This document shows positions 1-64,000 of a stretch of DNA of 64,000 nucleotides, one piece after another. The position numbers were made by a program, and so were the translations under genes. Position 1 is the stretch's first letter; every line of letters starts with the position of its first letter. The notes beneath the pieces are model-generated. The model did not search any database. It worked only from the letters and a program-made list of their open reading frames with translations, and had not been told where the DNA came from. Location of the stretch: NCBI RefSeq assembly GCF_902832885.1, contig NZ_CADFDK010000004.1, positions 281,655 to 345,654 on the forward strand, written 5' to 3'. Source of the stretch: Burkholderia seminalis DSM 23518. Lineage in GTDB: Bacteria; Pseudomonadota; Gammaproteobacteria; Burkholderiales; Burkholderiaceae.

Positions 1-114
1 GGCCGCATCGGCCGCGCCGACGAAGTGGCCGCGCTCGCGCTGTACCTCGCGTCCGACGAAGCGTCGTTCACGACCGGCGCGATCCACCTGATCGACGGCG
101 GCTGGTCAAACTGA
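1..114 (+). CDS. Short-chain dehydrogenase/reductase, C-terminal fragment (probable 2-keto-3-deoxy-L-fuconate dehydrogenase)
   Basis: Only the last 37 codons are in the window; the gene starts upstream. The visible end ([20 protein letters not shown] then SN and stop) is the classic SDR C-terminus in which substrate loop and dimer interface finish with a DGG motif. It lies 57 bp upstream of a diketo-deoxyfuconate hydrolase gene. In the nonphosphorylative L-fucose pathway the step just before that hydrolase is NAD-dependent oxidation of 2-keto-3-deoxy-L-fuconate, an SDR reaction, so that is the inferred role. The family call is firm; the substrate rests on context only. Confidence 0.75.
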
Positions 115-171
115 CCGTCTCAAACTGACCGCGCCTTCCCATTCACTTTCCGTTTCCGTTCCGACGACGCT

Positions 172-1014
172 ATGAAACTGCTCAGATTTGGCGACAAACA
201 CCATGAAAAACCGGGCCTGCTCGATGCGCAGGGCCACCTTCGCGACCTGTCCGGCGTGATCGACGACATCGCCGGCGATGCGCTGACCCCCGCGTCGCTC
301 GCGCGGCTGCGCGACATTCCGCCGTCGTCGCTGCCGCGCGTCGAGGGCGCGCCGCGGATCGGCGCGTGCGTCGGCCGCGTCGGCAAGTTCATCTGCATCG
401 GGCTCAACTATTCGGACCACGCGGCCGAGTCGGGCATGGAGGTGCCGAAGGAGCCCGTCGTGTTCGGCAAGTGGACGAGCGCGATCTCGGGCCCGAACGA
501 TGACGTCGAGATCCCGCGAGGCTCGCGGAAGACCGACTGGGAAGTCGAGCTCGGCGTGGTGATCGGCCAGGGCGGCCGCTACATCGACGAAGCCGATGCG
601 CTGTCGCACGTGGCCGGCTACTGCGTCGTGAACGACGTGTCGGAACGCGAATACCAGCTCGAACGCGGCGGCACGTGGGACAAGGGCAAGGGCAACGACA
701 CGTTCGGCCCGCTTGGGCCGTGGCTCGTGACGGCCGACGAAGTGCCCGATCCGCACGCGCTGCGGCTGTGGCTCGACGTCGACGGCCACCGCTACCAGAA
801 CGGCACGACCGCGACGATGGTGTTCCGCGTGCCGCACCTGATCAGCTACCTGAGCCGCTTCATGAGCCTGCAGCCGGGCGACGTGATCTCGACCGGCACG
901 CCGCCGGGCGTCGGCCTCGGGCAGAAGCCGCCCGTCTATCTGCGCGCCGGACAGGTGATCACGCTCGGCATCGACGGGCTCGGCGAGCAGCGCCAGCGCA
1001 CCGTGCAGGCCTGA
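172..1014 (+). CDS. Fumarylacetoacetate hydrolase family protein, probable 2,4-diketo-3-deoxy-L-fuconate hydrolase
   Basis: A 280-residue FAH-fold hydrolase. The catalytic core starts near residue 72 with the [11 protein letters not shown] signature. Glu124 and Glu126 in [11 protein letters not shown] match the acidic metal ligands of the family, and STGTPPGVG near residue 240 lines the active site. FAH-type enzymes in sugar-acid operons cleave a diketo acid; here the product pair would be pyruvate and L-lactate, the last step of nonphosphorylative L-fucose breakdown. It is followed after 23 bp by L-fuconate dehydratase in the same operon. The family is certain. The substrate is inferred from the neighbouring fuconate dehydratase and fuconolactonase genes. 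Confidence 0.85.
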
Positions 1015-1037
1015 TCTCCTTTTACGGACGGTTCGTC

Positions 1038-3135
<2,098 letters not shown>

Positions 3136-3147
3136 GGGCCGCGAGCG

Positions 3148-4686
3148 ATGCAACCCGACCTCCACCCGAACCTCGCGCCGCCGCTGATTGCATTGACCGG
3201 CATCGGCAAGCGCTTCCCGGGCGTGCAGGCGCTCGATGATTGCCGCTTCGACCTGCGCGCGGGCGAAGTGCATGCGCTGATGGGCGAGAACGGCGCCGGC
3301 AAGTCGACGCTGATGAAGATCCTCGCGGGCGTGTACCCGCGCGACGACGGCGAGATCCGGATGGACGGCCATCCGGTCGAGATCGCCGATCCGCGCGCCG
3401 CGCAGGCGCTCGGGATCGGCATCATTCATCAGGAACTGAACCTGATGAATCACCTGAGCGTCGCGCAGAACATCTTCATCGGCCGCGAGCCGCGCGGCCG
3501 TCTCGGCGTGTTCGTCGACGAAGACAAGCTGAATCGCGATGCCGCCGCGATCTTCCGGCGGATGCGGCTCGATCTCGATCCGCGCACGCCGGTCGGCCGG
3601 CTGACGGTCGCGAAGCAGCAGATGGTCGAGATCGCGAAGGCGCTGTCGTTCGATTCGCGCGTGCTGATCATGGACGAGCCGACCGCCGCGCTGAACAACG
3701 CGGAGATCGGCGAGTTGTTCCGCATCATCCGCGACCTGCGGGCGAACGGCGTCGGCATCGTCTACATCTCGCACAAGATGGACGAACTGCGCCAGATCGC
3801 CGATCGCGTGACCGTGATGCGCGACGGCAAGTACGTCGCGACCGTGCCGATGGCCGGCACGTCGATGGAGACGATCATTTCGATGATGGTCGGACGCCAG
3901 CTCGAAACGGAAACCCGCACGCCGCCCGATACGTCGTCGAACGACGTGGCGCTCGAGGTGCGCGGGCTGTCGCGCGGGCGTGCGATCCGCGATGTCGGCT
4001 TCACGCTGCGGCGCGGCGAGATCCTCGGCTTCGCGGGGCTGATGGGCGCGGGCCGCACCGAGGTCGCGCGCGCGGTGTTCGGCGCGGACCCGATCGATGC
4101 CGGTGAAATTCGCGTGCACGGCCGCACCGTGACGATCCGCACGCCGGCCGACGCGGTGAGGCACGGGATCGGCTACCTGTCCGAGGATCGCAAGCACTTC
4201 GGGCTCGCGGTCGGCATGGACGTGCAGAACAACGTCGCGCTGGCGAGCATGCGCCGCTTCTTGCATCGCGGTGCGTTCCTGGATGCGCGCAAGATGCGCG
4301 ACACCGCGCAGTCGTACGTGCGGCGGCTCGCGATCCGCACGCCGTCGGTCACGCAGCCCGCGCGGCTGCTGTCGGGCGGCAACCAGCAGAAGATCGTGAT
4401 CGCGAAATGGCTGCTGCGCGACTGCGACATCCTGTTCTTCGACGAGCCGACGCGCGGCATCGACGTCGGCGCGAAAAGCGAGATCTACAAGCTGCTCGAC
4501 GCGCTCGCCGCCGACGGCAAGGCGATCGTGATGATCTCGTCGGAACTGCCCGAGGTGCTGCGCATGAGCCACCGGATTCTCGTGATGTGCGAAGGGCGCG
4601 TGACCGGCGAATTGCGTGCGGCCGACGCCACGCAGGAGAAGATCATGCATCTCGCGACGCAGCGCGAGTCGACCGTATTGTCCTGA
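3148..4686 (+). CDS. Sugar ABC transporter ATP-binding protein, RbsA/AraG type (probable L-fucose importer)
   Basis: A 512-residue protein with two fused nucleotide-binding domains, as in RbsA, AraG and XylG. The N-terminal half has a full Walker A ([16 protein letters not shown]), a Walker B ending [10 protein letters not shown] and a conserved switch His (YISHKMDE). The C-terminal half has the usual degenerate P-loop of this family (GLMGAGRTE), an intact signature LSGGNQQK and FDEPTRGID. It powers sugar uptake with the permease at 4701 and the binding protein at 5816. It starts 12 bp after the fucose dehydrogenase stop, so it is co-transcribed. L-fucose as substrate is inferred from the operon. 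Confidence 0.93.
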
Positions 4687-4700
4687 TTCAGACGCTTACC

Positions 4701-5738
4701 ATGTCCAACGATACGCATCCCGTCCCGCCCCTCGCTTCCGGCGACACGCCGGCCGCCGCGCCCGGTTTTCGCGCGCGCTTCTTCAACCCCGCCGCGCGCC
4801 AGAAGCTGCTCGCGTTCGCGAGCCTCGTGCTGCTGATCGTGTTCTTCAGCTTCGGTTCGCCGAACTTTCTCGAAGTCGACAACCTCGTGTCGATCCTGCA
4901 GGCCACCGCGGTCAATGGCGTGCTCGCCGTCGCCTGCACGTACGTGATCATCACGTCGGGCATCGACCTGTCGGTCGGCACGCTGATGACGTTCTGCGCG
5001 GTGATGGCCGGCGTCGTGCTGACGAAATGGGGGATGCCGCTGCCGTTCGGCATCCTGGCCGCGTTGTGCTTCGGCGCGTTGTCGGGCTGCGTGTCGGGGT
5101 TCGTGATCGCGAAGATGAAGGTGCCGCCGTTCATCGCGACGCTCGGCATGATGATGCTGCTCAAGGGCCTGTCGCTCGTGATCTCGGGCACGCGGCCGAT
5201 CTACTTCAACGACACGCCGGGCTTCACGTCGATCGCGCAGGACTCGCTGATCGGCAACCTGATCCCCGCGCTGCCGATTCCGAACGCGGTGCTGATCCTG
5301 TTTCTCGTCGCGATCGGCGCGTCGATCGTGCTGAACCGGACGATCTTCGGCCGCTACACGTTCGCGCTCGGCAGCAACGAGGAAGCGCTGCGGCTGTCCG
5401 GCGTGAACGTCGATGCGTGGAAGATCGCCGTCTACACGTTCAGCGGCGCGGTGTGCGGGATCGCCGGCCTGCTGATCGCGTCGCGGCTGAACTCCGCGCA
5501 GCCGGCGCTCGGGCAGGGTTACGAGCTCGATGCGATCGCGGCCGTCGTGATCGGCGGCACGTCGCTGTCGGGCGGCGCGGGCAGCATCGTCGGCACCATC
5601 ATCGGCGCGTTCATCATGAGCGTGCTGACCAACGGCCTGCGCATCATGTCGGTCGCGCAGGAATGGCAGACGGTCGTGACCGGCGTGATCATCATCCTCG
5701 CCGTGTACGTCGACATCCTGCGCCGGCGCCGCCGCTGA
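4701..5738 (+). CDS. Sugar ABC transporter permease, RbsC type
   Basis: A 345-residue inner-membrane permease (BPD_transp_2 family) with a short cytoplasmic N-terminus and about ten hydrophobic segments starting at the LLAFASLVLLIVFF stretch. It carries the family's TSGIDLSVGTLM and GGTSLSGGAGSIVGTIIGA motifs; the latter contacts the ATPase. It pairs with the ATPase gene ending 15 bp upstream. ATG 4701 is preferred over upstream in-frame starts because those lie inside the ATPase gene. Confidence 0.93.
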   Translation: MSNDTHPVPPLASGDTPAAAPGFRARFFNPAARQKLLAFASLVLLIVFFSFGSPNFLEVDNLVSILQATAVNGVLAVACTYVIITSGIDLSVGTLMTFCAVMAGVVLTKWGMPLPFGILAALCFGALSGCVSGFVIAKMKVPPFIATLGMMMLLKGLSLVISGTRPIYFNDTPGFTSIAQDSLIGNLIPALPIPNAVLILFLVAIGASIVLNRTIFGRYTFALGSNEEALRLSGVNVDAWKIAVYTFSGAVCGIAGLLIASRLNSAQPALGQGYELDAIAAVVIGGTSLSGGAGSIVGTIIGAFIMSVLTNGLRIMSVAQEWQTVVTGVIIILAVYVDILRRRRR

Positions 5739-5768
5739 CGCACGCCTGCACGCAGGCATCCGCTTCAC

Positions 5769-5785
5769 CGCCGGCCCGGCCGGCG
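5769..5785 (+). other. Small GC hairpin between permease and binding-protein genes
   Basis: Arms CGCCGGC and GCCGGCG (7 bp, perfect) enclose a 3-base loop, about 30 bp before the binding-protein start. Such stems between ABC transporter genes often set relative mRNA stability. No T run follows, so it is not a convincing terminator. Confidence 0.35.
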
Positions 5786-5815
5786 TCCAGAAGAATCCAA
5801 CCAAGGAGACGCGAA

Positions 5816-6757
5816 GTGATCAGGAGCAAGGTGTTGAACGCGATCGTCGGGCTGACGTTCGCCGTCGGCGTCACGGCCGGCGCGCAGGCGCAGGAAGCCT
5901 ATATCCCGCTGATCTCGAAAGGCTTCCAGCATCAGTTCTGGCAGGCCGTGAAGTCGGGCGCCGTGCAGGCCGCGAAGGACTACAAGGTGAAGGTGACGTT
6001 CGAGGGGCCGGAAACCGAGGCGATGGTCGACAAGCAGATCGACATGCTGTCGGCCGCGATCGCGAAGAAGCCGGCCGCGCTCGGCTTCGCGGCGCTCGAC
6101 AGCAAGGCCGCGCTGCCGCTGCTGAAGAAGGCGCAGGCCGAGAAGATCCCGGTGATCGCGTTCGACTCGGGCGTCGACAGCGACATCCCGGTGACGACCG
6201 CCGCGACCAACAACAAGGCGGCCGCCGCGCTCGCCGCCGACAAGCTCGCCGCGCTGATCGGCGACGAAGGCGAGGTGGCCGTGGTCGCGCACGACCAGAC
6301 GAGCCGTACCGGCATCGACCGCCGCGACGGTTTTCTCGAGCGGATGAAGGCGGCGCACCCGAAGGTGCAGGTCGTGACCGTGCAGTACGGCGAAGGCGAC
6401 CAGCTGAAGTCGACCGAGGTGACGAAGTCGATCCTGCAGGCGTATCCGAAGCTCAAGGGGCTGTTCGGCACCAACGAAGGATCGGCGATCGGCGTGGTCA
6501 ACGGCGTGCGCGAGATGAAGCGCAAGGTCGTGATCGTCGGCTACGATTCCGGCAAGCAGCAGAAGGACGCGATCCGCAGCGGGCTGATGGCCGGCGCGAT
6601 CACGCAGAACCCGATCGGGATCGGCTACAAGACCGTCGAGGCGGCCGTGAAGGCGATCAAGGGCGAGAAGCTGCCGAAGGTCATCGACACCGGTTTCTAC
6701 TGGTACGACAAGACCAATATCGACGATCCGAAGATCGCGGCGGTGTTGTACGACTGA
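5816..6757 (+). CDS. Periplasmic sugar-binding protein of the ABC transporter (RbsB family)
   Basis: A 313-residue type 1 periplasmic binding protein. A signal peptide of about 23 residues ends in AGAQAQ before EAYIPLISKGFQHQFW. The fold's landmarks follow: the ALGFAALDSKA hinge region, VIAFDSGVD, GRRDGF-like DRRDGFLERM and GTNEGSAIG. The start is GTG at 5816, supported by AAGGAGACG 4 bp upstream and by a signal peptide beginning right there (MIRSKVLNAIVGLTFAVG). It delivers sugar, by context L-fucose, to the permease. Confidence 0.92.
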   Translation: MIRSKVLNAIVGLTFAVGVTAGAQAQEAYIPLISKGFQHQFWQAVKSGAVQAAKDYKVKVTFEGPETEAMVDKQIDMLSAAIAKKPAALGFAALDSKAALPLLKKAQAEKIPVIAFDSGVDSDIPVTTAATNNKAAAALAADKLAALIGDEGEVAVVAHDQTSRTGIDRRDGFLERMKAAHPKVQVVTVQYGEGDQLKSTEVTKSILQAYPKLKGLFGTNEGSAIGVVNGVREMKRKVVIVGYDSGKQQKDAIRSGLMAGAITQNPIGIGYKTVEAAVKAIKGEKLPKVIDTGFYWYDKTNIDDPKIAAVLYD

Positions 6758-6824
6758 GCGTTGCGCGCGAGCGGCGGCGATGACGCGCGCCGCCGCGACA
6801 GCGGCGACTGAACACGAGGGCACC

Positions 6825-7715
6825 ATGGGCGCAGTGCGCATCGATTCCCATCAGCACTTCTGGCGTTATCGCGCGGCCGACTATCCGTGGATCGGCCCCG
6901 GGATGGGCGTGCTCGCACGCGACTACCTGCCCGACGTGCTGTGGCCGCAGATGCATGCGCAGGCGCTCGGCGCGTCGATCGCGGTGCAGGCGCGCGCCGG
7001 GCGCGACGAGACGGCGTTCCTGCTCGATCTCGCGCGCGACGACGCCCGCATCGCGGCGGTGGTCGGCTGGGAGGATCTCGGCGCGCCCGGGCTGGCCGAG
7101 CGGGTCGCCGCGTGGGGCAGCGCGAAGCTGCGCGGCTTTCGTCATCAGGTGCAGGACGAAGCCGACGTGGCCGCATTCGTCGCCGATCCCGGTTTCAATC
7201 GGGGCATCGCGTGGCTGCAGGCGAATGGTTACGTGTACGACGTGCTCGTGTTCGAGCGCCAGTTGCCGGACGTGCGCGCGTTCTGCGCGACGCACGATGC
7301 GCACTGGCTCGTGCTCGATCATGCCGGCAAGCCGGCGCTCACCGAGTTCGAGCGGGACGACACGGCGCTCGCACGCTGGCGCGCGTCGCTGCGCGAGCTG
7401 GGCGCGTTGCCGCACGTGGCATGCAAGCTGTCGGGGCTCGTGACCGAGGCGGACTGGCGGCGCGGCCTGCGCGCGCGGGACATCCGGCACATCGAGCAGT
7501 GCCTCGACGCGGCGCTCGACGCGTTCGGGCCGCAGCGGCTGATGTTCGGGTCGGACTGGCCCGTGTGCCTGCTGGCGGCCTCGTATGACGAAGTGGCGTC
7601 GCTCGTCGAACGCTGGGCCGAATCGCGGCTGTCGGCGGCCGAGCGCAACGCGCTGTGGGGCGGCACGGCCGCGCGTTGTTACGCGGTGCCGGGCGATGTG
7701 AGGCGCGGCATATAA
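6825..7715 (+). CDS. L-fuconolactonase (COG3618 amidohydrolase)
   Basis: A 296-residue amidohydrolase-superfamily TIM barrel. The metal-binding HxH motif is at the N-terminus (DSHQHFW), followed by FRHQVQDE, the LDHAGKPAL strand and the terminal Asp in FGSDWPVC. Members of this COG3618 branch in fucose operons hydrolyse L-fucono-lactone to L-fuconate. ATG 6825 is preferred to the in-frame ATG at 6780 because GAGGG lies just upstream and homologous proteins begin a few residues before DSHQHFW. It closes the pathway between fucose dehydrogenase and fuconate dehydratase. Confidence 0.9.
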   Translation: MGAVRIDSHQHFWRYRAADYPWIGPGMGVLARDYLPDVLWPQMHAQALGASIAVQARAGRDETAFLLDLARDDARIAAVVGWEDLGAPGLAERVAAWGSAKLRGFRHQVQDEADVAAFVADPGFNRGIAWLQANGYVYDVLVFERQLPDVRAFCATHDAHWLVLDHAGKPALTEFERDDTALARWRASLRELGALPHVACKLSGLVTEADWRRGLRARDIRHIEQCLDAALDAFGPQRLMFGSDWPVCLLAASYDEVASLVERWAESRLSAAERNALWGGTAARCYAVPGDVRRGI

Positions 7716-7752
7716 AATAGGCGCGAACGGTCTGTGCGATTCGTCAGACCGT
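7710..7752 (+). promoter_or_regulatory. Putative promoter and operator of the GntR regulator gene
   Basis: A TATAAAAT -10-like element overlaps the lactonase stop codon. It is followed by an inverted repeat with perfect 8-bp arms, ACGGTCTG (7727-7734) and CAGACCGT (7745-7752), separated by 10 bp and ending 31 bp before the regulator start. The half-site core GGTCTG/CAGACC resembles the GT...AC half-sites of FadR-subfamily GntR operators, so autoregulation is likely. A stem-loop terminator role for the operon is the alternative. Confidence 0.5.
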
Positions 7753-7783
7753 CCGGAACGAAACCGATTACCGGCGTCAACGT

Positions 7784-8557
7784 ATGTCCATCCAGCCGAT
7801 TCAGAACCGCCGCCTCTACCAGCAGATCGCCGACAAGCTCAGTGCGATGATCGAGTCCGGCGATTTTCCGCCGGGCAGCTATCTGCCGCCCGAGCGCGAA
7901 CTGGCCGAGCAGTTCGGCGTGTCGCGCACGTCGGTGCGCGAGGCGCTGATCGCGCTCGAAGTGAGCGGGCTCGTCAGCGTGCGCGTCGGCGACGGCGTGA
8001 AGGTGCGTCATCCCGAAGCGGTCGCGGCGCCGGAGCCCGCGCCCGAACCCGCATCCCGTGCGACGGTCGCGCCGTTCTCGATCGTCGAGATCGATCCCGA
8101 ACTCGGCATCGCGCTCGACCTCGATACCGAGGTCCCGCCGTTCGCGCTGTTGCAGGCGCGCCGGCTGATCGAACCGGAAGCGGCATCGCTCGCGGCAAAG
8201 CACGGCTCGGACGCGCAGATCGAAGGGATTCACGAAGCGTTCCTGCGCAACCAGGAAGACAACCGCAGCGGCTCGCTCACGCACCCGGGCGACCGGCTGT
8301 TCCATATCCGCATCGCGGAAGCGAGCGACAACGCCGCGTATGCGCTGATGATCAAGCAGCTGCTCGCGCACAAGTACGACCTGATGTTCCAGCGGCTGCA
8401 GTCGCTGTACATGCCGAACGACATGCCGCACCGTTCGGAGCTGGAACACCGCGCGATCCTCGACGCGATCCGCGCGCGCGATCCCGACGCCGCGCGCCGC
8501 GCGATGGCCGAGCACCTCGACGAAGTCATCCGGATCTTCGGCCGCGCGCTCGACTGA
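7784..8557 (+). CDS. GntR/FadR-family transcriptional regulator
   Basis: A 257-residue regulator. A winged helix-turn-helix (residues about 8-75; LYQQIADKL, LPPERELAEQFGVSRTSVREAL) is followed by a C-terminal FCD ligand domain with the Asp/His metal-site pattern (RLFHIRIAEAS, then LEHRAILDAI and MAEHLDEV). FadR-type repressors in sugar-acid operons are usually released by a pathway acid. Its position as the last gene of the fucose operon, behind its own putative promoter and inverted repeat, argues that it is the pathway-specific regulator. The family is certain, the effector inferred. Confidence 0.9.
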   Translation: MSIQPIQNRRLYQQIADKLSAMIESGDFPPGSYLPPERELAEQFGVSRTSVREALIALEVSGLVSVRVGDGVKVRHPEAVAAPEPAPEPASRATVAPFSIVEIDPELGIALDLDTEVPPFALLQARRLIEPEAASLAAKHGSDAQIEGIHEAFLRNQEDNRSGSLTHPGDRLFHIRIAEASDNAAYALMIKQLLAHKYDLMFQRLQSLYMPNDMPHRSELEHRAILDAIRARDPDAARRAMAEHLDEVIRIFGRALD

Positions 8558-8580
8558 GCGCGCGGTGACGGGTCATCTGT

Positions 8581-9822
8581 TCAGAAACGATCGGCGCGAT
8601 ACGGCGCCGGATCGGTGAACGGCGCTTCGCCCGTCATCATCTCGGCCAGCAGGCGGCCGGTGACGGGGCCGAGCGTGAGCCCGTGGTGGTTGTGGCCGAA
8701 CGCGAACCACAGGCCGCGATGCGCGGGCGCGGGGCCGATCACCGGGCGCATGTCCGGCGTGCACGGCCGGAAGCCGAGCCACGGCTGCGGGTCGAGCCGT
8801 TCGCCGAAACCGAACACGGGCCGCGCGACGCGTTCCGCGCGTTCGAGCTGCACGCCGGTCGGCGGCACGCGGCGCCGCGCGATCTCGACCCCCGTCGTCA
8901 GCCGCAGCCCGCGCCGCATCGGCGCGATCACGTAGCCGTATTCGCGATCGACGATCGGCGCCGACGGCACGCCGCGCGCGGACGGCGCGTAGTGCATGTG
9001 ATAACCGCGCTTCTCGCGCAGCGGGATCTTGTAGCCGAACTTGCCGAACACGATGTCGGACCACGGGCCGAGCGCGACGACGACGGCCGGTGCGGCGGCC
9101 GGGCCGTCCTGCGTGTGAACCTGCCAGCCGGGCGACAGTGCGTCGAGGCTGGCGGCGTCGCCGCCGAGCAGCGTGCCGCCGCCCTGCACGAACAGTTGCG
9201 CATACGCTTTGACGAGCGCGGACGGATCGACGACGCTTTTCGGATCGAGCCAGTGCAGCGCGCCGCAGAAGCCGGGTGCGAGGCTCGGCTCGTGCGCGTG
9301 CAGCGCGGCCGCGTCGAGCGGCGTGATGCCGAGCCCGTGGCGGCGCGCGGTGAGGCCGGCCTCGGCCACGCCGCGTTCGAAGGCGGCCGGCGTTCGGAAC
9401 GCTTCCAGCCAGCCGGTCGCGCGGATCAGTTCGCCGGCGCCGGCCCGCGCGATCAGCGCGTCGTGCTCGACGATGCAGCGCTCGATCAGCGGCAGCATGT
9501 CGCGCGAAGCGGCCGCGTGGCGCAGCGGCGCCGATTCCCACCAGAACCGTGCGAGCCATGGCGCGAACGCGGGCAGCGATGCGCTGTGCCAGTAGAGATC
9601 GGTCGAGCGGTTCAGCGCATAACGCATGAGCGTGAACGGGCTGCGCGGGAACGGATACGGCTCGACCGACGAGCGTTCGATCAGCCCGGCGTTGCCGAAG
9701 CTCGTGCCTTCGCCGGGCGCGCCGCGATCGACAAGGGCAACCTTGCGTCCGCGATCCTGCAGATGCAGCGCGGCGGACACGCCGACGATGCCGGCGCCGA
9801 GAACGATTACGTCGAAATCCAT
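8581..9822 (-). CDS. FAD-dependent oxidoreductase, DadA-like (D-amino acid dehydrogenase family)
   Basis: A 413-residue DAO-family flavoenzyme. A Rossmann FAD motif is at the N-terminus (VIVLGAGIVGVSAALHL), followed by SFGNAGLIERSS and RSPFTLMRYALNRS, typical of DadA small-subunit relatives. The C-terminal FAD clamp reads FAFGHNHHGLTLGP. Such enzymes oxidise D-amino acids or N-methylated/secondary amines and pass electrons to the respiratory chain. ATG 9822 was chosen because the FAD motif begins five residues later; the 89 codons of open frame upstream resemble noncoding sequence. It converges with the GntR gene, leaving 23 bp between stops. The substrate cannot be told. Confidence 0.85.
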   Translation of the reverse strand: MDFDVIVLGAGIVGVSAALHLQDRGRKVALVDRGAPGEGTSFGNAGLIERSSVEPYPFPRSPFTLMRYALNRSTDLYWHSASLPAFAPWLARFWWESAPLRHAAASRDMLPLIERCIVEHDALIARAGAGELIRATGWLEAFRTPAAFERGVAEAGLTARRHGLGITPLDAAALHAHEPSLAPGFCGALHWLDPKSVVDPSALVKAYAQLFVQGGGTLLGGDAASLDALSPGWQVHTQDGPAAAPAVVVALGPWSDIVFGKFGYKIPLREKRGYHMHYAPSARGVPSAPIVDREYGYVIAPMRRGLRLTTGVEIARRRVPPTGVQLERAERVARPVFGFGERLDPQPWLGFRPCTPDMRPVIGPAPAHRGLWFAFGHNHHGLTLGPVTGRLLAEMMTGEAPFTDPAPYRADRF

Positions 9823-10256
9823 CGATGGTGAAGGGCGGTTGGCGGGGCAGGGGGCGTGGTGTCGCGATCGTCGTGCCGCCGCGTGTTGGAGAACGTTCGA
9901 TGTACAAGCATACTCGCCGCGGCGTGAAGGACCAAGCCGGCGGCGGTGCCGATACGCGGAACGTGGCCCGTGCACGATGATTCGCGATCGTCGCGGCGAG
10001 GCGGGCAGCATGGGTCGACGACTCGGCCACTCGTGTCGTGCCGACGATTGCCGACGGCGATTCCGCGAAGGCGAAAGCGGCCCGCGCACGTACGATCGAG
10101 GCGTCGTATTCGATGGCGCACAAGGTCACATCCGCTGGAGCCGATCAACATCATCGTGTGCACGCGTAACGGCGGCACTCCCGCGCATCGCGTGACGCTG
10201 CACGAACGCGTGTCGGGCCGCAGTTTCGGTGCGCACGAATCGACGTACTGGCTGTT
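9823..10256. other. Non-coding stretch upstream of the DadA-like gene
   Basis: I see no credible gene in these 434 bp: all open frames are short, Arg/Pro-rich and lack family motifs. It must hold the promoter of the minus-strand oxidoreductase. The last part may include a further decayed section of the hydroxylase pseudogene that follows. Confidence 0.5.
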
Positions 10257-10662
10257 CGAGGCGGCATGGTGTGCGGTGAAGGCGAGCAGGCCCGTGAAGC
10301 TGATGAACAGTCGCAAGGACGGCGCGGTGAAGATGGAGAGGCTCACGTGCGTGGCCGACTGCGGGAGCGCGGTGTCGCCGGCCGGGGGCGACGAGTAATG
10401 GTACGGCGGGCTGATGTGGGGGCTCGGCCATGCGACGGTCGATCGCATCGATTTCCGGCACGGCCGCGTGCTGCAGTCGAACTTCGACACGTATCGCGTG
10501 ATGCGGATGAGCGACATGCCAGAGACCGACATTCACATCGTGCCGGGCGGCGTCGGCGAGCTGTCGAGCCCGGCGGTGACGCCGGCGATTGCGAATGCGG
10601 GGTTCAGGCTGACGGGGACGCGCCTGCGGGAGACGCCGTTCGATTTGTCGGCGATCGCATAG
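10257..10662 (+). pseudogene. Relic of an aldehyde dehydrogenase / isoquinoline 1-oxidoreductase large (molybdopterin-binding) subunit
   Basis: One reading frame interrupted by an in-frame TAA (10396-10398) encodes pieces of an IorB/xanthine-oxidase-type beta subunit. Before the stop is an AVKASRPVKLMNSRKDG segment (central domain) joined directly to VKMERLTCVADCGSAVSP (C-terminal domain). After the stop, WYGGLMWGLGHATVDRI continues to SNFDTYRVMRMSDMPETD and VGELSSPAVTPAIANA, a well-preserved C-terminus. The join implies a large internal deletion plus a nonsense mutation. No start region and no cofactor-binding N-terminal half are present, so it is non-functional. Confidence 0.75.
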
Positions 10663-10942
10663 CGCGCATGAACGTATGAAGTTTGCCGCCCGCGGGCATC
10701 CAATCCGCTGACCAATCTACCGGCGTCGACACCGGATCGACGCCGGTCATCGCCTTCGCTCGCATCGTCGTGACGCAGTACCGATTCCGCATACTTTCCG
10801 ACGTTTTATCGGGTGTTTCCCACTGCTTGGTCATCCGAATTTTTACCTAAGATGAAGCCATCATGCGCGTAATTCGGTGCCTGCACGCGCATGGGAAGAG
10901 GCGAGGGGCAGCGCCGGAGCGACGCCAGCGGATGTTGCCATC

Positions 10943-11659
10943 ATGGATGCGAAAGTGTGCGCGTCGGCTGTCGGTCTCGCGACTGCAGCGACGTCAGCGG
11001 GCGCGGCGCCCATCGCCGCGCGGACGGTGTCCGGCCGTCTCGGCCGAGCCGCTTCGTTGCGCCACGCGCTGTTCGCAATCGTTTGCTGGTTGGGCGCGGC
11101 ACCCGCCGTGCTCGCAGGGGCGCCCGTCGATACCGACGTTCCGGTCGATCCCATGCACCTCGCCGCCGCCGCAAGCCCTGCCGATCATGTCGATCACGCC
11201 GACCCGGCCCATTCCTCACACGACTCCGCCGTGCGCCAGGTCGTGCTCGGCATCGTCAGCTTCACGCGCTGGCCGACCACGCCCGTTCGCCTGCATCTGT
11301 GCGTCACGGGCCGGCCCGACTACGCGCGCGGCCTGACCGACACGCTGGAGGCCGGCTCGACGCTGGTCGACGTGCAGCGCGTACGTCCCGACGATCCGGC
11401 GCTCGGCATCGCATGCGACATCGTCTACCTCGGCACGCTGAGCAACGACGAACGCGCGCGGGTGAGAACCGCGGTGGCCGGTCATCCGGTGCTGACGATC
11501 TCGGAACACGATCCGTCCTGCACCGCGGGCGGCATGTTCTGCCTGAGTGTCGACGGCGATCGCGTGTCGTTCGACATCAATCTCGACGCCGTCGCGCGCA
11601 GCGGCGTGCGCGTGCACCCGAACGTGCTCAACCTCGCCCGGCGGCCGGTGACGCCATGA
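10943..11659 (+). CDS. YfiR-like periplasmic repressor of a diguanylate cyclase (DUF4154)
   Basis: About 238 residues. A long N-terminus carries a hydrophobic export segment (LFAIVCWLGAAPAVLAGAP), followed by a YfiR domain: VLGIVSFTRWP, HLCVTGRP, IACDIVYLG, and a closing DPSCTAGGMFCLSVD then FDINLDA. The four cysteines, with the last pair seven residues apart, match the two disulphides of Pseudomonas YfiR. In that system periplasmic YfiR binds and silences the membrane cyclase YfiN. The stop overlaps the start of the GGDEF gene by ATGA. The start is uncertain: ATG 10943 is used, and a GTG at about 10877 would lengthen it by 22 residues. Confidence 0.85.
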   Translation: MDAKVCASAVGLATAATSAGAAPIAARTVSGRLGRAASLRHALFAIVCWLGAAPAVLAGAPVDTDVPVDPMHLAAAASPADHVDHADPAHSSHDSAVRQVVLGIVSFTRWPTTPVRLHLCVTGRPDYARGLTDTLEAGSTLVDVQRVRPDDPALGIACDIVYLGTLSNDERARVRTAVAGHPVLTISEHDPSCTAGGMFCLSVDGDRVSFDINLDAVARSGVRVHPNVLNLARRPVTP

Positions 11660-12924
11660 CACGGTCCGCGCTCCCCGTTTCCGCTTCCCGCATGCCGCGC
11701 CCGACGCTGCAAAGCGTGCTGCGTCGGGCGCACCTGCGCCTCGCGTTCATCGCGGTGACGATGGCGGCCGTGTCGTTGATCGTCGTCGCCGTGATCGCGT
11801 TGCGCGCGTACGCGGGCAACAACCTGAACCTGCTCGCGCGCTCGCTCGGTTACACGGTCGAGGCGGCGCTCGTGTTCGGCGATCGCGTCGCGGCGAACGA
11901 GGCGATCGGATTGATCGCCAGCGACGAGGATGTCGCACAGGTGGTCGTCACGGACAGCAAGGGACAACTGTTCGCGACGTGGCAATTGCCTGCCGGCAAC
12001 GGCATCGCGCGGCTCGAACGCGCCGTGGCGGATGCGGCGCTGCCCGGGCCGGTGACCGTCCCGGTGCTGCACGACGGCATCATTGTCGGACACGTCGTCG
12101 TGCGCGGGCGCGGCCATCAGTTCTTCGGCTTCCTGCTTGGCGGCGTGGGCGGCATTCTCGGCTGCCTGGCCGTCAGCGTGTTCGGCGCGTATGTCAGCTC
12201 GAAGCGTCTGCTGCGCAACATCGTTTCGCCGCTGCGCGCGCTGGCGGGCGTCGCTCACGCGGTGCGGCGCGAGCGCGCCTTTGCGCGGCGCGTCGAACCG
12301 GTGGCGATCGCCGAACTGAACCAGCTCGGCGACGACTTCAATGCATTGCTCGACGAATTCGAGGACTGGCAGAACACGCTGCGCGACGAGAACGCGTCGC
12401 TCGAGCACAAGGCGACGCACGATGCGCTCACGGGGCTGCCCAACCGCGCGCAGTTCGAATCGCGCCTCGCGCTTGCGCTGTGCGACGCGACTTTGACGGG
12501 GCAGCGGGTTGCCGTCCTGTATCTCGACTGCGACCGCTTCAAGGAAATCAACGATTGTCTCGGCCACGATGCCGGCGACGCGGTGCTGGTCGGCATCGCG
12601 TCGCGGCTGCGTACGCAGGTGCGCGAGGCCGATCTCGTCGCCCGTCTGGGCGGCGACGAATTTGCGGTGATGCTGGCGGCGGTGCCCGAAGCGGGCAGCG
12701 TATGCCGGATCGCCGACGGGATTTTGTCCGGCATGGCGCCGTCGATCGAGCTGTCCGACGGCCGCATGGTGGCCACCATGATGAGTGCCGGCGTTGCGCT
12801 GTATCCCGATCACGCGTCGGACGCGAGCGGCCTGCTGCGGGCGGCGGATGCCGCGATGTACCGCGCCAAGCGTGCGCGGCCGGGCTCCTGGCAATTGGCG
12901 GAGGGGGTGGTCGGATCGGCTTGA
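11656..12924 (+). CDS. Membrane diguanylate cyclase, YfiN/TpbB-like (HAMP-GGDEF)
   Basis: A 422-residue inner-membrane protein. TM1 lies near residues 28-50, a periplasmic CHASE8-like sensor domain follows, TM2 is near 155-175, then comes a HAMP linker (VSPLRALAGVAHAV) and a C-terminal GGDEF domain starting at HDALTGLPNR. The catalytic motif GGDEF (332-336) is intact, and an RxxD inhibitory site (R323-D326) sits five residues upstream, so it should synthesise cyclic-di-GMP with product inhibition. It overlaps the YfiR-like gene by 4 bp and is followed by a YfiB-like gene, the same R-N-B order as in Pseudomonas. Its expected output is biofilm/aggregation control. Confidence 0.92.
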   Translation: MTRSALPVSASRMPRPTLQSVLRRAHLRLAFIAVTMAAVSLIVVAVIALRAYAGNNLNLLARSLGYTVEAALVFGDRVAANEAIGLIASDEDVAQVVVTDSKGQLFATWQLPAGNGIARLERAVADAALPGPVTVPVLHDGIIVGHVVVRGRGHQFFGFLLGGVGGILGCLAVSVFGAYVSSKRLLRNIVSPLRALAGVAHAVRRERAFARRVEPVAIAELNQLGDDFNALLDEFEDWQNTLRDENASLEHKATHDALTGLPNRAQFESRLALALCDATLTGQRVAVLYLDCDRFKEINDCLGHDAGDAVLVGIASRLRTQVREADLVARLGGDEFAVMLAAVPEAGSVCRIADGILSGMAPSIELSDGRMVATMMSAGVALYPDHASDASGLLRAADAAMYRAKRARPGSWQLAEGVVGSA

Positions 12925-13011
12925 GGATGAACGTTTCGCGCCGCGGGCGAGGCCGCGGCAGCGATTGACAAGAAGCGCGTTCAACAAGGGCGCACTCGAA
13001 GGGGATGCGAA

Positions 13012-13528
13012 ATGAACCACTCGTTTCCTGTAAGCATGGAGCGGCTGTGCGTGGGAAGCGCATTGCTGCTGGGCATGCTGCTGGGGGGGCTGCAAGACGC
13101 CGCCGCCGCCGCTTCATCGCGGGCTGACGCAGACGCAGGTCACGGCGCTGAAATCAGCCGGGTTCCAGGAGACTGGACAGGGGTTCGAGTTCGGGTCCAC
13201 CGGGCCCATTCTGTTTGATTTCGACCGGTACAACCTCAAGCCGGACGTGCGGCGGATCGTCGAACGGATCGGGCGGACGCTGCGGTCGTCGGGGATCAAC
13301 GGCGTGCGGGTGTATGGCTACTCGGATGACAGCGGGACGGAGAAATACGATCTCGAGTTGTCGAAGCGGCGGGCGGAGGTGGTGGCCGCCGAGCTGGTCG
13401 ACGTCGGGCTGGATGCGAAGCAGATCGCGATCGCGGGGAAAGGGAAGCGTGATCCGGTAGGGGATAACCGGACGCCGGCCGGGCGGGCGCAGAATCGGCG
13501 GGCGGCGATTGTGATTTCGCCGAGGTGA
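13012..13528 (+). pseudogene. YfiB-like OmpA-family lipoprotein, frameshifted in a poly-G tract
   Basis: An ATG at 13012 opens a signal sequence (ALLLGMLLGG) that, as written, runs out of frame after a run of seven G (13083-13089) and stops at 13218. With six G it would read LLGMLLGGC-KTPPPP, a proper lipobox Cys, and continue to GFEFGSTGPILFDFDRYNL and an OmpA peptidoglycan-binding domain ending AGRAQNRRAAIVISPR at 13528 (171 residues). YfiB relieves YfiR repression of YfiN at the outer membrane. The +1 G therefore disables the activating arm of the system, or is a phase-variable OFF state, or is an assembly error. Confidence 0.8.
13083..13089 (+). repeat. G7 homopolymer at the yfiB lipobox
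   Basis: Seven consecutive G within the codons for the lipobox Gly-Gly-Cys. A length of six restores the lipoprotein reading frame; seven truncates it. Homopolymeric G in a signal-peptide region is a typical slippage site. Confidence 0.8.
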
Positions 13529-13717
13529 CGGGCATCGTTGTTCTGCGTGAAGCGCGATGCCGGCAGGCAAGACAGTCCGCGTTGGCACGCTACGCACGCG
13601 TAGCGGAATGGCGCTGTATCGCCAGTTCCAGTCGTCAGCTCGAACCAACGCGCGGCGACTTGGGCAACCGCTGTTGCTTCAGCGCCGACCTGAACCATGC
13701 GTTGGTCGCCGCGAGGA

Positions 13718-14428
13718 TCAGGTGCCGTAGATGTTTTCGCAGAGCGCGACACTCGCGCCCAGCTTCCGGGACAGATCGGCGGCCGCATCCAGTTGCGGTC
13801 GATCCAGCTCGCCCGACTCGTATGCGGCGCTGAGACGAGACGCAGGACCGGAAAGCGTCAGTGCCGCCATGAACTTGTCGCCGGCGCCGAAGATCGGCAC
13901 CGCGAACGCTGCCGTGTGCACGTCGCGCGCACCCGCGGTGAAGAGGGGCAGCGCAGGCGGCTTGTCATAGATCGGTTCGCCGAGTCCCCAGAAGCGGATC
14001 ACCTGGCTGATGGCCGTGTCGTCGAGCGGCAGCATCGTCCCCGCGAGCCGCGTTTCACGCAGGCCTTCGGACGGCTCGGCCCGAAACAGGCAAAGCCGCT
14101 GCCCGCTGTCGTGCACGTAGTACGATGCGCTTTCCTTCGTCAGCGCGGCCAGCGCGTGCAGCGCCGGTTCAACCACCGTGGACAGATGGAACGACTGCTC
14201 GTACAGCTTGCCGAGGTACAGCACACGATGTCCCAGCGAATAGTTGCCGGATTGCGCTCGCACGACATAGCCCATTCGCTCCAGCGAGTTCATCAGCCGA
14301 TAGACCGTCGTCTTGTGCATGCCGGATGCCTGCGACAGCATCGCGAGTGACTGCGATTCGGCACCGGGCTTGAAGCAGTCCAGCAGCGAAAGCGCCTTTT
14401 CCACGGCAACGACCCCTTCATTTCCCAT
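13718..14428 (-). CDS. IclR-family transcriptional regulator
   Basis: A 236-residue IclR regulator: an N-terminal winged HTH (VEKALSLLDCF, then SQASGMHKTTVYRLMNSL) and a C-terminal effector domain (YVHDSGQRLCLFR, AVPIFGAGDKFMAALTLSGPASRL). ATG 14428 was chosen for its AGGAGAG Shine-Dalgarno; an upstream in-frame start would add 28 unrelated residues. It is divergent from the catabolic operon beginning at 14594, and the 165-bp gap contains two near-identical 15-bp elements. It is the probable ligand-responsive regulator of that operon. Activator or repressor cannot be decided from sequence. Confidence 0.9.
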   Translation of the reverse strand: MGNEGVVAVEKALSLLDCFKPGAESQSLAMLSQASGMHKTTVYRLMNSLERMGYVVRAQSGNYSLGHRVLYLGKLYEQSFHLSTVVEPALHALAALTKESASYYVHDSGQRLCLFRAEPSEGLRETRLAGTMLPLDDTAISQVIRFWGLGEPIYDKPPALPLFTAGARDVHTAAFAVPIFGAGDKFMAALTLSGPASRLSAAYESGELDRPQLDAAADLSRKLGASVALCENIYGT

Positions 14429-14458
14429 CTCTTCTCTCCTGTCGACATGCAACACGGA

Positions 14459-14572
14459 TTGTACAGAGTAAAATGATGGTTTACCACGTAAAAGGGTAAA
14501 CGCCAGTGCCATGATGCTCGCCCTCTGGTTATAGTGATTTCACTATGTACACCACTGTTGTACAGAGTACAA
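14459..14572. promoter_or_regulatory. Divergent control region with a duplicated TTGTACAGAGTACAA operator
   Basis: A perfect palindrome TTGTACAGAGTACAA (14558-14572) lies 21 bp before the operon start. A near copy TTGTACAGAGTAAAA (14459-14473) lies 30 bp before the IclR gene start; the two differ at one of 15 positions. Between them an inverted repeat GTTTACC (14479-14485) / GGTAAAC (14495-14501) with a 9-bp spacer is also present. Paired palindromes of about 15 bp flanking a divergent promoter are what IclR dimers and tetramers bind, so this is the likely operator set. Confidence 0.65.
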
Positions 14573-14593
14573 CGCACAACCCGAGGTCGAATC

Positions 14594-15292
14594 ATGAGCA
14601 AGCCACCCGTCAGCACTTCCCCGATCATTCGCGACATCGAACGCGTGTCGCCCGAACTCGTTCAGGCCGCCGCCCGCTATCAAGCGGCGATCCTGGCCGA
14701 CGTCGCCGGCCGCCGCGGCACCGTGCATGGCCGCGTGCGGCCGCTGTCGCCGAAGATGAAGGTCGCCGGCCCCGCGATCACGGTCGAAGTCCGCGTGGGC
14801 GACAACCTGGCGATCCATGCGGCGCTCGCCGTCGCGAAGCCGGGCGACGTCGTCGTGGTCGACGGCAAGGGCGACATCTCGTGCGCGCTGCTCGGCGAAA
14901 TCATGGCGGCGCAGGCGAAGGCGAGCGGCATCGCCGGCATCATCATCGATGGCGCGGTGCGCGATGCGCATGAACTGGCCAACGGCGACTATCCGATCTT
15001 CTCGGCCGGCCTCAATCCGTGCGGCCCGACCAAAAGTGTCGCGGGGCGCGTGAATGCGCCGATCTCGCTGGGCGGCACGGCGGTCAATCCGGGCGACCTG
15101 GTGGTCGGCGACGCCGACGGCGTCGTCGTCGTTGCGCGCGCCGACGTCGCGCGCATCGTCGATCTGGCGCAGAAAAAGCTCGATGCCGAAACGGCGCGTA
15201 TCGCGGCGATCCACAAGGGCGACGTTCGTCCGGGCTGGATCGAGAAGGAACTGCGCGCAGCCGGCATGCTGGCCGAAGGCGAGGCGCTGTGA
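14594..15292 (+). CDS. RraA-like / HMG-CHA aldolase family protein
   Basis: A 232-residue RraA-superfamily protein. The core has GDVVVVDGKGDISCALLGE, AKASGIAGIIIDGAVRDAHEL (the G-x-VRD motif whose Arg and Asp bind substrate and metal in pyruvate aldolases) and a GDLVVGDADGVVVV segment. Relatives include LigK/GalC 4-carboxy-4-hydroxy-2-oxoadipate aldolase as well as non-catalytic RraA. In a catabolic operon with two COG3618 hydrolases an aldolase role is more likely. ATG 14594 is chosen; an earlier in-frame start at 14534 would lie within the operator. It overlaps the next gene by one base. Confidence 0.82.
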   Translation: MSKPPVSTSPIIRDIERVSPELVQAAARYQAAILADVAGRRGTVHGRVRPLSPKMKVAGPAITVEVRVGDNLAIHAALAVAKPGDVVVVDGKGDISCALLGEIMAAQAKASGIAGIIIDGAVRDAHELANGDYPIFSAGLNPCGPTKSVAGRVNAPISLGGTAVNPGDLVVGDADGVVVVARADVARIVDLAQKKLDAETARIAAIHKGDVRPGWIEKELRAAGMLAEGEAL

Positions 15293-16239
15293 TGCAGACC
15301 GCTTCGCATAAGCCCGTCGTCCTCGTGACCGCCGCCGACCTTGCGGCTCAAGCGCTCGACATGCTCACGCAGTTCGACGTCGTGTTCGCCGGCAAGCAGC
15401 CGACCGAAGACGACATCGTCGCGCTCTGCATCGCGCACAAGCCGGTCGCGATCATCGTCCGGTACGGCAAGATCAACGCGCGCATCATGGACGCCGCCGA
15501 AAACCTGCAGGTGATTTCGAAGCACGGCAGCGGCATCGACGTGATCGATCAGGACGCCGCCGCCGCACGCGGCATCGCGGTGCGTGCCGCGGTCGGCGCG
15601 AATGCGGCCGCCGTCGCCGAGCACGCATGGGCGCTGCTGCTCGCGTGTGCGAAGTCGGTTCCGCAGCTCGATTCCCGCATGCGCGAAGGCCATTGGGACA
15701 AGTCGACGCACAAGTCCGTCGAACTCGACGGCCGCACGCTCGGCCTCGTCGGGCTTGGCGCGATCGGCCGGCGCGTGGCCGCGATCGGCGCGGCGTTCGG
15801 CATGAAGGTTGTCGCGTTCGATCCGTTCGCGAAGGAAGTGCCCGCCGGTGTGAAGCGGGTGCCGCTCGACACGCTGTACGCGGAGTCGGACGTCGTGTCG
15901 CTGCATTGTCCGTTGACGGCCGACAACCGCCGGATGCTCGACCGCGACACGCTCGCGCGTTTCAAGCGCGGCGCGATCCTCGTCAATACCGCCCGCGGCG
16001 GCTTGATCGACGAAGCCGCGCTTGCCGACGCACTGACGAGCGGCCACTTGCGCGCGGCCGGGCTCGACAGCTTCGACGTGGAACCGATGACGGTGCCGCA
16101 CCCGTTCCAGCAGATCCCCAACGCGATTCTGTCTCCGCATGTCGGCGGCGTGAGCGATGCCGCCTACGTGAACATGGGCAAGGGCGCGGCCGCCAACCTC
16201 CTCGCGGTGCTGGACGAACGCGCGCACAGCGCGGCTTGA
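15292..16239 (+). CDS. D-isomer-specific 2-hydroxyacid dehydrogenase
   Basis: A 315-residue NAD(P)-dependent dehydrogenase of the phosphoglycerate-dehydrogenase type, without an ACT regulatory domain. The Rossmann motif GLVGLGAIGRR starts near residue 150. The catalytic Arg lies in NTARGGLIDE, a Glu in DSFDVEP and the His in SPHVGGVSDAAY. It would interconvert a 2-keto acid and a D-2-hydroxy acid. The TGATG overlap with the aldolase-like gene implies translational coupling and a shared pathway. The substrate is unknown. Confidence 0.88.
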   Translation: MQTASHKPVVLVTAADLAAQALDMLTQFDVVFAGKQPTEDDIVALCIAHKPVAIIVRYGKINARIMDAAENLQVISKHGSGIDVIDQDAAAARGIAVRAAVGANAAAVAEHAWALLLACAKSVPQLDSRMREGHWDKSTHKSVELDGRTLGLVGLGAIGRRVAAIGAAFGMKVVAFDPFAKEVPAGVKRVPLDTLYAESDVVSLHCPLTADNRRMLDRDTLARFKRGAILVNTARGGLIDEAALADALTSGHLRAAGLDSFDVEPMTVPHPFQQIPNAILSPHVGGVSDAAYVNMGKGAAANLLAVLDERAHSAA

Positions 16240-16260
16240 ACCCTGGACATCGAGGTACGC

Positions 16261-17190
16261 ATGTTTTATCTGACGAGTCCCGACGTGCGCGAAGCCGAAG
16301 TCTTCACGCGCATGCCGGAGAAGTTTCGCAAGCCGGACGTCCGCACGGAATGGGCGCGCGCGAATCGCGGCGGAATGGTCACGGATTCCTTTCTCGAAGG
16401 GCCGGTCTGGGATCCGGACGGTTACCTGTTCGTTACCGACATTCCGCACGGGCGCATCTTCCGCATTTCACCGTCAGGTGACTGGGAACTCGTCGCCGAA
16501 TACGACGGCGAGCCCAACGGGATGAAGCGCTTCGATGCATCGCATCTGATCATCACCGACTACCGGAACGGCGTGATGCTGCTCGATATCGAGCGCGGTG
16601 AAGTCCGCCCGTATCTCGAGCGCCGCAACACCGAGCGCTTCAAGGGCGTGAACGACCTGACGTTCGACTCGGCCGGCAACCTCTATTTCACCGACCAGGG
16701 GCAGACCGGACTGCACGATCCGACGGGCCGCGTGTACCGGCTGTCGCCCGACGGCAAGCTCGACATGCTGCTCGATACCTGCCCGAGCCCGAACGGGCTC
16801 GTCCTGTCGCGCGACGAGAAGGTGCTGTTCGTCGCGATGACGCGCGGCAATGCCGTGTGGCGCATGCCGCTGCAGGCCGACGGCTCGGTCACGAAGGTCA
16901 GCCAGTTCTTCACGTCCTACGGACCGAGCGGCCCCGACGGCCTCACCGTCGATCTCGATGGCCGCCTGTTCGTCGCGAATCCGGGGCTCGGCCGCGTGTG
17001 GGTGCTCAACCACTGCGCGGAGCCCGTCGAGATCCTGACCGGACCGAAAGGCGCGTCGCTCACGAGCGTGTGCTTCGGCGGCCCGGACATGAAGACGCTT
17101 TTCATCACCGAAGCGACGTCGGGTTCCATCCTGAAAGCGGACATGACCGTTGCCGGCCCGCTGCCGAAACAGGCAGCGAAGCAGGACTGA
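16261..17190 (+). CDS. SMP-30/gluconolactonase family protein
   Basis: A 309-residue six-bladed beta-propeller lactonase. The family calcium-site motifs are visible: FLEGPVWDPDG with the metal-binding Glu, KGVNDLTFDSAGNLYFTD with Asn, and SGPDGLTVDLDG with Asp. Relatives hydrolyse gluconolactone and other sugar or organic-acid lactones. No signal peptide is seen. It is separated by 21 bp from the dehydrogenase and belongs to the same operon, suggesting that the substrate or an intermediate is a lactone. Confidence 0.88.
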   Translation: MFYLTSPDVREAEVFTRMPEKFRKPDVRTEWARANRGGMVTDSFLEGPVWDPDGYLFVTDIPHGRIFRISPSGDWELVAEYDGEPNGMKRFDASHLIITDYRNGVMLLDIERGEVRPYLERRNTERFKGVNDLTFDSAGNLYFTDQGQTGLHDPTGRVYRLSPDGKLDMLLDTCPSPNGLVLSRDEKVLFVAMTRGNAVWRMPLQADGSVTKVSQFFTSYGPSGPDGLTVDLDGRLFVANPGLGRVWVLNHCAEPVEILTGPKGASLTSVCFGGPDMKTLFITEATSGSILKADMTVAGPLPKQAAKQD

Positions 17191-17275
17191 GACCACGAGC
17201 CGGGAAGCCGCGCGTCGGCTTCCCGCCCGCATGCCGAAAGATCGCGCCGCCAGCCGCGCGACGAAGGAGACAAGC

Positions 17276-18655
17276 ATGACCATTTCGCACGTGCTGCATG
17301 CCGGCGAGGACGCACCGCGCGCCGCCGCGCAAGCCGCGGAGCGCCTGACCGCCGACGATTACGCGGCCAGCGAGCGCACGCTCGCCAAGGCGTTCCGGCG
17401 CATTCTGCCGTTCATTTTCGTCTGCTACGTGATCAGTTATCTCGACAGGACCAACGTCGGTTTTGCCGCGCTGACGATGAACAAGGATCTCGGTCTCACG
17501 GCCGAGCAGTTCGGCATCGGCGCCGGCCTGTTCTTCATCGGCTATTTCCTGTTCGAGATTCCGAGCAACCTGATCATGCAGAAGGTCGGCGCGCGCGTGT
17601 GGATCGCGAGAATCATGATCACGTGGGGCCTGTTCTCGATGGCGACGGCGTTCGTCGTCGGCCCGAAGAGCTTTGCGGCCGCGCGCTTTCTGCTCGGGCT
17701 CGCCGAGGCAGGATTCACGCCCGGCATCTATCTGTATTTCACGCACTGGTTTCCCGGCAAGTGGCGCGCGAAGGTGACGGCCGCGTTCCTCGTCGGCATT
17801 CCCGTCGCGAACATGATCGGCTCGCCGATTTCCGGCGCGCTGCTCGAACTCGGCGGCCTGCACGGGCTGCGCAGCTGGCAGTGGCTGCTGCTGATCGAAG
17901 GCGTGCCGGCCGTGGTGCTCGGCATCGCGTGCCTGTTCGTGCTGGCCGACCGTCCCGAGAAAGCGGCGTGGCTCGGTGACGAAGAGAAGGCGTCGCTCGC
18001 GAAGCGCCTCGCGTTCGAGCAGCGCGACATCGGCGCGAAGCATGGCAGCGACCTGCGCGACGCCATGACGAACTGGCGCGTGTTCGTGCTCGCGTTCATC
18101 AACTTCTGCGGGATCGTCGGCTCGCTCGGCGTCGGCTTGTGGATGCCGCAGATCATCCGGCAGTTCGGCGTCGAACACGCGGTGGTCGGCTGGCTGACGG
18201 CGATTCCGTATGCGATCGGTGCCGGCGCGATGCTCTGGTGGGCGCGGGTCGCCAATCGCGCGGCCAACCGCATTCCGTACGTCGCCGGTGCACTGGCCGT
18301 CGCCGCCGGAGCGCTGTGCGCGAGCGCCTTCATTCACGCGCCGGCTTTCAAGCTGATCGCGCTGTGCGTCACGGTGAGCGGGATCCTCGCGTTCCAGGCG
18401 ACTTACTGGGCCATTCCGTCCGGATTCCTCACCGGGCGGGCCGCCGCCGGCGGCCTCGCGCTGATCGTGTCGGTCGGCAACCTCGGCGGCTTCGTCGGAC
18501 CGTCGCTGATCGGTGCGCTCAAGCAGTTCTCCGGCGGTTTCACCACGCCGCTCGTCGCCGTGTCGGCCGTGCTGCTGCTCGGTGCGCTGACCATTGCATG
18601 GCTCGGCGATCCGGGCTCGTGCGCCGGCGAAGCGCCCGCCGCCCGCAGGACGTGA
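17276..18655 (+). CDS. MFS transporter, anion:cation symporter (ACS) family
   Basis: A 459-residue, twelve-segment MFS permease. It has an N-terminal cytoplasmic extension of about 45 residues and the ACS hallmarks YLDRTNVGFAALTMNKDLGL after TM1, FEIPSNLIMQKVGARVWIARIMITWG across TM2-TM4, and EAGFTPGIYLYFTHWFP. ACS members import organic anions such as tartrate, hexuronates, phthalate or 4-hydroxyphenylacetate. ATG 17276 has AAGGAGA upstream. It is one of two ACS permeases in this operon; the second is at 23438. Confidence 0.9.
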   Translation: MTISHVLHAGEDAPRAAAQAAERLTADDYAASERTLAKAFRRILPFIFVCYVISYLDRTNVGFAALTMNKDLGLTAEQFGIGAGLFFIGYFLFEIPSNLIMQKVGARVWIARIMITWGLFSMATAFVVGPKSFAAARFLLGLAEAGFTPGIYLYFTHWFPGKWRAKVTAAFLVGIPVANMIGSPISGALLELGGLHGLRSWQWLLLIEGVPAVVLGIACLFVLADRPEKAAWLGDEEKASLAKRLAFEQRDIGAKHGSDLRDAMTNWRVFVLAFINFCGIVGSLGVGLWMPQIIRQFGVEHAVVGWLTAIPYAIGAGAMLWWARVANRAANRIPYVAGALAVAAGALCASAFIHAPAFKLIALCVTVSGILAFQATYWAIPSGFLTGRAAAGGLALIVSVGNLGGFVGPSLIGALKQFSGGFTTPLVAVSAVLLLGALTIAWLGDPGSCAGEAPAARRT

Positions 18656-18701
18656 ATATTTCTTCGTCAGACCCACCCACAAAAAACAGTTTGGAGACTC
18701 C

Positions 18702-19857
18702 ATGTTGTCGAATCAGGCCAGCCAGAATGCCCGCCCGAAATCCCGCTTCGTGCTCGGCGCCGTCACCGTCGCGAGCGCGGCGTTGGGGGGGGGGCGGTGT
18801 CGCACATGCGCAAAGCAGCGTCACGCTGTACGGCATTGCCGACGTCGGCATCGAACACATCAACAATACGAGCACCGGCGGCGCGCAGACGCGCGAAGCA
18901 TCGGGCAACCTGTCCGGTTCGCGGTGGGGACTGAAGGGCGTCGAGGAGCTCGGCGGCGGCATGAAGGCCATTTTCCAGCTGGAAGACGGCTTCAACATCA
19001 ATGACGGCACGACCGCGCAGTCGACGAAAGGCCTCGGTGCGAACGCCGCCACGACATCGCGGATTTTCGGCCGGCAGGCGTGGGTGGGGCTGTCTTATCG
19101 AGGGCAGCAACTGACGTTCGGCCGCCAGAACTCGCTCTTCTACGAACAGGCCGTGGCGTTCGACCCGATGGGCGCGTCGTCGCGCTATTCGGTGCTGTCG
19201 CTCGACTACGCGGCGGCCGCGCGTATCGACAATTCGGCGAAATACACCGGCGTGTTCGGTCCGCTGACGGCGCAAGCGATGTACAGCACCCGCTACGACA
19301 CCGGATACGGCGCCGAGGTGCCGGGCGCGCAGCTCACCGGCCGCTTCTTCAGCGGCGCGCTGAGTTTCGCGCAGGGGCCGCTCGCCGCGAGCGTGTCGTA
19401 CGAGCAGCGCAACAGCAACACCGTCGCGACGAACACGGGCACCGAGCGTCGCGCGACGGCCGCCGCGTCGTATGCGATCGGACCGGTGAAGGGATTCGCC
19501 GGTTATCGCTACCTGCATGCGTCGAACGCGTTCCTGCCGGCGAACCCGATTCGTGTCGCGAACGGGTCCGAAGCCAGCGCGGCGAACCTGTACTGGGCCG
19601 GCGCGCAATACGCGGTGTCGCCGGCGTTCGTGGTCACGGCAACGGCGTATTACCAGGACGTGCATTCGACCAGTGCCGATCCGTGGCTCGCCGTGCTCTG
19701 TGCGGACTATCTGCTGTCGAAGCGCACCGATGTCTACGCGACGGCCGGTTTCGCGCGCAACAAGGGCGGCTCCGCACTTGGCGTGAACGGCTACGGCACG
19801 GTTGCACCCGATCACAACCAGACGGGCGTGGTGATCGGCATGCGCCAGAAATTCTAA
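18702..19857 (+). pseudogene. Gram-negative (OmpC-like) trimeric porin, frameshifted in a G10 tract
   Basis: ATG 18702 opens a Burkholderia-type porin signal peptide (SRFVLGAVTVASAALGGG) that goes out of frame after ten G (18785-18794). With nine G it reads GGGGVAHAQ-SSVTLYGIADVGIEH and remains open through strands such as GSRWGLKGVEELGGGMKAIFQLEDGF and LSYRGQQLTFGRQ to the terminal strand ending in Phe (VVIGMRQKF) at 19857, about 384 residues. It would let the operon's substrate through the outer membrane. As written no mature porin is made. Phase variation, mutation or homopolymer error all fit. Confidence 0.82.
18785..18794 (+). repeat. G10 homopolymer in the porin signal peptide
   Basis: Ten G in a row inside the signal-peptide coding region; nine would restore the porin frame. 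Like the yfiB tract it lies just before the mature protein. Confidence 0.85.
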
Positions 19858-19867
19858 GGCGATTGCG

Positions 19868-20914
19868 ATGCAGACCGTTCACGCGCCCCATCTGCCCGTC
19901 AGGCCCGAGTGGCTCGCATTGCGCGACGAGCCGGTGCTCGAAGCCGAGCTTGCCATCGTCGACGCCCATCATCACCTGTGGGGCCGCCAGACCGGGCGCT
20001 ATCTCGCGGACGAATTCGGCGCGGACGTGCGCAGCGGGCATCGGGTCGTGTCGACGGTCTATGTGCAGTGTCGCTCGATGTTGCGTGCCAGCGGGCCGGA
20101 TGCGCTCAAGCCGGTCGGCGAAGTGCAATTCGCGAGCGGCATCGCCGCGATGTTCGAAAGCGGCGCATACGGCCCCGCGCGGTGCTGCGAGGCCATCGTC
20201 GGCGGCGCCGATCTGTCGCTCGGCGCGGCGCTCGATGCGGTGCTCGACACGATGCTGCAGGTGTCCGGCGGACGACTGCGCGGGATCCGCAATCCGCTCG
20301 CGTGGCATGCGAGCCCCGACGTGCGATCGAGCCCGGTCACGCCGCCGCGCGACCGGATGTCGGATCCGGCTTTCCGGCGGGGCGTGACGACGCTCGCTCG
20401 CTACGGATTGTCGCTCGACGCCTGGGTCTATCACACGCAGCTCGACGACCTGTACGAACTCGCGCGCGCATGCGAGGACGTCGTCGTGGTCATCGACCAT
20501 TTCGGCGGCCCGGTCGGCGTGGGCCCGCATGCCGGCCGGCATGCGGAAGTCCGTGCGCAATGGCAACGGCAACTCGCGCGTCTCGCCGCGCTGCCGAACA
20601 CGCGCATGAAGCTCGGCGGCGCGGGCATGAGCGTGTTCGGTTTCGATTTCGCCGCGCGCGACCTGCCGCCGTCGTCGCAGGAACTGGCGGCCGCGTGGCA
20701 GCCGTATTTCGATACCTGCGTCGAATGCTTCGGCGTCGATCGCTGCATGTTCGAGAGCAACTTCCCCGTCGACAAGGGGATGTTCGGCTATCGCGTGCTG
20801 TGGAACGCCTTCAAACGACTCGCGTCGGCGATGTCGGCCGACGAAAAGGCCGCGCTGTTCAGCCGGACGGCCGCATCGACGTATCGCATCGCAATTCCCG
20901 GAGACAACCCATGA
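19868..20914 (+). CDS. COG3618 amidohydrolase (predicted metal-dependent hydrolase/lactonase)
   Basis: A 348-residue amidohydrolase with an N-terminal DAHHHLWG metal site, a YVQCRSM strand, LRGIRNPLAWHA, the VIDHFGGPVG barrel strand and a C-terminal MFESNFPVDKG in which the usual catalytic Asp position reads SNFP. That last pattern marks the COG3618 subgroup distinct from fuconolactonase, whose equivalent is SDWP. It begins 10 bp after the porin stop and overlaps the following MFS gene by ATGA. It probably acts on a lactone or unsaturated acid; the substrate is unknown. Confidence 0.85.
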   Translation: MQTVHAPHLPVRPEWLALRDEPVLEAELAIVDAHHHLWGRQTGRYLADEFGADVRSGHRVVSTVYVQCRSMLRASGPDALKPVGEVQFASGIAAMFESGAYGPARCCEAIVGGADLSLGAALDAVLDTMLQVSGGRLRGIRNPLAWHASPDVRSSPVTPPRDRMSDPAFRRGVTTLARYGLSLDAWVYHTQLDDLYELARACEDVVVVIDHFGGPVGVGPHAGRHAEVRAQWQRQLARLAALPNTRMKLGGAGMSVFGFDFAARDLPPSSQELAAAWQPYFDTCVECFGVDRCMFESNFPVDKGMFGYRVLWNAFKRLASAMSADEKAALFSRTAASTYRIAIPGDNP

Positions 20915-22191
20915 AGACGAGTGCAACCGTGGCGACGCAGGAGAGGGCGTCCGCTGCCGCGGAAAAAGGCGGTACGCGCATGACCCGTATCGAGCGGCGT
21001 TCGCTGACGCTCGCGGGGCTCGGCTGGACCTTCGAGAGCTACGACTCGTTCCTGCTTTCGCTGCTGCTGCCGACGCTCGCGCTGCAGTTCGGGCTGAGCA
21101 AGGCGCAGCTCGGTTTGTTCACGAGCGTCACGGCGGCCGGACAGATCGTCGGCGGCATTCTGTTCGGCTTCGTGTCGGACCGGATCGGGCGCGTGCGCAC
21201 CGCGTTGCTGTGCGTCGGCATCTACTCGCTGTTTTCCGGCCTGATCGCATTTGCGCCCGACGCGCATTCGTTCGCCGCGTTGCGCTTTTTCGGCGCGCTC
21301 GGCATGGGCGGCACCTGGACCGCCGGCGCGGCGCTCATCGCGGAGACCTGGCACCCGAGCCGGCGCGGCAAGGGCGGCGCGCTGATGCAGATGGGCTTGC
21401 CGGTCGGCGCGATCCTCGCGATCGTGATCTCGGGCATCGTCGGCGCCGCGCATGGCGGATTGGCCGGCGACAGCTGGCGTCTGCTGTTCCTGATCGGCGC
21501 GTCGCCGTTCTTCATCCTGTTCTGGGTCGCGCGCAAGACGCCGGAATCGCCGATCTGGCTCGAACGCCGGCACGCGAAGCCGCACGCCCGCAAGCTCGAC
21601 GCGGCCAGTCACGAGAAGCTGAACGTGCGCGGCCTGCTCACAGCCTTCTGCTTCATCTTCTTCCTGCAATACCTCTACTGGGGCGTATTCACGTGGACGC
21701 CGACGTTCCTCGTCACGGTGAAGCACCTCGACTTCGTGCATAGCCTCAAGTTCGTGCTTGCGCTGCAGTTCGGCGCGATTGCCGGGTTTCTGCTGTTCTC
21801 GGCATGGGTCGACCGGCTCGGCCGGCGGCCGATGTTCCTGGCCTATCTGCTGGTCGGCGCGATGGCCGTGGGCGTGTACATCGTGTCGGCGAATCCGTGG
21901 CTGCTGATGACCGCGATCTTCCTGACCGGCTTCAGCGTGAACGGCATCTTCGCGGGCGCCGGCCCGTTCCTCGCGGAGATCATCGGCAACACGGCATCGC
22001 GCGGGTTCTTCATGGGCCTCGCGTACAACGGCGGGCGGCTCGGCGGCTTCATCGCGCCGTTGATCATCGGCGCGCTGGCGTCGACGTCGGGCGGTTTCGT
22101 GCTCGGGCTCGCGACGACGATCGTCGCGTTCGTCGCCGCGGCCGCGGTCGTGCTGTTCGCGCCCGAAACGCGCGGAAAGGCGCTGTCATGA
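20911..22191 (+). CDS. MFS transporter, aromatic acid:H+ symporter (AAHS)-like
   Basis: A 426-residue MFS permease with a 25-residue cytoplasmic N-terminus and twelve predicted segments. The motif-A loop after TM2 is GFVSDRIGRVRTALLCVG, and its C-terminal copy is DRLGRRPMFLAYLLVG. TM1 opens with WTFESYDSFLLSLLLPTLA, as in PcaK/BenK-type carriers. It starts within the ATGA of the preceding hydrolase and ends within the ATGA of the next MFS gene. It is likely a proton-driven importer of the operon's acid substrate. Confidence 0.85.
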   Translation: MKTSATVATQERASAAAEKGGTRMTRIERRSLTLAGLGWTFESYDSFLLSLLLPTLALQFGLSKAQLGLFTSVTAAGQIVGGILFGFVSDRIGRVRTALLCVGIYSLFSGLIAFAPDAHSFAALRFFGALGMGGTWTAGAALIAETWHPSRRGKGGALMQMGLPVGAILAIVISGIVGAAHGGLAGDSWRLLFLIGASPFFILFWVARKTPESPIWLERRHAKPHARKLDAASHEKLNVRGLLTAFCFIFFLQYLYWGVFTWTPTFLVTVKHLDFVHSLKFVLALQFGAIAGFLLFSAWVDRLGRRPMFLAYLLVGAMAVGVYIVSANPWLLMTAIFLTGFSVNGIFAGAGPFLAEIIGNTASRGFFMGLAYNGGRLGGFIAPLIIGALASTSGGFVLGLATTIVAFVAAAAVVLFAPETRGKALS

Positions 22192-23426
22192 GCGTGGCAA
22201 CGCGAGCGGGGTGGGTGAGCACGCTGTTTCCGGCGCTGTCCGAGGCGTCGCTGCGGCGCTATCTGAGCGGGCAGGTCGCGTCGGTACTCGGCAGCTGGAC
22301 GCAGAACGTCACGCTGAATCTGCTGGTCTATCACCTGTCCGGCTCGGGGGCGATCCTCGCGCTGCTCAACTTTCTGCTGTACGGGCCGCAGTTGATCGTC
22401 GCGCCGGTGGCGGGCTCCCGCATCGGCGCGGCCAACGCGCGCCGCGTGACGCTCTGCGTGCTGACGGCGTCGCTGCTGCTGACCGGCAGCCTCTTCACGT
22501 TGTCGCTGCTCGGCCTGCTCGGCGTGAAGCTGATCCTCGCGCATGCGCTCGCGATCGGCGTGTCGAGCGCGGTGGAAACGCCCGCGCGGCAGGTGCTGCT
22601 GCTGACGAGCCTGCAGGACGCGACGCACACCTCCAACGCGGTCGCGATGAACACGATGGTCTACAACGTCGGGCGCATGGTCGGCCCGACCATCGCCGGA
22701 TTCGTCTATCCGACGCTGGGGCCAAGGACGTCGTTTGCGATCTATGCGCTCGCGCTGTGCTTCATGGCGGCGTGCGTGCGGTCGATCCGGACCGCGTCGG
22801 CGGGCCGCCCGTCGCGCGCGGAGAGCGGCCTGCGCGATGCGGTCGGCTATGTCCTGTCCGATGCGTTCTCGGCCCGCTATCTGCCGATTCTCGCGTGCAT
22901 CGGCCTGTTCGCCGGCAGCTACCAGACGCTCGTGCCGCTGCTCGCGGACCAGGGCTTTCACGATGCGGCGCGCTTTACCGGCGTGTTCTTCGCGTGCGCC
23001 GGCGCCGGCTCGTTGAGCGCGGCGGTGCTGCTGTCGTCGGCATTCGGGCCGCGCGCGTCGCACCGGTTCATCGCGTATGCACCGTGGACGGCGGTCGGCG
23101 CGCTTGCCGTGCTGGCCGCGACGACCGATGCGGCCGGATCGATTCCCGCGTTTTATGCGCTCGGCTTCAGCCTCACGTTCGCGGCCACGTCGACGAACGC
23201 GACCATTCAGCGCCAGTGCCCGGATCACGTGCGCGGCGGGCTCGTCGGGATGTACGGCATGGCCTACAACGGCACGATGCCGTTCGGTTACCTGCTCGTC
23301 GGCAGCGCATCCGAGGCGCTCGGCGTGCGACACACCTTCGCGGCAATGGCCGCCGTGCTCGCGTGCGGCGTCATGGCGGTCATCGCGTGGCAACGGTTCA
23401 CAGGAACGCGCCCAGGCGCACAATAA
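22188..23426 (+). CDS. MFS transporter, DHA3/EntS-like
   Basis: A 412-residue MFS protein of the enterobactin-exporter/macrolide-efflux type (MFS_3). It shows YLSGQVASVLGSWTQNVTLNLLVY in TM1, AVETPARQVLL in the TM4-TM5 loop and NVGRMVGPTIAGF in TM5. Proteins of this class usually export small molecules, an odd companion for three import-type permeases. ATGA overlap with the preceding MFS gene indicates co-translation. It may relieve accumulation of an intermediate. Confidence 0.85.
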   Translation: MSVATRAGWVSTLFPALSEASLRRYLSGQVASVLGSWTQNVTLNLLVYHLSGSGAILALLNFLLYGPQLIVAPVAGSRIGAANARRVTLCVLTASLLLTGSLFTLSLLGLLGVKLILAHALAIGVSSAVETPARQVLLLTSLQDATHTSNAVAMNTMVYNVGRMVGPTIAGFVYPTLGPRTSFAIYALALCFMAACVRSIRTASAGRPSRAESGLRDAVGYVLSDAFSARYLPILACIGLFAGSYQTLVPLLADQGFHDAARFTGVFFACAGAGSLSAAVLLSSAFGPRASHRFIAYAPWTAVGALAVLAATTDAAGSIPAFYALGFSLTFAATSTNATIQRQCPDHVRGGLVGMYGMAYNGTMPFGYLLVGSASEALGVRHTFAAMAAVLACGVMAVIAWQRFTGTRPGAQ

Positions 23427-23437
23427 ACGGAGACAAC

Positions 23438-24760
23438 ATGCAAACCGGGTTCATGGAAGCGTCCGCGATCGAGCGCCGGACCATACGAAAGGTCGTCTGG
23501 CGACTCATTCCCTTTTTGATGATCTGCTACCTGCTTGCCTTTATCGACCGGGGCAACGTGGGGATGGCATCGCTGCAGATGAACCACGACCTCGGGATGT
23601 CGGCGACGGTCTTCGGCTTCGGCAGCAGCCTGTTCTTCATTTCCTACTTCTTTTTCGAAGTGCCGAGCAATCTCGCGCTGCAGAAATACGGCGCGCGGAT
23701 CTGGATCGCCCGGATCATGATCACGTGGGGCATCGTGTCGGCGGCGACCGCGCTCGTGCACAACGCGACGACGTTCTACGTGCTGCGTTTCCTGCTGGGC
23801 GCGGCCGAAGCCGGCTTCTTCCCGGGCGTGCTGCTTTATTTGTCGTACTGGATTCCCGCGCAGTATCGTGCGCGCATCGTCGCGACGTTCATGGTCGCGA
23901 TTCCGGCCGCGAGCTTCATCGGCTCGCCGATCTCCGCGCTGCTGTTGCAGATGGACGGCGTCTGGGGGCTGCGCGGATGGCACTGGCTGTTCATCCTCGA
24001 AGGCATTCCGACCGTGCTGCTCGGCATCGCATGCCTGTTCATGCTGACGAACAAGCCGGAAAACGCGAAGTGGCTCGACGACGACGAGCGCGCGTGGCTC
24101 TCGGGCGCGCTTGCCGCCGGCCACAAGACCCGCAAGAAGGTGCCGTCGCTGCCGCTCACGCAGCTGTTCCGCAACCGCTACGTGCTGTGCCTCGCGCTCG
24201 TCGACACGTGTGCGTCCGCGGCGGGCAGCACGCTGTCCGTGTGGCAGCCGCAGCTGCTCAAGTCGTTCGGCCTGACCGTCATGCAGACCGGCCTGCTGAA
24301 CGCGGTGCCGTACGCGGTGGCCTCCGTGCTGATGGTTTACTGGGGCCGGCGCTCGGACCGTGTCGGCGAACGGCGCTGGCACACGGCCGTGCCGATGCTG
24401 CTGATCGGCGTGGGCCTGTTCGCGACGTCGCTGAGCGGCTCGCTGCTGCCGACGGTCTGCATGCTCTGCGCGGTGCTGGTCGGCGCGTATTCGTTCAAGG
24501 GGCCGTTCTGGGCACTCGCGACCGACATGCTGTCCAACAGCACCGTGGCGGCCGGGCTCGCGACGGTCAATGCGATCGCGAACCTGCTCGGCGGCGGGCT
24601 GATGGTGAACGTGTACGGGTGGGTGAAGGCCGCGACGGGCAGCTACGCGCTCGCCTTGATGCCGCTCGCGATCCTCACGCTCGTGAGCGTCGCGACGCTG
24701 CTGCTGCTCACGCGCAATCATGCGGCCGGCAAGCTGGTCGGCAAGACGGGGACCATCTGA
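23438..24760 (+). CDS. MFS transporter, anion:cation symporter (ACS) family
   Basis: A 440-residue twelve-segment permease with the ACS signature FIDRGNVGMASLQMNHDLGM after TM1, FEVPSNLALQKYGARIWIARIMITWG, and EAGFFPGVLLYLSYWIP. It is clearly a paralogue of the permease at 17276 and keeps the same loop motifs. The start has CGGAGACA upstream. Two ACS carriers plus an AAHS carrier in one operon suggest several related organic acids as substrates. Confidence 0.9.
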   Translation: MQTGFMEASAIERRTIRKVVWRLIPFLMICYLLAFIDRGNVGMASLQMNHDLGMSATVFGFGSSLFFISYFFFEVPSNLALQKYGARIWIARIMITWGIVSAATALVHNATTFYVLRFLLGAAEAGFFPGVLLYLSYWIPAQYRARIVATFMVAIPAASFIGSPISALLLQMDGVWGLRGWHWLFILEGIPTVLLGIACLFMLTNKPENAKWLDDDERAWLSGALAAGHKTRKKVPSLPLTQLFRNRYVLCLALVDTCASAAGSTLSVWQPQLLKSFGLTVMQTGLLNAVPYAVASVLMVYWGRRSDRVGERRWHTAVPMLLIGVGLFATSLSGSLLPTVCMLCAVLVGAYSFKGPFWALATDMLSNSTVAAGLATVNAIANLLGGGLMVNVYGWVKAATGSYALALMPLAILTLVSVATLLLLTRNHAAGKLVGKTGTI

Positions 24761-24762
24761 TC

Positions 24763-25695
24763 ATGGCACGCATGGCGAGGCGTGAATTCCTCCGGATCGC
24801 CGGCGCGACGCTGGCTTCGGCTGCATTGCCGAGGCCGGCCGCCGCCGACGAAACGTGGTCGAGCGGCATCGAGCCGCCGGCGTTCCGGCTGCCCGACGGG
24901 GCGATCGACTGTCACATGCACATCTACGACGACCGGTTCCCGGTCGCGCCGGGCACGACGCTGCGACCGCCGAATGCGACCGTCGCGCAATACCGGCGCG
25001 TGCAGGCGCGGATCGGCGTGAAGCGCAACGTGGTCGTGACGCCGTCGACGTACGGGACGGACAATCGCTGCACGCTCGCGGCGATCGCGCAGTTCGGCGG
25101 CGACGCGCGCGGTGTCGCCGTCGTCGACGGCACCGTGAGCGACGACGAACTCCGGGTGCTCGATCGCGGCGGCATCCGTGCGATCCGGTTCAACCTGAGC
25201 TATCCGGGCGCGACGACGCTCGACATGCTGGCGCCGCTCGCCGCGCGTATCGCGAACCTCGGATGGCACATCGAGCTGGTGGTGCAGGGCGCGCGGCTGC
25301 CGGAGCTGGAGCCGCATCTCGCGGCGCTGCCTTGTCCGCTCGTCATCGACCATATCGCGCACGTGCCGCAGCCCGGCGGGCTGGCGTCGGCCGCGCTTCG
25401 TACCGCGCAACGCCTCGTCGACAAGGGCCATACGTGGATCACGTTGTCCGGCCCGTACGTCGACAGCAAGACGGGCGCGCCTGCCTACGAGGACGTCGCC
25501 CCGGTCGCGAAGGCGCTGATCGGCATGGCGCCGGAGCGCATGCTCTGGGGCACCGACTGGCCGCACCCGACGCAGAAGACGGACAAGCCGGACGACGCGA
25601 GCCTGCTGGACGTGATCGCCGGCTGGATCGGGCGTCCGGACTGGCAGCAGCTGATATTCGTTGCGAACCCCGCGAAGCTGTACGGGTTTGCATAG
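24763..25695 (+). CDS. COG3618 amidohydrolase with Tat signal (pyrone-dicarboxylate-hydrolase/galactarolactone-isomerase-like)
   Basis: A 310-residue amidohydrolase. The first 28 residues are a twin-arginine signal: RREFLRIAGATLASAALPRPAAA. The mature part begins with DCHMHIYD (metal HxH), then VVVTPSTYGTDNRCTLAAI, RAIRFNLSYPG, VIDHIAHVPQPGG and WGTDWPHPT with the catalytic Asp. The GTDN block and the barrel order resemble LigI-type pyrone-dicarboxylate hydrolases and galactarolactone isomerase. Tat export of such an enzyme is unusual and implies periplasmic conversion before uptake. It is 2 bp downstream of the ACS permease and ends the operon. Confidence 0.85.
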   Translation: MARMARREFLRIAGATLASAALPRPAAADETWSSGIEPPAFRLPDGAIDCHMHIYDDRFPVAPGTTLRPPNATVAQYRRVQARIGVKRNVVVTPSTYGTDNRCTLAAIAQFGGDARGVAVVDGTVSDDELRVLDRGGIRAIRFNLSYPGATTLDMLAPLAARIANLGWHIELVVQGARLPELEPHLAALPCPLVIDHIAHVPQPGGLASAALRTAQRLVDKGHTWITLSGPYVDSKTGAPAYEDVAPVAKALIGMAPERMLWGTDWPHPTQKTDKPDDASLLDVIAGWIGRPDWQQLIFVANPAKLYGFA

Positions 25696-25773
25696 CGCGG
25701 ACAGGATGAGGTCGCGAACGGGCGCGCATGCGCGGACTTGGATTGACGCGCCGCGCGGCGTTACCACCCTGCG

Positions 25774-26391
25774 TCACCAGGCGATATTGCAGGACGACCA
25801 CGACGTCCCCGCGCCTCCGGTAGCCGTGCAATGCGTGCCCGCGCCGTTGTCGAAAAACGTCCGTGTTTCCGGTTGCGGTACGGACGGATCGTACGGATTC
25901 GGCGTCCCGTGCGGACCGCGTGCGGCATCGTACGGCCGCGTCGGCGCATACGCCCCGCCGCTGCCGACCGGTTTCGAACCGTTGTTCCGCAGGTATTCGT
26001 TCCAGTTCCGTGCGCGCTGTTCGGATCCGGGCAACGCGCGCCCGAGGCTGTCGCTGCCGCCCGCGCCGAGCGCGACGCGATTCGCAGGCAAGACGAAGCC
26101 GGATGCATGTCCGGCCGGCGTTTTCGCTTCGAGCGTATTGCCGGACACTCGCAACGGCCGCGTATCGGGCGTATCGAACGGGCTGCGTTCCGCGGGCACG
26201 GCATACTGCGCGCGTCGAGTGACGCGCCGCGCACGCACCTCGTCGCGACCGGCAGCACGACGCTCCGAGCGAAACACATTGGCGCCGGCCGACCGATCGG
26301 CCAGCGTGCCGCGCTCCGAGGCGTCGGCTACGGAAACGGAAAGCGTCCACACGAACGCAGCGGCGAAAGACAAGCGAAGAGCGTGACTCAT
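25774..26391 (-). CDS. Secreted protein of unknown function
   Basis: About 205 residues; I do not recognise a family. An N-terminal signal peptide (ALRLSFAAAFVWTLSVSVADA) precedes a polar, Arg/Pro/Gly-rich low-complexity body with NWNEYLRNNGSKP and a distinctive C-terminal end, THCTATGGAGTSWSSCNIAW, whose two cysteines could form a disulphide. ATG 26391 is preferred to a TTG four codons upstream. It converges with the Tat amidohydrolase operon. The clear signal peptide and structured tail make it a probable real gene, perhaps genus-restricted. Confidence 0.6.
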   Translation of the reverse strand: MSHALRLSFAAAFVWTLSVSVADASERGTLADRSAGANVFRSERRAAGRDEVRARRVTRRAQYAVPAERSPFDTPDTRPLRVSGNTLEAKTPAGHASGFVLPANRVALGAGGSDSLGRALPGSEQRARNWNEYLRNNGSKPVGSGGAYAPTRPYDAARGPHGTPNPYDPSVPQPETRTFFDNGAGTHCTATGGAGTSWSSCNIAW

Positions 26392-26403
26392 CAGCGATCC
26401 CAA

Positions 26404-27206
26404 TCAGGTGATGTGCATGGAGAAAAACGGCAGATCACTGGCTGGCGAGACTGAACGACGGACGGGCGTTGGTGCGGCCCTGAAGCGACGCGGCGAAGCG
26501 CGGTGGCGCGGTTCGCGGGAAGGCTGGCTGGATTGCAGAAGCGAGTTCGTATTATTTCATGAAAATAACAATTTGCTTTCTGTGACGATGAAATCGTCGG
26601 TGAATGGAAGGTTTTACCGCTTCGCGCGAACGCCCCTCATTGGTGCTTGCTGCCCCAATCGTCAGTTGATTGATTTTTCGCGATCGGCCTCCTGGCACCC
26701 TCCGATCGTGCCGGACTCGGCGAAGAATCGCCCAAACCCTTGCACGACAAGGCACCGATCTATCCCGCCACCTGTTATCGCAACCCGATTGCACCCCACG
26801 CAAACGTTCCCGCCCCACCGGGGTTGCGCCCTCGTCGCCACCGTACAACACCCAAACCCTACGTGTTTTCCCTCAGTCGACAGGCATTTTTGACAGACGA
26901 TTTAAAAACGCCCATATAATTTCGACTGCCTTGCCAATGGCTGTCGGACCATCCCTCCGAACCAGCGATCTGGCAAGCGGGGCAGGCGAAACGCTTGCGC
27001 AATGCAAGACGCATCACGATGTCTTTCCGAACCAGACGTCCCCCTCCGGGGACTGCAAGAGCCGGGCCCCGCTACGCAACATTCCGCTGGAGTTCCGTCT
27101 TCTATGTGTCTCGGGCGTGTCCCATGTCCTCGCCCCGGGTGCTGTTCGATTGCGCAAGTCATGCCGCCTTTGCCCGTATGACTAAACAACATCGAGGAGC
27201 TCCCAG
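26404..27206 (+). promoter_or_regulatory. livK leader: Long intergenic region with putative livK promoter and about 290-nt leader
   Basis: About 800 bp without a convincing gene, locally much richer in A and T than its surroundings near 26540-26660. A TTGACA (26890-26895) and a perfect TATAAT (26915-26920) with a 19-bp spacer form the strongest sigma-70-like promoter seen in the window. They would give a leader of about 280 nt before livK. The leader has a purine-rich ribosome site (CGAGGAG) next to livK but no riboswitch class I can name. A 14-nt motif TTTCATGAAAATAA at 26556 recurs at the response-regulator start near 46370. Confidence 0.5.
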
Positions 27207-28325
27207 ATGACGCTGTCCCGTCTTACGTCCATTTCCGTTGCCGCCGTGCTGTTCGCCGCCGGCGCCGCCGCCGCGCAAGCGGAAACCGTGAAGATCGCCA
27301 TTGCTGGTCCGATGAGCGGCTCGGTCGCCCAGTATGGCGACATGGTGAAGGCCGGCGCGCTGACCGCGATCGAACAGATCAACGCGGCAGGCGGTGCGGG
27401 CGGCAACAAGTTCGAAGTGGTGATGATGGACGACGCGTGCGAACCGAAGCAGGCCGTCGCCGTCGCCAACAAGATCGTCAGCCAGAAGATCAAGTACGTG
27501 ATCGGCCACGTGTGCTCGGGTTCGACGATCCCGGCCTCGGACATCTACGAGAACGAAGGCATCGTGATGGTCACGCCGTCGGCGACCGCGCCGCAGCTGA
27601 CCGAAGGCAAGAAGCGCCACTTCATCTTCCGCACGATCGGCCGCGACGACCAGCAAGGGCCGGCCGCCGCGCACTACATCATCAACAACGTGAAGCCGAA
27701 GAAGGTCGCCGTCCTGCACGACAAGCAGTCGTACGGCCAGGGCATCGCGTCGTCGGTGAAGAAGGACCTCGAGGCCGCGAAGATCCCGGTCGTGCTGTTC
27801 GAAGGCATCAACGCCGGCGATTCGGACTACTCGGCGATCATCACGAAGCTGAAGTCGCAGGGCGTCGATTTCGTCTACTTCGGCGGCTACCACCCGGAAA
27901 TGGGCCTGCTGATGCGCCAGGCGCGCGAGCAGGGCGTGAAGGCCACGTTCATGGGGCCTGAAGGCGTGGGCAACAAGGACGTGACGGCGATCGCCGGCCC
28001 GGCCTCGGAAGGCATGCTCGTCACGCTGCCGGCCGACTTCTCGGCCGACCCGGCCAACGCGGCGCTCGTGAAGGCGTTCGCGGACAAGAAGCGCGACCCG
28101 AACGGTCCGTTCCAGATGCCGTCGTACGCAGCGGTGAAGATCATCGCCGACTCGATCGCGGGAGCGAAGACGACCGACCCGACGAAGGTCGCCGCGTACA
28201 TGCACAAGACGACGTTCGACACGCCGATCGGCAAGGTCGCGTACGACGCGCAGGGCGACCTGAAGGCGTTCAAGTTCGTCGTCTACACGTGGCACAAGGA
28301 CGCGACGAAGACCGCCGCCAAGTAA
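27207..28325 (+). CDS. livK: Branched-chain amino acid ABC transporter substrate-binding protein
   Basis: A 372-residue periplasmic binding protein of the Leu/Ile/Val family. The signal peptide (MTLSRLTSISVAAVLFAAG) ends at AAAQA. The mature protein starts ETVKIAIAGPMSGSVAQYG and contains GHVCSGSTIPASDIY and VMVTPSATAPQL in the ligand pocket, then FYFGG-like FVYFGGYHPEMG and GPEGVGNKD. It captures branched-chain amino acids for the LivHMGF complex encoded downstream. The long leader and strong promoter fit the high expression expected of a binding protein. Confidence 0.93.
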   Translation: MTLSRLTSISVAAVLFAAGAAAAQAETVKIAIAGPMSGSVAQYGDMVKAGALTAIEQINAAGGAGGNKFEVVMMDDACEPKQAVAVANKIVSQKIKYVIGHVCSGSTIPASDIYENEGIVMVTPSATAPQLTEGKKRHFIFRTIGRDDQQGPAAAHYIINNVKPKKVAVLHDKQSYGQGIASSVKKDLEAAKIPVVLFEGINAGDSDYSAIITKLKSQGVDFVYFGGYHPEMGLLMRQAREQGVKATFMGPEGVGNKDVTAIAGPASEGMLVTLPADFSADPANAALVKAFADKKRDPNGPFQMPSYAAVKIIADSIAGAKTTDPTKVAAYMHKTTFDTPIGKVAYDAQGDLKAFKFVVYTWHKDATKTAAK

Positions 28326-28342
28326 TACGGCGTACCCGCCCG

Positions 28343-28381
28343 CGCGCCCGCCCTGTCCGAGACCCGGACGGGGCGGGCGCG
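28343..28381 (+). terminator. Strong stem-loop between livK and livH (attenuator or stability hairpin)
   Basis: Two 17-base arms pair with a single G-U mismatch position around a 5-base loop AGACC (28360-28364). No T run follows, so read-through into livH is expected. It would lower expression of the membrane and ATPase genes relative to livK or protect the livK message 3' end. Confidence 0.6.
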
Positions 28382-28508
28382 TATTGGCCGCGCATCGGCC
28401 CATCGCGCGGCCAACGGGCGGCCCGAGACGACACCGTGCGTTGCGCGCGGCCGAACGCCGTGATCCGGCGGCGGCAGGCGACCCAGCGCCAACGGGAGCT
28501 TCCCGCAC

Positions 28509-29435
<927 letters not shown>

Positions 29436-29446
29436 GGGAGACGCAG

Positions 29447-30718
29447 ATGAGTCAAGTCATTTCCGTTCGCCGCCCGGCCGCCGACGCTTCGCTCGGCCAG
29501 GCGCTGAAAAATGCCGTGGCCGCCGCGTTGCTGACGGCGATCCTCACGATCCCGGTGCTCGGCCTGCAGCTGAAGCTCGACGGCTACCAGGTCGTGCTGA
29601 CGCCGCATTGGCGGCCGGTGTGGATCGCGGTCGCGGCCGTGTTCCTGTTCCAGTTGTTCAAGCCGTGGCTCGTGCGCGCGAAAGCGGCCGTGAAACTGCC
29701 GGCGGCGCCCGCGATGGGCGCGCGGCAGCAGCGCGCGATCATCTGGGTGCTGCTCGCGGTCGGGCTCGTGTGGCCGTTCTTCGGTTCGCGCGGTGCGGTG
29801 GACGTCGCGACGCTCGCGCTGATCTACGTGATCCTCGGCCTCGGGCTGAACATCGTGGTCGGTTTCGCGGGCCTGCTCGATCTCGGCTATGTCGGGTTCT
29901 ACGCGGTCGGCGGTTATACGTACGCGATGCTGAACCAGTATTTCGGGCTGTCGTTCTGGGCGTGCCTGCCGATCGCGGCGATCGCCGCGGCGACGTTCGG
30001 CTTCCTGCTCGGCTTCCCGGTGCTGCGCCTGCGCGGCGACTATCTCGCGATCGTCACGCTCGGCTTCGGCGAAATCATCCGCCTGCTCGCGAACAACCTG
30101 ACGAGCCTCACCGGCGGCCCGGACGGCATCTCGGGCATTCCGAAGCCGACGGTGTTCGGCTTCGAGATGGCGCGCTCGGCGAGCGTCGAAGGCGCGAAGA
30201 CCTTCCATGAACTGATCGGGCTGGAATACAGCGGCGAGCACATGGTGATCTTCCTGTACCTGATCGCGCTGGTGCTGGTCGGCTTCACGCTGTTCGTGAC
30301 GAGCCGCCTGATCCGCATGCCGATGGGCCGCGCGTGGGAAGCGCTGCGCGACGACGAGATCGCGTGCCGTTCGCTCGGCCTGAACCCGACGCGCATCAAG
30401 TTGTCGGCATTCACGCTCGGCGCGGCGTTCGCGGGGATCGGCGGCGCGTTCTTCGCGGCGCGCCAGGGCCTCGTGAATCCGGAATCGTTCACCTTCATCG
30501 AATCGGCGCTGATCCTCGCGATCGTCGTGCTCGGCGGGATGGGGTCGCAGCTCGGCGTGATTCTCGCGGCGATCCTGCTGACCGTGCTGCCGGAAGTCGC
30601 GCGCGGGTTCGCCGAGTACCGGATGCTGATCTTCGGTCTCGTGATGGTGTTGATGATGATGTGGCGTCCGCAGGGCCTGCTGCCCGCGAGCCGTCCCCAC
30701 GTGGAGCTGCCGCGATGA
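29447..30718 (+). CDS. livM: Branched-chain amino acid ABC transporter permease LivM
   Basis: A 423-residue permease. Compared with the basic family it has an N-terminal extension of about 100 residues with two or three extra hydrophobic segments, as in other LivM proteins. Core motifs are [34 protein letters not shown], the coupling loop [23 protein letters not shown] and [14 protein letters not shown]. The start has GAGGGAGACG upstream. Its stop overlaps the livG start by ATGA. Confidence 0.94.
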
Positions 30719-31487
30719 GCGTGAATACGGAACTGTTGAAGGTCGCCGGGCTGCAGATGCGCTTCGGCGGGTTGCTCGCGGTGGACGGCATCGATTTCGA
30801 CGTGCGCCGCGACGAGGTGTTCGCGATCATCGGGCCGAACGGCGCGGGCAAGACCACGGTGTTCAACTGCGTCGGCGGCTTCTACAGGCCGACCGGCGGC
30901 GCGGTCGAACTCGACGGCCACCCGATCGCCGGGCTGCCGAGCCACAAGATCGCGCTGAAGGGCCTCGTGCGGACGTTCCAGAACATTCGGCTATTCAAGT
31001 CGCTGACCGTCGTCGAGAACCTGCTCGTCGCGCAGCATCGCAAGGTGAAGGCGGGGTTGCTGCACGGGCTGTTCGCGACGCCCGCGTATCGTCACGCGGA
31101 GAAGGAGGCGCTCGAGCGCGCGGCCGTGTGGCTCGACCGGATGGGGCTGACGTCGGTCGCCAACCGCCCGGCCGGCACGCTGTCGTACGGGCACCAGCGG
31201 CGTCTGGAGATCGCGCGCTGCATGATCACCGATCCGCGGCTTTTGATGCTCGACGAGCCGGCAGCCGGCCTCAACCCGCAGGAAAAGATCGAGCTGCAGC
31301 ACCTGATCGACACGCTGCGCCGTGAATTCGGCGTATCGGTGCTGCTGATCGAACACGACATGAGCCTCGTGATGGGCGTGTCCGACCGCATCCTCGTGAT
31401 GGAGCACGGCCGGCCGATCGTGATCGGCACGCCGGAAGCGGTCCGCAACGACCCGCGCGTGATCAAGGCGTATCTGGGGGAAGAGTG

Positions 31488-31488
<1 letters not shown>
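30715..31488 (+). CDS. livG: Branched-chain amino acid ABC transporter ATP-binding protein LivG
   Basis: A 257-residue ABC ATPase. Walker [13 protein letters not shown], signature [13 protein letters not shown] and Walker [14 protein letters not shown] are all intact, and the C-terminal BCA_ABC_TP_C extension ([29 protein letters not shown]) is typical of LivG. It energises LivHM together with LivF. It is translationally coupled at both ends by overlapping stop/start codons. Confidence 0.95.
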
Positions 31489-32189
<701 letters not shown>

Positions 32190-32200
32190 GCGACGGGAAG

Positions 32201-32225
32201 CCGCCGGCCTGCAACGGGCCGGCGG
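32201..32225. terminator. GC hairpin after livF
   Basis: Perfect 9-bp arms CCGCCGGCC and GGCCGGCGG around a 7-base loop, 11 bp after the livF stop, between convergent livF and LysR genes. No T run, as is common for terminators in high-GC Burkholderia. Confidence 0.55.
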
Positions 32226-32278
32226 TGTCCGGCTCTCGACGTTTCCGCATGCAGGGCCGGTTCCCGGCCTTGCTTTTC

Positions 32279-33130
32279 CTACCCGATCCTGAACGTGCTT
32301 TTCAGCACGTCGCGCAGATGCAGCGCGGCGCGATTGCTGTCGTCCGTCAGGATCGTGATCAGATGCGGCGGCAGATCGGGCAGCACGATCCCGGCGACAT
32401 GGCTCGTCAGGTTGCCCGACACGCGATCGTGCTCGATCAGCCCGACCGCGAGGCCGTTCGCGATGCAGGCTTCGACCGCGGGCGAGCTGGCGCTCTCGAG
32501 CAGCATCCGGTGCGCGATCTTCGCCTTCTTCAGCGCGTTCAGCGCGGTGTCGCGATACGGGCAGCCCTGCAGCTGCACCGCGATCGGCAGCGGCGCATCG
32601 GGATTGAACTTGAACGTGCGCGCGGCGACCCACACCGGATGGGTCTTGCTGAGCAGCTCGGCGTGCGGCGGCGCTTTCGACACGACGGCGATCGTGATGT
32701 CGAGCTGGCCGCGCGCGAACAGCTGCTGCAATTCTTCGCTGGAGCGCGCCTCGACGGTCAGTTCGAGCAGCGGCCGGTCGGCGGCGAAGCGCGGCAGGAA
32801 TTCCGCCATGAAGTGCGCCGCGTACGAATCCGGGATACCGAGCCGCAGCTTGCCGGTCAACATCTGCGGCGACAGCGATTCGACGAGCCGGTCGTGGCTC
32901 AGCAGGAACTCGGTGGTGTCGCTCAGCAGCTTGTGGCCGAACTGCGTGAGTTCGACGGCCTGGTTGTTGCGCGTGAACAGGCGCTGCGCGACCATTTCCT
33001 CCAGCTTCTGAATCTGCGCGGTGACCGACGACGGGCTGCGGTTCACGTGAGCGGCCGCATCCTTGAAGCGGCCGAGCTTCGCGACGGCGTGGAAGGTTCG
33101 CAGCAGGTCGACGTCCAGGGTGCGCGGCAT
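32279..33130 (-). CDS. LysR-family transcriptional regulator
   Basis: A 283-residue LTTR. An N-terminal HTH (DLLRTFHAVAKLGRFKDAAAHVNRSPSSVTAQIQKLEE) is followed by a periplasmic-binding-type effector domain (KLRLGIPDSYAAHFMAEFLPRFA, LDITIAVVSK, GLAVGLIEHDRV). It is divergent from the methyltransferase/oxygenase/exporter operon that starts at 33264. The 133-bp gap holds a GAATC-AGT-GATTC inverted repeat (33145-33157) close to its own start, consistent with autoregulation and control of that operon. The effector is unknown. Confidence 0.9.
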   Translation of the reverse strand: MPRTLDVDLLRTFHAVAKLGRFKDAAAHVNRSPSSVTAQIQKLEEMVAQRLFTRNNQAVELTQFGHKLLSDTTEFLLSHDRLVESLSPQMLTGKLRLGIPDSYAAHFMAEFLPRFAADRPLLELTVEARSSEELQQLFARGQLDITIAVVSKAPPHAELLSKTHPVWVAARTFKFNPDAPLPIAVQLQGCPYRDTALNALKKAKIAHRMLLESASSPAVEACIANGLAVGLIEHDRVSGNLTSHVAGIVLPDLPPHLITILTDDSNRAALHLRDVLKSTFRIG

Positions 33131-33144
33131 GATTTGGTTTTTCC

Positions 33145-33157
33145 GAATCAGTGATTC
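33145..33157. promoter_or_regulatory. Putative LysR operator (GAATC-N3-GATTC)
   Basis: A perfect 5+3+5 inverted repeat 15 bp upstream of the LysR start codon in the divergent promoter region, of a size typical for an LTTR recognition site. Confidence 0.45.
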
Positions 33158-33263
33158 AGGTAATGTCGATTGACGGAATTATTGGGCATCCCATATTCTC
33201 GGGTCAACAGGCAGACAACGGCAGGCAGCCGGTCGGGCGTTGCACGCATCCGGGGAACGATTC

Positions 33264-34244
33264 ATGTCGATCAATGATTTTGTCGTAGATGCATTGGTGC
33301 GGGACAGGAAGCTGAAGGCGGAGTCGGTATGGACGGTCGAGAATCACGAAAAGTATTCGACGCTGAAGCGCACGGACGATGACGCGCGGCGCAGGGCAGC
33401 GGGGCGCGAAGTCTTCTCGCTGATGCGAAACCTGAACGAGCTGGGCGTGCGGAGCCCGGCGCTGTGTGCGGATCGCGACGGCAACGGTTCGTTGCGCGAA
33501 GCGATCGGCGCGTTGAGCGAGCGGCTGGCCACGTTGTCGCGCGGCCGCGATGTCCACTACATCGAGCTCGGGCCCGAGCCGGTCAAGACGACCGAGCTGA
33601 TGAGGGCCGTCAGCGGCGGCGGGCCGGACCATCTGCGCTACACGGCCGTCGACATCAACGAGTCGTCGGAAGACACGATGCGGCACGCGATCATGCCGTT
33701 CCTGAAAACGCCCGGCTGTTTCAACTACATCGCCGACGATTACCGGAACGTGCAGTGGAACCACATCCACTTGGGCCAGGACGTGACGTTCATCACGATG
33801 CTCGGGTTCCAGGAGGGCAACGAGTTGCCGGTGACGATCGGCCGGCTGATCCGCACGCTCGGCGGGAAGTCGACCTACGTCGTATCGGAGATGCAGTTGC
33901 TCGTGGAGGGGCGCGAAGAGCCGATCTACAACTTCTACCGCAACGAGAACATGGTGCGGTTCTCCGAAATCGTCAGCCGGCAGCAGGGCTTCGAGCCGCT
34001 CGGCGAGCATCATGTGTCGATCGTGCGGCTCAATCTGCTCGGCGACCAGTTTCACGTCGCGGTCACGCTGCAACCGGTGTCGAGGGCGGGCGCCGACGGG
34101 CACCTGATCACCAACGTCTGCCTGAAGTACACGCCGGAGCAATTCCGCAACGTGCGCCTGAGCCACGGCAATTGCCGCGTGATCGAGGAGCTGCGCAGCG
34201 GGGGCGGCAGCGTTGTCTACCAGATCGCGCAGTTCAAGGGCTGA
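33264..34244 (+). CDS. EgtD-like SAM-dependent amino-acid N-methyltransferase (Methyltransf_33 type), substrate unknown
   Basis: A 326-residue protein whose layout matches EgtD, the histidine Nalpha-trimethyltransferase of ergothioneine synthesis. The SAM motif YIELGPEPVKT is at 99-109, the acidic strand end AVDIN at 128-132, ITMLGFQEGN at 177-186 in the place of EgtD's LGGTIGN, FYRNENMVRF near 224-233 and NVCLKYTPEQF at 284-294. By my alignment from memory, the last motif replaces the histidine-reading Glu and Ser of EgtD with Asn and Cys, so another amino acid is likely. ATG 33264 is favoured by GGGGAA upstream. It heads an operon with an oxygenase and an exporter. Confidence 0.72.
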   Translation: MSINDFVVDALVRDRKLKAESVWTVENHEKYSTLKRTDDDARRRAAGREVFSLMRNLNELGVRSPALCADRDGNGSLREAIGALSERLATLSRGRDVHYIELGPEPVKTTELMRAVSGGGPDHLRYTAVDINESSEDTMRHAIMPFLKTPGCFNYIADDYRNVQWNHIHLGQDVTFITMLGFQEGNELPVTIGRLIRTLGGKSTYVVSEMQLLVEGREEPIYNFYRNENMVRFSEIVSRQQGFEPLGEHHVSIVRLNLLGDQFHVAVTLQPVSRAGADGHLITNVCLKYTPEQFRNVRLSHGNCRVIEELRSGGGSVVYQIAQFKG

Positions 34245-34273
34245 ATGCCGGAATGCCGACAGCGAGGCACGCG

Positions 34274-35263
34274 ATGAACAAGGGAAATGCATTGCCGGTG
34301 TTTGCGCGCGGGTTCGACCGGGTGAGGCTCGCGTTGCGGACGTCGCTGTCGGCCGGCGTGAACGTCGACGGCACGCTGGACGCAGCGACGGAACCGATGC
34401 GCTGGACGAGCGCATGCCTGCGCGACGGTTACGAGGTGCGATACCGCCGCAACCTCGACGATCTCGGCTATCGCGAGGTGCCGATGCGCGGCACGCGTTC
34501 CGATTCGCTGAACGCGGTGTGCCATCTGCGCGGGCTGTTCTCCGACGAGGCGGTGAGCGCGTTGCGCGAGATCGGCCGCGCGCTGGAGCGCAGCGCGTCG
34601 AGCAGCGACTGGATCATCTCGAAGCGCGTGCGCGCGGTGACGAACCGGTCGCGCTTCATCGACGACATGATGCACGACCGCGCGTTCCTGATGCGGGTGT
34701 CGCGTCTTGCCGGCGCCCCGCTGATTCCGTATCCGATGGTCAATGCGCGGTCGCAGTTCAATTACTACTATCCGACGGACTCGCGCGAAGGCGGCAACGC
34801 GCCGCTCGGCATGTGGCATACCGACGGCACGAGTTTCGTGCTGAACGTCGTGCTGTCGGATCGCGCCGATTACGAGGGCGGCAACTTTCTGTTCTACGAA
34901 TCGACCGCGGAAACGTTCGATCGTCACGACAAGGAACGCCGGCATGTGAAGACCGCGAACCTGGACCGCGCGGGCGACGCGCTGCTCATCTACGGCAGCA
35001 AGCTGTTCCATGGCGTCGAGCCGGTCGAGGCCGGACGCCGCATGTCGCTGGTGCTGTCGTTTCATTGCCCGTACACGCGCGAGGACGACAACGGGTTCTG
35101 GCATCTCGCGTCGGACGACGGCATTCCCCGCACGATCGTCAACTGGCTGGCGCTGCAGCGCGCCCTCCGGGACGACGCCGAATTGCAGTACCGCCGCCTG
35201 GGGCTCGAACCGATTCGCCCCGAAGACCTGGACGACCAGCGCCTGTCTCCGGCCCCCTTCTGA
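34274..35263 (+). CDS. 2-Oxoglutarate/Fe(II)-dependent oxygenase (2OG-FeII_Oxy type)
   Basis: A 329-residue protein with a double-stranded beta-helix core. The metal triad fits His182 and Asp184 in MWHTDGTS and His246 in KLFHGVEPV; Arg256 ten residues later is the expected 2-oxoglutarate anchor. The strand EGGNFLFYE between them is also typical of the prolyl-hydroxylase-like family. The N-terminal 85 residues match no domain I know. It follows the methyltransferase by 29 bp and precedes an exporter by 13 bp. Inferred role: hydroxylation, desaturation or rearrangement of the methylated product. Confidence 0.82.
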   Translation: MNKGNALPVFARGFDRVRLALRTSLSAGVNVDGTLDAATEPMRWTSACLRDGYEVRYRRNLDDLGYREVPMRGTRSDSLNAVCHLRGLFSDEAVSALREIGRALERSASSSDWIISKRVRAVTNRSRFIDDMMHDRAFLMRVSRLAGAPLIPYPMVNARSQFNYYYPTDSREGGNAPLGMWHTDGTSFVLNVVLSDRADYEGGNFLFYESTAETFDRHDKERRHVKTANLDRAGDALLIYGSKLFHGVEPVEAGRRMSLVLSFHCPYTREDDNGFWHLASDDGIPRTIVNWLALQRALRDDAELQYRRLGLEPIRPEDLDDQRLSPAPF

Positions 35264-35276
35264 GAGCCGTCGCCCC

Positions 35277-36200
35277 ATGCAGCTATTCCTGCTTCAGCTC
35301 GTTTTCGTGTTGTCGTGGAGTTCCGGTTTCATCGGCGCGAAGCTCGGCGCGGAGACGGCCGGTGCGTTCAACCTGCTGTTCTGGCGGTTCCTGCTCGTCA
35401 CGCTGTGCCTGGCGGTCGTCCTCAACCGGCGGCTGGGGCGCCTGACGCTCGAAAAAATCCGCTATCACGCGGTGATCGGCTTCCTGTCGCAGTTTCTTTA
35501 CCTGACCTGCGTGTACATCGCGATTCAGCATGGGCTGCCGCCGGGCATCGCCGCGATCGTCGCGGCGTTGCAGCCGCTCATCACGGCCGCGATGACGTCG
35601 CTCGAGGGCAGCGAGCGCAGCGGGGCGCGCCAGTGGGCCGGGCTCGTCGTCGGGTTCGTCGGCGTGGGCATCGTGATCGGCGGGCAATATGCGTTGCCGG
35701 CCGGGTCGGTCGGGATCGTCATGTACCTGTTGCCGCTGGTGTCCGCGCTGGGGCTGTCGATCGCGACGATCTATCAGCGGCGGCGCGCGCTGACGGCCGC
35801 GCGCAGCAACGAGGACGGGCTGTTCCTGCCGCTGTTCGTGCAAGGGTGCGTGAGCCTCGTGCTGTTCGCCGCGTGCGGGATCGTCACGGGCAATCTGCAT
35901 GTGCCGACACAGCCGAACGTATGGGTGTCGGTCGTGTGGCTGACGGTGTTCTCGACCTTCATCGCGTACCTGTCGCTGTGGGCGCTGCTCAAGCGCATGC
36001 CTGCGACGCGCGTGGCGACCCTCGTCTATCTCGAGCCGCCGGTGACGCTGTTGTGGGCCGCATGGATGTTCGGCGACCGGATCGAGGTGACGACCTATCT
36101 CGGCATCGTCGTCGTCGCGATCGGTGTGTGGCTGGCGGGCAGGCGCGTCGAGCGGCCCCCGCGGGCGCGGCGGGCGGAGATGAAGGCGGCCGGGCGCTGA
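35277..36200 (+). CDS. EamA-family (DMT) transporter, probable exporter
   Basis: A 307-residue drug/metabolite transporter with ten predicted membrane segments in two EamA repeats. Repeat 1 has WSSGFIGAKLGAETAGAFNLLFWRFLLV and ends in the GIAAIVAALQPLITAAMTSLEG loop; repeat 2 ends LLKRMPATRVATLVYLEPPVTLLWAAWMFGD. Such proteins export amino acids and related metabolites (as in RhtA or YdcZ-like systems). It is 13 bp after the oxygenase stop and the natural candidate to export that enzyme's product. Confidence 0.88.
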   Translation: MQLFLLQLVFVLSWSSGFIGAKLGAETAGAFNLLFWRFLLVTLCLAVVLNRRLGRLTLEKIRYHAVIGFLSQFLYLTCVYIAIQHGLPPGIAAIVAALQPLITAAMTSLEGSERSGARQWAGLVVGFVGVGIVIGGQYALPAGSVGIVMYLLPLVSALGLSIATIYQRRRALTAARSNEDGLFLPLFVQGCVSLVLFAACGIVTGNLHVPTQPNVWVSVVWLTVFSTFIAYLSLWALLKRMPATRVATLVYLEPPVTLLWAAWMFGDRIEVTTYLGIVVVAIGVWLAGRRVERPPRARRAEMKAAGR

Positions 36201-36265
36201 CGGGCTGGCCGCGCGGGCGATTCCGGTGTAGCGTCGCGAGACAACCCGACTCGCGAAGGAACCCG

Positions 36266-36616
36266 ATGAAAGTCAAACGGATCGTCGCCAACATCGACAC
36301 ACGGTCGGTCGACGACGCAACGCGTTTCTACCGGCAGATCTTCGGTCTCGACCTGCTGATGGATCACGGCTGGATCGCGACCTACGGCAATGCCGAGCAG
36401 ATGGACGTACAGATCAGCTTCGCGTCGCAGGGCGGATCGGGCACGCCGACCCCCGATCTGTCGATCGAGGTCGACGACGTCGACGAAGCGCTCGAACGGG
36501 TTCGCGCGGCCGGCATTCCCGTCGAATACGGGCCGGCCGACGAGCCGTGGGGCGTGCGGCGCTTTTACGTGCGCGATCCGTTCGGCAAGCTCGTCAACGT
36601 GCTCGCGCATCGCTGA
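36266..36616 (+). CDS. VOC (glyoxalase/bleomycin-resistance) superfamily protein
   Basis: A 116-residue single VOC domain with the two beta-alpha-beta-beta-beta repeats: VDDATRFYRQIFGLDLLMDHGW in the first, LSIEVDDVDEALERVRAAGI and WGVRRFYVRDPFGKLVNVLAH in the second. VOC proteins range from lyases and dioxygenases to drug-binding proteins, so no reaction can be assigned. It starts 65 bp after the EamA gene with its own GAAGGAA ribosome site and may or may not belong to that operon. Confidence 0.85.
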   Translation: MKVKRIVANIDTRSVDDATRFYRQIFGLDLLMDHGWIATYGNAEQMDVQISFASQGGSGTPTPDLSIEVDDVDEALERVRAAGIPVEYGPADEPWGVRRFYVRDPFGKLVNVLAHR

Positions 36617-36651
36617 CCCGACGCGTCGGGCAAGCTTCCGCGCGGCGACGT

Positions 36652-37059
36652 TCAGGCATGCAACGCCAGCCCCTTCACCGCCTTGTCCACGGCCTTCTTC
36701 GGCCCGTGCAGCGCCAGACCGACCAGATCGGGATTGGCCGCATCCTCGGCGCGAAACGCCGCGCGGTTGGCTGCGTCGTGGCCGGTCGAAAACATCGCAC
36801 GCACGTAGGGCACGATCGTCAGTTCGCGCGATAGCGCCTGCCGGTGCGCGGCCTGCAACCCGTTCAGGTCGGCCGCGAATACCAGCATCGGCTGGCCGAG
36901 CATCCGGCCGTAGCGGCGGCCGGCCGCATCCTCGTAAGGTTCGCCGAGCGCGTCGGGCGCGCCGGCCGCGACCCCCGTCGCGAGAAACGCGACCACGTTG
37001 AGTTTTTGCCATGCGGCGAGATCGTCGCGCACGATCAGCGCTACTTTCGTATCGAACAT
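36652..37059 (-). CDS. DUF2000 family protein
   Basis: A 135-residue protein matching the DUF2000 family in form: an opening FDTKVALIVRDDLAAWQKLNVVAFL, a middle GRMLGQPMLVFAADLNGLQ and a closing LVGLALHGPKKAVDKAVKGLALH. The family resembles peptidyl-tRNA hydrolase II in fold but lacks a known activity. Its start lies inside the 3' end of the AraC regulator gene (19-bp overlap), so the two are co-expressed and perhaps functionally linked. Confidence 0.8.
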   Translation of the reverse strand: MFDTKVALIVRDDLAAWQKLNVVAFLATGVAAGAPDALGEPYEDAAGRRYGRMLGQPMLVFAADLNGLQAAHRQALSRELTIVPYVRAMFSTGHDAANRAAFRAEDAANPDLVGLALHGPKKAVDKAVKGLALHA

Positions 37060-37949
37060 GCTTGCTCCTGGTTGGAGCGTCCATGATCGGATGCCGCGCG
37101 CGATCGGTCTGGAACGTTTGTGCAGAGTTGTCGGTACGCGGCCGGCGTGATCCGGTACGCGCGGCGGAACCAGCGGCCCAGATGGCTCTGGTCGGCAAAC
37201 CCGACGTCCGCGGCCGCCTGCGCGGGCGTGCGGCCGGCCGCCAGCAGCCGGCGCGCGGCGCGCAGCCGCAGGCGGACGAGGTACGCGTGCGGCGACGTGC
37301 CGAAGGCGCGCTGGAACATCCGCGTCAGCCGGAATCGGTCGATGCCGGCGACGCCCGCCAGTTCATCGAGGCCGATATTGCCGTCCATGTGTGCATGCAG
37401 CAGGTCGCGCACGCGGGCAATCGCGGGCGGCACGACGCCGCTTTCCAGCGCGGGCGGGCCGCGCAGTTCGCCGCCGAGCCGCGTCAGCAGGCGGTCGAGC
37501 GTCTGGTCGCGGGCGAGCCGGCCTTCGCTGTCGTGGATCGCGAAGAATGCGTTGCGGATCGCGTCGACGAGGCTGCGGTCGTCGACGAGCGTATGGCCGA
37601 ACGTGGCTTCGACGCCGCCGAGGCCCGGCAGGTTCAGCCGGCGCGCGGCGCGCTCGACCCACGCTTGCGGCAGGTACAGCATGCCGTAGGTGAAGCCGCC
37701 GGCCTCGGGCGCGTGGCCGTCGTGCATCGCGCCCGGCTCGATCAGGATCGCGCGGCCCGGCACGCTGGTATGCAGCGACCGGTGGCACTGGAAGCGCTGC
37801 ACGCCCTGTTCGGTGAAGCCGACCAGCATGTCGTCGTGATCGTGCGCGTCGTACGCATGGCCGGTGAAATGCGCGTGCAGGCTTTCGATGCCGGTTTCCG
37901 CATCGCGCCGTGCGACGAGCCAGTGGTCGGTCGTGGCGGTTGTCGTCAT
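37041..37949 (-). CDS. AraC-family transcriptional regulator (AraC_binding cupin)
   Basis: A 302-residue regulator. An N-terminal cupin sensor (HAHFTGHAYDAHDHDDMLVGFTEQG) is followed by a C-terminal double HTH: GLDELAGVAGIDRFRLTRMFQRAFG, then PAQAAADVGFADQSHLGRWFRRAYRITPAAYR. The His-rich cupin strand could bind metal. ATG 37949 is preferred; 37 upstream codons in frame are Arg-rich and unlike the family. The downstream DUF2000 gene overlaps its end. Many relatives of this type control an adjacent amino-acid exporter, but none is next to it here. Confidence 0.88.
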   Translation of the reverse strand: MTTTATTDHWLVARRDAETGIESLHAHFTGHAYDAHDHDDMLVGFTEQGVQRFQCHRSLHTSVPGRAILIEPGAMHDGHAPEAGGFTYGMLYLPQAWVERAARRLNLPGLGGVEATFGHTLVDDRSLVDAIRNAFFAIHDSEGRLARDQTLDRLLTRLGGELRGPPALESGVVPPAIARVRDLLHAHMDGNIGLDELAGVAGIDRFRLTRMFQRAFGTSPHAYLVRLRLRAARRLLAAGRTPAQAAADVGFADQSHLGRWFRRAYRITPAAYRQLCTNVPDRSRAASDHGRSNQEQACSIRK

Positions 37950-38022
37950 CGGATGCCTCGCGCGTGGTCGTTGCGTGACGGATAGTGTACGCAGGTCGCG
38001 GGATGGCGGCGGCGGGCGCGGC

Positions 38023-38940
38023 TCATGCGTCGTTCGCCGCCGCCTGTGCTTCACGCGCATATTGCGCGGGCGGCCGGCCGACGTGCCGCGTGAAGGCGAC
38101 GCTGAACGTGCTGGCCGAGCTGTAGCCGACGCGCCCCGCGACCTCCGCGATGCGGCCCTCGTTGCGGCGGAGCAGGTCCTTCGCGAGCGCCATGCGCCAC
38201 GTCAGCAGGTATTCCATCGGCGCGACGCCGACCGCACGGCTGAAGCGTTCGAAGAACGTCGAGCGCGACAGCGCGGCTTCCTTCGCGAGTTCGACGATCG
38301 TCCACGGGTGCGCGGGGCGTTCGTGCATCTGGCGGAGTGCCGCGGCCAGGCGGTTGTCGGCAAGGCCGCGCACGAGGCCCGGCGACGCGTTCGTGCCGGA
38401 CGTGAAGCGCAGCGCCTCGATCAGCAACACTTCGAGCAGGCGCGCGAGCACGATCTCGCGGGCAGGCCGCTGCGCGCGCGATTCGTCGCGCACCAGTTGC
38501 ACGAGCGTGGTCAGCCGCGGTTCGCCGCGCACGTGCACGAAGCGGGGCAGCAGTGACACCAGCAGCGAGGCGTCGGGCGAACCGAAGCTGCAGTTGCCCG
38601 CCATCATCCGCGTGTCGACCGGGTTGGCCGGATCGCCGATCCGGTATTCGCCGTGCTCGAGCGCGACGGGCGGTGCGGTCTCGACGCCCGGCGCCGGCGG
38701 TTCGAGGCTGGACATCGCGACGCCGTGCGCGGCCGGAATCAGCATGAAATCGCCGGGCAGCAGCTCGATCGGCGCATGCCCGTCGATCGCGATCCGGCAC
38801 CCGCCGTCGAGGATCGCGCAGTAGAACGGCTCGCCGGCGACCGTGCGGCTGATCGCCCACGGGCTCGCGCCGCGCACGTACTTCGAGTGCCGCGCGCCCG
38901 GTTGCAGCAGCGTCACGACTTCGGTCAGCGGGTCGATCAT
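38023..38940 (-). CDS. AraC-family transcriptional regulator (cupin_6, RclR-like)
   Basis: A 305-residue regulator. It has an N-terminal AraC cupin_6 domain (PWAISRTVAGEPFYCAILDGGCRI, LPGDFMLIP, YRIGDPANPVDTRMMAG) and a C-terminal HTH pair (WTIVELAKEAALSRSTFFERFSRAVGVAP, RIAEVAGRVGYSSASTFSVAFTRHVG). Regulators of this class usually sit divergent to the oxidoreductase they control; here a SDR starts 101 bp away on the other strand. Redox or reactive-compound sensing is known for RclR, but the RclR cysteines are not evident here. Confidence 0.88.
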   Translation of the reverse strand: MIDPLTEVVTLLQPGARHSKYVRGASPWAISRTVAGEPFYCAILDGGCRIAIDGHAPIELLPGDFMLIPAAHGVAMSSLEPPAPGVETAPPVALEHGEYRIGDPANPVDTRMMAGNCSFGSPDASLLVSLLPRFVHVRGEPRLTTLVQLVRDESRAQRPAREIVLARLLEVLLIEALRFTSGTNASPGLVRGLADNRLAAALRQMHERPAHPWTIVELAKEAALSRSTFFERFSRAVGVAPMEYLLTWRMALAKDLLRRNEGRIAEVAGRVGYSSASTFSVAFTRHVGRPPAQYAREAQAAANDA

Positions 38941-39041
38941 CGCCGGACTCTCGCAAATGAAAAGCGGATTTTAGATTGTAGCGAATACGGATCCAGCCAT
39001 CTATCGTACGAACACCTGCCCCACCCGTCACAGGAGTTTGC

Positions 39042-39791
39042 ATGAAGACCGTATTGATCACCGGCTGTTCCTCCGGCTTCGGCCTCGAGATCGCGCGCCA
39101 TTTCCTGGCCCGCGACTGGCGGGTCGTCGCGACGATGCGCACGCCGCGCGAGGACGTGCTGCCGCCGTCGGCTAACCTGCGCGTGCTGCCGCTCGACGTG
39201 ACGAACGCGGACAGCATCCGCGCCGCGATCGACGCGGCCGGCCCGATCGACGTACTCGTCAACAACGCCGGCTTCGGCGCGGCCGCACCGGCCGAACTGA
39301 CGCCGCTCGACACGGTGCGCGCGCTGTTCGAGACCAACACGATCGGCACGATCGCGCTCACGCAGGCCGTGCTGCCGCAGTTTCGCCAGCGCGGCGCCGG
39401 CGTGGTCGTGAACGTCACGTCGAGCGTCACCCTGAAGGCGCTGCCGCTGGTCAGCGCTTACCGCGCGAGCAAGGCGGCGGTCAATGCGTTCACCGAATCG
39501 ATGGCGGTCGAACTTGCGCCGTTCGGCGTGCGCACGCATCTCGTGCTGCCGGGCCGTGCGCCCGACACGCGTTTCGGCGACAACGCACGCGCGAACATGC
39601 ACGGTTTCGAGCACGAGGCGTATGCGGAATTCGTCGGGAAGGCCGTCGCGCGGATGCTCGATGCGACGGGGCCGATCACCCATGCGCAGGATGTCGCCGA
39701 AGCCGTATGGCGTGCGGCGACCGATCCGTCGAGCCCGCTGCACATGCCGGCCGGTGCCGATGCGCACGCGTGGGCGGCGGAAGCAGGCTGA
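39042..39791 (+). CDS. SDR-family oxidoreductase
   Basis: A 249-residue classical SDR with TGCSSGFG (cofactor loop, residues 7-14), DVLVNNAGFG near 67-76, VTSSVT (catalytic Ser), YRASKAAVNAFTESM (Tyr/Lys pair) and LPGRAPDTRF. The form matches the 17-beta-HSD/retinol-like SDR group in bacteria. The ribosome site CAGGAG precedes the ATG by 7 bp. It is divergent from an AraC regulator gene, which probably controls it. The substrate is unknown. Confidence 0.88.
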   Translation: MKTVLITGCSSGFGLEIARHFLARDWRVVATMRTPREDVLPPSANLRVLPLDVTNADSIRAAIDAAGPIDVLVNNAGFGAAAPAELTPLDTVRALFETNTIGTIALTQAVLPQFRQRGAGVVVNVTSSVTLKALPLVSAYRASKAAVNAFTESMAVELAPFGVRTHLVLPGRAPDTRFGDNARANMHGFEHEAYAEFVGKAVARMLDATGPITHAQDVAEAVWRAATDPSSPLHMPAGADAHAWAAEAG

Positions 39792-39807
39792 TCGATCGGG
39801 CGGGCGT

Positions 39808-39840
39808 CCGTCGTGCCGGTCGGGCAACCCGGCACGACGG
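39808..39840. terminator. Bidirectional GC hairpin between the SDR gene and dgdA
   Basis: Perfect 12-bp arms, CCGTCGTGCCGG (39808-39819) and CCGGCACGACGG (39829-39840), around a 9-base loop lying between two convergent genes, 17 bp after one stop and 24 bp after the other. This is the cleanest terminator-like stem in the window. Confidence 0.7.
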
Positions 39841-39863
39841 TTCGTGCGAGGCGGGGACGCGCG

Positions 39864-41204
<1,341 letters not shown>

Positions 41205-41270
41205 CTAGGCGCGCGTCTGGTTTGATGGAAACGAATAGTTCTTATGCAAGGTAGAAAAGGAGCTAATACC

Positions 41271-42128
41271 TTGGGACTTTCGCTTGAAATCGACCTGCTG
41301 CGGTCGTTCGTCGTGATCGCCGAGGTGCGCGCGCTCAGCCGCGCGGCGGCGCGCGTCGGCCGGACCCAGTCCGCGCTCAGCCAGCAGATGAAGCGGCTCG
41401 AGGAAGTCGTCGACCAGCCGCTGTTCCAGCGCACCGGCCGCGGCGTGGTGCTGACGCATCCGGGCGAGCGGCTGCTCGTGCACGCGCAGCGCATCCTGCG
41501 GCTGCACGACGAGGCGATGGCCGATCTGTGCGGCACGGGGTTGTCGGGGTCGATCCGGTTCGGGTGCCCGGACGATTACGCGGCGGTCTGGCTGCCGTCG
41601 CTGCTGCGGCAGTTTTCGAGCCAGCATCCGCAGGCGATCGTCGAGGTCGTGTGCGGGCCGACGCCGCGGCTGCTCGAACAGCTGGAGAAACGCGCGGTCG
41701 ATCTCGCGATGATTTCGCTGCCGGACGACGGCGCGCACGCCGACATCATTCGCCGCGAGCAACTCGTGTGGATCGGTTATCCGGGGCTGGAGCCCGAGCA
41801 TTTCGATCCGCTGCCGCTCGCGCTGTCCGATCGCGACACGCTCGATCACATCGCGGCGTGCGACGCGCTGGATCGCGTCGGCCGCGATTACCGCGTCGCG
41901 TATGCGAGCAGCAGCCTCGCGGGGTTGATCGCGCTGGTGCGCTCGGGGCAGGCGTTCGCGGTGATGACGCAGACGGCCGTGCCGGCCGACCTCGCGATCG
42001 TCGTCGGCGGCCCGCGGCTGCCGCCGCTGCCGGCTGTCGGCATTACGCTGAAGTTCGACCGGAAACGGCCGTCGCATCTGACGGCAGCGTTTGCCGAGCA
42101 CATCCGGAATGCGTTGCCGCTGTTGTGA
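41271..42128 (+). CDS. dgdR: LysR-family regulator of dgdA
   Basis: A 285-residue LTTR: HTH SLEIDLLRSFVVIAEVRALSRAAARVGRTQSALSQQMKRLEE, then an effector domain with GSIRFGCPDDYAAVWLPSLLRQF and DLAMISLPDDG. In B. cepacia the divergent LysR gene next to dgdA encodes its repressor, relieved by 2-aminoisobutyrate-type substrates. I use a TTG start at 41271 because AAAGGAG sits 8 bp before it; the upstream in-frame ATG at 41244 has no such site and lies in the promoter region. Confidence 0.9.
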   Translation: MGLSLEIDLLRSFVVIAEVRALSRAAARVGRTQSALSQQMKRLEEVVDQPLFQRTGRGVVLTHPGERLLVHAQRILRLHDEAMADLCGTGLSGSIRFGCPDDYAAVWLPSLLRQFSSQHPQAIVEVVCGPTPRLLEQLEKRAVDLAMISLPDDGAHADIIRREQLVWIGYPGLEPEHFDPLPLALSDRDTLDHIAACDALDRVGRDYRVAYASSSLAGLIALVRSGQAFAVMTQTAVPADLAIVVGGPRLPPLPAVGITLKFDRKRPSHLTAAFAEHIRNALPLL

Positions 42129-42427
42129 CGCGCGATGTCCGCGGGTTTTCGAGAATGGATTTCCGGATCGATTCGGTCCGTCTGCGGATGGATTGTCAAT
42201 GAATGTCAGCGCGCCTTGTGCGCCGGAATATGAAACGGGAGGATCGGGTATCCGGCGAAGCAGGCGGTGCCTTCCACGCAGGTACGGAAGCGATCTGTAA
42301 GGCGCCGGTGCGACCGGCCCGATTCGGCGGAGACGGATCGAAGCGACCCCGTGGCGCTGGATCGCGGCGGGTCGGCCAATCAATTTCGACGAGGTTCACT
42401 CGTTCCTGATGAAAAGGAATCCTTATC
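42129..42427. other. Intergenic region before the DAACS symporter
   Basis: About 300 bp with no credible gene. It must hold the symporter promoter; an AAGGA ribosome site is visible about 10 bp before the symporter start. The stretch 42240-42330 contains several GC-rich potential stems, but I cannot match it to a known riboswitch class. Confidence 0.4.
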
Positions 42428-43735
42428 ATGAAGAGAAGGGGAGGCGCGGCCGTCTGGATCCTGGCCGCCATGGTGATGGGGATCATCATCGGCTACATGA
42501 TTTACACCAATTTTCCGGACAAGAAGGCCGCGACCGAGATCGCCGGTTATATCTCGCTGGTGTCCGACGTGTTCCTGCGCCTGATCAAGATGGTGATCGG
42601 CCCGCTGGTGTTTTCGACACTGGTGGTCGGCATCGCGCACATGGGCGATGCGGCGTCGGTCGGACGCGTGTTCACGAAGGCGCTGGGCTGGTTCGTGACG
42701 GCGTCGCTGCTGTCGCTGCTGCTCGGCCTGCTGATGTCGAACCTCCTGCGGCCCGGCGAGAACCTCGGCCTGCCGCTGCCCGATATCGGCGCGACGGCGA
42801 ATCTCGCGACGGCGAAGTTCACGCTGAAGGACTTCATCGGGCACATGGTGCCGAAATCCTTCGCGGAATCGATGGCCAACAACGAGATCCTGCAGATCGT
42901 CGTGTTCTCGATGTTCTGCGGGGTGGCGCTGGCTTCGCTCGGCGAACGGGCCGCGGCGCTCGTGGCCGTGATCGAACAGACGTCGCACATGATGCTGAAG
43001 ATCACCGGCTACGTGATGAAGCTCGCGCCGCTCGCGGTGATGGCCGCGATGGCGGCGACGGTCGCGGTCAACGGCCTGTCGATCCTGTACAAGTTCGCCG
43101 TGTTCATGGCCGACTTCTACCTGAGCCTGACGTTGCTCTGGACCTTGCTGGTGCTGGCCGGGCTGCTGTTCATCGGCCCGCGCGTATTCAAGCTGCTGGT
43201 GCTGATCAAGGAAGCGTTCATGCTGTCGTTCGCGACCGCGAGCTCGGAGGCCGCTTATCCGAAGATCCTCGACGCGCTCGACCGTTTCGGCGTGAAGCGC
43301 AAGATCTCGAGCTTCGTGATGCCGCTGGGCTACTCGTTCAATCTCGACGGCTCGATGATGTACTGCACGTTCGCGTCGCTGTTCATCGCGCAAGCCTACG
43401 GCATTCACCTGTCGCTCGGCACGCAGGTGTCGATGCTGCTCGTGCTGATGCTGACCTCGAAGGGCATGGCGGGCGTGCCGCGCGCATCGCTCGTCGTGAT
43501 CGCGGCGACGCTGCACCAGTTCAACATCCCGGAAGCCGGCCTGCTGCTGATCCTCGGTGTCGACACGTTTCTCGACATGGGGCGCTCGGCCACCAATGCG
43601 GTCGGCAACTCGATCGCCAGTGCGGTGGTGGCCAAGTGGGAGGGCGAACTGCTGTCGGAGAGCGATGCGCAGGCGCACGCCGCGCTCATGGACGCGGAAC
43701 TGGCCGCGTCGAACAAGCAGACCGTCGGCGCCTGA
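42428..43735 (+). CDS. Dicarboxylate/amino acid:cation symporter (DAACS family)
   Basis: A 435-residue membrane carrier of the GltP/DctA/glutamate-transporter fold. Landmarks include LRLIKMVIGPLVFSTLVVGIAHMGD (TM2-3), SFATASSEAAYPKILDALDRFG (the serine-rich HP1 hairpin, here ATASSEAAYP), GYSFNLDGSMMYCTFASLF (TM7, NMDG-like motif as NLDG), SKGMAGVPRASLVVIAATLHQFN (HP2) and DTFLDMGRSATNAVGNS (TM8). Substrates are C4-dicarboxylates or acidic/neutral amino acids. It lies next to dgdR and could supply amino acids to DgdA, but this is only a guess. Confidence 0.92.
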   Translation: MKRRGGAAVWILAAMVMGIIIGYMIYTNFPDKKAATEIAGYISLVSDVFLRLIKMVIGPLVFSTLVVGIAHMGDAASVGRVFTKALGWFVTASLLSLLLGLLMSNLLRPGENLGLPLPDIGATANLATAKFTLKDFIGHMVPKSFAESMANNEILQIVVFSMFCGVALASLGERAAALVAVIEQTSHMMLKITGYVMKLAPLAVMAAMAATVAVNGLSILYKFAVFMADFYLSLTLLWTLLVLAGLLFIGPRVFKLLVLIKEAFMLSFATASSEAAYPKILDALDRFGVKRKISSFVMPLGYSFNLDGSMMYCTFASLFIAQAYGIHLSLGTQVSMLLVLMLTSKGMAGVPRASLVVIAATLHQFNIPEAGLLLILGVDTFLDMGRSATNAVGNSIASAVVAKWEGELLSESDAQAHAALMDAELAASNKQTVGA

Positions 43736-43755
43736 GCGGCCGTGTCATCTTCCGC

Positions 43756-43783
43756 GCGCAGACGCCGAATCATGCGTCTGCGC
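43756..43783 (+). terminator. Hairpin after the DAACS symporter gene
   Basis: Perfect 10-bp arms GCGCAGACGC and GCGTCTGCGC around an 8-base loop, 20 bp after the stop codon. No T run, but position and stability fit a transcription terminator. Confidence 0.6.
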
Positions 43784-44414
43784 ACGTCGTCCGTGTCCGG
43801 TCCCGTGCGGGATCGGCAAGTCTGAATTAAAACGCAGTCCTGAATATCAGGCACATCCACCGCGTCTGATACCCGCACCTGCCCGATCGGGATTTCGATC
43901 CCGGTTGCGGCCCGTCCCCTCTCTCCCGACGTTCCGCTCGATGCCGCACCACGCACGCGTGCCGGCCTGACGAGTCGTACGCCGTCTCGTTCTCCGTGGC
44001 GATACAGGCTCGGGACCCGTCCTACGACGGTCGCGGGGCTTCTGTCGGATTTACGCGCGCCGACGGCGAAATAGACTTCCAATCGAGCGACATGATCGTA
44101 CGGGACGGAACACGAAGCCGACCGGCCCGCGTCGCTCGCGCAAGCGCTTCGGCATGTCGCCCGACGGTCGCACGCTGCCGGCACCGTCGACGTCGACCGC
44201 TCTTGGGGGAGCGGCCCGCCTGTATCGGCAGACGAGGGGCAATCGCCTGACACGGGCGTTGCCCGACTGTTTCCGGACCGGATCCGGACCAAATCGTTAC
44301 GCCCAGAGGGTCGACACACGTCGTGCCGGTGCGCCGGCCGACCGTCGATGCCGTGCGACCGGATGCCGTCGCATCGTGCGCCGCGTCGGGCGAATGCCTA
44401 TCGAGGGGGTCATC
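43784..44414. other. Gene-free stretch before the beta-helix protein gene
   Basis: About 630 bp in which all open frames are short, basic and without motifs. One short inverted repeat CCTGA-ATA-TCAGG (43839-43851) was noticed. It presumably includes the promoter of the secreted protein gene at 44415, but no strong -35/-10 pair stands out. Confidence 0.45.
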
Positions 44415-45728
44415 ATGACCAGGTCATTTCGTATCGTCGGCGCCGCGGTTGTCGCATGGGCGTGCGCCGTTGCCAGCTTTCCGGTTCAGGTTTGCGCCGC
44501 GACGCTCACGGAGTACACGGCGCCGCGCCATGCCGCGCGGGCGCGTCCGGCGGTACGGGCCGTGCCGGCGGCCGTGACGGTCCGGGCGGCAAGCGACGGC
44601 AGCGACCAGACCGATGCGTTGCAGGCCGCGCTCAACGCGTTGCAGGCCGGACAGACGCTGATCCTCGCGCCGGGACGCTACACGGTCAGCCGCTCGTTGT
44701 CGGTGGCGACGTCGGGCGTCGTGGTGTCGGGCTACGGCGCGACGCTCGTCGCGACCAACCCGTCCGACCAGACGATCGTGATGAGCGGCGCCGGCTCGAC
44801 GCTGGTGGGCGTGACGCTGGTCGGTACCGGCACCACGCGGCTCACGACGCCGGCGTCGACCAAGGTCGAGGTGACGGGCACGGGTGTCCAGGTGCTCGGC
44901 GTGACGATCCAGGGCGGCGCCAGCGCCGGGATCTTCGTGTTCGGCGGCAGCAACGTCGCGATCGTCGGCAATACGGTGAGCGCCACGCTGGCCGACGGCA
45001 TCCATACGACCTACGGCTCGACCAACGTGCTCGTGCAGAACAATACGGTGAAGGGGACCGGCGACGACCTGATCGCCGTCGTCAGCTATCTGGGAGACGG
45101 CCGCGTCAGCAGCAACGTGCTGATCGATCGCAACACCGTGTCGGGAAACGCGTGGGGGCGCGGTATTGCGGTGGTCGGCGGACAGGCCGTGACGATCTCG
45201 AACAACACGGTCGACGGCGTGCAGAAGGCGGCGGGCATCCTGCTGGCGCAGGAGGACAGCTGGAAGACCTACGGCGTGTCGAACGTCGTGATCGACGGCA
45301 ACGTGGTGACCAACGTCCAGAATTCGACCGTGAACAACGGGTTGCAGCCGACGCAGCAGGCGGCGCTCGAACTGGACACGTGGTCGGGCACGGTGTCGAC
45401 CGTGACGGTCACGCGCAATCGCGTGACGGGATCGGGCTATGCGGGATTCCGGGCGCTGGGCAACGTATGCGACTTCGAGGTCGCGGGCAACACGTTCGCA
45501 GCGATCGCGGGTAGCGCGGTGTCGTTGCTGTCGAGCGGATGCACGGCCAGCCGGATCGTCGCCAGCGGCAATACGCTGGATGGCGTCGCACTGGTGCCGC
45601 CGGTCGGCGCATCGTCGTCGGGCACGATCGCGGCCGCGGGCGCGGCGACGACGGCGATGCCGCAGGTGCGCACCGGCCTGATGCAGTCGTCGGGCAGTGC
45701 GGCGCCGGCGGCCGGCGCCGCACGATGA
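44415..45728 (+). CDS. Secreted right-handed parallel beta-helix protein (pectate-lyase-like fold)
   Basis: A 437-residue exported protein. A signal peptide (FRIVGAAVVAWACAVASFPVQVCA) is followed by a Pectate_lyase_3-like opening (SDGSDQTDALQAALNALQAGQTLILAPGRYTV) and then many PbH1 coils with the NxV-x-xN pattern: NVAIVGNTVSA, NVLVQNNTVKG, NVLIDRNTVSG, AVTISNNTVDG, NVVIDGNVVTN and VTVTRNRVTG. The tail is Ala/Ser/Gly-rich. The fold is shared by polysaccharide lyases, hydrolases and surface adhesins. No catalytic residues can be assigned. It is next to a response regulator gene and a flhDC pair. Confidence 0.82.
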   Translation: MTRSFRIVGAAVVAWACAVASFPVQVCAATLTEYTAPRHAARARPAVRAVPAAVTVRAASDGSDQTDALQAALNALQAGQTLILAPGRYTVSRSLSVATSGVVVSGYGATLVATNPSDQTIVMSGAGSTLVGVTLVGTGTTRLTTPASTKVEVTGTGVQVLGVTIQGGASAGIFVFGGSNVAIVGNTVSATLADGIHTTYGSTNVLVQNNTVKGTGDDLIAVVSYLGDGRVSSNVLIDRNTVSGNAWGRGIAVVGGQAVTISNNTVDGVQKAAGILLAQEDSWKTYGVSNVVIDGNVVTNVQNSTVNNGLQPTQQAALELDTWSGTVSTVTVTRNRVTGSGYAGFRALGNVCDFEVAGNTFAAIAGSAVSLLSSGCTASRIVASGNTLDGVALVPPVGASSSGTIAAAGAATTAMPQVRTGLMQSSGSAAPAAGAAR

Positions 45729-45742
45729 CGTCGCGACGACGA

Positions 45743-46375
45743 TCAGAGGAGCCCCAGGCGCTGGCCCGCGGCCGCGGCCTGGGTGCGATTGCGCACGTGC
45801 AATGCCTTGAAGATGGCGGTGATATGGGCTTTCACGGTTTTCTCGGACAGGCCGAGCCGGTCGGCGATGAGCTTGTTCGGCACGCCTTCCGCGATCAGGC
45901 GCAGCACGTCGAGCTGGCGCAACGTCAGGCGCGGGCTGTCGGGTTCGTGCGCGGACGGCGGGTCGCGATGCGCCGATTGCATGTCGAGCAGCAGCGGCGG
46001 CACGTACCGCTCGCCGTTCATCACCATCTTGATGGCCGACAGCAGCGTGTGCGCGGTGGCGGACTTGGGGACGTAGCCGAGCGCGCCGCGCGTGAATGCC
46101 GCGCGTACGTCCTGCGGGTCCTCGGACGAAGACAGCACGACGATCGGCAACTCGGGCCGCAGCTGCGTGATCCCGTCAATCGCGGCGAAACCGTCCATGC
46201 CGCTCATTTTCAGATCCAGGACGATGACGTCGAGGTCGGTGTGCAGCTCGAGCAGCCGCAACGCGTCGTCGGCGTTGCCCGCCTGAATGTCGATCATCCC
46301 GCCATTGTCCTGGTGCAACAACGTCGCCACGCCGTCTCGCAGAACCGGATGATCATCGACAATGAGTATTTTCAT
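45743..46375 (-). CDS. NarL/FixJ-type response regulator (LuxR HTH)
   Basis: A 210-residue regulator with a receiver domain (acidic pair Asp7/Asp8 in IVDDHP, phospho-acceptor Asp54 in IVLDLKMSGMDG, Lys104 in YVPKSA) and a C-terminal LuxR helix-turn-helix (LTLRQLDVLRLIAEGVPNKLIADRLGLSEKTVKAHITAIFKAL). All phosphorylation residues are intact. The start ATG sits inside a perfect 16-bp palindrome, TATTTTCATGAAAATA. The hybrid kinase gene at 47779 is the nearest kinase and a likely partner. Confidence 0.92.
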   Translation of the reverse strand: MKILIVDDHPVLRDGVATLLHQDNGGMIDIQAGNADDALRLLELHTDLDVIVLDLKMSGMDGFAAIDGITQLRPELPIVVLSSSEDPQDVRAAFTRGALGYVPKSATAHTLLSAIKMVMNGERYVPPLLLDMQSAHRDPPSAHEPDSPRLTLRQLDVLRLIAEGVPNKLIADRLGLSEKTVKAHITAIFKALHVRNRTQAAAAGQRLGLL

Positions 46376-46382
46376 GAAAATA
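46367..46382. promoter_or_regulatory. Perfect palindrome TATTTTCATGAAAATA over the response-regulator start codon
   Basis: A 16-bp perfect palindrome, A/T-rich in a GC-rich genome, centred on the minus-strand start codon (46373-46375). It could be an autoregulatory operator or affect translation initiation. Confidence 0.45.
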
Positions 46383-46829
46383 AAAATAAAGTCGGAGGCA
46401 GATCTCTTTCGCTCATAGGGAATCCGGGGTTTTCGAAAAGTCTTAATACTTTGGTCGTATGCGACGCCGTTTTTCCATGGGCTAACGTCGGATTTACATC
46501 CGGTCAAGCGTGTTTGACACTGAATCGTCGCGGTTTTCGGTGCGCTGGGACGCACAACGAGCGTCACGAAGATCGCGATGACAAGGGCTCGGGCAAGCTG
46601 CGGAAGCCGAGAGTTTTCGGGGTGCGATCGAACCCGGGTGCAGACTATACGATAAAAAGAACCGAACGTGCCAATACGGGGTGCGCTGATTATTTCAATT
46701 GATTGCCTTCTGAAAATCAGGCAATTGACGCCGAGGCGGGCGATTCACACCGTAAAACCAGACATGTTCCTTTGCACGGATTTGACGGACGTCTCCATCG
46801 GCCTGATTCGATATCAATCAAGGTGCAAT
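46376..46829. other. Divergent control region between response regulator and flhD genes
   Basis: About 450 bp, clearly richer in A and T than the surroundings (for example TATACGATAAAAAG near 46645 and TTATTTCAATTGATTG near 46690), holding the promoters for both divergent units. No coding potential is convincing. Low GC in regulatory DNA of this size often marks binding by several regulators, as at flhDC in enterobacteria. Confidence 0.5.
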
Positions 46830-47153
46830 ATGGAAACTATCAATGAAGAGGATTTAATTCGCGACCTGAACATGTCTTATCTGTGGCTGGCGCAGCGGTT
46901 GCTGCGGACGGATCGTGCGACCGGCATGTTTCGTCTCGGCGCGACGCCGGATATGGCGGAGGCACTGGAAAGCCTGTCGATGCGATCGATGCTGAACCTG
47001 GCATCGTCGGGCCAATTGATCTGCGTGCTGCGACTGAGCCGCCGCGATACGGTGGACGCGCTCGCGCGGCACGCGCCGTCGGACGAAGTCGCGCCGCTGC
47101 ACGTCGCGCTGGCGTTCTCCAGTATGGGGGCGTTCGACCAGGATATGCCGTGA
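46830..47153 (+). CDS. flhD: Flagellar transcriptional activator FlhD homologue
   Basis: A 107-residue FlhD-type protein. The start LIRDLNMSYLWLAQRLLRTDRATGMFRLG corresponds closely to FlhD's N-terminal dimer region, and QLICVLRLS follows the helix that contacts FlhC. FlhD and FlhC form the heterohexamer that switches on flagellar and other genes. No flagellar gene lies nearby, so this is a stand-alone or additional copy. It overlaps flhC by GTGA. ATG 46830 is the only start giving the conserved N-terminus. Confidence 0.88.
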   Translation: METINEEDLIRDLNMSYLWLAQRLLRTDRATGMFRLGATPDMAEALESLSMRSMLNLASSGQLICVLRLSRRDTVDALARHAPSDEVAPLHVALAFSSMGAFDQDMP

Positions 47154-47782
47154 ACGGCGCCGCCGATGCCGCGCATGCGGCGAGTCTTGCCGATCACGCG
47201 CGGCTCGTGCTCGATGCCGTCACGCTGATCCGGCTCGGTGCGCGCCCGCAGATGCTCGAGATCGAGCTGGCGCTGCCGCACGAGCGCCTGGTCCGCCTGT
47301 ATCGCGAGGTGCGCGGCGTGGCGCCGCCAAAGGGCCTGCTGCCGTTTTCCAGCGACTGGTACATGACCTGGATGGCCAACATCCATGCGTCGCTGTTCCA
47401 CAACATCTACCGCTTCCTGCGGATCGACGCGCGGTGTTCGCGACTCGACGCGCTGGTGAAGGCGTACGGGCTGTATGCGGGGCGATGCCGTGCCGCGCAC
47501 TGCGATCCGCTGCTCGACCTGACGCGCGCGTGGATGCTGGTGCGCTTCGTCGACGGCGGCGTGCTGTCGACGGCGCGCTGCGTCCGGTGCCATGCCGCAT
47601 TCGTGATCCATCGTCACGACCTGCGCCCCAATCGCGTCTGTGTCGCCTGCCGGCCGCCGGCACGGGCCGGCAAGCGCGCCGGCCACGTGAAGCCGGAGCC
47701 GTCCGCCGGAAGCGCGTGCGGCACGAACGCGCGGATCCGGCTTGACCCGGCAAGCGCCGGCGGACACGCGCGGTGCCGCTAG
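47150..47782 (+). CDS. flhC: Flagellar transcriptional activator FlhC homologue
   Basis: A 210-residue FlhC-type protein starting at GTG 47150. It carries RLGARPQMLEIELALPHERLVRLYREVRG, the SPPKGxxPFSxDWYMTW-like APPKGLLPFSSDWYMTWMANIH segment and a zinc site from the pairs CVRC and CVAC. The first pair is about residue 144; both lie in the DNA-binding half. The C-terminal tail after the second pair is longer and more basic than in enterobacterial FlhC. Its stop overlaps the stop of the convergent hybrid kinase gene by 4 bp. Confidence 0.88.
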   Translation: MNGAADAAHAASLADHARLVLDAVTLIRLGARPQMLEIELALPHERLVRLYREVRGVAPPKGLLPFSSDWYMTWMANIHASLFHNIYRFLRIDARCSRLDALVKAYGLYAGRCRAAHCDPLLDLTRAWMLVRFVDGGVLSTARCVRCHAAFVIHRHDLRPNRVCVACRPPARAGKRAGHVKPEPSAGSACGTNARIRLDPASAGGHARCR

Positions 47783-49605
47783 ATCGCGACGCCGCGGGCG
47801 TCCGTGTCGGCCATCGAGCGCCGCCGCGCACCGGCGGCGACGAGATGACCGACCGCCGTGCGCAGTTTGCCGTTCGGCAGCGGGCGGTGCAGCAGAACCA
47901 GCCCGCGCGCATGCGCCGCGGCCCGTTGTTCGTCGGTCGTATCGCCGCTGATCAGCAAGGCGGGCACGGCGGCGTCGAGCGCCCGGCGCAGCCGCTCGAT
48001 GACCGCGATGCCGTTTTCACCGCGCGGCGGCAGGTAATCGCAGATCAGCAGGTCGGGTTGCCGCGCGCCGGCCGACAGCCGGTCGAGCGCCTCCTTGCCC
48101 GAGCGTACCGCGATCGTCTCGTAGCCCCACGTCGCCAGCAGTGCGGACAACCCGGTGCGGGTCGCGCGATTGCCGTCGATCACGACGACGCGCCCTGTCG
48201 TGCCGGGCACGTCGTCGTGACCGGCGATCGGCAGGTCGAGCGGATCGGGCGGGCAGGCGGCAAGCGCGATCGCGACTTCGAAGCACGAACCGCGGCCGGG
48301 CGTCGAGTGCACGGCCAGCCGGCCATCGAGCAGGGCGGCCAGCCGCCGCACGATCGCGAGCCCGAGCCCGAAGCCTTTCTCGTGATCGCGTTCGGCATTG
48401 CCGACCTGGTAGTACTCGTGGAACACGAGCTTCTGCAGGTGATCGGGAATCCCGCAGCCCGTGTCCCAGACCTGGATCGCGAGGCGGGTGCCGCGGCGCC
48501 GGCAGCCGACGACGATTCTTCCGCGCGCGGTGTAGCGCACCGCGTTGGAGACGAGATTGCGCACGATGCGTTCGACCAGCAGCGGATCCGATTGCACCAC
48601 CGCGCGGCACGGCACGCGCGACAGCGCGACGCCTTTCGCTTGCGCGTCGAGCAGGCAGTCGTTGCACACGTATTCGAGCACCGCGTCGACGGCAAACGGC
48701 CGGCGCTGCACGTCGACGCTGCCGGCGTCGAGCCGCGAAAGATCGAGCAGCGCGCCGAAGAGCCGGCTGAGCGCGTCGGACGAGCGCTCGATGCGCTCGA
48801 CGAGCTGGCGCCCGTCCGGCGGCATCGGGACGCCGTGCAGCGCGCCGATCAGCAGATTCAGCGCATGCGCGGACTGGCGCAGGTCGTGGCTGGCCGCCGC
48901 GAGGAATTGCGATTTGGCGAGATTGGCCTGGTCGGCGATGTGTCGCTGGCAGTCGAGGTCGACGGCGAGTCGTTCGATCCGTGCGTTCTGCGCCTGCAGA
49001 TCGACTGCGTACCGTTCGGCCTTGAAGCGCAGGCGGATGTTCCGCGTGGCCGCGCGGTTCGCCAGCAGCCCGAGATAGCCGATCACGCCGGCGATCAGCA
49101 GCATCATCGGCGCGGTCGTGCGCTGGAGCGCGTTCGTCGACAGGAGCGCGGCGCCGATATACGGGAGGGTGGCCGGCAACAGAAAGGCGATGAACGCCGG
49201 AAAGTACGTGCCGAGTACCGGGATGGCACCGGCCACGACGCCGGTCGTCGCGATGACCACGAGGCTCGCGATTTCGAAATCCGCGTGCGCCGCGAGATGA
49301 ATCGACGCCCATCCCCAGCCCATGCCGGTGGCCGTGCTGAAGGCGGAGAGCCCCAGCGCCCAGCACTGCCAGCGGCTCGCGGACGACGGCGATCGCCGAT
49401 ACAGACGCGACAGCACGATCTGGCCGGTCGAGCACACGGCGATGTAGAGCGGCCACGCAAGGCCCGATGCGGGGGCCGGACGGCCGAGCCAGCCGATCGA
49501 AAGGGTCGCGAAGAGGGCAAGCAGCGTGCTGCCGACGGCGTAGGGCATCACGACGTCGTAGACGATCCTGACCTGTTCCGAGGCAATCCGGTCTCGCGAC
49601 TGCAT
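47779..49605 (-). CDS. Hybrid sensor histidine kinase with C-terminal receiver
   Basis: A 608-residue membrane kinase. Five or six hydrophobic segments fill residues 20-185, followed by a coiled linker, a HisKA domain with His240 in AAASHDLRQSAHALN, and a HATPase_c domain with N-box NLVSNAVRYTA (350-360), G1 DTGCGIP (381-387) and G2 GFGLGLAI (411-418). The C-terminal receiver keeps the acceptor Asp523 (ICDYLPP) but has IDGN where an acidic pair is normal, and Arg574 in place of the conserved Lys. No extracytoplasmic sensor domain is evident. A likely partner is the NarL-type regulator at 45743. Confidence 0.9.
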   Translation of the reverse strand: MQSRDRIASEQVRIVYDVVMPYAVGSTLLALFATLSIGWLGRPAPASGLAWPLYIAVCSTGQIVLSRLYRRSPSSASRWQCWALGLSAFSTATGMGWGWASIHLAAHADFEIASLVVIATTGVVAGAIPVLGTYFPAFIAFLLPATLPYIGAALLSTNALQRTTAPMMLLIAGVIGYLGLLANRAATRNIRLRFKAERYAVDLQAQNARIERLAVDLDCQRHIADQANLAKSQFLAAASHDLRQSAHALNLLIGALHGVPMPPDGRQLVERIERSSDALSRLFGALLDLSRLDAGSVDVQRRPFAVDAVLEYVCNDCLLDAQAKGVALSRVPCRAVVQSDPLLVERIVRNLVSNAVRYTARGRIVVGCRRRGTRLAIQVWDTGCGIPDHLQKLVFHEYYQVGNAERDHEKGFGLGLAIVRRLAALLDGRLAVHSTPGRGSCFEVAIALAACPPDPLDLPIAGHDDVPGTTGRVVVIDGNRATRTGLSALLATWGYETIAVRSGKEALDRLSAGARQPDLLICDYLPPRGENGIAVIERLRRALDAAVPALLISGDTTDEQRAAAHARGLVLLHRPLPNGKLRTAVGHLVAAGARRRSMADTDARGVAI

Positions 49606-49982
49606 ATGCGTCCACCAAGATCGCTGCGCACGGCAGCGGGGCGTATCGGCGCGCCCGGCACAGACGCGTATTCCCGTTACATCAGCATAGTCGTTGCGGT
49701 GTCGAAATACGCGGTATTTTTTGACGTAATCTGAAAGTTACTCAGGACTACAGATGTAATTGAGAATCGCCGGTTTGGATTCAAATGGGGTTGCGTTGGA
49801 TTGTGCCTCGGCAGTGCGCAATCGGTTACATGCGGCAGCGCAGCGGCCGCGCCGGCATGGCTGGAGCACTCGACATTTTCACGGAGAAATCGTCGTTTCC
49901 ACGGACGGCGCTGCCTGCCGAGCGCATGCGGCGTGGGAATGGGCCGCCGTTGCCGTGAAGCGAGCGGCGGCCACGGCAAGCT
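49606..49982. other. Intergenic region between hybrid kinase and pchA
   Basis: About 375 bp without a convincing gene. A 7-bp stem TGCCGTG (49951-49957) / CACGGCA (49972-49978) lies just past the pchA stop and may end the pchDCBA transcript. The A/T-rich part near 49710-49770 probably carries the kinase promoter. Confidence 0.45.
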
Positions 49983-51407
49983 TCAATCGACCGTCGACGA
50001 CATGCGCGCGCGGCCGTGGGCATCCGCCGCATCGCGCACGCGGATCGCCGCCTGCATGCCGGACAGCTTCAGTTCGGTTTCCTGATACTCGTTGACCGGA
50101 TCGGAGTCGGCGACGATACCGCAGCCCGCGAACAGCCGGCACGCGCCGCCTTCGATCAGCGCCGAACGCAGCGCGACGATGAAGTCGCCGTTGCCGTGCG
50201 CATCGATCCAGCCGATCGGTGCCGCGTACCAGCCGCGATCGAAGCCTTCATGTGCGCGGATATGGTCGAGTGCCGGCGCGCGCGGATGGCCGGCGACGGC
50301 GGGCGTCGGGTGCAGCGCCGCGACGACCTGCAGCAGCGTCGCGTCCGCATGCAGCGTGGCGCGGATCGGCGTGCTCAGGTGCTGCAGTTTCGGCAGCCGG
50401 TGCAGCGACGGGTGCTCGGGCACGTCGAGCATGCGCGACAGCGGCGTCAGCGCGGCGCGGATCGCGTCGACGACGAGCGCGTGTTCGAGCCGTTCCTTCG
50501 CGGAGCCCAGCAGCGCGGCGCCGAGCGCGCGGTCGTCGTCGGGCGTGGCGCCGCGCCGGATCGTCCCGGCGAGCGCATGCGTGCGCACGTCGCCGGCCGC
50601 GACCCGCGCGAGCCGTTCCGGCGTGGCGCCGACGAAGCATGCATTTGCGCGACGGATGGCGAACAGGTGGGCATGCGCGTCGCGTTGGCGGAGCCTGCGC
50701 AGCAGCGGCGCGATCGCGACGGGCCGCGCGTACTGGTCGAGCACGTCGCGGGCGAGCACGACCTTGCCGAACGCGCCGCCGCGTATCGCGTCCACCGCGC
50801 GCCGGACTTCGCGCTGCCATTCGCTTGCCTGTAGTGCCTGCGTGTGCAGCAGGTGGGATGCATCGTCGTCGTGGGCGGCGGCGAGTGCACCGAGCGACTC
50901 GATCCGTGCAAGACACGCATGCGCGAGCGCGGCCGGATCGTCGTGCGCGGCGACGACGTGCTGGCAGACCGCCCAGTGCGCTTCGCCTTCACGCACGATC
51001 AGCAGCGTGGCCACCGTCATGCTCGCGTCGGGAAACGACGCCCAGTGCACGCTGCGCGCCCCATGCGAATCGAACCGGAAGCCGCCGACGACGCGCGGCG
51101 GCTGCGGGCCGGCCGTCACCGCGCCGCGAACCAGCGTGCGCCAGCGCGCGTCGATCTGCGCGAAGCGCGTATCGCCCGTGGCGTTCAGCTCGAGCGCGCG
51201 GTCCCAGCCGAACAGCGTGACGGACGCGTCGCCGGCTTCGTGAAAGAACCACGGCGTGACGCCGTCGTCCCAGGCCGCGATCAGGTCGAAGAAGTCGAGC
51301 GGCCGCAGCGGCACCGACACCGAGGCGAGCGTCGGCTCGCCGGTGGCGGCGGCGCGTCGGGCGGCACGCGCGAACGTGTCGTGCAGCAGCGGAAGGCCGG
51401 CGTTCAT
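49983..51407 (-). CDS. pchA: Isochorismate synthase (pyochelin biosynthesis)
   Basis: A 474-residue chorismate-binding enzyme (MST family) converting chorismate to isochorismate for salicylate. The C-terminal catalytic region shows AFGKVVLARDV, CFVGATPERLARV, THALAGTIRRG, SAKERLEHALVVD, LHPTPAVAGHPR with the catalytic Glu-containing EGFDRGWYAAPIGW, and LFAGCGIVADSDPVNEYQETELK. ATG 51407 overlaps the pchB stop by ATGA and matches the conserved N-terminus; an earlier in-frame start would lie inside pchB. It is the last gene of the pchDCBA unit. Confidence 0.95.
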   Translation of the reverse strand: MNAGLPLLHDTFARAARRAAATGEPTLASVSVPLRPLDFFDLIAAWDDGVTPWFFHEAGDASVTLFGWDRALELNATGDTRFAQIDARWRTLVRGAVTAGPQPPRVVGGFRFDSHGARSVHWASFPDASMTVATLLIVREGEAHWAVCQHVVAAHDDPAALAHACLARIESLGALAAAHDDDASHLLHTQALQASEWQREVRRAVDAIRGGAFGKVVLARDVLDQYARPVAIAPLLRRLRQRDAHAHLFAIRRANACFVGATPERLARVAAGDVRTHALAGTIRRGATPDDDRALGAALLGSAKERLEHALVVDAIRAALTPLSRMLDVPEHPSLHRLPKLQHLSTPIRATLHADATLLQVVAALHPTPAVAGHPRAPALDHIRAHEGFDRGWYAAPIGWIDAHGNGDFIVALRSALIEGGACRLFAGCGIVADSDPVNEYQETELKLSGMQAAIRVRDAADAHGRARMSSTVD

Positions 51408-51709
51408 GCGAGCCCCCGCTGTTGCCGCCAGTACTGCGTTTGCTGGGCGATGTACCACGCGATCAGCCCGGCGAACAGCGACTCGACGTAGTCGGCGTCG
51501 AGACCGGCCTGTTCGGCCCAGCGGCGCCGGTCGGGCAGCATCGCGGCCACCCGTTCCGGCGCGGCGATGCTCGCTTCGTCGGGCTTGAAGCGCGACGCGG
51601 CCTTCACGTATTGCATGCGCCGGCCGAGCGCGTCGATGATGTCGGCGTCCAGGCGATCGATGGCGTCGCGAATGTCGGGAAGCCCCGTGCAGGCGTCCGG
51701 TGCTTTCAT
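51404..51709 (-). CDS. pchB: Isochorismate pyruvate lyase (pyochelin biosynthesis)
   Basis: A 101-residue all-helical protein of the AroQ chorismate-mutase fold. It splits isochorismate into salicylate and pyruvate. It shows DIRDAIDRLDADIIDALGRRMQYVKAASRFK, with the active-site Arg and Lys residues of PchB, and VESLFAGLIAWYIAQQTQYWR. The length agrees with Pseudomonas PchB (101 residues). ATGA overlaps join it to pchC upstream and pchA downstream. Confidence 0.95.
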   Translation of the reverse strand: MKAPDACTGLPDIRDAIDRLDADIIDALGRRMQYVKAASRFKPDEASIAAPERVAAMLPDRRRWAEQAGLDADYVESLFAGLIAWYIAQQTQYWRQQRGLA

Positions 51710-52479
51710 GTGTACTCCTTTCCGTAACGAAGGGACTGGTCGATCCGTTCGACCAGATGCGCGATCACCGCCGGGTATTGGTGCCGCAGGTAGAAGTGGT
51801 CGCCGTCGAACGTCTCGATGCGGATCGGGCGCGCCGCGACGTCCTGCCACGCATGCGCTTCGTCGCGGTCGAGTTCGGTATCGGCGAGCGGATGCATCAC
51901 GCCGAGCGGCGCATCGATGCGTGGCGGCCGGTCGCGCCGGTACGTCTCGATCGCGCGATAGTCGTCGCGGATCATCGGCAGGTAGATCGCACGCATTTCC
52001 GGATCGGCGAGCAGCGCGGCGTGTTCGCCGGACAGCCGGGCGACATCGCCTGCGAGCGCGTCGTCGGATTGCAGGTGCAGATTCGACAGGCGCTGGCGAT
52101 GCGGCGGCGGCAGCGCGGAGACGGCCACGTAAAGCGGCGCGGCGCCGCGTGCTTCGAGCCGTAACGCGACCTCGTACGCGAGCGCCGCGCCGAGGCTGTG
52201 CCCGAACAGCACGAGCGGCGCGTGCGCATAGCGTTGCAGGGCGTCGGTCGCGGGGCCGGCGAGTGCCTCGATCGACTGCAGGCACGGTTCGCCGAAGCGC
52301 TCCTCGCGGCCCGGATACTGCAGCGCGAGCAGATCGACGTCCCACGGCAGCGCGCGGCTCCAGTTGCGAAAGAAATTCGCGGTGCCGCCCGCGTGCGGGA
52401 AGCACACGAGTTGCGCCCGTGCGCACGGCGACAGCCGCAGCTCGCGGATCCAGTTCGAACCGGTCGGGCGCGCGATCAT
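51706..52479 (-). CDS. pchC: Type II thioesterase (pyochelin biosynthesis)
   Basis: A 257-residue alpha/beta hydrolase. It shows LVCFPHAGGTANFFRNWSRAL, PGREERFGEPCL and the nucleophile elbow FGHSLGAALAYE with the catalytic Ser; the terminal His lies in FDGDHFYLRHQ. PchC-type enzymes free PchE/PchF carrier domains from wrongly loaded residues. ATG 52479 overlaps the pchD stop by ATGA. Confidence 0.94.
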   Translation of the reverse strand: MIARPTGSNWIRELRLSPCARAQLVCFPHAGGTANFFRNWSRALPWDVDLLALQYPGREERFGEPCLQSIEALAGPATDALQRYAHAPLVLFGHSLGAALAYEVALRLEARGAAPLYVAVSALPPPHRQRLSNLHLQSDDALAGDVARLSGEHAALLADPEMRAIYLPMIRDDYRAIETYRRDRPPRIDAPLGVMHPLADTELDRDEAHAWQDVAARPIRIETFDGDHFYLRHQYPAVIAHLVERIDQSLRYGKEYT

Positions 52480-54128
52480 GCGGCGGCCGCCTGCAACTGG
52501 CGGCGCAGCAGCTCGCGCAGCGATTTCTTGCTGGTCTTGCCGATGCCGGTTTCCGGGAAACGCGGCATGAACTCGATACGGTCGGGAATCTTGAAGGCCG
52601 CGAGTCCGCAATCGCGCAGGTAGCGTTTCAGCACCAGCCTGGACGGTGCAGGCGCGCGCGCGACGACGAACGCGCACGTACGCTCGCCGAGCAGCGTGTC
52701 GGGCATTGCGACGACTGCCGCGTCGTGCACCTGCGGATGCGCGAGCAGCAGGTTCTCGACTTCCTCGGCCGACACTTTCTCTCCGCCGCGGTTGATCTGG
52801 TCCTTGTCGCGGCCTTCGACGACGAGGTCGCCGTCCGCGGTGCGCCGCACACGATCGCCGCTGCGGTAGAAGCCGTCGGCCGTGAACGCCGTTGCGTCGT
52901 GGTCGGCGAGCCGGTAATAACCGCGTATCGTGTACGGGCCGCGTACCTGCAGCTCGCCGATCTCGCCGGGCGCGACCGGTTCGCCGGCTTCGTCGACGAT
53001 GCGCACTTCATCGGCATCCGATACGGGGCGCCCCTGCGTACGCGCGATGCGTTCGGGCGAATCGTCGAGCCGCGTGCAGCAGATGAGCCCTTCGGCCATC
53101 CCGAACACCTGCTGCAGCCGGCAGCCGAGCACGGGCGTCACGCGCGCGGCCGCGTGGTCCATCAGCCGCGCGCCGCCGACCTGCAGCACGCGCAGGCTCG
53201 ACAGGTCGGCCTGCCGTTGCGGTTGCTCGTCGAGCCACAGCAGCGCGAGCGGCGGCACGAGCGCGGTATGCGTGACGCGTTCCCGCGCGATCAGCGCGAA
53301 ACTCTGTTCGGGCTCGGGCCGGCCGGTCGTGACCACGCGGCCGCCCGCGAGCAGCGCACCGATCGTGCCGGGGCAGCACAGCGTGAAGTTGTGCGCCATC
53401 GGCAGCGCGGCGAGATACACGGTGTCGGCACCGAAGCCGCTTGCGGCGCTGCATGCGCGCACGTTGTACAGGTATTCGCGATGGCGGCGCGGAATCAGTT
53501 TCGGCGTGCCGGTCGTGCCGCCCGACAGCTGGAAGCAGGCGATGTCGTCGGCGCGTGCCGCGCATTCGAGTACGGGCGGCGCGTTATACAGCGCGTCGAA
53601 CGACGTGAACGCGTGATCGTCGCCGGCCATCACCACGTGCGCGAGCGTCGGGCAGTCGGCCTGCAACGCGGCCGCGAGCGGGCGGCAGTCGAAATCGCCG
53701 AGTTGCGACGCACCGAGATAGGCGCGCGCGCCGGCAAAGCGGCAGAACGCGCCGATCTCGTAGTGGCGGTGCGCGGGCAGCGCGAGCACCGGCCGCACGC
53801 CGAGCTGGAACAGCGCGAAGCACGTCTCGATGAAGCGCGCGCCGTTCGGCAAATGGACGACGACCGCGTCGCCGCGCGTCAGGCCGAGCCGAGCGAGGCC
53901 GCCCGCGAGTCGCCGGATGCGCGCCAGCAGGTCGCGATAACCGAGCCGGCAGGCGCCGTCAACGACGGCGAGCGCGTCGGGATGGCGCCGCGCACACGCA
54001 TCGAGCGCGGCGAAGAACGTCGTGTCCTGCCAGTAGCCGGCGTCGCGGTAGCGGCGCGCGACGTCGTCGGGCCAGTCGGGCGCGTCGGCCGGCACGGCCG
54101 GCGCCAGGGAGGGAAGGGAGGATTGCAT
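52476..54128 (-). CDS. pchD: Salicyl-AMP ligase (pyochelin biosynthesis)
   Basis: A 550-residue adenylating enzyme of the EntE/DhbE group that activates salicylate and loads it on the aryl carrier domain of PchE. Motifs include CFQLSGGTTGTPKLIPRRHREY (phosphate loop), LPMAHNFTLCCPGT, QVFGMAEGLICCTR, FYRSGDRVRRTADGDLVVEGR and KDQINRGGEKVSAEEVENLLL; the C-terminal catalytic Lys is in AFKIPDRIEF (family position). It heads the pchDCBA transcript, behind a Fur-box-like palindrome. Confidence 0.95.
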   Translation of the reverse strand: MQSSLPSLAPAVPADAPDWPDDVARRYRDAGYWQDTTFFAALDACARRHPDALAVVDGACRLGYRDLLARIRRLAGGLARLGLTRGDAVVVHLPNGARFIETCFALFQLGVRPVLALPAHRHYEIGAFCRFAGARAYLGASQLGDFDCRPLAAALQADCPTLAHVVMAGDDHAFTSFDALYNAPPVLECAARADDIACFQLSGGTTGTPKLIPRRHREYLYNVRACSAASGFGADTVYLAALPMAHNFTLCCPGTIGALLAGGRVVTTGRPEPEQSFALIARERVTHTALVPPLALLWLDEQPQRQADLSSLRVLQVGGARLMDHAAARVTPVLGCRLQQVFGMAEGLICCTRLDDSPERIARTQGRPVSDADEVRIVDEAGEPVAPGEIGELQVRGPYTIRGYYRLADHDATAFTADGFYRSGDRVRRTADGDLVVEGRDKDQINRGGEKVSAEEVENLLLAHPQVHDAAVVAMPDTLLGERTCAFVVARAPAPSRLVLKRYLRDCGLAAFKIPDRIEFMPRFPETGIGKTSKKSLRELLRRQLQAAAA

Positions 54129-54166
54129 GCGCAGACCTTGGGTTCCGGCAAGTTGTCAAAAAATGT

Positions 54167-54187
54167 AAATGAGAGGTATTATCATTT
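54167..54187. promoter_or_regulatory. Putative Fur box between pchD and pchR
   Basis: The 21-bp A/T-rich element AAATGAGAGGTATTATCATTT, with outer arms AAATGA/TCATTT and a near-symmetrical centre, resembles the Fur consensus GATAATGATAATCATTATC. It lies 38 bp before pchD and upstream of pchR, so iron-bound Fur could shut off both divergent units. Confidence 0.6.
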
Positions 54188-54346
54188 GGAACACGCGCCG
54201 CGATAGCGTCGTTTCTTTTGATATCGCGGCAATTTCATTCGATCGGGCGTCCGTTGCGCGGCGCCCGCGCGGTCCGGCCGGACAATCGGCCGGTTGCCGC
54301 CGGCGCGCGCCGGTCCGCGCGTGCCGCCTAACCAACGGACCCTCCG

Positions 54347-55288
54347 ATGAGCTCGACCTCCTTCGCTTCGTCACGACGTCACCCGCCGGTGCTCGTGCCC
54401 GGCAACCATCCGGGCGTGGTGCACGTCGATGCGGGCATGAAACTCATGAGCGGCACGCTGTGCTCGGACAGCCGCGACTGGTACGAGGAGCCGCTCGAGA
54501 AAGGGCTGAAGCTCGTCCTCGTGCAGAGCGGACAGTTGCGCTGCCGCGTGCCCGGCCAGCCCGAGCAGTGCATCAAGGGGCCGGGCCTGTGCGTGATCGC
54601 CAACGACGGCGAGTTCACGACGCACCAGATCTACGATCGCGACGTGCCGCTGCGCTACACGATCGTGCAGCTCGGCCTCGACGCGCTCGACCGCAACCTG
54701 AGCCTGCTGCCGGAAAAGATGCTCGCGCCGACGGGCGGCGATCCGCGCATCGTCAGTTGCCCGGCGTCGAAGGCGCTGCAGGCGCTCGCGGTGCAGATCG
54801 CCACCTGCCCGTTCGAGGGCGCGGTGCGCGAGTACTACCTGAAGGCGAAGGCGTTCGAGCTGACCGCGCTGAGCGCGCAGCTGCTCGCGACGCAGCGGCA
54901 GTTCGCGCCGGCCGACGTGCGCGTCACGTCGTCGGATGTCGAGCGCGTGTATGCGGCGAGCGACATCCTGACGCGCGAGCTCCAGCAGCCGCCGACGCTC
55001 GACGCGCTCGCGGGCCGCGTCGGGATGAATTCGCGCAAGCTGACGGCCGGATTCCGCAAGGTGTTCGGCACGAGCGTGTATGCGTACCTGCAGGAATACC
55101 GGCTGCGGACCGCGCACGCGATGCTGTGCGCGGAGGACGCGAACGTGTCGACCGTCGCGTATCGCGTCGGCTACAGTCCCGCGCATTTTTCGATCGCGTT
55201 CCGCAAGCGCTACGGCATTTCGCCGAGCGATATTCGCGCGTCGTCGAACGCGATCGACGACGACGAACTGACGAGCGCGGCAATCTAA
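54347..55288 (+). CDS. pchR: AraC-family regulator of pyochelin genes
   Basis: A 313-residue AraC-type activator. The N-terminal sensor domain has LCSDSRDWYEEPLEKGLKLVLVQSGQLRCRV and LGLDALDRNLSLLPEK. The C-terminal HTH pair reads TLDALAGRVGMNSRKLTAGFRKVFGTSVYAYLQEYRLRTAH and NVSTVAYRVGYSPAHFSIAFRKRYGISPSDIR, as in PchR-type siderophore regulators. In Pseudomonas, PchR activates the genes when ferripyochelin is present. It lies between divergent pchD and pchE, the usual place. Confidence 0.93.
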   Translation: MSSTSFASSRRHPPVLVPGNHPGVVHVDAGMKLMSGTLCSDSRDWYEEPLEKGLKLVLVQSGQLRCRVPGQPEQCIKGPGLCVIANDGEFTTHQIYDRDVPLRYTIVQLGLDALDRNLSLLPEKMLAPTGGDPRIVSCPASKALQALAVQIATCPFEGAVREYYLKAKAFELTALSAQLLATQRQFAPADVRVTSSDVERVYAASDILTRELQQPPTLDALAGRVGMNSRKLTAGFRKVFGTSVYAYLQEYRLRTAHAMLCAEDANVSTVAYRVGYSPAHFSIAFRKRYGISPSDIRASSNAIDDDELTSAAI

Positions 55289-55332
55289 AACAACTGACCG
55301 GCAGCCTAAAGGAATCGACCGGGCACATGGGA

Positions 55333-55357
55333 GTGAATGAGATAGATTCTCATTCAC
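55333..55357. promoter_or_regulatory. Putative Fur box upstream of pchE
   Basis: A perfect inverted repeat with 10-bp arms GTGAATGAGA and TCTCATTCAC around a 5-bp centre TAGAT, 55 bp before pchE. Its GAATGAGA...TCTCATTC core matches the Fur box of other beta-proteobacterial siderophore genes. It is the likely iron-control site for pchEF. Confidence 0.7.
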
Positions 55358-55411
55358 GGGTGGCCGCCACCGCGCGGATCCGCCATCGAACGACCCATAC
55401 AAGGCGTGCCC

Positions 55412-58400
55412 ATGAGCCAGACCGTTGTCGATTCCCGTATCGACCATTCCGATCCTTCCTGTTGTTCCTCCACCGACTTTCGCTCGCAGCTCGTTGCGTT
55501 GATCGCCGGGCTGCTCGACGAATCCGTCGATGAAATCGCATCGCTCGACGATGACGAGGACCTGCTGAGCTGCGGCCTCGATTCGATCCGGCTGATGTAT
55601 CTGCAGACGCGCGTGAACCGTCTCGGTTACGCGCTGACGTTCGATGCGCTCGCGCGCACGCCGACGCTCGGCGCGTGGGCCGCGTTGCTGGCGAATGCGC
55701 CGCGTGTCGCGCGGCCGGCTCCCGACGTCGCGGGCGAGGATGTCGACGTGCACGCGCCGTTCGACCTGTCCGCGGTGCAGCAGGCGTACTGGCTCGGCCG
55801 CGGCGACGGCGAAGTGCTCGGCAACGTGAGCTGCCACGCGTTTCTGGAATTCCGCAGCCAGGCGCTCGATCCCGTTCGTCTCGACGCGGCGTGCCGGCGT
55901 GTGCGCGAGCGTCATCCGATGCTGCGCGCGCTTCGCCGGCGGTCGTCAGCAGATCCTCGCGGCGTCGGACGCGCCGGTGCTCGCGCATGCGGACTGGCGC
56001 GGCAAGACGGCCGCCGACGCGGAAACCGAATGGGCGTCGCTGCGCGCGTTCCGGTCGCACGAATGTCTCGATGTCGAGCACGCGCAGGTCTTCATGATGG
56101 GGCTCGTGCAGATGCCAGGCGGCGAGGATCGCGTGTGGTTGAGTGTCGACCTGCTCGCGGCCGACGTGGACAGCGTGCGGCTGCTGATGCAGGAGATCGG
56201 TGTCGCGTATGCCGAACCGTCGGCGTTGCCCGACGCGCCGTCGACGTGGTTCCCGGCCTGGCTCGCGCGTCGCGCGGCCGATACGCGCGACGCGCGGGCC
56301 GCGGCGCGCGATGCATGGCACGCAAAGCTCGCGACGCTGCCGGAAGGGCCGGCGCTGCCGCTGGCCCGCGCGCCGGAAGCGATCCGCGCGCCGCGCTTCA
56401 GCCGCATCGCCCACACGCTGAGCACGGACGAGCTTGCGCGCCTGCAGGCGCGGGCCGCGCAGCATGGCGTGACGCTGTCGTCGGTGTTCGGCGCGGCGTT
56501 TGCCGCGGTGCTCGCACGCTGGAGCGGCCGCCATGCGTTCCTGCTCAACGTGCCGCTGTTCGACCGGCATGGCGACGCACCCGATCTCGGCCGCGTGATC
56601 GCCGATTTCACGACGCTGCTGCTCGTCGAATGCGACGTGCAGGCCGACGCGAGCGCGGCCGATGCGGTGCGCGTTTTCCAGCAGCGGCTGCACGGCGCGA
56701 TCGCGCACGCCGCGTATCCGGCGCTCGACGTGCTGCGCGATGCGCGCCGGCAGGGCACGCCGCGCGCGGCGCCCGTCGTGTTCTCGTGCAATCTCGGCGA
56801 CGCGCCGTTCGTGCCCGAGGCGTTCGCGCGCGTGTTCGGCGATCTGCACGACATGATTTCGCAGACGCCGCAGGTGTGGCTCGATCATCAGCTCTATCGC
56901 GTGCCGGACGGCGCGCTGCTCGCGTGGGACAGCGTCGACGGCCTGTTTCCGGACGGGATGGTCGACGCGATGTTCGGCGCGTACGTCACGCTCGTACAGG
57001 CGCTGTGCGATCGCGACTGGCGGCTGCCGATCGCGGTCGAATTGCCGTCCGCGCAGCGTCGGGTGCGCGAGGCGCTCAACGCGCAGCCCGCGCCCGGCCG
57101 GCCGCGCACGCTGCATCGCGATTTCTTCGCCGGGGCCGCGCGCGAACCGGCGGCGGTCGCGTTGCGGTGCGGCGGGCAGGTCGTGACGCGCGGCGAACTG
57201 GCCGCGCAGGCGCTCGCGATCGCGGGCGGGTTGCGCGCGGCCGGGATCGGGCACGGCGATGCCGTCGAGATCAGCCTGCCGCGCGGGCCGGCGCAGGTCT
57301 CTGCCGTGTTCGGCGTACTGGCCGCCGGCGCGTGCTACGTCCCGCTCGACATCGCGCAGCCGGCCGCGCGCAAGGCGCTGATCGAGCGCGCGGCGGGCGT
57401 GAAAGCCGTGATCGGCGACACGGCGCGCACGGATGCGCCGGTGCCGCATTGGAGCATCGCCGCACTGATGCGGCATGCGCCGCTGGCCGCACCGCTCGCG
57501 GTCGCGCCGCGGGCCACGGCGTACGTGATCTATACGTCCGGCTCGACGGGCGTGCCGAAGGGTGTCGAGATGACGCACGCGGCGGCGGTCAACACGATCG
57601 ACGCGATCGACGCGCTGCTCGGCGTGAGTGCGGACGACCGGTTGCTCGCGGTGTCGGCGCTCGACTTCGACCTGTCGGTGTACGACCTGTTCGGCGTGCT
57701 GGGCGCGGGTGCCGAACTCGTGCTGCCCACGCAGGACGACGCGCGCGACGCGGCGCGCTGGATCGAACTGATTGCGCAGCATCGCGTGACGCTATGGAAT
57801 TCGGCGCCCGCGCTGCTCGAAATGGCGCTGGCCGTGCCGGTCGCGAAAGACGCGTGCCGCAGCGTGCGTGCGGCGCTGCTGTCCGGCGACTGGATCGCGC
57901 TCGACCTGCCGGCGCGCCTGCGCGAGCGCTGCGGCGACGCATGCGTATTCCACGCGCTCGGCGGCGCGACCGAAGCCGGCATCTGGTCGAACGTGCAGAC
58001 GGTACGCGACGTGCCGCCGCACTGGCGCTCGATTCCATACGGCCGGCCGTTGCCGGGGCAGGCCTGGCGCGTGGTCGACGCCGACGGCCGCGACGCCCCC
58101 GATTACGTGCCGGGCGAACTGCTGATCGGCGGCGACAGTCTTGCGCGCGGCTACCGCAACGATCCCGGGCTGACCGCGCAGCGTTTCGTGCAGCACGCGT
58201 CGGGCCGCTGGTATCGCACCGGCGATCGCGGCTGTTACTGGCCGGACGGGACGCTCGAATTCCTGGGGCGCGAGGACCGGCAGGTGAAGGTGCGCGGGCA
58301 CCGGATCGAACTGGGCGAGATCGAAGCGGCACTGGCCGCGCATCCGCGGATCGATGGCGCGTGTGCCAGTGTCGCGAACGGCGAAGTCGCGCGCATCGTC

Positions 58401-59780
58401 GCGGCGTTCGTGCCGGCCGATTGCGTGGCCGATGCGGCGCCGTCGCCGCTCGCGGATGCGGGCACGGCCGATACGGTTCAGGCGGAAGCGGCCGTTGCAC
58501 GCGTCGTCGCCGATCGGCTGATCGACGGCGGCGCGAGCCTGCCGCCGTCGCTGCATGCGCGCCGGCACGCGACAGGCGATGCGTCGATCTCGATCGACGC
58601 CGCGCTCGATCGGCTCGGCTGGCATGCAACCGACCTGGACGACCTGACGGCGGCGCTGCGCGCGCTCGCAGCCGATCCCGATACCGTCGCGCAGCGCGTG
58701 GCGCTCGATCCGCGCGTCGCGCCGCTTGCATTCGCGACGCGCTTGCCGGACGGCGCTCGTGTGCTGCGCGAGTTTGCTGGCGCGCTCGATGCACAGGCTG
58801 CTGCATGCACGGACGCGATGCGGGTCGCGGTGCTCGATGCCCGCGCCGGGCAATGGTTCGACGCGGGCCTCGACGTGCTCGACGATCCGCGTTTCGACGT
58901 GACGCTGTTCGACGTGTCGCCGGGTCTGCTGCACACCGCGCAGGCACGCTTCACGCGAACGAGGCCCGCGCTTCAGGCGCTGCAGGACGCCCTGCTGCCC
59001 GCGCGTCATCTCGGCGCATTCGACTGCGTGATCAGTTTCGCCGCGGCACACCTGCGCGACGATCCGCGCGATACGTTCAGGATCGCGGCCGCGTTGCTGG
59101 CGCGGGATGGCCGTTTGCTGTTCGCCGACGTGCTGCGCGACTCGCCGTTGCGCGAACTCGTCGCGAGCGTGACGGGCGATGCCTCGTTGCCGCGGCCGTT
59201 CACGACCGAGGCGATCGCCGCTGCCGCGCAGGCGAGCGGCTTCACGCCCGACTCCCGAAGCTGGTATTCGACCGCGTTTGCATGCCTCGACGCGCGTCGT
59301 GTCGGCGAATCGGCGACGCAAGCGGTGCTGGCAGACTGGCTGCGCGACCGGCTGCCGGACGCGATGCGCCCTGACGCACTGTGGTGCCTGCCGCGCTGGC
59401 CGCTCAACGCGAACGGCAAGATCGACCGGCGCGCGGTGGGCGACGCGCTTGCGCGCGCGCTCGGCGACGCGCCGGCCGCGCATGACGCGTTCGTGCCGGC
59501 AAACGAACGGCATGCGACGCTGCTCGCGTGCTGGGAGCAGGCGCTCGGCTGCCGGGCGAACGCCCGCGACGCCACGTTCTTCGCGCTCGGCGGCGACAGT
59601 CTGCTGGCGACGCGCCTGCTCGCGCAATTGCGCGAACGGCTCGGCGCGCGGATCGGGATGGCCGCGTTCTACCGCGATCCGACGCTCGCCGGTCTTGCCG
59701 CCCAGCTCGACGATGTGGCGCCGGCGGTCACGGCGGACGGCAGCGCATCGGTCGCGACGATCGAGGAGGGCGTGCTGTGA
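55412..59780 (+). pseudogene. pchE: Pyochelin synthetase PchE (dihydroaeruginoate synthetase), frameshifted as written
   Basis: A corrected product of about 1456 residues has an aryl carrier domain (Ser58 in LLSCGLDSIR), a cyclisation domain (DxxxxDxxS as DLLAADVDS), a cysteine adenylation domain (YTSGSTGVPKG near nt 57532), an embedded methyltransferase-like epimerase domain (about 58800-59300) and a peptidyl carrier domain (FFALGGDSLLATRLL). It makes hydroxyphenyl-thiazoline from salicylate and cysteine. The frame changes at 55925-55932: HPMLRA then LRRRSSAD, whereas restoring two bases of a CG-repeat gives HPMLRARFAGGRQQI. The rest (55929-59780) is open. As written the protein ends early. 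ATG 55412 has AAGG upstream. Confidence 0.9.
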
Positions 59781-62700
59781 GCTTCGACGACGTACTCGAT
59801 CTCTGCCGCGAACGGCAGATCGAATTGTGGTGCGACGACGGCGGTCAGCTGCGCTATCGCGCACCGGCCGGCGCGCTCGACGCGGACCTGGCCGCGCGCA
59901 TCAAGGCCGAACGCGACGCGTTCGTCCGCTTCCTGCGGGGCGGCGCGTGGCGCGGCGATCCGGCGCGCCAGCATGAACGGTTTGCGCTGACGCCGGTACA
60001 GGCCGCGTACGTGCTCGGCCGGCACGAGTCGTTCGAGTTCGGCGGCAGCGCATGCCATCTGTACGTCGAATACGACGAGCGGCAGGATCTCGACTGCGTG
60101 CGCTTCGAGGCCACGTGGAATGCGTGCGTGGCGCGGCATCCGATGCTGCGCGCGATCGTCGAGGACAACGCATGGCAGCGCGTGCTGCCCGACGTGCCGT
60201 GGCAGCGGCTCACGGTGCACGACCTGCGCGACGGCGATGCGCACGCATTCGACGCGCACGTGCAGCGGGTACGCGAGCGGCTCGACCACGCGGTCCATGC
60301 GCTCGACCGCTGGCCCGTGCTGCAGCCCGAAGTGAGCCTCGGGCCGGATGGCGCGCTGCTGCACCTGTCCGTCGATTTCACGCTGATCGACTACGCGAGC
60401 CTGCAACTGCTGCTTGCCGAATGGCGGCGCCGTTACGACGATCCGCAATGGCAGCCGGCGCCGCTCGACGCGACGTTTCGCGACTATGTGGCTCACGAGG
60501 CGCAGGCCGGCACGGGCGCCGATCATGCGCGCGACAAGGCCTGGTGGCTCGCGCGCATCGACGATCTGCCGGCGCGCCCCGATCTGCCGGTCGTGCCCGC
60601 GATGCGCACCGACGCCCGTCCGCGTTTCACGCATCGCCATGCGCGGCTCGACCGCGCGCAATGGGTCGCGCTGAGCGGCCATGCAAGCCGTTTCGGGCTG
60701 AGTGCGGCGAGCGTCGCGCTGGCCGCGTTCGCGGAAGTCGTCGGCCGCTGGAGCCAGTCGCCGGCGTTCTGCCTGAACCTGACGGTGCTGAACCGTCCGC
60801 CGGTGCATCCGCGCATCGACGCGGTGCTCGGCGATTTCACCGCGTTGAGCATGCTCGCCGTCGACGTGACGCAAGGGGGCGATTTCATCGCGCGCGCGCG
60901 TACGATCGGTGCGCGGATGTTCGACGATCTCGACCATCGCGCATTCACCGGCGTCGACGTGATGCGCGAACTCGCGCGGCGGCGCGGCAAGGAGGCGGCG
61001 CTGATGCCGGTCGTGTTCACGAGCGGCATCGGCAGCGTCGGCCGCTTGCTCGGCGAGCAGGCGGGCCGGGCGGAACCGCCGCGCTACATGATCAGCCAGA
61101 CGCCGCAGGTGTGGCTCGACTGCCAGGTGACCGACCAGTTCGGCGGGCTGGAGATCGGCTGGGACGTGCGGGACGATCTGTTTCCCGAAGGCTTGCCGAC
61201 CGCGATGTTCGACGCGTACGTCGCGCTGCTGGGCCGGCTTGCCGACGATGCCGGATGGTGGTCGCGTGCGGGCGACATCGTGCTGCCGTGCGCCGCGCCC
61301 GTTGCCGACGTGCATCCGGACGCGGAGACGCATATCGCGGCCGGGTTTGCCGCGCAGGCGCTGCGCACGCCCGATGCGCCGGTCGTGATCGACGCGCAGG
61401 GCGCCCGCACGTACCGCGATGTCGCGCAACATGCGGCGGCGCTGCGTACCGCGCTCGAACAGGCCGGCGTCGGCGTGGGCGACACGGTGGCGGTGCTGAT
61501 GCCGAAGTGCGCGCACCAGCTCGCGGCCGTGCTCGCGATCGTCCAGGCGGGCGCCGCATACGTGCCGGTCGACAGCCGCCAGCCGGCGTTGCGCCGGCAG
61601 GCGATCCTGCGCAATGCGCGGGTGCGCGCGGTCGTGAGCGTACGGGCGCTGGACTTCGAGCATGAAGGATGCGTGCGCATCGATGCCGATGCGTTGCCCG
61701 CCGATCTGCAATGGCCGCCGCGCGCCGCGTGCGACGTCGACGGCGCGGCGCTGGCCTACGTGATCTACACGTCGGGCTCCACCGGCGAACCGAAGGGCGT
61801 GATGCTGAGCCACGCGGCGGTGTGCAACACGCTCGCCGACATCAACGCACGCCATGCGGTCGGTGCGGGCGATGTGGTACTCGGCCTGGCCGAACTGAGC
61901 TTCGACTTGTCCGTCTACGACTTCTTCGGCGCGACCGCGCGCGGTGCGTGCGTCGTGCTGCCCGACCCCGCGCGCGGTCACGATCCGTCGCACTGGGCAG
62001 AGTTGATGGCACGTCATGCGGTGACGGTGTGGAACTCGGTGCCCGCACAAGGGCAGATGCTGATCGATTACCTCGAGGGCGAACCGGCGCTCGACGTGCC
62101 GGGCCCGCGCCGCGTGCTGTGGTCGGGCGACTGGATTCCGGTGACGCTGCCGGCCCGCTGGTGGAAACGCTGGCCCGACAGCGCGCTGTTCAGTCTCGGC
62201 GGCGCGACCGAAGCGTCGATCTGGTCGATCGAGCATCCGATCCGCCCGGAGGACACGCAGCTCGCCAGCATTCCGTACGGCCGCGCGCTGACCGGGCAGA
62301 CGATGGAAGTGCTCGACGTGCTTGGCCGGCCGTGCCCGCCCGGCGTGCGCGGCGAGATCCATATCGGCGGCGTCGGGCTCGCGACGGGCTATGCGAACGA
62401 TCCCGCGCGAACGGCCGAACGTTTCATCCGTCATCGCGACGGGCGCCGGCTCTATCGCACCGGCGATCTCGGCCGCGTGCGCGCCGACGGTTCGCTCGAA
62501 TTCCTCGGCCGGCAGGACGATCAGGTGAAGATCCGCGGTTACCGGATCGAGCTGGCCGAGATCGATGCGGCGCTGACCGCGCATCCGCTGGTCGGCGCGG
62601 CCGCGACGATCGTGCTCGGCGAGGGCGCCGAGCGCCGGCTGGCGAGCTTCGTGTCGCTGCAGGGTGCGGCGCCGGACCCGTCGGCGCACGACCCCGCCCT

Positions 62701-64000
62701 TCACGAGATCGCGGCACCGGTCCGCGCTGCGTTCGACGCCGTGCGCTGGCCCGCGCAAGCGGACGTGGCGCGATCGGTCGAGCAGCTCGAAACGGCATGC
62801 GTGGCGTCGCTGGCTGCGTGGATCGTACCGGCAGGCGGCTTGACGGCCGACGACGCAACCGGTTTCGCGACGCTGTGCGAGCGGCTGCGCGTGCCGCCGG
62901 CGCGGCAGCATCTGCTGCGCCACTGGCTCGCGATGCTCGTGACGCACGGCGTGCTGCACGCGGATGCCGAAGGCGGCTGGCGTAGACGGTCCGACGCCAG
63001 CCATGCCGACGCGCACGCATGCTGGGATGCGTTCGCGCTGCATGCATCGCCCGAGCTGTGGCCGCCGGTCCTCATCGACTACTTCCGCGACAGCGCGGGC
63101 TGCCTGGACGTACAGGTGGATGGCACGGTTTCGCCGGCCGGCCTGATGTTCCCCGAAGGCGCGTCGCATATCGCCGAAGCGATGTACAGCAACGGCGAAC
63201 ACGCGCATGCGCTGCATCGCGGGATGGCGCAAGCCGTGCGCGAGATCGTCGCGCGCGAGCCGCGGCGTACGTGGCGCATCCTCGAGATCGGCGCGGGAAC
63301 GGCCGCCGCGACGCGCGCGATCGTGGATGCGCTCGCGCCGCTGGTCGAAGCGGGCACGCGGATCGACTACCTGTTCAGCGACGTGTCGAGCTACTTTCTC
63401 GCGGCCGCGCGCGAGCGCTTCGCCGCGTATCCGTGGATGCGGTTCGTGCGTTTCGACATGAATGCAGCGCTCGACGCGCAGGGCATCGCGCCGCATTCGA
63501 TCGACATGACGATCAGCTCCGGCGCGCTGAACAACGCGCGCGACACGGTTGCACTGATCGCCGGATTGCGCGCGCTGTCGGCGGCCGATGCATGGTGGGT
63601 GATCCAGGAACTGACGGCCGAGCATCCGGAGATCAGCATCAGCCAGGGGCTGATGATGGAGACGCCGCGCGATGCGCGGGCCGGGTCGTGCCGGCTGTTC
63701 GTACCGCGCGCGCAGTGGCTCGAATGGCTGCAGGGGGACGACGGCGATCGCGCACTCGGCTGCGTGACGGCCGGCTCGCCGCTCGACGCGCTGGGCTACG
63801 ACATCCTGCTCGCGCACGTGAAGCGCGGCGCGGCCCGCATCGCGCCGGATGCGCTGCTGTCGTTCGTTGCCGAGCGCGTGCCGGGCTACATGGTGCCGTC
63901 GCAACTGCGCGTGCTCGAGCGACTGCCCGTGACCGCGAACGGCAAGATCGACCGCCGGACGCTGGCCGGCATTGCCGACATTCGCGAGCCGGAACCGGCG
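59777..64000 (+). CDS. pchF: Pyochelin synthetase PchF, partial (runs off the window)
   Basis: The frame is open from GTG 59777, which overlaps the pchE stop by GTGA, to the window end (1408 codons). In order: a cyclisation domain (FALTPVQAAYVLGRHESF, then DxxxxDxxS as DFTLIDYAS near nt 60375), a cysteine adenylation domain (YTSGSTGEPKG near 61765, FSLGGATEASIW, YRTGDLGRVR, VKIRGYRIEL), and a methyltransferase inserted in it (ILEIGAGTAAATRAI near 63280) that N-methylates the second thiazoline-derived ring. The end of the A domain (MVPSQLRVLERLPVTANGKIDRR) is reached. The carrier and thioesterase domains should follow outside the window. Confidence 0.93.
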   Translation, partial: MSFDDVLDLCRERQIELWCDDGGQLRYRAPAGALDADLAARIKAERDAFVRFLRGGAWRGDPARQHERFALTPVQAAYVLGRHESFEFGGSACHLYVEYDERQDLDCVRFEATWNACVARHPMLRAIVEDNAWQRVLPDVPWQRLTVHDLRDGDAHAFDAHVQRVRERLDHAVHALDRWPVLQPEVSLGPDGALLHLSVDFTLIDYASLQLLLAEWRRRYDDPQWQPAPLDATFRDYVAHEAQAGTGADHARDKAWWLARIDDLPARPDLPVVPAMRTDARPRFTHRHARLDRAQWVALSGHASRFGLSAASVALAAFAEVVGRWSQSPAFCLNLTVLNRPPVHPRIDAVLGDFTALSMLAVDVTQGGDFIARARTIGARMFDDLDHRAFTGVDVMRELARRRGKEAALMPVVFTSGIGSVGRLLGEQAGRAEPPRYMISQTPQVWLDCQVTDQFGGLEIGWDVRDDLFPEGLPTAMFDAYVALLGRLADDAGWWSRAGDIVLPCAAPVADVHPDAETHIAAGFAAQALRTPDAPVVIDAQGARTYRDVAQHAAALRTALEQAGVGVGDTVAVLMPKCAHQLAAVLAIVQAGAAYVPVDSRQPALRRQAILRNARVRAVVSVRALDFEHEGCVRIDADALPADLQWPPRAACDVDGAALAYVIYTSGSTGEPKGVMLSHAAVCNTLADINARHAVGAGDVVLGLAELSFDLSVYDFFGATARGACVVLPDPARGHDPSHWAELMARHAVTVWNSVPAQGQMLIDYLEGEPALDVPGPRRVLWSGDWIPVTLPARWWKRWPDSALFSLGGATEASIWSIEHPIRPEDTQLASIPYGRALTGQTMEVLDVLGRPCPPGVRGEIHIGGVGLATGYANDPARTAERFIRHRDGRRLYRTGDLGRVRADGSLEFLGRQDDQVKIRGYRIELAEIDAALTAHPLVGAAATIVLGEGAERRLASFVSLQGAAPDPSAHDPALHEIAAPVRAAFDAVRWPAQADVARSVEQLETACVASLAAWIVPAGGLTADDATGFATLCERLRVPPARQHLLRHWLAMLVTHGVLHADAEGGWRRRSDASHADAHACWDAFALHASPELWPPVLIDYFRDSAGCLDVQVDGTVSPAGLMFPEGASHIAEAMYSNGEHAHALHRGMAQAVREIVAREPRRTWRILEIGAGTAAATRAIVDALAPLVEAGTRIDYLFSDVSSYFLAAARERFAAYPWMRFVRFDMNAALDAQGIAPHSIDMTISSGALNNARDTVALIAGLRALSAADAWWVIQELTAEHPEISISQGLMMETPRDARAGSCRLFVPRAQWLEWLQGDDGDRALGCVTAGSPLDALGYDILLAHVKRGAARIAPDALLSFVAERVPGYMVPSQLRVLERLPVTANGKIDRRTLAGIADIREPEPA

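Follow-up and report, generated by a model that had tools for sequence, protein, structure and literature searches.

The window, that is, the whole 64,000-nucleotide stretch of Burkholderia seminalis DNA that was analysed, contains three consecutive plus-strand genes and a divergent gene for a LysR-type regulator with PF00126 and PF03466 domains (Table 1). The ORF coordinates agree with the initial annotation, which had described the trio with spacings of 29 bp (genes 1 and 2) and 13 bp (genes 2 and 3). The divergent regulator and the GAATC-N3-GATTC repeat that it had reported were also recovered, the repeat as a single copy in the whole window. A livKHMGF-like importer operon, named by reading, adjoins the cassette.

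Table 1. Features of the cassette and its surroundings; positions are those of the window.
Feature	Position	Strand	Length	Description
Gene 1 (P0001)	33264-34244	+	326 aa	ORF; orphan protein, putative divergent class I methyltransferase
Gene 2 (P0006)	34274-35263	+	329 aa	Fe(II)/2-oxoglutarate oxygenase, H182-x-D184...H246...R256
Gene 3 (P0003)	35277-36200	+	307 aa	EamA/DMT exporter, PF00892
LysR-type regulator, divergent	32279-33130	-		PF00126, PF03466
GAATCAGTGATTC palindrome, candidate LysR operator	33145-33157	n/a		GAATC-N3-GATTC
Glyoxalase-fold protein, downstream	36266-36616	+		PF00903; cassette membership uncertain

Gene 2 carries the signature of Fe(II)/2-oxoglutarate oxygenases, a superfamily characterized by an HxD...H metal triad and an arginine for 2-oxoglutarate. 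The active site previously read from this protein proved invariant in all nine rows of an oxygenase-family alignment, a separate and more diverse set than the nine aligned gene 2 members (eight from Burkholderia) that gave weak matches to several 2-oxoglutarate oxygenase models. Against PF10014, the IDO/BsmA family, the protein scored 22.7 bits (E 8.9e-5), missing the gathering score of 23.1 by 0.4 bits, and PDB searches with it returned no matches or chance matches. The gene is under purifying selection (dN/dS 0.173). In our reading, gene 2 encodes a 2-oxoglutarate oxygenase whose family lies close to the hydroxylases of free amino acids.

Gene 3 matched PF00892 in two stretches with 94.1 bits (cut-off 28.2, E 1.1e-26), which places it among the EamA exporters. 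Its 15 overlapping hydrophobic stretches merge by eye into about ten, in line with the ten segments first described. Among NCBIfam models, those for amino acid/amine or drug/metabolite exporters scored best, though none reached its cut-off. RhtA, encoded in the Bacillus isoleucine dioxygenase (IDO) operon, is also of the EamA type.

Gene 1 is an orphan which, as far as sequence searches tell, was detected in Burkholderia alone among the sampled genomes. Its protein had no Pfam match at E ≤ 0.1 and no credible NCBIfam or PDB sequence match, and ten orthologues searched against Pfam at E ≤ 10 matched a regulator model alone, PF10017 not being among the matches. The order sample yielded no relative outside the genus (1 of 200 genomes matched, its own), the family sample gave seven matches in 249 genomes, all in Burkholderia, and the phylum sample two in 398, with no accepted relative outside the genus. 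A marginal match in the latter (L066, E 0.007) was rejected, as its position falls in an ORF read as UbiB-like. Viral scans found no relative, and tblastn returned two chance-level matches in phages (E 4) and three Burkholderia records among plasmids. The gene is nevertheless under purifying selection (median dN/dS 0.088). Whereas the usual class I SAM loop carries GxG, that of gene 1 reads ELGPEP, with the second glycine missing. The low confidence of the structure models of both enzymes (mean pLDDT 34.6 for gene 1, pLDDT 35.4 for gene 2) is probably due to orthologues that are too alike. Gene 1 probably encodes a very divergent, putative class I methyltransferase.

The initial annotation had called gene 1 EgtD-like, which we could not confirm in view of the missing Pfam match and the marginal profile statistics. 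The likeness to EgtD (PF10017) consists of a small set of collinear motif residues, located in the SAM domain and towards the C-terminal end (ELG, K108, D130, GxxxGN at 181-186, Y222 and K288), and MAFFT aligned GREVFSLMRNLNE with GSDLFDQITRLPE in the P0001/EgtD comparison, a partial likeness. In contrast to EgtD, gene 1 has neither a significant profile match nor an adjoining EgtB. The EgtD N-terminal words KxFYD and EYYPTRTE are absent from P0001 in the alignment, and TNVC stands in place of the C-terminal TExS; all three motifs were taken as conserved from the EgtD alignment itself. With hmmsearch --max, P0001 reached E 2.4 against the EgtD profile, a score exceeded by one shuffle out of 2000 and by a single unrelated ORF of the window. 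With hhalign it ranked fifth of 423; one of 300 shuffles scored higher, and the sequences scoring the same or better also included an unrelated ORF of the window and a class I methyltransferase from Streptomyces. In a second hhalign comparison P0001 took first place among 201 for the EgtD profile, and places 164, 122 and 100 for three further methyltransferase profiles. It matched 32 of the 102 conserved EgtD columns, where the best of 66 window ORFs matched 31 and shuffled sequences 25.2 on average (s.d. 3.6), nine of 300 exceeding P0001. The resemblance to EgtD thus appears collinear but near chance.

A search of the whole genome with PF10017 did not return P0001 but another gene, a strong EgtD on another contig, beside which lies an FGE-sulfatase/DinB_2 protein, a layout that we take to be EgtB-type. 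Because the genome contains this separate EgtD, gene 1 is not the sole candidate and is hardly the EgtD of this organism. The proposal that gene 1 is an EgtD-type trimethyltransferase giving rise to a new amino-acid betaine, which is then oxidized and secreted, is therefore improbable in our view: the collinear residues, the first rank among 201 and the count of conserved columns fit it, but the hmmsearch E value, the shuffles and the unrelated ORF scoring as high or higher, and the missing or altered motifs argue against it.

Within the genus, the trio is conserved as a unit, a point on which the initial annotation had made its reading depend. The order LysR-MT-OX-EamA was found in 15 of 15 full-length gene 1 loci, giving a complete set in one gene order in 15 of 65 genus genomes. 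The palindrome GAATCAGTGATTC is identical in 13 of these loci and one base off in the other two, and the median dN/dS of LysR is 0.047 (15 genomes). Orthologues of LysR and EamA are found in one and the same set of 24 genomes out of 65. The nine of these that do not have the complete set retain LysR and EamA, but their two enzyme genes are deleted or broken; since nine of 24 species keep both without gene 1, neither exporter nor regulator is bound to it. Eight of the nine loss loci still contain traces of gene 1, gene 2 or both, the breaks falling at several distinct junctions, and G034 has a clean junction with no enzyme remnants. The sequence GAAT[CT]AGTGATTC occurs in seven of the nine, being absent from G034 and G041, and the glyoxalase-fold gene follows EamA in eight, the contig stopping within EamA in the ninth.

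EamA is still constrained after the loss of the enzymes. A full-length match was found in seven of the nine loss genomes (one a residue short), the gene being frame-shifted near its end in G008 and interrupted by a contig end in G057, and in the 22 of 24 genomes left after exclusion of these two its median dN/dS was 0.177 in the loss genomes versus 0.139 in those keeping the enzymes. The LysR+EamA tree, which is poorly resolved, includes some flanking DNA in its rows and rests on 2325 of 5848 columns, requires seven changes between keeping and losing the enzymes in its best form, five to seven in bootstraps, and four that are forced by well-supported branches; the two states are unclustered on it (shuffled mean 7.5).

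These patterns bear on two other explanations. LysR and the exporter could be the more ancient element, an efflux unit in its own right that handles a general metabolite; genes 1 and 2 would then have been inserted between them and would now be in the course of loss as non-essential passengers. The wider distribution of LysR and EamA (24 of 65 genomes) than of the intact enzymes (15) is consistent with this, as is the clean junction of G034, the chosen root row of the tree. We consider it rather unlikely, however, as genes 1 and 2 are both under purifying selection (dN/dS 0.088 and 0.173) and oxygenase-exporter neighbourhoods are also met in other lineages, where the exporters differ. In the second explanation, which we find quite improbable, the product would serve as a public good (a shared signal, an osmolyte or a siderophore-like compound) from which the nine non-producing species profit. 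Patchy loss fits such dynamics, but non-producers should then retain an importer, whereas the retained gene is an EamA exporter; the adjoining livKHMGF-like importer operon might have a link to the cassette.

Relatives of the oxygenase have comparable surroundings in other bacteria. A divergent LysR gene followed by the oxygenase and EamA was found in nine of nine strong loci from another proteobacterial class (an assignment that rests on kinship at the level of the same phylum, Alphaproteobacteria being a guess). Two weaker oxygenase matches were set aside from this count, one whose context was read as unrelated (G531, E 5e-6, 76 positions) and one with no exporter match within 7.5 kb (L171 in G656, E 6e-25). 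The four queries used found no methyltransferase in the nine loci, which indicates that methylation is not needed for the oxygenase-exporter pair. The EamA partners of the oxygenase relatives are 24-28% identical to that of the window over 124-214 aa (none was detected for L150), and the LysR partners 24-30% over 109-125 aa. This weak likeness suggests that the oxygenase-exporter neighbourhoods were independently assembled.

Plasmid cassettes of Rhizobium lusitanum (L154) and Roseibium aggregatum (L155) resemble the Burkholderia cassette in that a methyltransferase, or a gene resembling one, is combined with a member of this oxygenase family and with EamA, LysR being nearby; the Rhizobium LysR gene is annotated as two overlapping pieces. 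They differ in that the methyltransferase is not detectably homologous to P0001 and that an additional arylmalonate-decarboxylase/EutA-like gene is present. Three Streptomyces cassettes (L020 and L021 on plasmids, and L065, where the methyltransferase was matched in its C-terminal part only) likewise combine a methyltransferase, oxygenases 35-40% identical to P0006 and an amino-acid-type exporter, but have tandem oxygenases, a LysE exporter on the opposite strand, an HAD phosphatase and a different methyltransferase. The recurrence of such a gene directly 5' of a member of this oxygenase family, together with an exporter of the amino-acid type in the vicinity, supports a scheme of modification, oxidation and export. 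The sequence of methylation, oxidation and secretion originally proposed is supported in this general form; amino-acid trimethylation by gene 1 and a betaine product are not supported.

Gene 1 may still be something other than a methyltransferase, namely an orphan partner subunit, another transferase or a degenerate enzyme, in which case the cassette would hydroxylate and export an amino acid. We regard this as a serious possibility, though short of an even chance. The lack of a credible family or PDB match, the missing SAM-loop glycine, the weak EgtD tests and the nine loci devoid of a methyltransferase to the queries used are in its favour. It is opposed by the first rank of P0001 against the EgtD profile, not seen against three other methyltransferase profiles, by the annotated or scored class I methyltransferase immediately 5' of the (first) oxygenase in Rhizobium and Streptomyces, and by the Roseibium gene in this position, which is 39% identical to its Rhizobium counterpart.

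A precedent is provided by Bacillus. The IDO operon of Bacillus thuringiensis encodes a hydroxylase, a reductase and the RhtA exporter; its product is reported to be a conditional antibiotic, and for the IDO and Hil operons an antimicrobial product and export as self-detoxification have been proposed (PMC3684760). These operons share with the cassette a 2-oxoglutarate oxygenase of or near PF10014 and, in the Hil operons, a LysR gene, whereas a methyltransferase, of which the cassette has a putative one, is not mentioned in that paper (PMC3684760). Unlike in the IDO/Hil system, the oxygenase of the cassette lies just below the PF10014 cut-off, and no AMKP-reductase-type dehydrogenase was found between or directly after the trio genes, the next gene being of the glyoxalase fold.

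We propose, with about even confidence, that the locus is a LysR-controlled cassette that makes and exports one small amino-acid-like molecule. Gene 1, the probable methyltransferase, and gene 2 would each alter this molecule and gene 3 would pump it out, with LysR, probably sensing the product or a precursor, driving expression of the operon through the divergent promoter. Even without the enzymes, the exporter and regulator would be useful, most simply by ridding the cell of the product or a similar compound, which could come from the cell itself or from its neighbours; having value alone, they would be kept by non-producing species. By analogy with the Bacillus isoleucine dioxygenase/RhtA operon, the exporter thus possibly also protects the cell. 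Several points weigh against the cassette proposal: gene 1 has no demonstrable methyltransferase homology and an unusual SAM loop, the nine LysR-oxygenase-EamA loci show no methyltransferase to the queries used, the oxygenase scores just below the PF10014 cut-off, its two weaker matches (G531 and G656) lie outside such neighbourhoods, the loss and keep states are unclustered on a poorly resolved tree, two of the nine loss genomes gave no full-length EamA match, and retention of the exporter could mean separate housekeeping export. An extended form, which we consider unlikely, is that gene 1 represents a new, distantly EgtD-like family of amino-acid methyltransferases confined to Burkholderia, which with the oxygenase would yield a previously unseen methylated and hydroxylated amino-acid antimetabolite; the LysR-controlled exporter would then confer immunity in the loss species, and oxygenase-exporter pairs would have been assembled several times in proteobacteria and Streptomyces.

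Our literature survey, conducted at listing level, found no such family of small amino-acid-modifying cassettes. The orphan gene 1 family bears on the question of EgtD-type chemistry in a setting other than ergothioneine metabolism. If correct, the proposal would add a family of small amino-acid-modifying cassettes, and an exporter that outlasts the loss of production would mark self-protection, which would hint at bioactivity of the product.

The host genome of the window (7.97 Mb in 55 contigs) carries three consecutive plus-strand genes separated by gaps of 29 bp (genes 1 and 2) and 13 bp (genes 2 and 3), together with a divergent LysR gene, as described in the initial annotation. The GAATC-N3-GATTC repeat that it reported upstream was found as the palindrome GAATCAGTGATTC at 33145, the only copy of this pattern within the window, and was exact in 13 of the 15 trio loci of the genus, with one base changed in the other two. 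A glyoxalase-fold gene lies downstream of the trio. The livKHMGF-like operon lies directly upstream of the LysR gene, and its last gene is also found there in all nine genus loci in which the enzyme genes are missing or broken; in one of these, G034, this is a partial copy, with a full copy further away. Elsewhere, a very long plus-strand ORF (~59486-64000) runs off the window end; it is the top window ORF against a profile of the histidine N-alpha-methyltransferase EgtD (16.4 bits, E 0.0005), with a sub-threshold PF10017 match near 63230.

Features of the cassette, its neighbourhood and compared loci
Feature	Position	Strand	Remark
livKHMGF-like branched-chain amino acid ABC transporter operon	27207-32189	+	named from reading translations
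LysR gene	32279-33130	opposite to trio	divergent
Gene 1	33264-34244	+	
Gene 2, predicted 2-oxoglutarate oxygenase	34274-35263	+	
Gene 3, EamA exporter	35277-36200	+	
Replacement sequence in genome G049	L046 1846-3469		AraC-like ORF by reading; replaces the greater part of gene 1 and the beginning of gene 2
Arylmalonate decarboxylase/EutA-like genes	L154 (Rhizobium lusitanum) 6748-7500; L155 (Roseibium aggregatum) 6766-7515		directly after oxygenase; below EutA cut-off

Orthologues of LysR and EamA occurred in the same 24 of 65 genus genomes. The trio proved to be conserved as a unit within the genus: the whole set was present in 15 of the 24, always in the order LysR, gene 1, gene 2, EamA, while in the remaining nine the enzyme genes were missing or disrupted. 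Eight of these nine still held remnants of one or both enzyme genes (only ~11 and ~29 bp at alignment edges in G008); in the ninth, G034, the junction was clean and lay at the stop codon of gene 2. The breakpoints of the eight remnant-bearing genomes formed six sets, one of them common to G001, G043 and G057; the right-hand breakpoint of that set also occurs in G049, where the gap holds ~1.6 kb of other sequence. The best LysR+EamA tree required seven state changes (5-7 in bootstraps, four forced by well-supported branches, 7.5 with shuffled labels), and this tree, which is poorly resolved and includes some flanking DNA, does not distinguish gain from loss. Although the tree is silent on this point, the gene remnants show that the enzymes were lost in eight genomes. 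EamA remained full-length in seven of the nine loss genomes (one a residue short); in G008 it carries a frameshift close to its end, and in G057 it is truncated by the contig end. The palindrome was retained in seven of the nine loci. Median dN/dS was 0.088 for gene 1, 0.173 for gene 2 and 0.047 for LysR (15 genomes each), and 0.147 for EamA (22 of 24 genomes; 0.177 among loss pairs, 0.139 among genomes keeping the set). The exporter and its regulator thus seem valuable on their own.

Gene 2 is a predicted 2-oxoglutarate oxygenase. The active site proposed earlier, H182-x-D184...H246...R256, is borne out: an alignment of nine family members, taken from Streptomyces as well as from Burkholderia and other proteobacteria, shows all four residues to be invariant. 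The protein scored 22.7 bits against PF10014, below the cut-off of 23.1; members of PF10014 include enzymes that hydroxylate free isoleucine, leucine or threonine (PMC3684760).

Gene 1 gave no match to Pfam (E ≤ 0.1) or NCBIfam, and chance-level matches only to PDB sequences. Ten orthologues searched against Pfam at E ≤ 10 matched a regulator model alone (E 0.06-0.1), which we took as chance. Among sampled genomes, gene 1 was found only in the genus Burkholderia: full-length in 15 of 65 genus genomes with fragments in three more, in one of 200 in the order sample (its own genome), in seven of the 249 family genomes sampled (every one inside the genus), and in its own genome plus one dropped match among 398 of the phylum. 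The best named match among plasmid-collection records was from Burkholderia arboris (96.9%), and the remaining named carriers were likewise Burkholderia, mostly species of the Burkholderia cepacia complex.

The description of gene 1 as laid out like EgtD was not confirmed. By eye, it shows ELG...K...D130-I-N...GxxxGN...Y222...K288 in EgtD order. In a set of 201 sequences compared by hhalign it ranked first against EgtD, and with three further methyltransferase profiles it came 164th, 122nd and 100th. Of the 102 conserved columns of EgtD it matched 32; shuffled sequences averaged 25.2 (s.d. 3.6), with 9 of 300 higher, and no other ORF among the 66 of the window exceeded 31. In another hhalign set it ranked fifth of 423, equalled or outscored by one of 300 shuffles, its own longer reading frame, an unrelated window ORF and a class I methyltransferase of Streptomyces. 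In an hmmsearch with a 41-sequence EgtD profile it had an E-value of 2.4 and was outscored by one shuffle in 2000 and by a single unrelated ORF of the window. The EgtD words KxFYD and EYYPTRTE are absent from gene 1 in the EgtD alignment, which nevertheless pairs GREVFSLMRNLNE with GSDLFDQITRLPE. The likeness is no more than suggestive. Another contig of the same genome encodes a separate, strong EgtD adjoined by an FGE-sulfatase/DinB_2 protein, the layout of EgtB; gene 1 is therefore unlikely to be the ergothioneine enzyme of this genome.

Relatives of the oxygenase are rare, occurring in nine of 398 phylum genomes (E ≤ 0.001, own genome counted) and in nine of 297 in the order of genome G333 (E ≤ 1e-10), six of these identical to those of the phylum sample; a species-genome scan with two short peptide patterns as sole queries added one named organism, Streptomyces rugosispiralis. 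The neighbourhoods described here are those of loci that surfaced in searches and do not form a census. Nine strong loci belong to another class of the same phylum, probably Alphaproteobacteria (G279, six of genus g206, G769 and G687). All nine have a divergent LysR gene, ~0.8 kb from the oxygenase in G687, and a downstream EamA gene, and no methyltransferase was detected at them with four queries. In the Rhizobium lusitanum and Roseibium aggregatum plasmids, a methyltransferase-like gene is followed directly by the oxygenase and then by an arylmalonate-decarboxylase/EutA-like gene, and both EamA and LysR genes lie at most a few kb away; the Rhizobium LysR is annotated as two overlapping pieces, and the Roseibium methyltransferase-like gene, annotated as hypothetical, is 39% identical to its Rhizobium counterpart. 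Two nearby small proteins (L154 3190-3855, L155 7540-8175), alike by eye and lacking Pfam matches, may belong to this variant. Three Streptomyces loci combine a methyltransferase (matched in its C-terminal part only in L065), two oxygenases of the gene 2 family and, on the opposite strand, a LysE exporter. Partner EamA proteins share 24-28% identity with that of the window over 124-214 aa (no match for the L150 exporter), and partner LysR proteins 24-30% over 109-125 aa. Given how little these partner proteins resemble the exporter and regulator of the window, this oxygenase family seems to have been paired with export more than once.

The simplest account of the data is a putative cassette that modifies and exports an amino-acid-like molecule. 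Among characterised systems, the isoleucine dioxygenase operon of B. thuringiensis comes closest. The product of that operon, AMKP, is described as a conditional antibiotic, and its RhtA exporter was proposed to be sufficient for self-detoxification (PMC3684760). In the light of the self-detoxification proposed for RhtA, retention of the exporter in non-producers is intelligible as protection, although the exporter may instead have a separate export role.
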